From: a virus
IMG/VR virus record: IMGVR_UViG_3300011114_000296
Coordinates: 1 to 34,239 of that record
Reading direction: 5' to 3' (one strand)
DNA length: 34,239 nt
Shown here: one piece after another, positions 1 to 34,239 of the stretch
Numbering within the stretch: position 1 is the stretch's first letter
Layout: the number at the start of each line of letters is the position of its first letter
Notes under the pieces: model-generated
Databases searched by the model: none
What the model was told of the DNA's origin: nothing
What the model saw: only the letters and a program-made list of their open reading frames with translations
Made by a program: the position numbers and the translations under genes

Positions 1-7
1 ATAGCCA

Positions 8-160
8 TCAAAAAATCCTCCGCTCTTTCACTGCGATAAAAGATACGCTCTTACGCTCAAGGCAGCTTTTGCACTTCCATATTCGACGGGTGCCTTTGGT
101 AATCTTGACCAGCTTGTAGCCGGCCTCTCGGCGGCAGGACTGGCACACCGGGGCGATCAT
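8..160 (-). CDS. small zinc-ribbon protein (50 aa)
   Basis: A short basic protein starting at ATG 160 and ending at TGA 10-8. It has two CxxC pairs, CQSC near residue 6 and CKSC near residue 35, separated by a basic hairpin-like stretch. This is the layout of a single zinc ribbon that could bind nucleic acid or a protein partner. Its start overlaps the stop of the upstream gene in an ATGA, which supports coupled translation. GGAGG lies just before its own stop and is followed by another ATG at 8-6, so a further gene or a structured leader begins at the window edge. Specific function unknown. Confidence 0.6.
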   Translation of the reverse strand: MIAPVCQSCRREAGYKLVKITKGTRRIWKCKSCLERKSVSFIAVKERRIF

Positions 161-327
161 TTACGCACCTGCTTGATGGCTGGCACTCCCTGCACCTGCT
201 GTTTGTAACGCCGGATCGTGGCGCCCACATCGGTTTTTGCCACATTGGTTGGAATAAATGGGAACTCAATAATGTAGATTTTGCGCTCGCGTAAATAGGC
301 TATGGCGGCTTGCAGTTTGTCGTTCAT
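157..327 (-). CDS. hypothetical small early protein (56 aa)
   Basis: ATG 327 is preceded by GAGGAAATAGCC, a good ribosome binding site, and the stop at 157 overlaps the next start by 4 nt. The product is small and basic, with an amphipathic N-terminus (MNDKLQAAIAYLRER), a short hydrophobic beta-like stretch (IYIIEFPFIP) and a basic C-terminus. No family is recognised. Its place in a tightly coupled minus-strand early operon, downstream of recombination and anti-restriction genes, suggests an accessory early phage function, but that is inference only. Confidence 0.55.
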   Translation of the reverse strand: MNDKLQAAIAYLRERKIYIIEFPFIPTNVAKTDVGATIRRYKQQVQGVPAIKQVRK

Positions 328-329
328 GG

Positions 330-590
330 CTATTTCCTCTGGTTCCAGCGTTGAATAGCAACCTCAAGCGGTTGATCGGTATCGTGGTGCGGTCCGATCA
401 TCTGGCATTCATCGCATGTAATCGCAATCACATTGGGTTTAACCTCGTCAACAACCACGTCATCATTCCTGCAAAACGGACAAGGCAGGATGACGATCTG
501 GCGTTTCTGGCGCTGCTCTCTGGCAGTTTCCCAGCGGTCGAGATCCTGGCTAAATTGGCGCTCAAGCTGATCAAAGGCGTTTCTGCTCAT
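330..590 (-). CDS. Lar-like restriction alleviation family protein
   Basis: An 86-aa product. The C-terminal half has the Lar family layout: PCPFC, a run of beta-forming residues, CDEC, then a GPHH segment and the closing AIQRWNQR motif. Lar of the Rac prophage reduces type I restriction by modulating the host modification enzyme. The four cysteines probably hold zinc. The N-terminus (about residues 1-30) is charged and helical. Start chosen at ATG 590 because AAGGAAATCAAA lies just upstream and the ATGA overlap couples it to the nuclease gene. A longer in-frame start at 641 would place 17 extra residues inside the nuclease gene and lacks a better RBS. The family assignment is by motif; activity is inferred. 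Confidence 0.75.
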   Translation of the reverse strand: MSRNAFDQLERQFSQDLDRWETAREQRQKRQIVILPCPFCRNDDVVVDEVKPNVIAITCDECQMIGPHHDTDQPLEVAIQRWNQRK

Positions 591-1720
591 TTTGATTTCC
601 TTTTTGGGCGACTGCAAATAATGACATTGGCTTTTTCCCACGGCAGATCGTCGACCAGATCCTTGAAATGGTCAACCGGCGCGGCTGGCGTAATGTCGCA
701 GTCAAACTCGGTTTTAATGCTAGTCAGAGCAAAATCACCGAGCAGTGACTTGTCAACCAGGTTGGTTATGTCTTGGCTGGTGTAGGTCGGCTGCTGGAAC
801 TCGACGTTGGTCAGCTTATTACGGTAGGTCAACAGATTATTACTGGTCGCGTCCATCAACTCGGCGAATCTACCCAACAGCGTTGGTATGTGGCGGTGCT
901 CTCCGCAGCCGGCACGTTGCGCTGATACGTCCATATCAGGTTTGCCCTGCGCGCAACTCCAGCGGGCCTCTCCGTCGGTCTCAGGCGTGCTTTGGGCGCA
1001 GGTTCTGCAGCTCACCGCGGGCGCTTCCGTTTCGTAGCATTGCGATTTAAACCGGCAGAACTTGCAGGTAAAGTTTGTCGCATCTTCGGCCAGCGTCACC
1101 GCAGGTTCCGGCGACGTGATGATGCGCTCGGCGCGTTGGATCGCCTGATTAAACGCATCCTTGTCAAATTCAATGCGCTCGGTGTGAATGTCGTCGGTAT
1201 CCTTGTTGACCATCATATACATGGCTCGCGTCAGGCCAGCCCAGCCCATGTATACTTGCATCTGCACCCAGTGTTGCGGCTTGGCCTCCTTTACTCCTTT
1301 TTTTGTCATCACGGCAAAACTCTTGGCGTTTGCGGTCTTAAATTCGAGCAAATGCGGCGTTTTAGGCGCTTCCGGCAAGCCCAGGGCAACACCGTCAAGA
1401 CTGCCTGCAAAATGCCCACCAACGGCTTTATAACGCCACTGGTTGCCTTCTGCGTCCTTATCCCACACCTCAACACCTATGGCACGCAGATCCGCGATCA
1501 AGCGCGGTTCCTGGTGGTTGCCGCTGTCAAATAACCTGAGCATCCGGCCGTCGAAGTCTGCCGGCTTTGCCCAGCGGAATGACAGCCAAAGGTAGCGGTC
1601 GCATTCGTGGCCGATCTCGCTGGCACCAAGATGCGAGCGCCCCTGCCGGTCGGCGCTGGTTTCGTAGTGCCGGAATATTGCGGTTCTGGTGCTGTTCTGT
1701 GGCTCTGGTATCTCTGCCAT
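587..1720 (-). CDS. PD-(D/E)XK nuclease, RecB/Cas4-like with Fe-S cysteines
   Basis: A 377-aa phage exonuclease-type protein. Visible nuclease motifs are GGHFAGSLDG (H103, D109), LLEFKT (E126, K128) and Q153xxxY157, the standard RecB-family series H, D, ExK, QxxxY. C40 plus C219-x2-C222-x5-C228 matches the one-plus-three cysteine arrangement of [4Fe-4S] nucleases such as Cas4 and AddB. A second group (C238, C241, C256, C272) may bind zinc and is less usual. Known relatives degrade duplex ends to make single strands for annealing. Here the gene sits downstream of a Sak4-like ATPase and a DUF669 protein, a typical phage recombination cassette. CGGAGGATGT precedes ATG 1720. Confidence 0.85.
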   Translation of the reverse strand: MAEIPEPQNSTRTAIFRHYETSADRQGRSHLGASEIGHECDRYLWLSFRWAKPADFDGRMLRLFDSGNHQEPRLIADLRAIGVEVWDKDAEGNQWRYKAVGGHFAGSLDGVALGLPEAPKTPHLLEFKTANAKSFAVMTKKGVKEAKPQHWVQMQVYMGWAGLTRAMYMMVNKDTDDIHTERIEFDKDAFNQAIQRAERIITSPEPAVTLAEDATNFTCKFCRFKSQCYETEAPAVSCRTCAQSTPETDGEARWSCAQGKPDMDVSAQRAGCGEHRHIPTLLGRFAELMDATSNNLLTYRNKLTNVEFQQPTYTSQDITNLVDKSLLGDFALTSIKTEFDCDITPAAPVDHFKDLVDDLPWEKANVIICSRPKRKSK

Positions 1721-1734
1721 ACATCCTCCGATGA

Positions 1735-1758
1735 CGCCGGGGCGTTGCCGCCCCAGCG
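1735..1758 (-). other. intergenic RNA hairpin with GCAA tetraloop
   Basis: Read on the minus strand, the DUF669-nuclease gap folds into a 10-bp stem (one G-U pair) closed by a GCAA loop, a GNRA-type tetraloop. Plus-strand arms are 1735-1744 and 1749-1758. No U-run follows, so it is not a classical terminator. mRNA stabilisation, processing or partial attenuation between the DUF669 and nuclease genes are the likely roles. The fold is seen in the sequence; the role is inferred. Confidence 0.6.
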
Positions 1759-1764
1759 GGTTAA

Positions 1765-2262
1765 TTACTTTTTAGACCAGGGCGCTGCCGGTGCCACTTT
1801 GCCAGTCGCAAAGCCTGCGGGTGCTGCCGATTTAGCTGCTGCCGGTTTCGGCGCCGGTGCGCCTGTGGCCGTTGAGTAGCCCTTAATGCGGTTTGTCATC
1901 TGGCCTGACACGGGATTATTTTCCTGCACCACATCCACCGTCAGGGGGATATTGTGCAATTCCTCGCTGTCGCCGGGTTCGAGCACGCCGACACAGTGAC
2001 AGATGGCGCTCAACTCGCGCTCTGCGATCTGGACCGCGGTCGCGTTGGGGTTGACCAGGTTGAGGCGGGTCCAGAGTTTCCGGCCGCTGTGCTTGGTGTC
2101 GCCGATCACTTCCATGGTCAACATCAAATACTCGCCTGTCCCGGCTTTAGTGTCTTTCATTTCGCTGTCTGTGATGATCACCTCGTAGCGGCCGGCGGGG
2201 AGTGCGTCAAAACTCTGTTGCGGTTCGATGTTTGCGGCGTTGAAATTATTAAGTGAGGCCAT
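1765..2262 (-). CDS. DUF669 family phage protein
   Basis: A 165-aa protein. Residues 1-130 match the DUF669 pattern: N-terminal FDALPAGRYEVIITDSE, the GTGEYLMLTMEVI strand, GRKLWTRLNL, then a helical AERELSAIC segment and a final NRIKGY motif. The last 30 residues are an Ala/Pro/Lys-rich flexible tail. In many phages DUF669 lies beside Sak4 or Erf annealing proteins and exonucleases, and an accessory single-strand DNA-binding role is proposed but not settled. AAAAGGAAAATAATC gives a clear RBS for ATG 2262, only 2 nt after the ATPase stop, so the two are probably co-translated. Confidence 0.85.
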   Translation of the reverse strand: MASLNNFNAANIEPQQSFDALPAGRYEVIITDSEMKDTKAGTGEYLMLTMEVIGDTKHSGRKLWTRLNLVNPNATAVQIAERELSAICHCVGVLEPGDSEELHNIPLTVDVVQENNPVSGQMTNRIKGYSTATGAPAPKPAAAKSAAPAGFATGKVAPAAPWSKK

Positions 2263-2264
2263 GA

Positions 2265-3023
2265 TTATTTTCCTTTTGATGGTTTGATTGTTTCGGTTGT
2301 GGTCGTCATTGCGTCTGCCAAAGCTGACCAGTCCAACGGCAGTGAATCGGGTAATGAGTATCTGTTTTTGGCAAGGTAGGCCGGTTTCTCACTGGTATAT
2401 AACAGGCGCTCGCCGGTGCTGATGCCGCGGCTTACTTTGTTGTTGAAGCCCACATCGCTAGATTTCACGATCGTCTTGTAATTGGCAAACCCAACCACAT
2501 CGCACCATTCCTGCACGAGTGCGCTGCTGCGGGCTTGCAGCTTAGGCTGGTATCTTTCATAAGGCTCAACTTCTGGCGAGTCAAACCGCTTGATCTCACA
2601 GTGGGCGAGCAGGATGCTGGCCATGCCTTTGCTACGCAGGGCGGTCAGATCGTCTAACACTTTGCGCCAGAGATCCGCGGCGATCACCGCCCCTTTGCCA
2701 TAGGCCAGATCTTTCGCTTCATACTGGCCGTTGATCTGTTCCCAGATCAAGTTATCCAGCCAATCCAAACTGTCGATGACGACGGTCTGGAAATCGTGCT
2801 CGCCTTGCAGTGATTTGAGTGCATCCTGCACGTCTGCGAACTTGGTCGCCAGCGGGAAATGATCCGCTTCGAGGCGCCCGAGGCCGTCCTCTGTCAGGAT
2901 GAATATCGGGTTTGGTGCGCTGGCGCCGAACGTCGTTTTGCCGAGGCCATGCGGTCCATACACCATAATGCGGGGCGGCTGGATTGCCGTGTTGCGGCTT
3001 ACTGATTGCAGGTTAATTGCCAT
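2265..3023 (-). CDS. Sak4-like RecA-fold ATPase (AAA_24 type)
   Basis: A 252-aa P-loop protein. Walker A is GPHGLGKT (23-30), Walker B is VVIDSLD (81-87), followed by a sensor-like strand ASILLAHCEIKRF. The domain size, the single RecA core and the neighbours fit Sak4-type phage recombinases, which promote single-strand annealing with help from an SSB. DUF669 and a RecB-like nuclease follow immediately, making an annealing/resection module that probably supports replication-linked recombination. CGGAGGAATC before ATG 3023 is an excellent RBS and begins right after the stop of the 29-aa microprotein. A C-terminal Thr/Lys-rich tail is present. The fold is certain; Sak4 identity is likely. Confidence 0.85.
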   Translation of the reverse strand: MAINLQSVSRNTAIQPPRIMVYGPHGLGKTTFGASAPNPIFILTEDGLGRLEADHFPLATKFADVQDALKSLQGEHDFQTVVIDSLDWLDNLIWEQINGQYEAKDLAYGKGAVIAADLWRKVLDDLTALRSKGMASILLAHCEIKRFDSPEVEPYERYQPKLQARSSALVQEWCDVVGFANYKTIVKSSDVGFNNKVSRGISTGERLLYTSEKPAYLAKNRYSLPDSLPLDWSALADAMTTTTETIKPSKGK

Positions 3024-3033
3024 GATTCCTCCG

Positions 3034-3123
3034 TTAATTTAATGAGAACAGTAAAACAACAAAAATCCATAATGATGCGAAAGTCACTAACCCTAAAACA
3101 CAATCAAGAATAATCTGTTTCAT
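3034..3123 (-). CDS. 29-aa single-membrane-segment microprotein
   Basis: An ORF below normal gene-calling limits. ATG 3123 overlaps the TGA of the preceding 125-aa gene as ATGA, and the TAA at 3036-3034 is followed at once by CGGAGG, the RBS of the ATPase gene. The peptide begins MKQIILD and then has about 20 hydrophobic residues including a Phe/Trp/Val/Leu-rich core, so it is predicted to be a single transmembrane helix with almost no soluble part. The RBS is GGGGGCAAAT. Exact packing between two coupled genes supports a real gene. Function unknown; an early membrane-acting peptide, such as a superinfection or host-takeover factor, is only a guess. Confidence 0.6.
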   Translation of the reverse strand: MKQIILDCVLGLVTFASLWIFVVLLFSLN

Positions 3124-3497
3124 ATTTGCCCCCGATCATCACAAATGTCTTGCGCCATTTCTTCGACGCAATCCGAATCTTCCAAATGCTTTTTAAGCAT
3201 TGCCTGCACTTGGTCGTAAAGGCGCTCAATGCGGGCTTCAAGGGCGGGCTTGTTTGTGCCGAGGGCGGCGACAACGAGCTCGTATGCAAAGCTGCTGTCC
3301 AATTCCTCAGTGACAAATTCATACAGATCAACTTCGGTGCGGCCGAGCTGCGGGAATTTGCCGGTGTCGAGAATTTCATCAACGATCACATCCAATGCTT
3401 CGGCGCGGTTGTCGTCTGTGATTTCGCAGGCTTGACGATTAAGAGGATAACAACGCTTGCAATCTTCTGCACCGCACATACAGCGTTCGGCGCTCAT
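3120..3497 (-). CDS. acidic hypothetical protein with N-terminal Cys motif
   Basis: A 125-aa protein whose first 16 residues hold C6-x-C8-x4-C13-x2-C16, a compact putative metal knuckle. The rest is strongly acidic and helical, with repeated Glu/Asp and a C-terminal coiled-coil-like segment (about 85-120). The start ATG 3497 overlaps the previous stop as ATGA and the stop overlaps the microprotein start, so it sits inside a translational relay. No family is recognised. Acidic early phage proteins are often inhibitors or DNA mimics, but nothing here proves that. Confidence 0.65.
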   Translation of the reverse strand: MSAERCMCGAEDCKRCYPLNRQACEITDDNRAEALDVIVDEILDTGKFPQLGRTEVDLYEFVTEELDSSFAYELVVAALGTNKPALEARIERLYDQVQAMLKKHLEDSDCVEEMAQDICDDRGQI

Positions 3498-3910
3498 GCT
3501 GCCACCGCCAGTTCGACTTTTTGCACAGAGAATTGCGCGGTGAATTTTGACACTGCAATGTCCCGTTGGGCGGGTGTCAGGATCAATTGATCTTTGCTTG
3601 CATTACCCCAGTTGTCGATTTTGTTTGCAGCAATCAAAAACCACGCAGACGATCCGCGCTCGATCGTGTAAGTGTTAACGATGCGGCTATATTTGTAAGA
3701 CGACGGAACGTTACCGCCTGACATGCCAGATGCTTTTGCACCGTTGCGGTCTTTTTTGGCAATGTCGAATTTTTCAAGCTGCAATTCGCTTGATTCGGCG
3801 AGATCGAAAATGTGTTTGTGAAAAGCCGTGTGCGACCACGACTTGCCGTTGATCTCGCCTAGCAAGATGTTGATGGCGCGGCGGTTTGCTTCTGTGATTT
3901 TGATTCTCAT
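3494..3910 (-). CDS. hypothetical early protein (138 aa)
   Basis: A basic N-terminus (MRIKITEANRRAINILLGEIN) is followed by a mixed alpha/beta body with a Gly/Ser loop (SGMSGGNVPSS) and the pattern SYKYSRIVNTYTIERGSSAWFLI near residues 72-95. ATG 3910 is preferred over ATG 3916 because AAAGGA then has a 6-nt spacer rather than none, matching the RBS layout of the first operon gene. The leader shares a 15-bp exact repeat with that gene. Stop and next start overlap by 4 nt. Family not recognised; the location implies an early, non-structural role. Confidence 0.7.
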   Translation of the reverse strand: MRIKITEANRRAINILLGEINGKSWSHTAFHKHIFDLAESSELQLEKFDIAKKDRNGAKASGMSGGNVPSSYKYSRIVNTYTIERGSSAWFLIAANKIDNWGNASKDQLILTPAQRDIAVSKFTAQFSVQKVELAVAA

Positions 3911-3940
3911 TTTCATTCCTTTCGGTTGGTGGGTTGGGTG

Positions 3941-3956
3941 CGCCCCCGAAGGGGCG
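3941..3956 (-). other. cUUCGg tetraloop hairpin in early operon
   Basis: On the minus-strand transcript this reads CGCCCC-UUCG-GGGGCG, a 6-bp GC stem closed by the exceptionally stable C(UUCG)G tetraloop. It lies 9 nt after the stop of the first operon gene and before the RBS of the second. No U-tract follows. It could set differential expression by stabilising an mRNA end or by partial termination. Confidence 0.65.
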
Positions 3957-3964
3957 AGGAGTTT

Positions 3965-4180
3965 TTACAGTGAGAAGCCAGCGGTGCGAAGAATCTCGCG
4001 GCGCAGCCACACGCTCTTGGCATCAGCGGCGTTACGCAACGCTCGCACTTGCGCCATGTCTTGTTCAAATTTTTCTGATTGTCCGAGCATGATCCATGCT
4101 GTCAATGCTGACTTTGCAAACGCTTCGATTTGGTCAGCGATCGTGGTCAATTCTGATTTTTTTACTGAGTAGAGCTTCAT
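3965..4180 (-). CDS. first gene of the early operon, hypothetical (71 aa)
   Basis: A small helical protein: residues 8-28 and 35-52 look like two amphipathic helices, and the C-terminus is basic (SVWLRREILRTAGFSL). It is the promoter-proximal gene behind the strong leftward promoter, with AAAGGAAATAAAA before ATG 4180, so it should be one of the most highly expressed early products. No family is recognised. Phage genes in this position are often host-takeover or anti-defence factors, which is context-based inference only. Confidence 0.65.
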   Translation of the reverse strand: MKLYSVKKSELTTIADQIEAFAKSALTAWIMLGQSEKFEQDMAQVRALRNAADAKSVWLRREILRTAGFSL

Positions 4181-4224
4181 TTTTATTTCCTTTCGGTTGG
4201 TCGGTTGGTTGCTGCGATGTGTGA

Positions 4225-4253
4225 ATAATATAGACCTGTTTACAGCCTGTCAA
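4225..4253 (-). promoter_or_regulatory. strong sigma70-type leftward early promoter
   Basis: Minus-strand TTGACA (4253-4248), a 17-nt spacer and TATTAT (4230-4225): a perfect -35 and a 5/6 -10 at ideal spacing, about 45 nt upstream of ATG 4180. The spacer holds CTGTTTACAG, a short inverted repeat, and two CCTGT copies 11 nt apart. It could therefore bind a regulator between the boxes. Confidence 0.85.
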
Positions 4254-4259
4254 CAATAT

Positions 4260-4288
4260 TTCGCAATTATTTTTATTTAGTGTAATAT
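4260..4288 (+). promoter_or_regulatory. candidate rightward promoter
   Basis: TTCGCA (4260-4265) and TAATAT (4283-4288) with a 17-nt spacer lie 30 nt upstream of ATG 4318. The -10 is good and the -35 matches at 4 of 6 positions. It is back-to-back with the leftward promoter in an AT-rich gap, the expected place for a phage early switch. It is clearly weaker than the leftward one. Confidence 0.5.
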
Positions 4289-4317
4289 TGCCAGACCGTA
4301 AACTAACGAGGATTGCC

Positions 4318-4491
4318 ATGTATCTCACAGTCACAGACGCCGCCAAGCGGCTAAAAGTCAGCCGACAATGGACTACAACGCTGATAAATCAAGGAAAAAT
4401 AGCCACAACCATCCTCGCCGGTCGGCGGGTGGTCATCGCTGACAAGACATTCCAGGCGATGGAAAAAGGGCGCCGGAAGGCGGGGAAATGA
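4318..4491 (+). CDS. excisionase/MerR-like helix-turn-helix protein (57 aa)
   Basis: The product starts MYLTVTDAAKRLKVSRQ, the typical opening of HTH_17/excisionase-type winged helix domains. A second helix (WTTTLINQGKI) and a wing with basic residues (LAGRRVVIADKTF) follow. ACGAGGATTGCC is the RBS for ATG 4318; an upstream in-frame ATG at 4288 overlaps the promoter -10 and is less likely. The gene is first in the rightward operon, beside the divergent promoters, and its stop overlaps the methyltransferase start. A DNA-binding regulator of this switch is the likely role. No integrase is present, so excision is not implied. Confidence 0.75.
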   Translation: MYLTVTDAAKRLKVSRQWTTTLINQGKIATTILAGRRVVIADKTFQAMEKGRRKAGK

Positions 4492-6116
4492 ATTATTTGT
4501 CAGTTTGTAGTGGAATTGAGGCGGCCACAGTGGGCTGGCATTCTTTAGGCTGGAAACCTGTTGCCTTTTCTGAGATTGAAAAATTCCCATGTTCTGCATT
4601 GGCGCACCATTATCATGATGTGCCTAACTGGGGAGATATGACTAAATTTAAGGAGTGGCCAAATGCTTGTGTATGCAGGGAATTGGGACACGCCGAAAAA
4701 GGGGAGAGCGGAACGAGTTCATCGATGGAAGTTGCTAGACGACGCAATTCCAACGCTAACCAGAACGGCAGGAAGCGGATCGACGAACGACGCAGTATTG
4801 GTGGTTTATGCGGAACAGTTAAAGGAGTTTGCAATGAATGCGGAGGCACAATTGTCGATGTTCTCGTCGGAGGAACCCCCTGCCAATCTTTCAGTGTCGC
4901 AGGACTCAGAAAAGGATTGGCAGACCCGCGTGGCAACCTCATGCTTACGTATCTTGCCATTGCTGCAAAGTATAGCCCCGAGTGGTTGGTTTGGGAAAAC
5001 GTGCCCGGCGTCTTGTCCAGTAACGGAGGACGAGATTTTGCCAGCCTCCTTCGAGGGATGGGGCAACTCGGGTATGGGTTCGCCTACCGAATTCTTGACG
5101 CTCAACACTTTGGAGTTCCCCAGCGACGCCGTCGCGTGTTCGTTGTCGGATGTCTTGGAGGTTGGCAACGTGCCGCAGCGGTTCTTTTTGAGCGCCACAG
5201 CTTGCAAAGGCATACTGCGCCGCGCAGAGAAGCGGGGGAAAAAATTGCCGGAACAATTGCAAGCCTCTTTGGAACAGGTGGCGCAGACTACGATACAAAA
5301 GAACTGATCGGAGGGATTGATTACGAGAACAACGGTCATGGCCCTACTGGCCCTACTGACCCTTTGCTGAAAGGTTCGCCGACCGGTGGCGGCAGACCGT
5401 TACCTGCTATTGTTCAAGCTCACCGTCAGGTTGCGTTTGGCGAATACGTTAACGATGACACGGCTTCGGCGATGAAGATGCGTGATTACAAAGATGCAAC
5501 TGATCTTGTGACGCACTCCCTTCGCGGTGAAGGCTTTGACGCCAGCGAGGACGGAACGGGGAGAGGGACGCCGTTGGTGCCGGTGGCGTATTCAATCCTC
5601 GGCAACGCCATTGGTCGCCAGGACCATAACGGCCCGAACGGGCATTGTATTTCGGAAGAAGTAGCACCGACTCTGGACAAAACTGCGGTGCATGGCGTGG
5701 CAACTACTTTTAGGGCAAAGGCATCTTTTGATCTTGGGGTTGGGATTGATGTTAGCGGCACGTTAGAGGCCATTAATCCGACTGCCGTGGTTGCTGCTTT
5801 TAAGGGTAATCAAGGCAGTGCGGCTGGCAGCATTGGTTACAGCGAGCACGTTGCTCCTACATTATCAAATAACACACCAACCCTAATGCAGACAATGCAA
5901 GTGCGCCGCCTTACTCCTCGCGAGTGTGAACGCTTGCAAGGGTTCCCTGATGATTACACTTTAGTGCCGCACAACGGAAAAATAGCCGCTGATGGGCCGC
6001 GCTACAAGGCACTTGGCAACAGCATGGCGGTGCCAGTAATGGCATGGATCGGTAAACGAATTCAACAAGTGGAGGAAATAACATGCACCACAAAGCGAAA
6101 ATACCATTCAGCATAG
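4488..6116 (+). CDS. orphan DNA (cytosine-5) methyltransferase
   Basis: A 542-aa C5-methyltransferase. Motif I is SVCSGIEAATVGW (5-17), motif IV is GGTPCQSFS with catalytic C132, motif VI is ENVPG (170-174), motif VIII is QRRRRVFVVG (212-221), motif IX is RRLTPRECERLQGFP (about 474-488) and motif X is ALGNSMAVPV (about 508-517). The 250-residue variable region between VIII and IX should hold target recognition. Residues about 61-120 form an insertion before motif IV with C61, C63, C108, C115 and C118. No cognate restriction enzyme is visible, so protection of phage DNA from host restriction is likely. A second gene lies in another frame inside it. ATG 4488 overlaps the previous stop (ATGA). 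Confidence 0.95.
   Translation: MNYLSVCSGIEAATVGWHSLGWKPVAFSEIEKFPCSALAHHYHDVPNWGDMTKFKEWPNACVCRELGHAEKGESGTSSSMEVARRRNSNANQNGRKRIDERRSIGGLCGTVKGVCNECGGTIVDVLVGGTPCQSFSVAGLRKGLADPRGNLMLTYLAIAAKYSPEWLVWENVPGVLSSNGGRDFASLLRGMGQLGYGFAYRILDAQHFGVPQRRRRVFVVGCLGGWQRAAAVLFERHSLQRHTAPRREAGEKIAGTIASLFGTGGADYDTKELIGGIDYENNGHGPTGPTDPLLKGSPTGGGRPLPAIVQAHRQVAFGEYVNDDTASAMKMRDYKDATDLVTHSLRGEGFDASEDGTGRGTPLVPVAYSILGNAIGRQDHNGPNGHCISEEVAPTLDKTAVHGVATTFRAKASFDLGVGIDVSGTLEAINPTAVVAAFKGNQGSAAGSIGYSEHVAPTLSNNTPTLMQTMQVRRLTPRECERLQGFPDDYTLVPHNGKIAADGPRYKALGNSMAVPVMAWIGKRIQQVEEITCTTKRKYHSA
4834..5307 (+). CDS. overprinted gene inside the methyltransferase (157 aa)
   Basis: This gene lies wholly within the methyltransferase gene in the +1 frame. 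ATG 4834 has AAAGGAG at 4821-4827 with a 6-nt spacer. An earlier in-frame ATG at 4663 also has AAGGAG 7 nt upstream and would give 214 aa. The protein opens MNAEAQLSMFSSEEPP, has a WFGKTCPASC segment, a GNSGMGSP loop, TLNTLEFPSDAVACSLSDVL, and ends with a basic helix containing ACKGILRRAEKRGKKLP. I recall very similar segments in phage hypothetical proteins encoded at methyltransferase loci; that is memory, not a search. The region also encodes methyltransferase motifs IV-VIII in frame 0, so both frames are constrained. Function unknown; a link to modification or anti-restriction is plausible. Confidence 0.7.
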   Translation: MNAEAQLSMFSSEEPPANLSVSQDSEKDWQTRVATSCLRILPLLQSIAPSGWFGKTCPASCPVTEDEILPASFEGWGNSGMGSPTEFLTLNTLEFPSDAVACSLSDVLEVGNVPQRFFLSATACKGILRRAEKRGKKLPEQLQASLEQVAQTTIQKN

Positions 6117-6241
6117 TGCAGGAAGCTAGGCACCAGCGGCAGCGGTTCGGCAGGGCATACTCGGTCATCGCGGCGTTTTACGATGTGTCAATGTGGACCG
6201 TTCGAGACTGGTGCGAGTATCGGACGAGGGTGGCGAGATGA
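6083..6241 (+). CDS. small HTH-like protein (52 aa)
   Basis: ATG 6083 follows GTGGAGGAAATAAC, one of the best ribosome binding sites in the window, and the ORF overlaps the end of the methyltransferase by 34 nt in another frame. The product is basic, with an apparent helix-turn-helix near residues 24-48: a first helix RAYSVIAAFY, turn DVSM, then a recognition-like helix WTVRDWCEYRTR. It may bind DNA near the replication genes. Its stop overlaps the next start as ATGA. Too short for confident family assignment. Confidence 0.65.
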   Translation: MHHKAKIPFSIVQEARHQRQRFGRAYSVIAAFYDVSMWTVRDWCEYRTRVAR

Positions 6242-6432
6242 ACGTCAAAAACGCCATCAGACCTGAAAACATGGTCTGCCCAAGCTGCGGCTGCAAGAAC
6301 TTCCAGACGGTCGAACGGGCGGCTGGGCAGTCGTTTGTCTGCAAGGACTGTCGCAAGACTTACAAGCGAAAATCAACTAGTGGATCCGGCGTTATTGCGG
6401 GGCCGGTTTATTATCGGACTCAAGAGCTATGA
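6238..6432 (+). CDS. zinc-ribbon protein (64 aa)
   Basis: MNVKNAIRPENMVCPSCG begins at ATG 6238 and overlaps the previous stop (ATGA). CPSC (14-17) and CKDC (35-38) flank a 17-residue loop and are followed by a basic RKTYKRK patch, a textbook zinc ribbon with nucleic-acid-binding character. The tail is Gly/Ser-rich and probably disordered. A longer ORF from 6193 exists but has no RBS. Likely a helper in replication or transcription; no specific partner can be read from sequence. Confidence 0.65.
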   Translation: MNVKNAIRPENMVCPSCGCKNFQTVERAAGQSFVCKDCRKTYKRKSTSGSGVIAGPVYYRTQEL

Positions 6433-6446
6433 ACCGAGGGGATAGC

Positions 6447-8561
6447 ATGACAGACACAGAGAAAGGCGCTGCAAAAGCCAGCGTCAAGAACAGCGAATTC
6501 CTGCAACTGCTCTATGCCGGTATTCCAGAGAAGTCTAGCCTGTGGGTTACCTCGTTCTACGGCAATCCTGATTTGACGGACAGCGGCAACTGGTTTGGGC
6601 GCCCATATCGCCCCGACAAGCACGCGCTGGTCGACTCAATGGTCACCGTAAATTCCTATTTCTCGGTGGCCGCACTCTCGCCGACCGCAGACGGGGAAGT
6701 GCGGCGCCGGAAGGCGAACTTTGAACAGATACTGGTCCTGGTCGCCGACGATGCGCTGATCGACGACATAAAAGGCACTGTGTCGTATGTGCTCAACACG
6801 TCACCCGGCAAAGCGCAGATCGGCATCTTTATCGACAAGGATGATCCTGACGCTAAAAACCGCAATCTGGTCGACTCGATCGTCACGCGCATGGCCGAGA
6901 ACGGTTTGCTGCGAGCTGACGCCAGCGGGAACAACAGTGTGCGTTATGTGCGCCTGCCGGTAGGTCAGAATCAGAAACCGCGGGAAACGGGGCCGTGGGA
7001 TCACCAGCTTGCAGTCTGGAACGCCGACTGCGTGCTCTCACTGGCCGATGCCGCGGCAGTATTCGGGATTGATGTGGACGAGCTGCGGAAGATCAAAGAG
7101 GCGGCGCCGGCCGACAGCAAAAGCTCAATCTACGATGGCCAGGCCGATCTGCTGCGTCTGACGGCCAGCAATATCGTGCGCGGCGAGCGGTTGCACGAAT
7201 CTATCAACGAGATGGCGTTTAGCCTGGTTGCCTGCGGCACACACCCCGGCACCGTGGTGAGCACGCTGCGCGGGTTGATGGAATCGTCACTGGTGGCGAA
7301 GGATGAACGCTGGAAAGCACGATACGACGATATCCCGCGCTCGGTGACGACGGCGGTGGAGAAACTGAAGGATGATAAAACGCTGGAAGTCACGCCGCAA
7401 AATCACCCGTTTGCAAATTTCTTGCCCTATGCGCTGGGCGATTTAGAACCCGACGAATTTATATTCGACGACATTCTGATCGCTGGCGTAACCCTGCTGG
7501 CCGGGTTCACAGGTATCGGCAAGACCACCGCGCTGGTGCCGTTGATGACTAAGGCGGCGCATTTGTGCGCGGCCGACGACGGGCTAAAGCCACTGCTACG
7601 CCGCAAGGTGATTTATGTGTCAGAAGATCCTAAGCAGGTCGTGCGGGTTCTAACCTCGATGCGGGTGGCCGGTGAGCTAACAGCCAGCGACGCAGAAATC
7701 AGCGAATGGTTCAAGATCGTGCCTGCCAAACGCATGGATGCGGCGTCCATCGTAAAAGTGCGGGAAATCTACGAAGCGATGGTCTATCGTAATAACTCCG
7801 CAAAATCGGGGTTTTTTTACGATGCGCTGCCGATCGTGGTGCTGGATACCAGTAATGCGACCATTGAGCTGGAAAATGAATCTGACAACTCAGAAGTCGG
7901 GAAAGCGGTTTCAACACTCAAAAGCGAGCTGGGTGGGATCCCGCTTATTATTGTGGCGCATTTAGCCAAGACGCTTAAAAAGGCCGATATCAGCGACATG
8001 ACCAGCCGCGGTGCCGGTGCTTGGGAAGGCGACGTTAATCAAGTGCTCTACATGACAAAAGAGGATGACGGCGCCCGGTGGCTGGACGTTGCCCAGGCCA
8101 AGCACCGGTTTGTTACCAAAGCCGACGGCATTGTGTTTCGCGCAGTCGCATCAGAAATAAAGGGTCGGGATGTGCTCGGAAACGAAAAAGACCTGTTTTT
8201 GATGCACTGTCGGCCGGAAATGGTGCAGAAGGGCGGTCGGGAGGCTATGCAGGAACAGTCAAAACAGGCCGCTGCGCGTAATAAAGAGATCGCCGAGCAG
8301 ATGGTTAAGGTCAGCAGGAAAAAGCGCGTGACGGCCATTCTGGACGCGCTGGCGGTCGGGGAATACAAAACCAAGAGCGAGCTGTCAAAAGACATGGGCG
8401 GCAGAAAGGATAATAACCTTGAGCTGATCGACCAGATGGTCAGCGATGGCTTAATCGAGCAGTTTGTGCCTGCCGCCAAGCGCGATAAGAATCATAATAA
8501 CGGCTATCGGCTGACCAAGAACGGGGCGCAGGAATACGGTAATTTAAGTAATGGCGTTTAG
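6447..8561 (+). CDS. primase-helicase (RepB-like primase + RecA-like helicase)
   Basis: A 704-aa fused replication protein. Residues 1-200 resemble RepB-type archaeo-eukaryotic primases (LNTSPGKAQIGIFID at 117-130 and VRYVRLPVG at 165-173). Residues 320-600 are a RepA/AAA_25 helicase core: Walker A GFTGIGKT (353-360), VSEDP (391-395), Walker B VVLD (464-467), sensor IIVAHLAKT and GAGAWEGDVNQVLYM. The C-terminal ~90 residues look like a winged helix (ILDALAVGEYKTKSELSKDMG). ATG 6447 is preferred to ATG 6429 because GAGGGGATAGC sits at proper distance. The phage encodes no polymerase, so this protein probably opens the iteron region just downstream, primes it and recruits host replication. Confidence 0.88.
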   Translation: MTDTEKGAAKASVKNSEFLQLLYAGIPEKSSLWVTSFYGNPDLTDSGNWFGRPYRPDKHALVDSMVTVNSYFSVAALSPTADGEVRRRKANFEQILVLVADDALIDDIKGTVSYVLNTSPGKAQIGIFIDKDDPDAKNRNLVDSIVTRMAENGLLRADASGNNSVRYVRLPVGQNQKPRETGPWDHQLAVWNADCVLSLADAAAVFGIDVDELRKIKEAAPADSKSSIYDGQADLLRLTASNIVRGERLHESINEMAFSLVACGTHPGTVVSTLRGLMESSLVAKDERWKARYDDIPRSVTTAVEKLKDDKTLEVTPQNHPFANFLPYALGDLEPDEFIFDDILIAGVTLLAGFTGIGKTTALVPLMTKAAHLCAADDGLKPLLRRKVIYVSEDPKQVVRVLTSMRVAGELTASDAEISEWFKIVPAKRMDAASIVKVREIYEAMVYRNNSAKSGFFYDALPIVVLDTSNATIELENESDNSEVGKAVSTLKSELGGIPLIIVAHLAKTLKKADISDMTSRGAGAWEGDVNQVLYMTKEDDGARWLDVAQAKHRFVTKADGIVFRAVASEIKGRDVLGNEKDLFLMHCRPEMVQKGGREAMQEQSKQAAARNKEIAEQMVKVSRKKRVTAILDALAVGEYKTKSELSKDMGGRKDNNLELIDQMVSDGLIEQFVPAAKRDKNHNNGYRLTKNGAQEYGNLSNGV

Positions 8562-8726
8562 GGAACCGCATGTAACCGAGTGCCTATTTTTTAAGCAGTT
8601 GTATGCGGTTCCCGTACATGCGGTTTCCCTTAAGGGTAAAAACCTCGGGAACCGCATCTTTGTTGATGCAGTTCCCAATTCACCCGATGTTCTGGGAACC
8701 ACATGAAACCGCATGAAACCGCATGA
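8561..8726 (+). repeat. iteron cluster, candidate replication origin
   Basis: Eight copies of an AACCGCAT-type core fall in 166 bp. Forward copies start at 8564, 8650, 8697 (AACCACAT), 8707 and 8717; inverted copies start at 8603, 8618 and 8666 (ATGCAGTT). The last three forward copies are tandem at exactly 10-bp period, one helical turn. Several copies extend to GGGAACCGCAT and its complement, and 8647-8657 with 8666-8676 can pair as an 11-bp hairpin with one mismatch. Short A/T runs (8586-8593, 8637-8642) could be melting sites. Position beside the primase-helicase gene fits an origin. It fills the 184-bp gap to the next gene. Confidence 0.7.
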
Positions 8727-8745
8727 ACACTTTTAGGGGTAAGAC

Positions 8746-9054
8746 ATGACACCAACCCAACGCAGTCTGGCCGCTCTCCGCGAACTCGGTTATCTGGTCG
8801 AAGTCGTCGAAAAATGGAATTCGTTTACCCGAACGCGTAAGGATCTTTGGGGCTGGGCCGATCTGCTGGCCATCCGGCGCGGCGAGGTGCTCGCGGTCCA
8901 AGTCACCAGCGAGGGCGTGGCCAACAGGGTCAAAAAGGTTACGGACTCGGAAACCATCGCCCGGGTGCGCGAGGCTGGGGTTCGGGTCGAGGTTCACGGT
9001 TGGCGTAAGAACGTAAAAGGGCGCTACGTGCAGCGAATTGTCGATTTATCCTAA
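8746..9054 (+). CDS. PD-(D/E)XK-like (resolvase-fold) protein with degenerate active site
   Basis: A 102-aa protein of a common small phage family. An N-terminal helix (RSLAALRELGYLVEVVEKW) is followed by a conserved RKDLWGWADLLAIR segment, the strand GEVLAVQVTS, a basic Asn/Arg/Lys helix and a closing EVHGWRK. The arrangement D(n)-x-ExK of small VRR-NUC or Holliday-resolvase folds is mimicked, but the usual ExK is QVT here, so catalysis is doubtful or metal binding differs. ATG 8746 has AGGGGTAAGAC upstream. Being next to the origin candidate, it may help process replication or recombination intermediates. Fold assignment is by pattern only. Confidence 0.65.
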   Translation: MTPTQRSLAALRELGYLVEVVEKWNSFTRTRKDLWGWADLLAIRRGEVLAVQVTSEGVANRVKKVTDSETIARVREAGVRVEVHGWRKNVKGRYVQRIVDLS

Positions 9055-9058
9055 ATTT

Positions 9059-9087
9059 TTGACTTGCACGCGAAATTATTGTGCACT
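9059..9087 (+). promoter_or_regulatory. possible promoter/operator after the early plus operon
   Basis: TTGACT (9059-9064) is followed 17 nt later by TGCACT (9082-9087), a good -35 with a poor -10. TGCAC at 9065-9069 and GTGCA at 9081-9085 form an inverted repeat around the spacer, so the site may be an activator- or repressor-dependent promoter for the late genes. It lies in the only sizeable gene-free gap (9055-9201) upstream of the packaging and virion genes. Confidence 0.35.
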
Positions 9088-9136
9088 AAACTGGCTGGGC
9101 GCTGATCTCCTCCGTGAAGCGCATCCCTACCCGCTA

Positions 9137-9181
9137 AACGGCGACTTGAGCGATGCGGGCGCTCACCCGGCGGTCGCCGTT
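9137..9181 (+). other. nested hairpin in the late leader
   Basis: AACGGCGAC (9137-9145) pairs perfectly with GTCGCCGTT (9173-9181), and inside it TGAGCG (9147-9152) pairs with CGCTCA (9160-9165) around a 7-nt loop. The bulge is one-sided (1 nt versus 7 nt). No U-tract follows. It ends 20 nt before ATG 9202 and does not fit a tRNA. It may be a leader control element, mRNA 5' stabiliser, small RNA or protein-binding site such as a packaging signal. The structure is read directly; the role is unknown. Confidence 0.6.
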
Positions 9182-9201
9182 GCCTTACGAAAGGGCGCTT
9201 G

Positions 9202-9567
9202 ATGGATCATCAGAAGAACGCCGCGCTGTTTGTGTCTGTGCTGTTTCATAGCGGCACGAACGCCCATTTCATGCACTTGCAGACGAAAAGCTACAGCGAG
9301 CACAAGGCGCTTCAGAAATACTATGAAGGCATCGTTGACATTGTGGACCGCTGGGCTGAGGCGTTTCAAGGTTGCTACGATGTGATCGAAACGTATCCGG
9401 CCGATTTTCATATTGCCAAGTCACCGCTGAAATATCTGGAACAGATTAAAAATTTTGTGGACTCGATCCGCAAAGTGCTGCCGGACGACACGCAACTTCA
9501 GAACATTATCGACGAAACATCTGAGCTGATTGACTCGACGATTTACAAGCTGAAGGTATTGAAGTAA
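9202..9567 (+). CDS. DUF5856-like helical phage protein
   Basis: A 121-aa, mainly helical protein. The early FVSVLFHSGTNAHFMHLQTKSYSEHKALQKYYEGIVDIVDRWAE run fits DUF5856-type phage proteins, small four-helix bundles resembling ferritin-like folds. His and Glu residues at helix positions (H17, H23, H26, H35, E43) could bind metal, but that is unproven. AAAGGG at the right distance supports ATG 9202; the codon before it is TTG and is not needed as a start. Stop and next start overlap as TAATG, beginning a chain of coupled small genes that leads into the terminase. Confidence 0.7.
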   Translation: MDHQKNAALFVSVLFHSGTNAHFMHLQTKSYSEHKALQKYYEGIVDIVDRWAEAFQGCYDVIETYPADFHIAKSPLKYLEQIKNFVDSIRKVLPDDTQLQNIIDETSELIDSTIYKLKVLK

Positions 9568-9857
9568 TGGCCGACATTGAGAAACTGGTCGCCGCATTGA
9601 TGGCATCAGAAAATCAAGATCGCGCAATGAAAATGCGGATTCAAGGCGGCGGCGGCTATGACAATGCTCGCGGCGCCAGCTTGTTAAGTGGTGGTGGTCG
9701 GGCAACGCTCGATATTCCGGTTTCTGATCGGTTGACGGTATCGCCGTGGTTTGGCGGTGGTGGGGCAACAGGTAAAGTGCCGACACCGCAAGGCGACTTC
9801 AAGATCAACAAATTCGATCCGCAGTTTGGGGTCGGATTAAATTACAAGTTTGATTGA
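9567..9857 (+). CDS. hypothetical Gly-rich protein with beta-barrel-like C-terminus
   Basis: A 96-aa protein. The first 25 residues are helical and charged. Then comes a Gly-rich stretch (IQGGGGYDNARG, LLSGGGRATL) and alternating hydrophobic/polar strands ending in FGVGLNYKFD, which looks like the closing strand of an outer-membrane-type beta structure. No signal peptide is seen. Its start overlaps the previous stop (TAATG). Possibly a minor virion or accessory protein; family not recognised with confidence. Confidence 0.6.
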   Translation: MADIEKLVAALMASENQDRAMKMRIQGGGGYDNARGASLLSGGGRATLDIPVSDRLTVSPWFGGGGATGKVPTPQGDFKINKFDPQFGVGLNYKFD

Positions 9858-9858
9858 T

Positions 9859-10029
9859 ATGCCTTCCAGCTCACCAGCTCAAACCCGCATGATGGCCGCG
9901 GCCGCGCATGATTCGAAGTTTGCGAAACGGGTCGGCGTGCCGGTTTCTGTGGCGCAAGATTTCAACCAGGCGGATAAGGGCAAGAAGCTGGCCGAAGCGA
10001 TGAAGCGGATGCCTAATCGCAAAGAGTGA
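9859..10029 (+). CDS. small conserved phage protein of the MPSxSPAQxRxM type (56 aa)
   Basis: A short ORF missed by length cut-offs. It begins MPSSSPAQTRMMAAAAHD, continues FAKRVGVPVSVAQDF and ends with the basic ADKGKKLAEAMKRMPNRKE. The pattern resembles tiny proteins (DUF3008-like style) often found just ahead of phage terminases. It follows the previous gene by 1 nt and precedes the small terminase by 19 nt. Very basic, so nucleic acid contact is possible. Function unknown. Confidence 0.65.
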   Translation: MPSSSPAQTRMMAAAAHDSKFAKRVGVPVSVAQDFNQADKGKKLAEAMKRMPNRKE

Positions 10030-10048
10030 TAAAGAGCGATTAAAACCA

Positions 10049-10318
10049 ATGGCAAAAGGAATAAAAACTGGCGGCGGTAGTCGGCAAGGTAAGCCGAACA
10101 AAACGACGCAAGACGTGCGTGCCGCCATTGCTACGTTCGCATCAGCAAATGTAAGCGAGATGAGCACATGGCTTGAGCAGATCGAAGATCCGGCCAAAAA
10201 ACTGGATCTTTTTTTGCGTGCTATTGAATATCACGTTCCCAAACTAGCGCGGTCCGAGGTCAGCGGGCCTGATGGCGGGCCACAGGTCGTTGAAGCTACT
10301 TGGCGGCTGGCCGAGTGA
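10049..10318 (+). CDS. terminase small subunit-like protein
   Basis: An 89-aa protein directly before, and overlapping, the large terminase. It begins with a basic Gly-rich segment (KTGGGSRQGKPNKTTQDVRAAI) similar to DNA-binding N-termini of many small terminases. Helical residues with a KKLDLFLRAIEYHVPKLAR motif follow, then a DGGPQVVEATW tail. Small subunits recognise the packaging site and stimulate the large-subunit ATPase. It is shorter than most. Its stop TGA lies inside the GTGA start of the large subunit, consistent with coupled synthesis. The RBS is weak. Confidence 0.7.
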   Translation: MAKGIKTGGGSRQGKPNKTTQDVRAAIATFASANVSEMSTWLEQIEDPAKKLDLFLRAIEYHVPKLARSEVSGPDGGPQVVEATWRLAE

Positions 10319-11652
10319 ATATCGTTAAAGTCGAAATCCCATACGCGCCCAGACGGGCGTTTATGCCTTTTCATAACCGCACGCATCGCTGGGCCTGTTT
10401 GGTCGCACACCGGCGAGCCGGTAAGACCGTGGCCGCTATCAACGACATGATCCGCGCTGCCTTTACCAGCAAGGATCAGATGCCGCTTTACGGTTACGTG
10501 GCGCCGTATCGGTCGCAAGCTAAATCAGTCGTTTGGGATTACTTGAAACACTACAGCCGGCCGATCAGCAAGGATGCCAACGAAGCAGAATTAACGGTCA
10601 CGCTGTTGAACAACAGCAAGATCCGGCTATTCGGCGCCGACAATGCAGATGCAATGCGCGGGCTAGGTTTCTCTGGCGTTTACTTGGATGAATTCGGCGA
10701 CTTCAAGCCGTCGGTTTGGGGTAACGTGGTCCGGCCAGCGCTCAGTGACAAACAAGGTTGGTGCGTGTTTGGGGGCACGCCGAAGGGCAAAAACCAGTTT
10801 TACGATATACGCCAAACCGCCGCCAAGCAGAAAGATGACTGGTTCCTGCTTGAGCTGCCGGCCAGCAAGTCAGGTTTGTTACCTGCCACCGAGCTGGATG
10901 CTGCCCGATCGCAACTCTCAAAGGACCAGTTTGACCAAGAATATGAGTGCTCATTTGAGGCCGCGATCCTCGGCGCCTTTTACGGCGTCGAGATGCGCGA
11001 AGCAACCGACACCGGCCGCATCACCCGGGTGGACTACCAGCCAGAGGTGCCTGTGCATACCGCATGGGATTTGGGTTACCGTGACGATACAGCGATCTGG
11101 TTCTATCAGGTCATCCGCGGCGAGATCCATGTCATTGACTATTACGCTGTCAGCGGCGCCAACATCGCTGAGCTGGCCGCGGTCATCACCGGCAAGCCCT
11201 ATCGCTACGGCAAGCACTACCTGCCGCACGACGCCCGCGCCAAGACGCTGGCCGCAAGTGGCAAAAGCGTGATTGAGCAGATGGCCGAGCATCTCGGCAT
11301 CAACAACATGGCGATCGTGCCCGATTTAGGCGTGCAGGACGGCATCCAGGCGGTCAGGATGATGCTGCCGTATACCTGGTTCGACGAGGACCGGTGCAGT
11401 GAGGGCATCGAGGCGCTGCGTCAGTATCAGCGCGAGTACGACGAGGACAAGAAGGCGTTTAGGCAAACGCCTCGGCACGATTGGTGCTCGCACCCGGCAG
11501 ACGCAATGCGAATGCTGGCCATTGCATGGCGAGCCGAACCGACTGTGAAGCCGCCGGATCGGATCAAACCGTTGATGGTTGGACCTGAAAACACAGTAAC
11601 GCTCAACGATATGTGGTCAACAATGAAAACAACTAGGAGTGGCAGATTATGA
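10315..11652 (+). CDS. terL: terminase large subunit
   Basis: A 445-aa packaging motor. The ATPase has Walker A AHRRAGKT (31-38), Walker B VYLDEFGD (120-127) and a coupling-like GTPKGKNQFY (152-161). The RNase H-type nuclease has D250 in AWDLGYRDDTAIW, further acidic D255/D256, and HPADAMRM near residue 410. The start is GTG 10315, which overlaps the small subunit stop as GTGA; a TTG start 15 nt upstream is possible but less convincing. It cuts concatemers and drives DNA into proheads through the portal encoded at 13250. A Walker A with arginines before GKT is normal for this group. Confidence 0.95.
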   Translation: MNIVKVEIPYAPRRAFMPFHNRTHRWACLVAHRRAGKTVAAINDMIRAAFTSKDQMPLYGYVAPYRSQAKSVVWDYLKHYSRPISKDANEAELTVTLLNNSKIRLFGADNADAMRGLGFSGVYLDEFGDFKPSVWGNVVRPALSDKQGWCVFGGTPKGKNQFYDIRQTAAKQKDDWFLLELPASKSGLLPATELDAARSQLSKDQFDQEYECSFEAAILGAFYGVEMREATDTGRITRVDYQPEVPVHTAWDLGYRDDTAIWFYQVIRGEIHVIDYYAVSGANIAELAAVITGKPYRYGKHYLPHDARAKTLAASGKSVIEQMAEHLGINNMAIVPDLGVQDGIQAVRMMLPYTWFDEDRCSEGIEALRQYQREYDEDKKAFRQTPRHDWCSHPADAMRMLAIAWRAEPTVKPPDRIKPLMVGPENTVTLNDMWSTMKTTRSGRL

Positions 11653-11954
11653 GTGGCGTCAACAATCCGTATTCGTATTTCTACGAAACCGTTGCAGCAT
11701 CGCAAACCGCGCAGGTATTGGGCACCACTGGCGCCAAGGGCGACTATTTGCACCGGCTGATCATCACTGTGACGGCCGCAGCAACCAGCACTGTAACGCT
11801 GATCGACAACGCGACTAGCATCGTGATCGTGGCCGCAACGACGCCTGTCGGCATTTACAGCATTGAATTCAATGCGGCGTCACTGTCAGGCGCGTGGAAG
11901 GTCACGACCGGCGCCGGCGCAACTGTGATTGCTGTGGGCAACTTTACGCCATGA
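11649..11954 (+). CDS. small virion-associated beta protein (hypothetical)
   Basis: A 101-aa Thr/Ala/Val-rich protein with alternating beta strands (RLIITVTAAATSTVTLID, IVIVAATTP) and a C-terminal GAGATVIAVGNFTP. The composition is that of phage structural beta-sandwich proteins such as decoration or neck proteins. It is tightly coupled to the terminase (ATGA overlap, AGGAG upstream). No catalytic motif. It resembles in style the products at 15677, 21159 and 21518, so related surface roles are possible. Confidence 0.6.
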   Translation: MSGVNNPYSYFYETVAASQTAQVLGTTGAKGDYLHRLIITVTAAATSTVTLIDNATSIVIVAATTPVGIYSIEFNAASLSGAWKVTTGAGATVIAVGNFTP

Positions 11955-12109
11955 ACAAACCTGGGCTTTATGCCAACATTTTAGCAAAGCAAGAACGCAT
12001 CAAAGCGGGATCTGGCGAGCGTATGCGTAAGCCGGGCACGCCTGGTGCGCCGACTGCTGCCGCTTTCAAAGAATCAGCAAAGACCGTAAAGCCTGAGAAT
12101 AAAAAATGA
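11951..12109 (+). CDS. small basic protein (52 aa)
   Basis: MNKPGLYANILAKQERIKAGSGERMRKPGTPGAPT opens a short, Lys/Arg- and Pro/Gly-rich product. The YANILAKQERIKAGSGERMRKPG core recurs in tiny phage proteins located next to the portal gene. The start overlaps the previous stop (ATGA) and its own stop overlaps the next start, so it is probably translated. An upstream in-frame start at 11894 would lie inside the preceding gene and is not needed. Role unknown; probably disordered and nucleic-acid- or capsid-binding. Confidence 0.6.
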   Translation: MNKPGLYANILAKQERIKAGSGERMRKPGTPGAPTAAAFKESAKTVKPENKK

Positions 12110-12393
12110 CAGCCGCTTGGACGCGCAAAGAGGGCAAGAACGCTGCTGGTGGACTCAACGCCAAAGGCCGAGCCTCTTACAAAGCCGAAACAGGCGGCAC
12201 GCTCAAAGCGCCTGTAAAGGCCGGCGACAACCCGCGGCGTGCCAGTTTCCTTGCCCGCATGGGCGGTATGCCGGGTCCGATGGAGAAGAACGGCGAGCCG
12301 ACACGCTTGGCGCTTGCACTCAAAGCATGGGGCGCATCTAGCAAAGCAGACGCCAAGAGCAAAGCCGCAGCAATATCAGGAAGGAATAAATAA
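12106..12393 (+). CDS. DUF6321-like phage protein
   Basis: A 95-aa basic protein with the signature WTRKEGKNAAGGLNAKGRASY near the N-terminus, then GDNPRRASFLARMGGMPGP and the final LKAWGASSKADAKSKAAAI. This order matches small phage proteins grouped as DUF6321. Highly basic and rich in Gly/Ala/Lys, it may be partly disordered and bind DNA in the prohead, but its function is not established. ATGA overlap upstream and TAATG overlap downstream place it firmly in the packaging-portal operon. Confidence 0.75.
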   Translation: MTAAWTRKEGKNAAGGLNAKGRASYKAETGGTLKAPVKAGDNPRRASFLARMGGMPGPMEKNGEPTRLALALKAWGASSKADAKSKAAAISGRNK

Positions 12394-13250
12394 TGGCCGA
12401 CGCCAACAGACTGGCGGCTGCGCTGCGATACCAGCAGCAAATGGATGACGCGCTTCCGATGGAGGGCCGCGCAACTTTTTTGCCTTTTCGTGACACATTG
12501 CCTGGTTCCGTAATGAATAAAGGAGAATTTGCATTGCCGGGTATTGTTGCTGGCGCTATAAATGCAATAACGGCACCGCGGCGAGCTATGCAAGGCGGTT
12601 ATGAAACAGATGAAGCCGGCAACATAACGCCAAAATTCAATGCGCCCGAGGAAGCAATGAATGTTGCGGGCAATTTGATGGGCGGCGGCATGGCAATTGG
12701 TAGGGCGCCAGCAGGTTCATTAGGAATGAACGTAACAAGAGCAGGAAGAATTCCAGAAACCGCTTCTGACGTTTCAAAACTTGCTGATTTGCTTGAAAAA
12801 AGAGCAGCATCAGCAGGCATTGAAATGGCAACAGACAAAAGCAGGATAAGTCCGTCTAGATACATTGAATTTACAAAACCTGACGGCGAACCGTATAAAG
12901 TTCGGATAAGCAACCATTTAGATGTTCATAAAGGCAACAATATAAGCGTTGATCCTCATTCAATGAATACATTTGAAGAAGCAATTTCTTTGCTTAAAGA
13001 AAATGGGATTCCTATTCCCGATAGAAAAATTATAGACAGGTCTTTGAATAACCAAACAAATAAAGCGTGGCTTTGGTCACAATTTCAAAGCAAAGAAAAA
13101 CCATTTTATAAACTTGGAAGTCAAGAATATAGAGAGGCAAGTGATTACGTAAATACGCTTTATGATAAACAAAAAAATAAAACGCTTACTAAACAAGACA
13201 TAGATAAATTTTATGCAATATATCGCAATAAAAGCGCAGAGGAAAAGTAA
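12393..13250 (+). CDS. chimeric virion-type protein with AT-rich C-terminal domain
   Basis: A 285-aa protein of two parts. Residues 1-110 resemble central regions of phage internal or polyvalent proteins: PGIVAGAINAITAPRRAMQGGYE, then PEEAMNVAGNLMGGGMAIGRA, with Gly/Ala hydrophobic stretches. From about residue 115 (near 12740) base composition becomes AT-rich and the residues become Lys/Asn/Ile-rich. That part carries a mixed alpha/beta domain (SRYIEFTKPDGEPYKVRIS, NISVDP) and a helical tail. The break in composition suggests an exchanged C-terminal cargo domain. GGAAGGAATAAATA precedes ATG 12393. Possible delivery of an effector with the virion is a hypothesis; the domain family is not recognised. 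Confidence 0.6.
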   Translation: MADANRLAAALRYQQQMDDALPMEGRATFLPFRDTLPGSVMNKGEFALPGIVAGAINAITAPRRAMQGGYETDEAGNITPKFNAPEEAMNVAGNLMGGGMAIGRAPAGSLGMNVTRAGRIPETASDVSKLADLLEKRAASAGIEMATDKSRISPSRYIEFTKPDGEPYKVRISNHLDVHKGNNISVDPHSMNTFEEAISLLKENGIPIPDRKIIDRSLNNQTNKAWLWSQFQSKEKPFYKLGSQEYREASDYVNTLYDKQKNKTLTKQDIDKFYAIYRNKSAEEK

Positions 13251-15490
13251 TGGAACACACTGCAACCGGCGTGCAAAAATACTTGAATATCGTTAGCCAA
13301 TACGACAACGAATTCAAGAAATGGGAAGCGCGGGCAGAGAAAATCGTCAAACGTTATCGTGACGACAACCGCAGCTCACACACGAACGAAACCGCAAAAT
13401 TCAACATTTTGTGGTCGAACGTGCAGACGTTGATTCCTGCCGTTTACGCCAAGCTGCCGAAAGCGAGCGCCGAGCGCAGGTTTGGGGATAACGATCCTGT
13501 CGGCCGCGTGGCGAGCGAAATCATTGAGCGTGCGCTTGATTACGAGATCGAGCACTATCCTGACTTTCGCGCCACAATGCGCTATGCCGTTGAGGATCGC
13601 TTCCTCGGAGGCCGCGGCACCGCCTGGGTGCGCTACGAACCGCACGTTCGCACACTTGACACACCCGAAGATGGTTTGCAGGTTACAGAGGACATAGACG
13701 ATGAGCCAGCAGAAACCCCCGAAGGCGCCGAGAATCCCGAGAACCAGGACTACACCGCAGGCGAAACCGAGCCGCAAGAAGAAATCGAATACGAGTGCGC
13801 CCCCACCGATTACGTTCACTGGAAAGATTTTGGCCATTCTGTTGCGCGCACTTGGGAGGAAGTAACCTGCGTTTGGCGTTGGGTCTACATGACACGCGAG
13901 GCGCTCACAGAGCGATTCGGCGAAAAGATGTCAAAAAAGATTCCGTTAGATTCAGGACCAGAAACGCTCAAGACTTATGGCCAAAGCAATAAAGAGCGCA
14001 CCCGCGCCAAGATTTGCGAGCTGTGGGATAAAGAAACCGGCAAGGTTTACTGGTTCACGAAAAACTACGCCGAGCTGATCGACGAGCGCGACGATCCTCT
14101 TGAGCTTGAGGGCTTTTTCCCTTGCAGCAAACCGCTCTACAGCACCACGACCAGCGACACGCTGATTCCGGTGCCGGACTTCGTGCTTTATCAGGACCAG
14201 GCCAACGAGCTGGATATTTTGTCAGACCGTATTGACGGACTGGTTAAAGCACTGCGGATTCGTGGTGTCTATGACGCCAGCCAGCCTGCGCTGCAACGCC
14301 TGTTGACTGAGGGCGATAACAACACGCTGATCCCAGTCGATAAATGGATGCAATTTAGCGAGAAAGGCGGGCTTAAGGGCGCCATCGACATTTTGCCAAT
14401 TGACGAGCTGGCTAATGCGCTCTTGAACTGTTACCGGGCACGCACCGAGATCAAGGCGCAGATTTACGAGATCACCGGAATTTCCGACATTATCCGCGGC
14501 GCCTCGGCAGCATCAGAAACCGCAACCGCGCAACAGATCAAAGGCCAATACGCCGGCCTGCGCCTGCGCTCGATGCAGGAAGAGGTCGCGCTGTTTGCCA
14601 GCGAGCTGATTCGGCTAAAAGCGCAGGTCATGTGCAGCAAATTCCAACCGCAAACGATCTTGGCCTATGCCGCTGCCGGTCAGATGAGCCAGCCGGACCA
14701 GCAGATGATCCCGCAAGCAATGCAACTGATGCAGGACAATCCGCTGCGGAACTTCCGCATCGAGGTCGATGCCGACAGCCTGGTGCAGCTGGATGAGCAA
14801 CAGAACAAGCGCGATCGCGTGGAATTCCTGACCGCATTCGGTGGATTTATGAAAGAAGCATTGCCGGTCGGCCAGCAATCGCCTGAGATGGTGCCGATGC
14901 TGGTTGAGCTGATTAAATTCGGCATCGGTGGATTCAAACAGGCCAAACCGATCGAGGGCGTGCTCGATGTGGCGCTTGAGCAGATGAAACAAAAACAACA
15001 GCAATCTGCCGGCCAGCCGCCGCAGCCCAGCCCTGAGATGATCAAAATGCAGGCTGACACGCAATCCGCCCAAGCGAAAGCGCAGGCCGAAATGCAGATC
15101 GAGCAAATGAAGATGCAGCACGCCGCGCAGCTTGAACAACAAAAGCTGCAATTCGAGGGCCAGCTCAAAGCAGCCGAGCTGAAAGCGGCGCACGAGCGCA
15201 CCGAGCTAGAAGCAGCGACCAAGATCATGGTGGCAAGGATCGGCGCAAACCCGGGTCTGGATATACCGTTGATCGAAGCGCAACAGGCGGCAAGCGAAAA
15301 GGTTAGCGCCGAGCTAGGCGATAACGTGAAAATGGCCATTGATCACATGGCGCAGATGCACGAAAACATGGCAAACATGCATGGCGAAACCATGAACCGG
15401 ATTGGCGGCGTGATGCAGACCTTGGCGGCACCTAAACGCATCGTGCGCGGGCCTGACGGCAAAGCAGTCGGCGTGGAGGTGGCAGCATGA
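13250..15490 (+). CDS. portal (head-tail connector) protein
   Basis: A 746-aa protein of podovirus portal type. The N-terminal KYLNIVSQYDNEFKKWEARAEKIVKRYRDD helix, NILWSNVQTLIPAVYAKLP and the RFLGGRGTAWVRYEP strand are characteristic of this group. An acidic linker (about 140-185) interrupts the body. Residues 560-640 form a long Gln/Met/Ala/Glu-rich coiled coil that probably builds the portal barrel inside the head. Twelve copies would form the ring through which terminase pumps DNA and to which the adaptor binds. GAGGAAAAGTAATGG gives both RBS and TAATG overlap with the previous gene. Confidence 0.9.
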   Translation: MEHTATGVQKYLNIVSQYDNEFKKWEARAEKIVKRYRDDNRSSHTNETAKFNILWSNVQTLIPAVYAKLPKASAERRFGDNDPVGRVASEIIERALDYEIEHYPDFRATMRYAVEDRFLGGRGTAWVRYEPHVRTLDTPEDGLQVTEDIDDEPAETPEGAENPENQDYTAGETEPQEEIEYECAPTDYVHWKDFGHSVARTWEEVTCVWRWVYMTREALTERFGEKMSKKIPLDSGPETLKTYGQSNKERTRAKICELWDKETGKVYWFTKNYAELIDERDDPLELEGFFPCSKPLYSTTTSDTLIPVPDFVLYQDQANELDILSDRIDGLVKALRIRGVYDASQPALQRLLTEGDNNTLIPVDKWMQFSEKGGLKGAIDILPIDELANALLNCYRARTEIKAQIYEITGISDIIRGASAASETATAQQIKGQYAGLRLRSMQEEVALFASELIRLKAQVMCSKFQPQTILAYAAAGQMSQPDQQMIPQAMQLMQDNPLRNFRIEVDADSLVQLDEQQNKRDRVEFLTAFGGFMKEALPVGQQSPEMVPMLVELIKFGIGGFKQAKPIEGVLDVALEQMKQKQQQSAGQPPQPSPEMIKMQADTQSAQAKAQAEMQIEQMKMQHAAQLEQQKLQFEGQLKAAELKAAHERTELEAATKIMVARIGANPGLDIPLIEAQQAASEKVSAELGDNVKMAIDHMAQMHENMANMHGETMNRIGGVMQTLAAPKRIVRGPDGKAVGVEVAA

Positions 15491-15684
15491 TCGTCACCAC
15501 GACTAAAGGCGACATGGACGATTCACTGCTCGAAAAACGAGAGGGATCGGTCAACAACGACAACGAGAGCACGACATGGGTTGAATACTGGCTGGCCGAT
15601 GAGCTGGTGCACAGATCCGCGCATGTCAGATTGAAAAAACCGATGGTTTCAACATCCGAGGCGGGGAGTTTCAAAAATGGCTAA
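15487..15684 (+). CDS. small hypothetical protein (65 aa)
   Basis: A short acidic-to-neutral protein with MDDSLLEKREGSVNNDNEST and a following TTWVEYWLADELVHRSAHVRLKKP strand pair. It overlaps the portal stop (ATGA) and its own end overlaps the next gene by 8 nt, so it is embedded in the structural operon. Similar short WVEYWxxxELVHRSAHVRL proteins occur beside portals, from memory. Perhaps a neck or decoration accessory; no function can be assigned. Confidence 0.6.
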   Translation: MIVTTTKGDMDDSLLEKREGSVNNDNESTTWVEYWLADELVHRSAHVRLKKPMVSTSEAGSFKNG

Positions 15685-16132
15685 CACGCAAGCAATGTGC
15701 ACTAGTTTCAAAACAGAAATCCTCTCCGGCATCCACGCGCTGGGAACGACTGTTATTCGGGCCGGAACGGGGGCAGACACCTTAAAAGCTGCGCTGTATC
15801 TGGCAAGTGCTACTGTAAACGCTGCCACGACTGCATACAGCGCCACTGGCGAGGTTTCTGGCGCTGGTTATAGTGCCGGTGGGGTCACAGCGACAAACGC
15901 CACAGCGCCCACCTCAAGCGGAACTACAGCCTACTGGACGCCGAGCGCGAGTTTTACATACACGACCGTCACGCTCACCACTTCATTTGATTGCGTGCTT
16001 GTATACAACAGCACTCAATCCAACAAAGCAATCAGCGTGCACACTTTCGGCGCCCAAACGATCACCGCGGGAACTATCGTGTTAAGCATGCCGACGAATG
16101 ACAGCACTAATGCACTTATCCGCATTGCCTAA
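15677..16132 (+). CDS. structural beta protein, decoration-like
   Basis: A 151-aa Thr/Ala/Ser-rich protein with phrases typical of phage head-associated proteins: GTTVIRAGTGADTLKAALYLASAT, a SGTTAYWTPSASFTYTTVTL strand pair, LVYNSTQSNKAISVHTFG and a closing MPTNDSTNALIRIA. It is almost all beta, without catalytic motifs. I would place it among head decoration or head-completion proteins. It overlaps the preceding gene by 8 nt and is followed 3 nt later by a repeat-containing protein. Confidence 0.7.
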   Translation: MANTQAMCTSFKTEILSGIHALGTTVIRAGTGADTLKAALYLASATVNAATTAYSATGEVSGAGYSAGGVTATNATAPTSSGTTAYWTPSASFTYTTVTLTTSFDCVLVYNSTQSNKAISVHTFGAQTITAGTIVLSMPTNDSTNALIRIA

Positions 16133-16135
16133 TTC

Positions 16136-16858
16136 ATGGCACAGGGCGCATGGGATACCGGCACCTGGGATGCTGCTTTATGGGATTCCCTGCCCATCAC
16201 CGGCAATTCTGTTACAGGATCGCCGGGTAGTGTCGGCGTTGCCGCAACTGTTTTACTTACGGGGAACGCCGCAACCGGCGCAGCCGGTACCGTTACGGCC
16301 GCCGCGACCATTCCGATTACCGGAACCGGCGCCACGACGGCCGTCGGCACAGTCGGCGCGACCGTTACCATCGCGCTATCCGGCGTGCAGGCAACGGGTC
16401 AGGTTGGCAGCGAGGGCGAAGCTACAACGGTTCCTGTTACAGGCGCCGAGGCAACCGGCGCCGCGGGCACTGTTGGCCTGGTCATCACGGTTTCACTGTC
16501 TGGAAATGACGCAACCGGATCAGCCGGCACTGTTACGCCGAGCGCACCGCCGCCCATCGTCATCATTGACGACACGCACGACGGCCGGCGCTTTAAAGAG
16601 CAGCTCGAACGCGAGCGCAAACTCAGAGAAAAGAAAAAACAGGCAATCCTTGATGCTTTTGAGCGCATTGTCGAAGGCCGGCCAGAGATCGCCGAGGAAA
16701 TCGCCGCGCCTTATGTCGTCACGCAACCAAAGGCCAAGTCGGCGCCCACTGGTCCAACAATCAATTATGACGCGCTGTTTGCCGATTTGGACCGCGTGCA
16801 GCGGATCTGGGATACACACCTTGAACTTGACGACGAGGACGTTTTGACACTGCTATGA
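16136..16858 (+). CDS. virion protein with six ~20-aa beta repeats and helical tail
   Basis: A 240-aa protein. After an aromatic WDTGTWDAALWDS start, residues about 20-140 hold six imperfect repeats of about 20 residues with consensus (I/L/V)(T/S)G-x2-ATG-x2-GTVG-x4-V. Gly/Thr turns and strands suggest a beta-solenoid or stacked hairpins. A Pro-rich hinge leads to a highly charged helix (FKEQLERERKLREKKKQA) and an acidic end. The repeat-plus-coil plan suits a fibre or spike-like decoration anchored by its helical end. Its position beside portal and scaffold genes supports a virion role. Stop and next start overlap (ATGA). Confidence 0.65.
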   Translation: MAQGAWDTGTWDAALWDSLPITGNSVTGSPGSVGVAATVLLTGNAATGAAGTVTAAATIPITGTGATTAVGTVGATVTIALSGVQATGQVGSEGEATTVPVTGAEATGAAGTVGLVITVSLSGNDATGSAGTVTPSAPPPIVIIDDTHDGRRFKEQLERERKLREKKKQAILDAFERIVEGRPEIAEEIAAPYVVTQPKAKSAPTGPTINYDALFADLDRVQRIWDTHLELDDEDVLTLL

Positions 16859-17184
16859 GAAAACAATACGTGCAAATCAATGGCGAGCTGATCGAGAAGA
16901 TCGATTACTACACAGATCCGCTGGCGCCGATCGTGATGCCCGACATTCAGCCGTATCAGTCGATGGCAGACGGCAGCATGATCACCAGCCGCAGCCAGCA
17001 CCGCGAGCACTTGCGGGCGCATAACTGCATTGAGATTGGCAACGAAAGCATGGAAACCAAAGTCGCACCTCCAAAAGACAGCCGGCGCGAGATCCTGCGG
17101 GCGCAGCTCGCCAATATGACGCACGACCAGGCTAATAAAATGCTTGCCAAAGCGCGAGATGATTTACGTTTCACCCGTCGTTAA
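16855..17184 (+). CDS. conserved phage protein before the scaffold
   Basis: A 109-aa protein with N-terminal KQYVQINGELIEK strands, then MPDIQPYQSMADGSMITSRSQHREHLRAHNCIEIGNE, a segment I recall from small phage proteins encoded between portal and scaffold. A C-terminal amphipathic helix (SRREILRAQLANMTHDQANKML) follows. H and C residues in HREHLRAHNC could bind metal. It overlaps the previous gene (ATGA) and is followed 26 nt later by the scaffold. Probably a head-assembly accessory; function unknown. Confidence 0.65.
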   Translation: MRKQYVQINGELIEKIDYYTDPLAPIVMPDIQPYQSMADGSMITSRSQHREHLRAHNCIEIGNESMETKVAPPKDSRREILRAQLANMTHDQANKMLAKARDDLRFTRR

Positions 17185-17210
17185 ACCATAACCCCCACAG
17201 GGAGAAGCAA

Positions 17211-18212
17211 ATGTCAGACCTGAACGAGATAGTGCCAGTCGAAAACGCAGACGCACGCCGCGAGCTGCTTTCAGCGCAGTTTGATGAGGTTGAGGCCGCA
17301 GCGCCTGAACCTGAAAGAGCGCAACCCGCGCAGGCCGAAAAGCCGCGGGATGAGGTCGGCAAGTTTGCGAAAGCAACCGCCGCCGCACCGACTGAGGAAA
17401 AGACTGAAGAAGATCCGGTCTGGCGCCGCCCGCCGGCAAGCTGGAAAAAGGACTATCACGAGACTTGGAATCTGGCAGACGACAAGCTGAAACAATACGC
17501 TTGGCAACGCGAAAGCGAAATGAAAGCCGGTGTCGAGCCGCTGATTAGCAAAGCCCAGTTTGCAGACCAGATGCAGGAGGTTTTGAACCCCTACATGAAT
17601 ACCATTCAGGGTTTGGGCATTGACGCGCCGAAAGCAGTTAAGGCACTGATGGAGGCCGATCACGCACTGAGATACAGCAATCCGCAAGAGAAACGGCAGT
17701 ATTTTGCTAGACTGGCGCAATCGTACGGTGTAAATTTGAACGAAATGGGTAACGACCTGCCACAACAGGCCGTTGATCCGACGATCTACGCACTTCAAAA
17801 CGAGCTTAATAACGTTCGCGGAGAAGTGATGGGATGGAAACAGCAGCAAGAGCAACAGCAGAATCAAGCCTTACTTGGCGAAATCAACAATTTCAGCCAG
17901 AAGGCCGAACACTTCGAGGAAGCACGCCCAGCCATGATCCAGCTTCTACAAAGCGGCATGGCAACGGATCTCGATGACGCGTACGAAAAAGCAATACGCT
18001 TAAACCCCGAACTTTTTGATGCTGTCCAAAGTGGCCGACAAGCCGAAGTGGATGCGGCGAAAAGGGCAGCAGCTAATACTGCGGCGAAGCGGGCAAGGGC
18101 GGCAGCGGTATCCGTGAAAGGTTCCACACCCGGCACCGTTACAAATACCAAAGCGCAAGATCGCCGGTCGTTGCTTGCCGAACAATTCGACAACATAAGC
18201 GACCGACTCTGA
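17211..18212 (+). CDS. capsid scaffolding protein
   Basis: A 333-aa charged, Ala/Gln/Glu-rich, mostly helical protein immediately before the major capsid gene. The N-terminal 70 residues are acidic, Pro-rich and disordered. PPASWKKDYHETWNLADDKLKQY and WQRESEMKAGVEPLI are typical of podovirus scaffolds. A Gln-rich coiled coil (about 205-225) and a basic Ala/Arg-rich segment near 290 follow, and the latter could be the capsid-binding tail. Scaffolds guide prohead assembly and leave before or during DNA packaging. CAGGGAGAAGCAA precedes ATG 17211. Confidence 0.85.
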   Translation: MSDLNEIVPVENADARRELLSAQFDEVEAAAPEPERAQPAQAEKPRDEVGKFAKATAAAPTEEKTEEDPVWRRPPASWKKDYHETWNLADDKLKQYAWQRESEMKAGVEPLISKAQFADQMQEVLNPYMNTIQGLGIDAPKAVKALMEADHALRYSNPQEKRQYFARLAQSYGVNLNEMGNDLPQQAVDPTIYALQNELNNVRGEVMGWKQQQEQQQNQALLGEINNFSQKAEHFEEARPAMIQLLQSGMATDLDDAYEKAIRLNPELFDAVQSGRQAEVDAAKRAAANTAAKRARAAAVSVKGSTPGTVTNTKAQDRRSLLAEQFDNISDRL

Positions 18213-18235
18213 TAATTTTCTAAGGAGCTTTTATT

Positions 18236-19237
18236 ATGGCTTTTGCCAATAGCTCGATCAGCGACATCATTGCGACCAACATTCAAAGTCGTAGCGGTGA
18301 GCTGGCCGACAACGTAACAAACAACAATGCGCTTCTGCGCCGCCTCAAAGAGCGCGGTAACGTGAAAACGTTTTCCGGTGGTAACGTAATCTTGCAAGAG
18401 GTTATGTATAACGACAGCACGACCAATAACACGAATTCTTATTCGGGTTACGAAGTGCTTAACGTTTCACAAAACAGCCCGATCAGTGCGGCGCAATACG
18501 GCATCACGCAATACGCTGCTGCTGTTTCGATCAGCGGTTTGGAGATGATTCAAAACAGCGGCAAGGAAGCGATCATCGACCTGCTCGATGGCCGTATGAA
18601 CGTTGCTGAAGCGCAACTGGCCAACCGTATCGGTTCGGATATTTATCTGGACGGAACCGGCAACTCGGGTAAGAACATCACCGGACTGGCAGCTGCTGTG
18701 CCGGATAGTCCGAGCACTGGTACGTATGGTGGCATCAACCGCGCTACGTTCTCGTTCTGGCGCTCGGTGGCTTATTCTGGTGTAACGAACGGTGGATCTG
18801 CTACGTCAGCCTCCAACATCCAGCAGTATATGGATTCAATCGCTGTGCAGCTGATTCGCGGAACCGACAAGCCGGATCTGATCGTTGCTGACAATAACTA
18901 TTACCGTTTGTATCTGCAATCGTTGCAATCGATTCAGCGCATTTCTGATTCGGGTTCTTCGATGGCCGGTGCGGGCTTTGCTTCGCTGAAATATTACGGC
19001 GCTGGCATGGCTTCCGACGTTGTGCTTGACGGCGGTATTGGTTCAGCAGCGACGGCAAACCATATGTGGTTCTTGAACACAAAATACATTTTCTTCCGGC
19101 CGCACGTTGACCGGAATTTTGTGCCGATTGGCGGCGAACGGCAAGCCGTAAACCAAGACGCGATTGTTAAACTGATAGGCTGGGCTGGCAATATGTGCGC
19201 CAGCGGTCCGCAGTTTAGCGGCGTCTTGATCGCCTAA
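18236..19237 (+). CDS. major capsid protein
   Basis: A 333-aa HK97-fold candidate. The order (N-terminal helix region, LSxYGI-like SAAQYGITQYAAAVSISGLEMIQNSGKEAIIDLLDGRM, FSFWRS, DKPDLIVADNNYYRLYLQSLQSIQRI, and a C-terminal GGERQAVNQDAIVKLIGWAGNMCASGPQFSGVLI) matches capsid proteins of small podophages. CTAAGGAGCTTTTATT before ATG 18236 is among the strongest RBSs, as expected for the most abundant virion protein. It follows the scaffold by 23 nt. No protease gene is visible, so maturation may not need cleavage. Confidence 0.9.
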   Translation: MAFANSSISDIIATNIQSRSGELADNVTNNNALLRRLKERGNVKTFSGGNVILQEVMYNDSTTNNTNSYSGYEVLNVSQNSPISAAQYGITQYAAAVSISGLEMIQNSGKEAIIDLLDGRMNVAEAQLANRIGSDIYLDGTGNSGKNITGLAAAVPDSPSTGTYGGINRATFSFWRSVAYSGVTNGGSATSASNIQQYMDSIAVQLIRGTDKPDLIVADNNYYRLYLQSLQSIQRISDSGSSMAGAGFASLKYYGAGMASDVVLDGGIGSAATANHMWFLNTKYIFFRPHVDRNFVPIGGERQAVNQDAIVKLIGWAGNMCASGPQFSGVLIA

Positions 19238-19250
19238 AGGAGATATTGAC

Positions 19251-19799
19251 ATGGCTTATACTTTTGACGACAACAAAGCCGGTTTGCTTCAGATTGCGGT
19301 CATCGACACGGGCGTTACTAGCCCGAGCGGTGTCTCATCTGGTAGCGCAACCGTTATCCCAACCCCGCCTAATACACTGGGTCAGGTCGAGCGCGCTTTC
19401 GATCCGACCTATGGCGCCGGTGAATTCATCCTGTTGGTGGGCGTTGCTTCCACTGCGGTTGGTTCGCTGGTGACGTATGATGGCACGACGTATCAGACGA
19501 CTCTGTGCGCGACTACTAGTAACCAGGCTCGCCCGGTTGCTGTGGCAATGTCTGCTAATCTGGCCGGCACCTTTGGCTGGTATCAGATTGAAGGCACTGC
19601 AATTGTCACGAAAACCACTGGCGCAAAAGTCAACCCGACTGTTGCGATCGGTGTCGTTTCGACCGGCAAGGTTGGCGCTTCGGCGTCGGGTAAGGAAATT
19701 CTCGGCGCACGTTCTGCGAACGCCGCGACGGTTGCATCGGCTACCACTACGGTTGCCATTGTGATCAACCGCCCGCATCTGCAAGGCCGTATCACCTAA
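19251..19799 (+). CDS. head decoration/minor capsid-like protein
   Basis: A 182-aa Ala/Thr/Val/Gly-rich beta protein directly behind the capsid gene with its own strong RBS (AAAGGAGATATTGAC). Segments such as GAGEFILLVGVASTAVGSLVTYDGTTYQTTL and ARPVAVAMSANLAGTFGWYQIEGTAIV are typical of capsid-stabilising or decoration proteins next to podophage capsid genes. No catalytic motif, signal peptide or membrane segment is seen. It probably binds the mature capsid surface. The gene ends just before a strong hairpin. Confidence 0.75.
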   Translation: MAYTFDDNKAGLLQIAVIDTGVTSPSGVSSGSATVIPTPPNTLGQVERAFDPTYGAGEFILLVGVASTAVGSLVTYDGTTYQTTLCATTSNQARPVAVAMSANLAGTFGWYQIEGTAIVTKTTGAKVNPTVAIGVVSTGKVGASASGKEILGARSANAATVASATTTVAIVINRPHLQGRIT

Positions 19800-19809
19800 A
19801 GAAAGGAAA

Positions 19810-19835
19810 GCAGGCCAGACGACAATCTGGCCTGC
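19810..19835 (+). other. 10-bp hairpin between RBS and next start
   Basis: GCAGGCCAGA (19810-19819) and TCTGGCCTGC (19826-19835) form a perfect stem around CGACAA. No U-tract follows, so termination is unlikely. AAAGGAAA ends right before the stem and ATG 19843 comes 7 nt after it, so folding would place the RBS about 9 nt from the start codon. Possible structure-dependent initiation or attenuation after the capsid genes. Confidence 0.65.
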
Positions 19836-19842
19836 AATCTCT

Positions 19843-21156
19843 ATGGATATAGAAATAATCTGCAACACTAACGATGACGAATTATTCGCCAACGTTAAAC
19901 TGAATTCTCGATCATGCGATCGCTGGATCGCGCAGGTTCCTGCTCACGATGGCCATGCTGTCATTGTTGGCGGTGGACCGTCTGTTGCTGACCAGCTCGA
20001 CATGATCCGCAAACGGCACGCGCTGGGGCAAAAGATATTTGCTCTCAACGGCGCTGCCAAGTTTTTAAACAAGAACAATATCGTGCCGGAATACCAGGTC
20101 ATTCTTGACGCTCGCCCCGGCAATATTGATCTAATCGGCAAAGCTGACGAATATTTGATTTCCAGCCAATGCCATCCAACATTGTTTGATGCCGTTGAAA
20201 ACATCACCACTTGGCATCCGGCGGTTGATGGTTTGGACGCGCATTTGCCTGACTATGATGGCGAGTTTGCAATGGTTGGCGGCGGCACAACGGTTGGCCT
20301 GTCTGCGATGTGCTTGGCCTATACGATGGGCTACCGCAAGCTGCATCTGTTTGGCTATGACTGCTCGCACCGTAACGCGATGGGTCACGCTTATAAACAG
20401 TCTATGAACGACAGCGACGTGCTTTGCAAGGTCACGCTCAACGGCAAAGTGTTTACCAGCTCGCTGGCAATGGCGCGGCAGGCCGAACTGTTCCCGCAAG
20501 TTTCAGACAATCTCATTACTTTGGGCTGCATTATCACGATTGACGGCGACGGACTTATTAAGGAAGTGGTATCCGAAATGCGCCGCATTTCCCCCCCAAT
20601 GAGCGAACCAATGGCCGAGGATGAGAAATACCGCAAAATGTGGTCAATTCCGGCTTATCGTGACACTGCACCAGGCGAATTGATTGCCGAAACCTTTGTT
20701 AAGGTCGCCAATATCACAAAAGAGCAAAAAGTGGTAGATTTTGGTTGCGGAACAGGTCGCGGAAGTAAGAAAATACACGAATTGACCGGCGCCACAATGC
20801 AGATGGTCGACTTCAGCAACAATTGCCTGGACTCGAATGTGACGTTTCCCCTGCTCATCGCCGATCTGACAAAGCCCATCGCCGCCACTGGTGATGTGGG
20901 CTATTGCACAGACGTGATGGAACACATCGCGCCCGAGAACGTCGACACCGTTATTAAAAATATCATGGATTGCGTCGAATCGGCGTTTTTCCAGATAAGC
21001 CTTGTGCACGACAACATGGGTGCGTTGATCGGCCAGCACCTTCATTTGTCTGTCTTTCCCTATTCGTGGTGGGCAGATAAATTCAAGGAATACCGCATTC
21101 TCTGGTCAGATCAAGATGCAATTAACGCAGTCTTTTATGTAAAAAAGGAGATTTAA
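19843..21156 (+). CDS. MptE-like (DUF115) domain fused to SAM methyltransferase
   Basis: A 437-aa two-domain enzyme. Residues 30-240 resemble the 6-hydroxymethylpterin pyrophosphokinase MptE-like/DUF115 fold, related to motility-associated Maf glycosyltransferases: VIVGGGPSVAD (40-50), a NGAAKFL loop, VILDARPGN, MVGGGTTVGLSA and LHLFGYDCS (167-175). Residues 265-437 are a class I methyltransferase with motif I VVDFGCGTGRG (297-307), an acidic VDFS (322-325), IADLT and YCTDVMEHI (354-362). The fusion sits between capsid and neck genes. A role in modifying virion or host surface sugars, or phage DNA or nucleotides, is possible. No nearby RBS is present unless the upstream hairpin folds. Confidence 0.75.
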   Translation: MDIEIICNTNDDELFANVKLNSRSCDRWIAQVPAHDGHAVIVGGGPSVADQLDMIRKRHALGQKIFALNGAAKFLNKNNIVPEYQVILDARPGNIDLIGKADEYLISSQCHPTLFDAVENITTWHPAVDGLDAHLPDYDGEFAMVGGGTTVGLSAMCLAYTMGYRKLHLFGYDCSHRNAMGHAYKQSMNDSDVLCKVTLNGKVFTSSLAMARQAELFPQVSDNLITLGCIITIDGDGLIKEVVSEMRRISPPMSEPMAEDEKYRKMWSIPAYRDTAPGELIAETFVKVANITKEQKVVDFGCGTGRGSKKIHELTGATMQMVDFSNNCLDSNVTFPLLIADLTKPIAATGDVGYCTDVMEHIAPENVDTVIKNIMDCVESAFFQISLVHDNMGALIGQHLHLSVFPYSWWADKFKEYRILWSDQDAINAVFYVKKEI

Positions 21157-21158
21157 AA

Positions 21159-21518
21159 ATGGGTATCCCTTCACGCGTTTTGGCTTCAGGTAATTCACCG
21201 CTTTCAACGACCAGCATCTGTGGCGACGGCGCCACTGCTCTGGTTGCTGCTGGCTCAACCGCAGCTGATGCGCTGCAACTGTCGGCCTGCTACAACTCAA
21301 TCGGCACCGCTGCGGCGAGCACCGGCGTCAAACTGCCGCCAACCGAAGCGGGTGCGATGGTCGCTGTTTATAACGGCGGCGCGTCAACTCTGACCGTTTA
21401 CCCGGCGACCGGCTCGACGATCAACGCCGCCGCGGCCAGCTTGTCGGTCACCGCGACGACTCGGGTTTTGTTTATCGCCACCTCGGCGACGACCTGGATC
21501 TCAATCGCTGGCGCGTAA
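21159..21518 (+). CDS. structural beta protein, paralogue A of a tandem pair
   Basis: A 119-aa protein beginning GIPSRVLASGNSPLSTTSICGDGATAL. Later segments are ADALQLSACYNSIGTAAASTGVKLPPTEAGAMVAVYNGG and LTVYPATGSTI. All-beta, Ala/Thr/Gly-rich, typical of small phage decoration or neck proteins. It shares its order and many residues with the next gene, so the pair arose by duplication. AAAAAGGAGATTTAAAA precedes ATG 21159, a strong RBS. Copy number and location on the virion are unknown. Confidence 0.7.
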   Translation: MGIPSRVLASGNSPLSTTSICGDGATALVAAGSTAADALQLSACYNSIGTAAASTGVKLPPTEAGAMVAVYNGGASTLTVYPATGSTINAAAASLSVTATTRVLFIATSATTWISIAGA

Positions 21519-21883
21519 TGACAATCCCCTCGCGGGTTTTGGGTGCCGGTGCGTCATCATTAATGACCGTTGCCATTTGTGGCGACGGCGTGGATGGTTT
21601 GACTGCGACCGGTTCCACCCGCGCTGATGCGCTGCAACTGAATAAGATTTACAACTCGATTGATACGGCAACTGCTGGCACTGGCGTTTTGTTGCCGCCC
21701 ACACAAATGGGCGCAACAATTTACATTGCCAATTCAGGCAATAGCACAATCAAGGTTTATCCGTACGAAACCGCAACAACGGTGAATCAAACTACATCGG
21801 CATCCATTCCCAAAGATCACACAAGTATATTTTTTGCGGTGACCAATGCCATGTGGTACAGCATCAACGGCACTAAAACTTAA
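21518..21883 (+). CDS. structural beta protein, paralogue B of the tandem pair
   Basis: A 121-aa protein aligned end to end with the previous one: TIPSRVLGAGASSLMTVAICGDGVDGL, RADALQLNKIYNSIDTATAGTGVLLPPTQMGATIYIANSG and IKVYPYETATTVN. It has drifted mainly in the C-terminal half, which is richer in Lys and Asn. The TAATG overlap (21516-21520) couples it to paralogue A. The two may form hetero-oligomers or decorate different sites, as duplicated neck proteins can. No enzymatic motif. Confidence 0.7.
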   Translation: MTIPSRVLGAGASSLMTVAICGDGVDGLTATGSTRADALQLNKIYNSIDTATAGTGVLLPPTQMGATIYIANSGNSTIKVYPYETATTVNQTTSASIPKDHTSIFFAVTNAMWYSINGTKT

Positions 21884-21903
21884 TCCCCACAGGAGAAATC
21901 AAA

Positions 21904-22446
21904 ATGGCTTTAGATAGCGACATTTACAACGCAGATTCGCACCTTCACGTTGAATTTTATTTAAACGAGGACGGCGAATTTAAGGCAAATCCGAAAGAGT
22001 TTGTGCGGATCATTGTGCCGGGTGACAAAACCAATGTCGTTGACCAGCCTGTGCGGGAGGATCACAAAGAGCGTTTTCCTCGCCAATATCTTTACTGGAA
22101 GATGCAAAACACCGACGCTTCGGTGATCGGCACGCCGCTGTCACAGTGGCACGAAAATGCGCCTGAAGAATTTAATTCTCACCAGATGGCCGAGCTGCAA
22201 ATCTTGAAATTCCAAACTGTCGAACAGATCGCCACTGCCACCGACGCGCAATTGCAGCGCATTGGCATGGGTGCGTCAGGACTGCGCGAAAAAGCGCGGC
22301 TGTATTTGACGAACAAGAACAAATCGCAAAACGATACTGAGCTGGAAGAAACTCGCGCCCAGCTCAAACAATTGCAGGAACAAATGGCGATGCTGATGGA
22401 AACCCGAAAGCCTGGGCGACCGCGCAAAGAGGCCGAAGCCGCCTAA
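21904..22446 (+). CDS. conserved phage head-tail region protein
   Basis: A 180-aa protein with an N-terminal beta region (HLHVEFYLNEDGE, EFVRIIVPGDKTNVVDQPVREDHKERFPRQY). A middle segment, MAELQILKFQTVEQIATATDAQLQRIGMG, follows, then a charged coiled coil (about 130-165) and a basic GRPRKEAE tail reminiscent of an AT-hook core (GRPRK). Such proteins recur between capsid and adaptor genes in small podophages. Role not established; an assembly or DNA-contact role is conceivable. CACAGGAGAAATCAAA precedes ATG 21904. Confidence 0.65.
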   Translation: MALDSDIYNADSHLHVEFYLNEDGEFKANPKEFVRIIVPGDKTNVVDQPVREDHKERFPRQYLYWKMQNTDASVIGTPLSQWHENAPEEFNSHQMAELQILKFQTVEQIATATDAQLQRIGMGASGLREKARLYLTNKNKSQNDTELEETRAQLKQLQEQMAMLMETRKPGRPRKEAEAA

Positions 22447-22459
22447 GAAAGGTTGAATT

Positions 22460-23371
22460 ATGTCGAGCACGATGTTGCAACTGGTGCAGCAGGTCACGAA
22501 CGAACTCGGCGTCTCGACGCCGACGTATGTTGCGGGCAACACGAATCAGGACGTTACGCAGATTCTGGCGCTGATGAATGCAACCGGCTACGAGCTGCTG
22601 CGCCGGCACAACTGGCGTGCGATGACAAAGCAATACGGTTTTTATACTGAATATCTGACCACGACCGGCAACTGGACAACCGCGGCACGCACAATTACTG
22701 GGATTCCCAGCACCACCGGGTTAGATACCACCTATCAAGTGCAGGGCACCGGCATCAATCAGAACACGTATATTGTGTCGGTTGATAGCGCGACGCAGGT
22801 TACGGTTAATCAAGACTTTGCCGCGGCCGGTGGCACTGATGCCACTGCTTATTTCCAGAAGATCCGTTACGATCTGCCTAGCGATTATGAGGCACTTGTG
22901 CCGCGTACTATGTGGGATAAATCCAAGCATTGGGAGATGCTCGGGCCTGAGGACGCCCAGCAATGGGAATGGTTGCTCTCAGGCTATATCAGCACCGGCC
23001 CGCGGATTCGCTGGCGCTTGTTGGGCAAGTATTTCCAGATTTGGCCTGGTATGTCTACCGCAGAAAGCCTCGGGCTAGAATACCGCAGCAATGGCTGGGC
23101 AGAAGCGGCCGATGGCACTGTCAAGACCAGCTTTACAGTCGACACCGACACCACGATCTATCCAGATCGCCTGATGGTGCTCTCAACAAAACTCAAATAC
23201 TTTGAAGCCAAAGGTTTTGATACCACCGCAATGTATCGAAACTATATTGAAGAACTTGAGGTTTCGATGGCGCTGGATATGTCGAGTGCTAATCTGAGCT
23301 TTGCGCCGCGCCCAGGCACTGTGTTGATCGGTTACGACAACATACCGGATTCTGGATATGGCCCGAACTAA
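22460..23371 (+). CDS. head-tail adaptor (tail tubular A-like) protein
   Basis: A 303-aa protein. The N-terminal QLVQQVTNELGVSTP helix and ILALMNATGYELLRRHNWRAMTKQYGF match the helix bundle of podovirus adaptors that sit below the portal. A central insert with Gly/Thr-rich strands (about 65-125) is followed by YDLPSDYEALVPRTMWDKSKHWEMLGPEDAQQWEWL and a C-terminal helical region, also typical. It should form a 12-fold ring joining portal to nozzle. AAGAAAGGTTGAATT gives the RBS, and the end overlaps the nozzle gene by 14 nt. Confidence 0.85.
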   Translation: MSSTMLQLVQQVTNELGVSTPTYVAGNTNQDVTQILALMNATGYELLRRHNWRAMTKQYGFYTEYLTTTGNWTTAARTITGIPSTTGLDTTYQVQGTGINQNTYIVSVDSATQVTVNQDFAAAGGTDATAYFQKIRYDLPSDYEALVPRTMWDKSKHWEMLGPEDAQQWEWLLSGYISTGPRIRWRLLGKYFQIWPGMSTAESLGLEYRSNGWAEAADGTVKTSFTVDTDTTIYPDRLMVLSTKLKYFEAKGFDTTAMYRNYIEELEVSMALDMSSANLSFAPRPGTVLIGYDNIPDSGYGPN

Positions 23372-24929
23372 CGCGCTGGTCCAACATACCGCGGCTCGCG
23401 TGGCGTCGATTCCGGCGCCGGTGGGCGGCTGGAATGCCAGAGACTCCATCGCCAACATGGAACCGCTGGATGCGGTCCAACTGATTAACTTTTTCCCGAC
23501 GGTCAGCAATTGCGTGTTGAGAGGCGGTTCAACGACCTGGGCAACCGGCATGACGGGGCAAGTGCAATCGATCATGGTCTACAACGGCGGCACGACCAGC
23601 AAGATGTTTGCGGCCGTGGCGACGCCGGATCTGAAGTTTTACGATGTGAGCACCGCAGGGGCGGCATCAGCAACAACTGTCACCGGCCTGACAAACGCAA
23701 TTTGGGAATATATTAACGTCACCACGACCGGCGGCAGTTTTCTGTATGCCGTGAACGGCGTGGACAAACCGCGGTTGTACGATGGCACCAACTGGACCGC
23801 CATTGATGGCGGCTCAACGCCCGCCATCACCGGCGTGACGACGACGACGCTATCAAATGTTAATTTGTTTAAAAACCGTTTGTGGTTTATCCAGAAAGAC
23901 ACGCTCAAAGCATGGTATTTGCCGACGAGCGCAATCGGTGGAGCCGCGCAAGTGCTCGATCTGTCTGCCATTGCCAAATTCGGCGGGCATTTGGTGGATC
24001 TGGACACCTGGACCATTGACGCCGGCTATGGCGTTGACGACAACCTGGTATTTATCACATCAAACGGCGAGATTATTGTTTATCGCGGAACCGATCCGGC
24101 CAGCGAAGCCACTTGGGCGCTGTCCGGCGTCTGGAAGCTGGGCAGCCCGATTGGAAACCGCGCCATGCTGAAATGGGGCGGCGATCTGCTGATCTTGACG
24201 TATGACGGTCTGATGCCGCTGGCGCAGAGCTTGCAATCCTCTCGACTAGATCCTCGGGTGGCACTGTCAAATAAGATTCAAGGGGCCATCACGCAGGCCA
24301 CAACGGCCTATGGCGGCGATCACGCCGCAGTCGGGTGGCAGGTCTACTACAACGCCAAAAGAAACGCTGTATGGATCAATGTGCCTGTTGATACAGGGTA
24401 TCAAGAGCAGTATGTGATGAACACGATCACGACGAGCTGGTGCCAGTTTCAGAGCTGGCCGGCGAACTGCTGGGAAACTTACAACGATAATCCGTATTAC
24501 GGCGGGAACGGCGTGGTGGTCAGGGCGTGGGATGATACTTATTCGGATAATGCGGCAAACATTACGACAAACGCCTTTCAAGCCTTCAATTACTTTGACA
24601 GCCGCGGCGTTAAAAAATACTTTACCCGGGCGCGACCGAGTATTTTTACGGACGGTGCTCCGGCGATATTTGTCGGAATAAACGTTGATTTCGATGTTGA
24701 AGATACGGCAGCGCCGCTGTCACTGGCCGGTGATTTGCCTGGTCTGTGGGATGTCGGAAAATGGGATCAATCAACCTGGGGATCTGGCTTGCAGATTACG
24801 AATAATTGGCAAGGCATCACCGGGCTGGGTTACTGCGGATCTATTCAGCTAAAAAGTGCCAGCACTGCGTGGCAAATTGAGTGGGCAAGCACAGACGTGG
24901 TTTATCAGGCCGGATGGGCAGGCATATAG
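23358..24929 (+). CDS. tail nozzle/tail tubular B-like protein
   Basis: A 523-aa beta-rich protein. PAPVGGWNARDSIANMEPLDAVQLINFFPTVSNCVLRGG at the N-terminus is the usual start of podophage nozzle or stabilisation proteins. Successive blades (GLTNAIWEYINVTTTGGSFLYAVNGVDKPRLYDG, NRLWFIQKDTLKAWYLP, DDNLVFITSNGEIIVYRGTDP) indicate a beta-propeller core. The C-terminal part contains GLWDVGKWDQSTWGS, echoing the WDTGTWDAALWDS motif at 16136. It probably forms the distal tail tube through which ejected DNA passes and to which fibres attach. Confidence 0.85.
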   Translation: MARTNALVQHTAARVASIPAPVGGWNARDSIANMEPLDAVQLINFFPTVSNCVLRGGSTTWATGMTGQVQSIMVYNGGTTSKMFAAVATPDLKFYDVSTAGAASATTVTGLTNAIWEYINVTTTGGSFLYAVNGVDKPRLYDGTNWTAIDGGSTPAITGVTTTTLSNVNLFKNRLWFIQKDTLKAWYLPTSAIGGAAQVLDLSAIAKFGGHLVDLDTWTIDAGYGVDDNLVFITSNGEIIVYRGTDPASEATWALSGVWKLGSPIGNRAMLKWGGDLLILTYDGLMPLAQSLQSSRLDPRVALSNKIQGAITQATTAYGGDHAAVGWQVYYNAKRNAVWINVPVDTGYQEQYVMNTITTSWCQFQSWPANCWETYNDNPYYGGNGVVVRAWDDTYSDNAANITTNAFQAFNYFDSRGVKKYFTRARPSIFTDGAPAIFVGINVDFDVEDTAAPLSLAGDLPGLWDVGKWDQSTWGSGLQITNNWQGITGLGYCGSIQLKSASTAWQIEWASTDVVYQAGWAGI

Positions 24930-25348
24930 TCTCAGGGCCGGAAGTCGGCCACTGGGTTGCACAACGCGTTGATGGTGGCTTTTTTGAGGGCAGGGCAACG
25001 GCACTAGGATTAAAACGAGATGATCAAATCATTGCAGGCGTTATTTATGAGAACTGGAACCACAAAAGCATCTGGTGCCATTTCGCCATTGAGGGGCAAC
25101 TGACGCCGGCCTACTTGGCGGCAATATTTGATTATCCGTACAACATCTGCCAAGTCGAAAAGATCATCGTGCCGGTCGGCAGCGATAACGAACAAAGCGC
25201 AAAAGTGGTGACGAATATGGGATTTACAGAAGAAGGCAGGATCAAAGAAGGGCGCCCAGCGGGCGACATTGTGTTTTACACGCTGCGCCGCGACGACTGC
25301 CGGTTTTTAAATGAACGCTACAGCAAAAGGATCGCAAATCATGGGTAA
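24914..25348 (+). CDS. GNAT-fold acetyltransferase-like protein
   Basis: A 144-aa protein with a GNAT-type order: N-terminal VGHWVAQRVDGG, strand pair IIAGVIYENW, and the C-terminal SDNEQSAKVVTNMGFTEEGRIKEG followed by a VFYTLRRDDCRF strand, which is the usual motif B and end of GNAT domains. Motif A (acetyl-CoA loop, Q/RxxGxG/A) is not obvious, so activity is uncertain. It lies between nozzle and ejection proteins, where many podophages carry a similar gene; its substrate is unknown. ATG 24914 is chosen over ATG 24881 because the extra N-terminal residues lie within the nozzle gene. The RBS is weak either way. Confidence 0.7.
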   Translation: MGRHIVSGPEVGHWVAQRVDGGFFEGRATALGLKRDDQIIAGVIYENWNHKSIWCHFAIEGQLTPAYLAAIFDYPYNICQVEKIIVPVGSDNEQSAKVVTNMGFTEEGRIKEGRPAGDIVFYTLRRDDCRFLNERYSKRIANHG

Positions 25349-26234
25349 ATCGTCACCATCAGCGCCGCCAGCGCCGGATTACGCGGGCGCAGCTCAAGCG
25401 CAGGGCGCCGCAAACGTCGAAACCGCCCGCGTACAGGGTCGGATGAACAACCCGAATATCGTTGGCCCGTTGGGTGGGCAGACGGTCACTTTTGGTGAAA
25501 ATGATCAACCGACGGTCACGCAGAATCTAACGCCGACCGCACAATCTACGCTGGAATCGCAGCAACGCGTACAGCAGGCATTGGCCAATCTTGGCGAGCA
25601 GGGTCTAGGCACTGCTCGTGAGGTTCTTGCAACAAAGTTTGATCCTAATTTGCCAGATATTCAAACCCGCGTTAATACTAGCAATATTGCCAAAATGCCG
25701 GTAAATGCGGGCACAACTGGACAAGAAGCAATCATGTCACGGCTGGCGCCGCAGCTTGAAAAGTCAGACGCAGCAACGCGGCAGCGGTTAATTAACGAGG
25801 GTCTGGTACCGGGTGGCGAAGCATACGAAAACGCCATGATTTCGCAGAATCAGCAAAAGAATGATTTGCTCGCGCAGGCCGCGCTGCAAGGTATTAATTT
25901 AGACACTGCTGCAAATGCTCAAGGATACAACCAAGAATTGCAATCAGGTCAATTTACAAACACAGCAATACAACAACTTCTAGCAAAAGCGTCTGGATTG
26001 CGCGCTCAGCCATTAAATGAAATTTCTGGCTTGATGAGTGGTTCACAAATCCAAATGCCGCAGTTTCAAGGCTATCAAGGGTCAAACATTGCACCGGCAC
26101 CGATCTTTGCAGGGGCGCAGGCGGCAGGGCAGGGCGCAATAGATCGGTATGGAATTGCATCCTCAAACGTCAACGCGCAGAATGCCGGGCTTTATAACTT
26201 GGCAGGCACCGCAGGCATGGCGGTTGCGCTCTAA
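25341..26234 (+). CDS. internal virion (ejection) protein candidate
   Basis: A 297-aa Gln/Ala/Asn-rich protein. It begins with a Ser/Pro-rich MGKSSPSAPPAPDYAGAAQAQG and has a helical middle (QSTLESQQRVQQALANLGEQ; RLAPQLEKSDAATRQRLINEGL). It ends with a Gly/Ala hydrophobic stretch (LYNLAGTAGMAVAL) that could contact membrane. Such proteins follow the nozzle in small podophages and are likely ejected or assembled in the head core. Start set at ATG 25341 because AAAGGATCGCAAATC precedes it; it overlaps the GNAT gene by 8 nt. Confidence 0.65.
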   Translation: MGKSSPSAPPAPDYAGAAQAQGAANVETARVQGRMNNPNIVGPLGGQTVTFGENDQPTVTQNLTPTAQSTLESQQRVQQALANLGEQGLGTAREVLATKFDPNLPDIQTRVNTSNIAKMPVNAGTTGQEAIMSRLAPQLEKSDAATRQRLINEGLVPGGEAYENAMISQNQQKNDLLAQAALQGINLDTAANAQGYNQELQSGQFTNTAIQQLLAKASGLRAQPLNEISGLMSGSQIQMPQFQGYQGSNIAPAPIFAGAQAAGQGAIDRYGIASSNVNAQNAGLYNLAGTAGMAVAL

Positions 26235-26923
26235 TGCTTGGAATTGCCTTTTCTGGTGGTAAAGATTCTCTGGCTTGCTGGTATTTATCCAAGCATCTGA
26301 ATCCTGTTGTTTTGTGGGTAAATACTGGCACAGGCTATCCAGAAACTTTAAAAATTGTAAATGAGATAAAAAGCCAAGCATTTCAGTTTGTAGAAATTAA
26401 TTCCGATAAGCAAAAGCAAAATGATGAATGGGGTTTGCCATCGGATATTGTGCCAATTCATTTCACAAATACTGGAATGCAAATTAGTGGCATCAAGCCA
26501 ATAAAGGTGCAGAGTTATTTAGGATGTTGTTACGAAAACATAGCAAATCCGTTGATGCAAAAATGCAAAGAAATGGGCATTACTGAATTGATCAGAGGAC
26601 AACGATTAGACGAGAGTTATAAATCGCTTGCAGTTAATGGCTCAATGGTTGATGGCATTAAGTTTTTGCAGCCCATTGAAACATGGACAAAACAGCAAGT
26701 TTTAGATTATTTGCTAGACCAGCGCGGCAGTTTGCCAGAACATTATTCAATAGATCATTCAAGCCTTGATTGTTATGATTGCACTGCGTTTTTAGAGCAT
26801 TCAGCAGATCGGATTGCGTGGACAAAACAGCGTCATCCTGACCTTTACGAGATATATTCTAAAAAAATGGACGCACTGAAAATGACCTTAAAACCCAGTC
26901 TAAATGCAATGGGGATGATATGA
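26234..26923 (+). CDS. PP-loop ATPase, CysH/APS-reductase-like with 4Fe-4S signature
   Basis: A 229-aa adenine-nucleotide alpha-hydrolase-like enzyme. The PP-loop is SGGKDSL (7-13). RGQRLDESYKS (121-131) and LQPIETWTKQQVLDYL (145-160) match the PAPS/APS reductase family. C98-C99, then 80 residues, then C180-x2-C183 is the classical CC-X80-CxxC [4Fe-4S] ligand set of APS reductases. The C-terminal catalytic ECGLH-type cysteine is missing, so sulphonucleotide reduction is unlikely. A sulphur-transfer or nucleotide-activating role, as in DndC-like or thiolation enzymes, is possible. It is markedly AT-rich and wedged (TAATG and ATGA overlaps) between ejection genes, which suggests a later-acquired moron-like gene that stays translationally coupled. 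Confidence 0.85.
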   Translation: MLGIAFSGGKDSLACWYLSKHLNPVVLWVNTGTGYPETLKIVNEIKSQAFQFVEINSDKQKQNDEWGLPSDIVPIHFTNTGMQISGIKPIKVQSYLGCCYENIANPLMQKCKEMGITELIRGQRLDESYKSLAVNGSMVDGIKFLQPIETWTKQQVLDYLLDQRGSLPEHYSIDHSSLDCYDCTAFLEHSADRIAWTKQRHPDLYEIYSKKMDALKMTLKPSLNAMGMI

Positions 26924-27168
26924 ACACCACTTATAACTTCAATCCCGACGACAAGCGTATGCAGCTCGCCGCGCTACTGCAAGATCCGACACAACCGTAT
27001 CAGCGAGCCAAGAACACGATGGGCGCCCCCAGCTCAAGCATGGGCGGGCTTAATGACATGATGATGAAGATGATGATGCAGAAAGCCGGAACGCAACCCG
27101 GCGCCCCCGTTGTCGATCGATCTGCACCATACGATCCGAATTCCCAAAACTTTACGCCGTCTTACTAG
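26920..27168 (+). CDS. Met-rich small internal protein
   Basis: An 82-aa protein with an N-terminal NFNPDDKRMQLAALLQDPTQPYQ helix, a Ser/Gly linker and an unusual methionine-rich stretch (MMMKMMMQKAG, about residues 47-57), ending Pro-rich. Coupled to the PP-loop gene by ATGA overlap and followed 9 nt later by a large ejection-type protein. Its likely role is as a minor virion component; family not recognised. Confidence 0.6.
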   Translation: MNTTYNFNPDDKRMQLAALLQDPTQPYQRAKNTMGAPSSSMGGLNDMMMKMMMQKAGTQPGAPVVDRSAPYDPNSQNFTPSY

Positions 27169-27177
27169 AGGCTCAAA

Positions 27178-28884
27178 ATGGCCGCTTTCGACTTACAGAA
27201 TCAAAATCTAACGCACGCTTTCAACCTGCCCAGCCCATATCAGGCTGATTTGTCAAAACTTGCCCAGCAGCAAAAGATGGCCGAGCTGTTGCAAGCGCAA
27301 TCTTTACAGCCCACAGAGCGGTATAGCTATAAGGGCATAGAGGCACGCACGCCAGCGACCGCAGGGCTTGCGAAAGTCTTGCAGGCTATGGGTGGGGCTT
27401 ATTTGCAGAAACAGGGGCTTGAGGAACGGAAGGCGCTGGGGGAAAGGTATCGTGCAGATCAATCTGCTGATTTTACCAATCTTGCAAAAATGCTATCTGC
27501 GCCTGTTGTTGCTGGTTCTGCTGCTATTCCAGAAAGATTTGCTGAACCGCCAATGATACCGACCGATGACGAAGGCAATCCTATGCCAGGCGTATCGGCC
27601 GCGCCTGCAATTCCTGCTGTTGCATCGCGCATAAAAGGTCAAATTGATCCTGAAATGATTGGGCAATTTAAAACGCCAGAAACGCAACAAATGGCAATGG
27701 CGCAACTGTTGGCACAGATTGGTCCTAAAACTCCAATTAAAGCATCTGCTGGCGATGTATTTTTTGATGCACAAGGTCGGGAAATTTTCCGCGCACCAGA
27801 AAAACAAGAATATGGCACGACGCCGCATTATGAAATGGTTGATGGCAAGCCTCATGCTGTTGTTTATGACAAAAATGGCAATAAAAAAGATTTGGGGCCA
27901 GCTTCACCACAAAATCAATTTACTACTGGAACCGTTGACGCACAGGCAAGACTTGCACAAGAGCGTGCAATATCAGATCGAAACTTCAACCAATTGTCTG
28001 CTAATCAACAAGCGCAATTGAAAAATGATGCGGCAAGACTGGGCATCAGCGCAGAGCAATTGTTTTTTGATACAGGCGTTCGCGCTGGTGGCGCTGCAAT
28101 GCCGCCTGCTACTGGCCCAAGTTATTTGCCTGTTCCTGCTGCCGCAGGGGTTGCGCCTGTTGTGCCGAGTATGCCGCCAACAGCTCGGCCTGTTGGTCAA
28201 CCTGTGCCGGCGCCTGGTACCGCGCCTGTGCAAGCTGCGCCGCGTATCGGCATGGCGCCAACCCGTCCTGCTCAACCAGTAACGCCGGCGTTTGCGCCTA
28301 ATGCGGTTGGTCCTACTGGTCAGGCTGTACAAGCAAATCAAGATAATGTTGTTCAAACCGCTGCTGGTCCTGTTCGAATAAGTGGAAAAGAACTTCAAAA
28401 ATTAGCGGTTGCGTCACTTGAAGCGCAACAAAAGAAAGAACAAACAATGTCTGGTCTTGGTGATGCTCTTACTGAGGCAAGAAATATATTGATTGGCACA
28501 GATCCATTGACCGGAACGCCTGGACAAAAACCATTGCCTACCGCCAGTGGGGCCGGCAGTCTTGTCGATTATTTGGGAAATATTTTTGGCCAAGCACCTA
28601 GAGGACAAAATGAAGCAAAACGACTTGAAGTCGTTGCTGGAATATTGACATCAAAAGTGCCTAGAATGGAAGGGCCGCAATCTGATAAAGATGTTGACCT
28701 TTATAAAAAGATGGCTGGCGATGTTGGAAATTCTGGTTTGCCAATTAGCACTAGACTTGCTGCTTTAGATACTATGCAAAAATTGTTTTCTAAATATGAG
28801 CGTTTTAATACAAACGCGCCTGCGGCAAATCAGCAAACGCAATCACCGCAATCAAATCAGCGTAGATACACGGTGGATTATTAA
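27178..28884 (+). CDS. large internal virion (ejection) protein candidate, Pro-rich
   Basis: A 568-aa protein. The N-terminal 100 residues are helical (LSKLAQQQKMAELLQAQSLQ; LAKVLQAMGGAYLQKQGLEERKALGERY). A middle region with EDGxP-like PTDDEGNPMPG and EYGTTPHYEMVDGKPHAVVYDKNGNKKDLGP hairpins resembles linkers found in phage ejection proteins. Residues about 290-385 form a Pro/Ala/Val-rich disordered linker. The C-terminus is helical (ISTRLAALDTMQKLFSKYERF). GAGGCTCAAA precedes ATG 27178. Probably packaged in the head and released with DNA; no lytic domain motif is visible. Confidence 0.65.
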   Translation: MAAFDLQNQNLTHAFNLPSPYQADLSKLAQQQKMAELLQAQSLQPTERYSYKGIEARTPATAGLAKVLQAMGGAYLQKQGLEERKALGERYRADQSADFTNLAKMLSAPVVAGSAAIPERFAEPPMIPTDDEGNPMPGVSAAPAIPAVASRIKGQIDPEMIGQFKTPETQQMAMAQLLAQIGPKTPIKASAGDVFFDAQGREIFRAPEKQEYGTTPHYEMVDGKPHAVVYDKNGNKKDLGPASPQNQFTTGTVDAQARLAQERAISDRNFNQLSANQQAQLKNDAARLGISAEQLFFDTGVRAGGAAMPPATGPSYLPVPAAAGVAPVVPSMPPTARPVGQPVPAPGTAPVQAAPRIGMAPTRPAQPVTPAFAPNAVGPTGQAVQANQDNVVQTAAGPVRISGKELQKLAVASLEAQQKKEQTMSGLGDALTEARNILIGTDPLTGTPGQKPLPTASGAGSLVDYLGNIFGQAPRGQNEAKRLEVVAGILTSKVPRMEGPQSDKDVDLYKKMAGDVGNSGLPISTRLAALDTMQKLFSKYERFNTNAPAANQQTQSPQSNQRRYTVDY

Positions 28885-30480
28885 ATGGCTTACGAGATCG
28901 AAACAAAAGACGGCATTGTTATTAGGAATATTCCCGATAACATCAAGCCCGATGATCCTAGCGTAAAAGCAAAAGTCACCAATGCTAGACAGGCTCGCAT
29001 GGCAGAACAGGGCGCCACTGGTGAGCAACTTTCTGCGCCTGGCATTAATCCAACTGAGGGCATGAGCACCGGACAACGTTTTCTAGCAGGAACAGGCAAA
29101 GCATTTTCTGACATTGGCCGCGGCGTTGGGCAGCTCGTTGGCGCTGTTCCGCAATCTACCATTGATGAATCGGCAAGGCTGGATAAGCCGTTAATGAATA
29201 CCGGCGCAGGAATGGCCGGTAATGTTGTCGGCAACATGGCTGCACTGGCGCCCACTATGATAATCCCAGGTGCTAACACAATGGCTGGCGCCACAATCGG
29301 CGGTGGCTTGCTGGGCGCCGCGCAGCCAGTCGAAACGGGGCAATCAAGAGCGCAAAATATTGGAACTGGCGCATTAGGGGGCGCTTTAGGTCAAGGCGTT
29401 GCTAATGTGATCGGCCGCGTAATCCGTCCTGTGCAGTCGCAACTCACGCCCGAAATATCCGCATTGGCATCTAAAGCTGAAAATGTTTACGGCATTCCTT
29501 TGACCGCAGCAGATAAAACAGGATCAAGGCCGTTAAAAATTATTGAATCCGTTTTAGATCAATTGCCTTTGACCGCCGACCGTCAGGCATTGGCAAAAGA
29601 ATTGCAGCGATCTGCATTTAATAAAGCCGCGCTTGAAACAATTGGCGAATCTAGCACTAAGGCAACGCCCGAAGTGCTAAATGCCGCACGCACAAGGATT
29701 GGCAAATCGTTTAATGATCTATCGGGCAGGAATACTGTAACGCTTGCCGATGATTTTTTTAATTCATTGATAAGCATTGAAAGTGGCATTAATCCGTTTA
29801 CCAAGCCAGCAGTGCGTGAAGCGATAGACAAAGGGCTTGAACTTGCAACGCAAAAAACAATCAGCGGCAAGGATTACCAAAAGATCAGATCAACGCTCGG
29901 CAAACAAGGAAATGATGCGTTTGCCTCTGGCAACAGCGAACTAGGTCAAGCCTTAAAATCCCTTAAAGCTGGCCTAGATGATGCAGCAACCGGATCTGTG
30001 TCCGCAGCAGATAAAGATGCGTGGAATCTTGCCCGTAAACAATGGCAGTCTTTAAAGGTTGTTGAAAAAGCTGCGGCGCCGACTTCTGCTGATGCGGTGG
30101 CTGGTAATGTATCACCGGCAAAGCTGGCGCAAGCGTTAATGTCTGTTGACAAAAAAGGATTTACTTACGGCACCAGCAATCAAAAACTTGGTGATATAGC
30201 TAGAATTGGGCAGGCTTTCGTTAAAGAACAAATCCCAAATTCTGGAACCGCACAACGCAGTTTTTATCAGAAATTGATGAACAATCCTATTACCGCAGTA
30301 TTGGAGGGCGGCGTTGGTGGTTTGTCTGTGCCGATGCAGAGAATTATGCAAAGCAAAGCAGGCCAAGCGTATTTGGGGCAAGGTCCAATATCAGCAAGAA
30401 CACTTGCACTTGCAAGAAAGCTGCGCGAAGGCGCCGGTATTGTTGGCGGCGCCGCGTTACCGGGTTATGTGGAACAATAA
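28885..30480 (+). CDS. internal virion (ejection) protein with Gly/Ala hydrophobic region
   Basis: A 531-aa protein. It starts with a compact MAYEIETKDGIVIRNIPDN domain common to large phage internal proteins. Residues 105-180 are Gly/Ala-rich and hydrophobic (AGMAGNVVGNMAALAP, MAGATIGGGLLGAAQP, ALGGALGQGVANVIG), compatible with membrane insertion. A long helical region (180-500) follows with repeated Lys/Ala helices, then a hydrophobic end. By position and composition it may form part of a transperiplasmic channel for DNA delivery. It abuts the preceding gene with no gap, so reinitiation is likely. The channel role is inferred. Confidence 0.7.
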   Translation: MAYEIETKDGIVIRNIPDNIKPDDPSVKAKVTNARQARMAEQGATGEQLSAPGINPTEGMSTGQRFLAGTGKAFSDIGRGVGQLVGAVPQSTIDESARLDKPLMNTGAGMAGNVVGNMAALAPTMIIPGANTMAGATIGGGLLGAAQPVETGQSRAQNIGTGALGGALGQGVANVIGRVIRPVQSQLTPEISALASKAENVYGIPLTAADKTGSRPLKIIESVLDQLPLTADRQALAKELQRSAFNKAALETIGESSTKATPEVLNAARTRIGKSFNDLSGRNTVTLADDFFNSLISIESGINPFTKPAVREAIDKGLELATQKTISGKDYQKIRSTLGKQGNDAFASGNSELGQALKSLKAGLDDAATGSVSAADKDAWNLARKQWQSLKVVEKAAAPTSADAVAGNVSPAKLAQALMSVDKKGFTYGTSNQKLGDIARIGQAFVKEQIPNSGTAQRSFYQKLMNNPITAVLEGGVGGLSVPMQRIMQSKAGQAYLGQGPISARTLALARKLREGAGIVGGAALPGYVEQ

Positions 30481-30527
30481 GATGCGTAATTTCCGCGCAG
30501 ACTGTCACGAAATAAAGGAGAGCTAAA

Positions 30528-31589
30528 ATTAGCTACAACGGCAGCGGGACCTTTAACATCAACACGTCGGGCCAGCCTGTAGTCACCGGCACCGTCATTT
30601 CTTCAACAGCATTTAACGCCCTCACAGCGGATCTAGGCACCGGCCTATCTACGGCAATCACGAAAGACGGCCAAACGACTGCGACGGCCAGGATACCGTT
30701 TGCAGCAGGCATCAACAGCAGCCTGGTTACAGACGCCACGAGCACGACGACTGGCTCGATCATCACGGCGGGCGGCGTGGGGATTGCAAAAGCATTGTAT
30801 GTTGGAACAACTTTAAACGTAGCAGGTGCATCCACATTAGCTGCTATCACCGGCACATTCAACGGCACCGTAGGCGCGACCACGCCAAGCACAGGTGATT
30901 TTACTTCTGTAACCGGCACAGTCTCATCTGGTGCTGTTTCTACTTACACCGCAAGCGGCGCAAATCAAAGCATTTATTCTAGGTATATCGGCGGGTCGCC
31001 CAGTGTGGCAAACGTATACGTCGGAACAGATAGCGCAGCAGGGGGCATATCCGGTATCGGTGGCGGTGGGATACTTTGGAACGTCGGTAATGCAGGTTTA
31101 GCGTTTGGTGCAAATAACGCACTGGCAATGTCGTTAAGTACTACGGGCGCATTGGCTCTTAAAGGCGCAAGCACTTCAGCCACAGGGGTGGGCATCACCT
31201 TCCCCGCCACACAAAGCGCATCGACAGACGCAAATACGCTGGATGATTATGAGGAGGGAACGTGGACGCCTACAATAACTCCGCAAAGTGGGTCTATTAC
31301 AACACTTGGTGCTGTTAGCGGAAAATACACAAAAATAGGAAATACTGTTTTTCTTTGGATAAAAGTTGCAATTACAGTAGTTGGAACTGCTTCGGGGGAT
31401 TGCAATATATCAGGAATTCCTTTTTCTGCTTCACAATCGGGAAATGGTAGCGGTGTAAACAGCAGCAATATAACAATTGCTGTGAGACAAAATTCTGGCA
31501 CATCAGCACTTTTTTGTAGTGCAACAACCGGCGGTAGCGCAATGGCATCTGCTACAAGTTACGAAATACAAATAAACTTTTTTGTTTAA
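30528..31589 (+). CDS. tail fibre/spike protein, apparent ATT start (353 aa)
   Basis: The reading frame opens after TAA 30513-30515, and the first conserved residues are SYNGSGTFNINTSGQPVVTG and TVISSTAFNALTADL, the standard N-terminus of a podophage fibre family that normally begins Met-Ser-Tyr. The codon in the Met position is ATT 30528, with AAAGGAG (30514-30520) exactly 7 nt upstream. The first in-frame ATG is at 30777, 83 codons later, with no good RBS. The C-terminal part has TLDDYEEGTWTPTI, a hallmark of fibre tips, and a beta-rich receptor region. It should bind the host surface at the tail nozzle. The start is the unusual point. Confidence 0.8.
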   Translation: MSYNGSGTFNINTSGQPVVTGTVISSTAFNALTADLGTGLSTAITKDGQTTATARIPFAAGINSSLVTDATSTTTGSIITAGGVGIAKALYVGTTLNVAGASTLAAITGTFNGTVGATTPSTGDFTSVTGTVSSGAVSTYTASGANQSIYSRYIGGSPSVANVYVGTDSAAGGISGIGGGGILWNVGNAGLAFGANNALAMSLSTTGALALKGASTSATGVGITFPATQSASTDANTLDDYEEGTWTPTITPQSGSITTLGAVSGKYTKIGNTVFLWIKVAITVVGTASGDCNISGIPFSASQSGNGSGVNSSNITIAVRQNSGTSALFCSATTGGSAMASATSYEIQINFFV

Positions 31590-31592
31590 TTA

Positions 31593-31613
31593 ACTACACC
31601 GGATTGGTGTAGT
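31593..31613 (+). other. 8-bp hairpin after the fibre gene
   Basis: ACTACACC (31593-31600) and GGTGTAGT (31606-31613) form a perfect stem with a 5-nt loop directly after the fibre stop. No T-run follows on the plus strand, so any terminator is weak. It may separate expression of the fibre and lysis genes, or protect a 3' end. Confidence 0.5.
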
Positions 31614-31630
31614 CAGACAAGGAGAAACAA

Positions 31631-31888
31631 ATGGCAATCACCAAAGAAACAGTAATCGACCAGATCACCGTCACCGAAAACGGCATCATTCTTTACCGTG
31701 AAGCAACTCGCATTATGGAAGATGGCACCGAACTGACCAAGACCTACCATCGCAACAGCCTGACGCCAGCGCAAGACCTGACGGGTGTGCCGGAGAAGGT
31801 GGTGGCGATCTGCAACACGGCGTGGACGCAAGACGTGATCGACGCATACAAAGCCTCGCTGCCGAAAGTAGAAGATGAACCTGCTTAA
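31631..31888 (+). CDS. small conserved tail-lysis boundary protein (85 aa)
   Basis: A beta-strand-rich N-terminus (ITKETVIDQITVTENGIILYREATRIMEDGTELTKTYHR) resembles short phage proteins adjacent to fibre genes. The second half is helical (VVAICNTAWTQDVIDAYKAS) with an acidic tail. AAGGAGAAACAA precedes ATG 31631, a very strong RBS. It overlaps the following membrane protein. A fibre chaperone or accessory role is conceivable but unsupported by any motif. Confidence 0.65.
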   Translation: MAITKETVIDQITVTENGIILYREATRIMEDGTELTKTYHRNSLTPAQDLTGVPEKVVAICNTAWTQDVIDAYKASLPKVEDEPA

Positions 31889-32057
31889 AAGCAAAACAGT
31901 CTGGTATGCGATCATCATCGCAGTCTTGTCCATCGTGCAAGGCTATATCAACCTGCTGCCGATGACGCCGGTAGCACAGATGTTCATTGGGATAGTGATT
32001 TCGGTGGGCATCGTTATTTTGCGTCTTTTAACCACTCAACCGATCTCGGAGAAATAA
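31875..32057 (+). CDS. two-TM membrane protein, holin-like
   Basis: A 60-aa protein with two hydrophobic segments (about 10-28 and 36-52) separated by a short PMTP turn, a basic N-terminus (LLKSKT) and a polar end (TTQPISEK). Size and topology fit class II holins or holin-assisting proteins and it is the first gene of the lysis cluster. It overlaps the previous gene by 14 nt. Because a 3-TM holin gene lies further downstream, it may be an auxiliary or antiholin-type partner. Confidence 0.6.
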   Translation: MNLLKSKTVWYAIIIAVLSIVQGYINLLPMTPVAQMFIGIVISVGIVILRLLTTQPISEK

Positions 32058-32209
32058 TGAAACTTGATCTTGAAGCCAATGAAGTGCAATTCATCCTCAA
32101 CATGCTTGGCGAACTTCCATCGAAGTCAGGATGCTTTCCGCTTATCGTGAAAATCCAAAGCCAAGCACAGCCGCAAGTCGAGCCGCCTAAAGAAGAAGAA
32201 GCAGCCTAA
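32057..32209 (+). CDS. small acidic-tail protein (50 aa)
   Basis: MKLDLEANEVQFILNMLGELPSKSG starts a short protein: an N-terminal amphipathic helix, a CFPLIVKIQSQ strand and a Pro/Glu-rich tail ending in EEEAA. GGAGAAATAATG gives an RBS with TAATG overlap to the previous gene. Similar tiny LNxLGxLP-type ORFs are frequent in phage lysis regions. Function unknown. Confidence 0.55.
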   Translation: MKLDLEANEVQFILNMLGELPSKSGCFPLIVKIQSQAQPQVEPPKEEEAA

Positions 32210-32218
32210 AGGATGGAA

Positions 32219-32389
32219 ATGATGGCATCTCTGACCGAAGTAGAAGGCCGTGTAAATACGCACGAGGCGGTGTGTCAGCTTCGGTATGAAAGCATCAACG
32301 CTCGTTTAAAGCGCATTGAAGCAATTGGCTTGACTGCGGCAGGTGCCATCATTATGTTGTTGCTGCATCTTGTGACAAAGGCTGGATGA
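32219..32389 (+). CDS. small tail-anchored protein, XhlA-like
   Basis: A 56-aa (or 55-aa from ATG 32222) protein with a charged, coiled-coil-like N-terminus (SLTEVEGRVNTHEAVCQLRYESINARLKRIEA) and one C-terminal transmembrane helix (LTAAGAIIMLLLHLV). This layout is like the hemolysin-type XhlA proteins that assist holins. AAAGGA lies 5 nt before ATG 32219. The stop overlaps the next ATG. Family likeness is by layout only. Confidence 0.55.
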   Translation: MMASLTEVEGRVNTHEAVCQLRYESINARLKRIEAIGLTAAGAIIMLLLHLVTKAG

Positions 32390-32544
32390 TGGATACCTTT
32401 GATATGCTGGTCAAGGCTTGGCCTATTCTCCTTGCTTTAATCACGCTAATCATTGTGTTATCCAAGATCGACCTGCGTGTAGCGGTGTTAGAGGAAAAGG
32501 TTAAAACGCTATTTGAACTCTGGAACAAAAGGAATGAAAAATAA
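32386..32544 (+). CDS. small N-terminal-TM coiled-coil protein
   Basis: A 52-aa protein (51 aa if started at the next ATG 32389). A transmembrane helix (WPILLALITLIIVL) near residues 12-25 is followed by a coiled-coil stretch (DLRVAVLEEKVKTLFELWNKR). It is topologically the reverse of the preceding protein and could be an inner-membrane spanin-like or holin-regulating component, although it is very short for a spanin. Both ends overlap neighbours (ATGA, TAATG), so it is almost certainly translated. Confidence 0.6.
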   Translation: MMDTFDMLVKAWPILLALITLIIVLSKIDLRVAVLEEKVKTLFELWNKRNEK

Positions 32545-32972
32545 TGTTTCCCCTCGGCGCTATCCTCGATATTGGTTCCAAACTGGTCGATAAGTTCTTC
32601 CCCGATCCGGCGCAAGCTGAACAGGCCAAACTCAAGTTACTGGAGATGCAGCAGAATGGCGAGCTGGCGCAGCTCGCGGCGGCAACGGATCTGGCGAAAT
32701 TGCAGATCCAGACCAATCTAGAAGAAGCAAAAAGCACTAACTGGTTTGTGGCCGGTTGGCGCCCATTTGTCGGCTGGATCTGCGGCGTTGGCCTGGCTTA
32801 TGTGGCGATCTTTGAACCAGTAGCGCGGTTTGTCGCAAAGGTGCATTTCGGCTATGCCGGCGACTTTCCGGTCATCAACACGGATTTGACCATGCAGGTA
32901 TTGATGGGCGTGCTTGGGCTTGGGGCCATGCGTTCGGTTGAAAAAGTCAAAGGTGGAGAGGGCAGCAGATGA
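32544..32972 (+). CDS. 3-TM holin family protein
   Basis: A 142-aa protein of the Holin_3TMs type. It has the hallmark N-terminal KFFPDPAQAEQAKLKLLEMQQNGELAQLA helix, a second charged helix, then NWFVAGWRPFVGWICGVGLAYVAIFEP and a C-terminal MQVLMGVLGLGAMRSVEKVKG. Holins of this group permeabilise the inner membrane at a set time so that the endolysin reaches peptidoglycan. The start overlaps the preceding stop (TAATG), and the end overlaps the endolysin (ATGA), the usual order. Confidence 0.85.
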   Translation: MFPLGAILDIGSKLVDKFFPDPAQAEQAKLKLLEMQQNGELAQLAAATDLAKLQIQTNLEEAKSTNWFVAGWRPFVGWICGVGLAYVAIFEPVARFVAKVHFGYAGDFPVINTDLTMQVLMGVLGLGAMRSVEKVKGGEGSR

Positions 32973-33481
32973 TTAGTAATTTCCCCGCGGCGCTGGCATT
33001 GGTGTTGAAGTCAGAAGGCGGCTTCGTCAATCATCCGTCAGACCCCGGCGGCATGACCAACCTCGGCGTGACGCGCAACGTCTGGCGCGACTGGGTTAAC
33101 CGAGATGTTGACGAGGCCGAGATGCGCGCTCTCACGCCCGAGCTAGTGACGCCGCTATACAAACAGAGATATTGGGATGCCTGCAAATGCGACGATCTGC
33201 CCCGAGGCGTCGATTACGCGGTGTTTGACTCTGCCGTGAACATGGGGCCAGGACGCGCCGCAAAGCTGTTGCAAGCGGCGCTAGGTGTGACGGCTGATGG
33301 TGCTATCGGCAGGGCCACGATCGCTGCTGCGACCGCTGCCGATCCGGTGGAATTGTTGGAAGCCTTCAGCTTGGGCAAAGAGGCGTTTTACCAATCGTTG
33401 CCGACGTTTGCGACGTTTGGCAAGGGCTGGCTAAATCGTGTGGCGCACGTCCAGGATGCGGCAGAGCAGATGATGAGCTAG
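32969..33481 (+). CDS. endolysin, glycoside hydrolase family 108
   Basis: A 170-aa muramidase. The catalytic motif is EGGF at residues 16-19 with E16 as the predicted acid, followed by VNHPSDPGGMTNLGVT. The C-terminal half (about 70-165) matches PG_binding_3: YAVFDSAVNMGPGRAAKLLQAALGVTADGAIGRAT. No signal peptide or SAR helix is visible, so it depends on the holin to reach the periplasm. It is the last plus-strand gene and converges on, and overlaps, a minus-strand ORF. Confidence 0.93.
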   Translation: MISNFPAALALVLKSEGGFVNHPSDPGGMTNLGVTRNVWRDWVNRDVDEAEMRALTPELVTPLYKQRYWDACKCDDLPRGVDYAVFDSAVNMGPGRAAKLLQAALGVTADGAIGRATIAAATAADPVELLEAFSLGKEAFYQSLPTFATFGKGWLNRVAHVQDAAEQMMS

Positions 33482-33632
33482 GTTCAGGTTCCGCAACTGT
33501 TAAGGATTCCTTAATAACTGGTTCCGCAAGCGCAACTCTAAGGATACCTGCGGCGAATGCACAATCGCGGTCATCATTGTTTAGCAAGTCCAATGCCGCA
33601 AGCGCGGCCTCTCTCAGTTTGTCGCTCATCAT
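33366..33632 (-). CDS. hypothetical minus-strand protein overlapping the endolysin end
   Basis: An 88-aa ORF. The N-terminal 37 residues (MMSDKLREAALAALDLLNNDDRDCAFAAG and so on) look like a genuine helical phage protein and start in an ATGA overlap with the upstream gene, with AAAGGG as RBS. The C-terminal half runs antisense to the endolysin end over 116 nt and is Ser/Pro-rich low-complexity, so it may be poorly constrained. A direct repeat of TTGCGGAACC encodes its VAEP-type segments. Start and first half are convincing; the true length is uncertain. Confidence 0.5.
   Translation of the reverse strand: MMSDKLREAALAALDLLNNDDRDCAFAAGILRVALAEPVIKESLTVAEPEPSSSSALPHPGRAPHDLASPCQTSQTSATIGKTPLCPS
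33488..33526. repeat. direct repeat flanking a palindrome
   Basis: GGTTCCGCAA is repeated directly at 33487-33496 and 33520-33529. Between the copies, 33500-33514 (TTAAGGATTCCTTAA) is a perfect 15-nt odd palindrome. It lies just after the endolysin stop, in the convergent zone of the two transcription directions. It may act as a weak bidirectional stop or protein site; no T-run supports a classical terminator. Confidence 0.45.
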
Positions 33633-34228
33633 TCACCCTTTCTGATTGCTGTGTCAATTGCAAATTTATAATCGTGGAATACTGCGCCAAGCTCTACGCT
33701 GCCCACCTTGCATGATTTAACCCACACGTTTTTACCGTTGCGCAAATGTCTTAAATGACCACGCCGGTCATGCAATCGCGGTGATGCGTGTGTGCCGCCT
33801 TTACTTTCTTTTTTATTTAATTTTGCACCAATCAAAACGGTGCGCCAATCATACGTCGGAATTTTTCCTTGCGCTATTTTTCGTCGGTTTGTAAACGTGT
33901 TTTTGATTTCTGGTTTATATGTTTCGCACTCATTTTCAAGTGCGCGATACCAACATCCGACAATAGCCAACATTAATTCAGCCACTTCTTTTTCAATTGT
34001 TTCTTTATCGTCAAGGCCGCCGTATCTAATTTGATCTGCATCTATTAAATAAATCATGGAAGGCATACGAATTGGCTTTTTACTTACCGGCCCTTTCCAC
34101 ATTGATACAATGATGCCTTCTTCTGGATCGGTTCCGGCAACGATCATCATCACTTCGTAATCAAAATGATTTCTTGTCGGCCCTTTCCATACAACCACAT
34201 TTTTTTCAAAAGGCGGTCGATACGTCAT
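33629..34228 (-). CDS. conserved hypothetical phage protein
   Basis: A 199-aa protein. The first half has VVVWKGPTRNHFDYEVMMIVAG and a helix ETIEKEVAELMLAIVGCWYRALENE. A conserved-looking middle is RKIAQGKIPTYDWRTVLIG, and the C-terminal GGTHASPRLHDRRGHLRHLRNGKNVWVKSCKVGS carries basic and His residues and resembles a recurring phage protein segment. The latter half might bind nucleic acid. It is AT-rich at its N-terminus. The start overlaps an upstream stop (TAATG) and the stop overlaps the next ATG. Possibly part of the early operon if the contig is circular. Confidence 0.7.
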   Translation of the reverse strand: MTYRPPFEKNVVVWKGPTRNHFDYEVMMIVAGTDPEEGIIVSMWKGPVSKKPIRMPSMIYLIDADQIRYGGLDDKETIEKEVAELMLAIVGCWYRALENECETYKPEIKNTFTNRRKIAQGKIPTYDWRTVLIGAKLNKKESKGGTHASPRLHDRRGHLRHLRNGKNVWVKSCKVGSVELGAVFHDYKFAIDTAIRKGE

Positions 34229-34239
34229 TAATGGCTCAA
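34228..34239 (-). other. possible 3' end of an upstream gene or leader
   Basis: On the minus strand the last bases read TTG AGC CAT TAA, ending in a TAATG overlap with the 199-aa gene. This could be the end of a truncated coding sequence, or simply leader sequence if the window ends join to position 1. Only four codons are visible, so no product can be named. Confidence 0.3.

Follow-up and report, generated by a model that had tools for sequence, protein, structure and literature searches.

What would a phage gain from a protein that joins a DUF115 domain to a methyltransferase and is encoded amid its capsid genes? Such a protein is found in the window analysed here, the 34,239 nucleotides that make up the whole of IMG/VR record IMGVR_UViG_3300011114_000296, from an Mx8-like phage. 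The major head protein of this phage matches those of phages BUCT555 (Stenotrophomonas), Mx8 (Myxococcus) and ppBjS10J-1 (Bradyrhizobium) at ∼51%. An earlier inspection of the letters alone (the sequence-only reading) had described the fusion as a pterin-pyrophosphokinase/Maf-type domain followed by a methyltransferase and had suggested nucleotide-sugar or glycan transfer plus methylation, perhaps aimed at the capsid, the host surface or DNA.

Location and domain organization of the fusion

The fusion gene (19843..21156, plus strand) encodes a 437-residue protein from an ATG start. The N-terminal Maf/GT42-like domain (residues ∼1–245; 19843..20577, plus strand) was delimited using PF01973, a superposition on the Maf structure 5mu5 and an alignment of 83 homologues. 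A short linker connects it to a C-terminal class I SAM methyltransferase domain (residues ∼253–437; 20599..21153, plus strand), which was delimited using profiles, the same alignment and structural neighbours.

The fusion occupies a slot between decoration and neck genes, as the sequence-only reading had it, and its neighbours from the major head gene to the tail/neck gene lie on the plus strand. The major head protein of the Mx8 family (18236..19237; phrog_9953, E 1e-105) is encoded two genes 5' of the fusion, and a virion structural/decoration protein (19251..19799; phrog_29386, E 4e-21; Ser+Thr 22.5%) directly 5' of it. On the 3' side, a small Ser/Thr/Ala/Gly-rich protein of 119 residues (21159..21518; Ser+Thr 26.9%) is followed by a 121-residue paralogue (21518..21883; Ser+Thr 25.6%), a conserved adaptor-region protein that closes the slot (21904..22446; phrog_20268) and a tail/neck protein (22460..23371; phrog_6013, E 1.5e-39). 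Farther downstream, the product of 23358–24929 carries the PHROG label 'amidase' (phrog_5107), which looks doubtful because the ctMlz233 counterpart at the equivalent position is annotated as a phage stabilization protein. A PAPS-reductase-family protein (26234–26923; PF01507, E 8e-13) is also encoded amid the late genes.

The first domain has a predicted Maf-type fold

The Pfam model PF01973 (MptE-like, formerly DUF115) spans residues 36–178 of the fusion with an E value of 4.9e-18 and a score of 65.9 bits, above its gathering cut-off of 34.6 bits. PF01973 takes in both Maf and archaeal MptE, and thus the Pfam name cannot decide between them. In a profile search using 29 diverse first domains, Maf 5mu5 was matched with an E value of 1.6e-13, versus 0.09 for MptE (PDB 8sd5), a 6-hydroxymethyl-7,8-dihydropterin pyrophosphokinase; a profile of the full-length fusion also matched 8sd5 weakly (E 0.012). 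An AF2 model built with 83 homologues as input exhibited a mean pLDDT of 94.3 and replaced a model from 11 close sequences (pLDDT 61), which was set aside. The model predicts a Maf-type fold for the first domain and a class I SAM methyltransferase fold for the second. Residues 10–245 of the model superpose on the central domain of 5mu5 (Z 20.9, 218 residues, root-mean-square deviation 3.1 Å), and 5mu5 is the top Foldseek match of the fusion model. No MptE structure is present among the best 50 structural-aligner matches listed, which excludes nothing.

The resemblance to Maf extends to individual residues. The Gly-Pro-Ser loop (including S47), R165, D173, H182 and Q186 align with identical residues in Maf 5mu5. 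N69 and D89 are not matched by the same residues in that structure, and in the weak alignment with 8sd5, D89 lies opposite an MptE Asp. The central glycosyltransferase fold and the Gly-Pro-Ser/Arg/Asp/His/Gln positions are thus common to the fusion and Maf (Magnetospirillum 5mu5; C. botulinum). In contrast, Maf lacks the C-terminal methyltransferase, and its N-terminal Rossmann-like and C-terminal helical flanking domains are absent from the phage fusion, in which only the central domain was found; the term 'Maf-type domain' is therefore used here rather than 'a Maf'. The surroundings also differ, being capsid genes for the fusion and flagellar genes for Maf. MptE shares PF01973 and the Gly-Pro-Ser loop with the fusion, but it is a pterin pyrophosphokinase rather than a glycosyltransferase and has no methyltransferase. 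By profile comparison and predicted structure, the closer relative of the first domain is the flagellin glycosyltransferase Maf, with the pterin kinase MptE more distant. The Maf-type half of the earlier description was thus favoured over the pterin-kinase half; pterin pyrophosphokinase as the main reading was rejected on the E value of 0.09 for 8sd5 versus 1.6e-13 for Maf.

More remote relationships connect the first domain to sialyltransferase-like phage proteins. A PHROG search matched phrog_4603 with an E value of 0.003, and hhalign aligned the first domain with phrog_4603 ('alpha-2,3-sialyltransferase')/phrog_2111 phage proteins at a probability of 96 and an E value of 1e-9. These GT42-like proteins are remote homologues that stand beside, or are fused to, the same methyltransferase family; they differ from the fusion in being shorter, single-domain and usually separate genes of other phage types. 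A profile of phrog_4603-like neighbours matches CstII (GT42) only weakly by sequence (E ∼0.5), and similarity between the sialyltransferase CstII and the central domain of Maf has been reported (PMC11339370). The Kdo transferase WaaZ was also matched weakly (E 0.005).

The second domain resembles class I SAM methyltransferases

The PHROG 24759 'methyltransferase' profile matches residues 268–416 with an E value of 3e-14, and generic SAM methyltransferase models match residues ∼279–390 below their own cut-offs (best E 4e-5). The GxGxG consensus of motif I takes the form FGCGTGRG at residues 300–307, and the acidic residue after strand 2 is the invariant D323. The DUF115–methyltransferase architecture claimed for this open reading frame is thereby confirmed. 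The structural neighbours of the domain (Z 17–19) are UbiG, METTL6, TehB-like and phosphoethanolamine methyltransferases, and a peptide N-terminal methyltransferase is also among its matches. On these profiles and the predicted model, the second domain is a class I SAM-dependent methyltransferase, which may methylate O or N.

The fusion does not contain the DPPY-type motif of DNA N6-adenine/N4-cytosine methyltransferases. The corresponding alignment position holds CTDVMEHI, a segment that we take to recall small-molecule methyltransferases. The window also encodes a C5 cytosine DNA methylase (PF00145) at 4488–6116, apart from the fusion. DNA methylation by the fusion was rejected since the DPPY motif is absent and the C5 methylase is separate. 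These features also bear on the idea that an MptE-like pyrophosphokinase and the methyltransferase together produce a pterin or nucleotide in modified form, which could serve, for example, DNA hypermodification. The Pfam name and the D89–Asp correspondence fit that idea, but the far closer match to Maf, the lack of a DPPY-type motif, the separate C5 methylase and the structural-gene context make it highly improbable.

Conservation of the two active sites

Residue conservation was assessed using 83 forward-order representatives that are 37–82% identical to the window protein. In the first domain, S47, N69, D89, G152, G163, R165, G171, D173, H182, Q186 and N189 are invariant. In the second domain, the invariant residues are E259, Y263, Y272, P277, D299, G301, G303, G305, D323, C355, D357, E360, H361, H401 and W410. 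Loss of active-site residues among relatives, the observation that the sequence-only reading had named as damaging to its enzyme assignment, was looked for in these 83 representatives, and both halves were intact. Fusions of the reverse order (methyltransferase–DUF115) have identical residues at all 21 checked methyltransferase positions in 37 of 37 cases, and D173, H182, Q186 and N189 are retained by every reverse-order fusion that covers those positions. R165 and G152 vary among the reverse-order fusions. Given this variation and the difference of N69 and D89 from 5mu5, the donor or the chemistry may differ from that of Maf.

Between the window gene and its relative L002, dN/dS is 0.031/0.476 in the first half and 0.007/0.249 in the second half. 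The fusion is under strong purifying selection, as measured from the few pairs that are unsaturated at synonymous sites. If the fusion were a structural component of the virion in which two enzyme folds had been reused without catalysis, its location amid virion protein genes would fit, but this reading is barely credible in view of this selection and of the invariance of motif I, the post-I acids and the Maf-type His/Gln/Asp residues in divergent homologues.

Fusions in both orders and split genes near virion genes

The same fusion was sought in other phages. IMG/VR scans yielded at least 142 distinct DUF115–methyltransferase fusions, nearly all in the capsid–neck block of Mx8-like phages, and at least 37 distinct fusions of the reverse order in other phages (e.g. 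L232, L251, L260, L265, L271 and L287); more than 500 relatives were matched, and both counts are therefore floors. With at least 142 distinct same-order homologues and low dN/dS where computable, the fusion is far beyond chance. The linker of the forward fusions is ∼4–15 residues long by HMM boundaries. Among the matches listed, a decoration protein is encoded directly 5' in 123 of the 125 forward fusions with an informative upstream gene, and the 3' gene encodes a small Ser/Thr-rich protein, an adaptor or a neck protein. Homologues of the 21159..21518 product come after the fusion in approximately half of the Mx8-like loci. Homologues of the tandem paralogues (21159–21883) were observed in 134 loci of a set dominated by fusion carriers and in 0 of the 80 loci nearest Mx8.

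The reverse fusions adjoin virion structural genes and genes for phrog_644 proteins. In siphoviruses (MW202621, a metagenome-derived record, and L126–L129), the two halves are split, with the gene order phrog_247 major head protein, methyltransferase, DUF115-like gene and another structural protein; the profile used for adjacency counts missed some split DUF115-like genes of the L126–L129 type, and these counts are lower bounds. A third type of fusion (L225:4377–5564) combines a phrog_4603 'sialyltransferase' domain with the same methyltransferase family. Elsewhere, the methyltransferase adjoins phrog_4603/phrog_2111 genes, a phrog_1962 glycosyltransferase or Sulfotransfer_3 sulfotransferases near head–tail adaptors, and five loci (L221, L222, L223, L226 and L229) contain small cassettes of GT42-like, methyltransferase and phrog_1962 or Sulfotransfer_3 genes within structural modules. 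The fusion in two orders, together with split neighbours, provides strong evidence for a shared pathway.

Several loci depart from these arrangements. In a close relative (L008:6138–7436), an in-frame stop between the domains yields two open reading frames, either a natural split or a sequencing error. A distant methyltransferase homologue on a T4-like contig (L027:4016–4759) lies, by eye, beside genes resembling those of heptose-nucleotide synthesis. Bacterial genomes contain only one fusion, on the phage-like contig L130, plus lone methyltransferase homologues; two of the lone homologues (L131:7800–8603 and L132:8016–8630) are found amid bacterial genes in chlamydia-like genome bins. A search of the phage record collection with the DUF115 half alone gave no match, and hence no cultured carrier of the fusion was found.

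The methyltransferase is persistently paired with glycosyltransferase-like domains, both in the two fusion orders and as split genes, and has sulfotransferase neighbours; these associations point to a common glycan substrate. They argue against a methyltransferase that modifies a virion protein directly, at a side chain or a terminus, with the DUF115 half separate or merely ligand-binding and no methylated glycan formed. Methylated phage proteins have been reported in free virions of Cellulophaga phages (PMC13288928), and the methyltransferase half matches METTL6 and the peptide N-terminal methyltransferase, among others; direct protein methylation is nonetheless considered improbable.

The gene surroundings also weigh on the target of the sugar. 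The fusion might modify a host glycan of the LPS core or capsule, with a Kdo-like residue added or methylated, and so block superinfection or alter receptors, in which case its late-gene site would be coincidental. GT42 and Kdo transferases do work on LPS, WaaZ gave its weak match, and receptor-modifying glycosyltransferases are common in phages. However, the capsid–neck position is fixed in nearly all of the at least 142 forward loci, the gene is found within the structural modules of several unrelated phage types, and host-receptor modifiers usually sit with lysogeny or early genes. Host-glycan modification is thus judged unlikely. Of the three targets first proposed, gene order points to virion proteins and so retains the capsid over the host surface and DNA.

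Gain and loss among Mx8-like phages

The fusion gene is absent from all five annotated relatives in which it was looked for. Among the 80 Mx8-like loci nearest Mx8, it is absent from all 66 in which the whole interval is visible; the longer intervals of these loci contain, by eye, long, fibre-like or other unannotated genes and no obvious modification enzymes. On a tree of head proteins, which was sampled by similarity to a few queries and is not a basis for rates, the presence of the gene requires four changes versus a shuffled mean of 35 and is strongly clustered. A cultured phage (L032) and a metagenomic record (L033), both without the gene, nest inside gene-carrying groups, which suggests that the gene was lost in these two lineages.

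A model for virion glycosylation and methylation

Given the Maf-type fold and the intact SAM methyltransferase, the fusion is best read as an enzyme of sugar transfer and methylation, and the earlier proposal to that effect is supported at the level of sequence and model. The protein is interpreted, at a probability of roughly 0.6, as a bifunctional enzyme made late with the structural proteins that glycosylates a virion protein and then methylates the attached glycan. We infer that both domains would be catalytically active and that sugar transfer would precede methylation. With late expression alongside the structural proteins, the Maf/GT42-like domain would bind a nucleotide-activated sugar and move the sugar onto Ser/Thr residues of a capsid accessory protein. 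This step would take place in the cytoplasm, either ahead of assembly or while it proceeds. The most likely donor would be CMP-Kdo or a CMP-nonulosonate, since enzymes with this class of fold use such donors. The window proteins scanned included no enzyme of sugar-nucleotide biosynthesis, and the donor would therefore have to come from the host. Nearly all Gram-negative hosts produce CMP-Kdo, so the phage would need no donor-synthesis gene. The C-terminal SAM methyltransferase would O-methylate the transferred glycan. The virion surface would then display a methylated sugar, which may mask the particle, alter its adhesion or stabilize the shell.

The acceptor is probably a Ser/Thr-rich capsid accessory protein. 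The decoration protein and the small flanking proteins have the highest Ser/Thr content among the structural proteins measured (22–27%), and the decoration protein and the 119-residue protein are candidate acceptors. Similar values (24–28%) were obtained for the phrog_644 proteins encoded beside the reverse fusions. Ser/Thr-rich virion proteins are common, and the gene neighbourhood bears on timing and partnership, not on the acceptor. Maf itself transfers CMP-activated nonulosonic acids to Ser/Thr of flagellin, a self-assembling surface protein, and needs no fixed sequon; its reported target sites have hydrophobic or low-complexity neighbourhoods, and the C. botulinum Maf also takes Neu5Ac and Kdo (PMC11339370). 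A more specific proposal is offered tentatively, as possible rather than likely: a one-chain enzyme would attach a CMP-activated ulosonic acid (host Kdo or a nonulosonate) to capsid accessory proteins at Ser/Thr and then O-methylate it, the pairing would have arisen repeatedly (in both orders and split), and methyl-glycan coats would be common in environmental phages.

Precedents and implications

A glycosyltransferase-like domain linked to a methyltransferase and to structural genes, as observed here, recalls known phage virion glycosylation, although the methyltransferase of the fusion may be either O- or N-specific. In cluster O mycobacteriophages, three glycosyltransferase genes lie 3' of an O-methyltransferase gene and are said to modify the capsid and tail tube (PMC11600133); mycobacteriophage virion glycosylation is also described in PMC12363180. 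The mycobacteriophages (cluster O; Che8, Corndog and Myrna) resemble the fusion phages in encoding their own glycosyltransferases, in cluster O with the adjacent O-methyltransferase gene. They differ in using separate genes and several glycosyltransferases, and the likeness drawn here is one of function and gene linkage. Virion glycosylation with a linked O-methyltransferase is an already known kind of system.

The sequence-only reading had recognized no described system with this fusion. That statement holds in part: no paper on phage DUF115/MptE proteins or on such a fusion was found in the literature searched, whereas BFVD contains several uncultured-phage 'MptE-like' entries with a similar predicted structure, and the mycobacteriophages offer a functional precedent. 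As far as searched, three elements are undescribed: the use of an enzyme of Maf type, its fusion in one chain in two orders, and the breadth of this fusion in environmental phages.

The naming of the 'MptE-like' phage proteins after an archaeal pterin kinase is probably misleading, and the present reading, if true, would give a testable role to this large set of proteins. For placing defined sugars on proteins, the fusion also offers a compact candidate tool. Judged by the sequence and model evidence, many phages may cover their virions with methylated sugars. If so, virion glycosylation and methylation would not be confined to actinobacterial phages but would be widespread in uncultured environmental phages and carried out by a dedicated enzyme, and capsid chemistry would be tied to immune masking, adhesion or particle stability.
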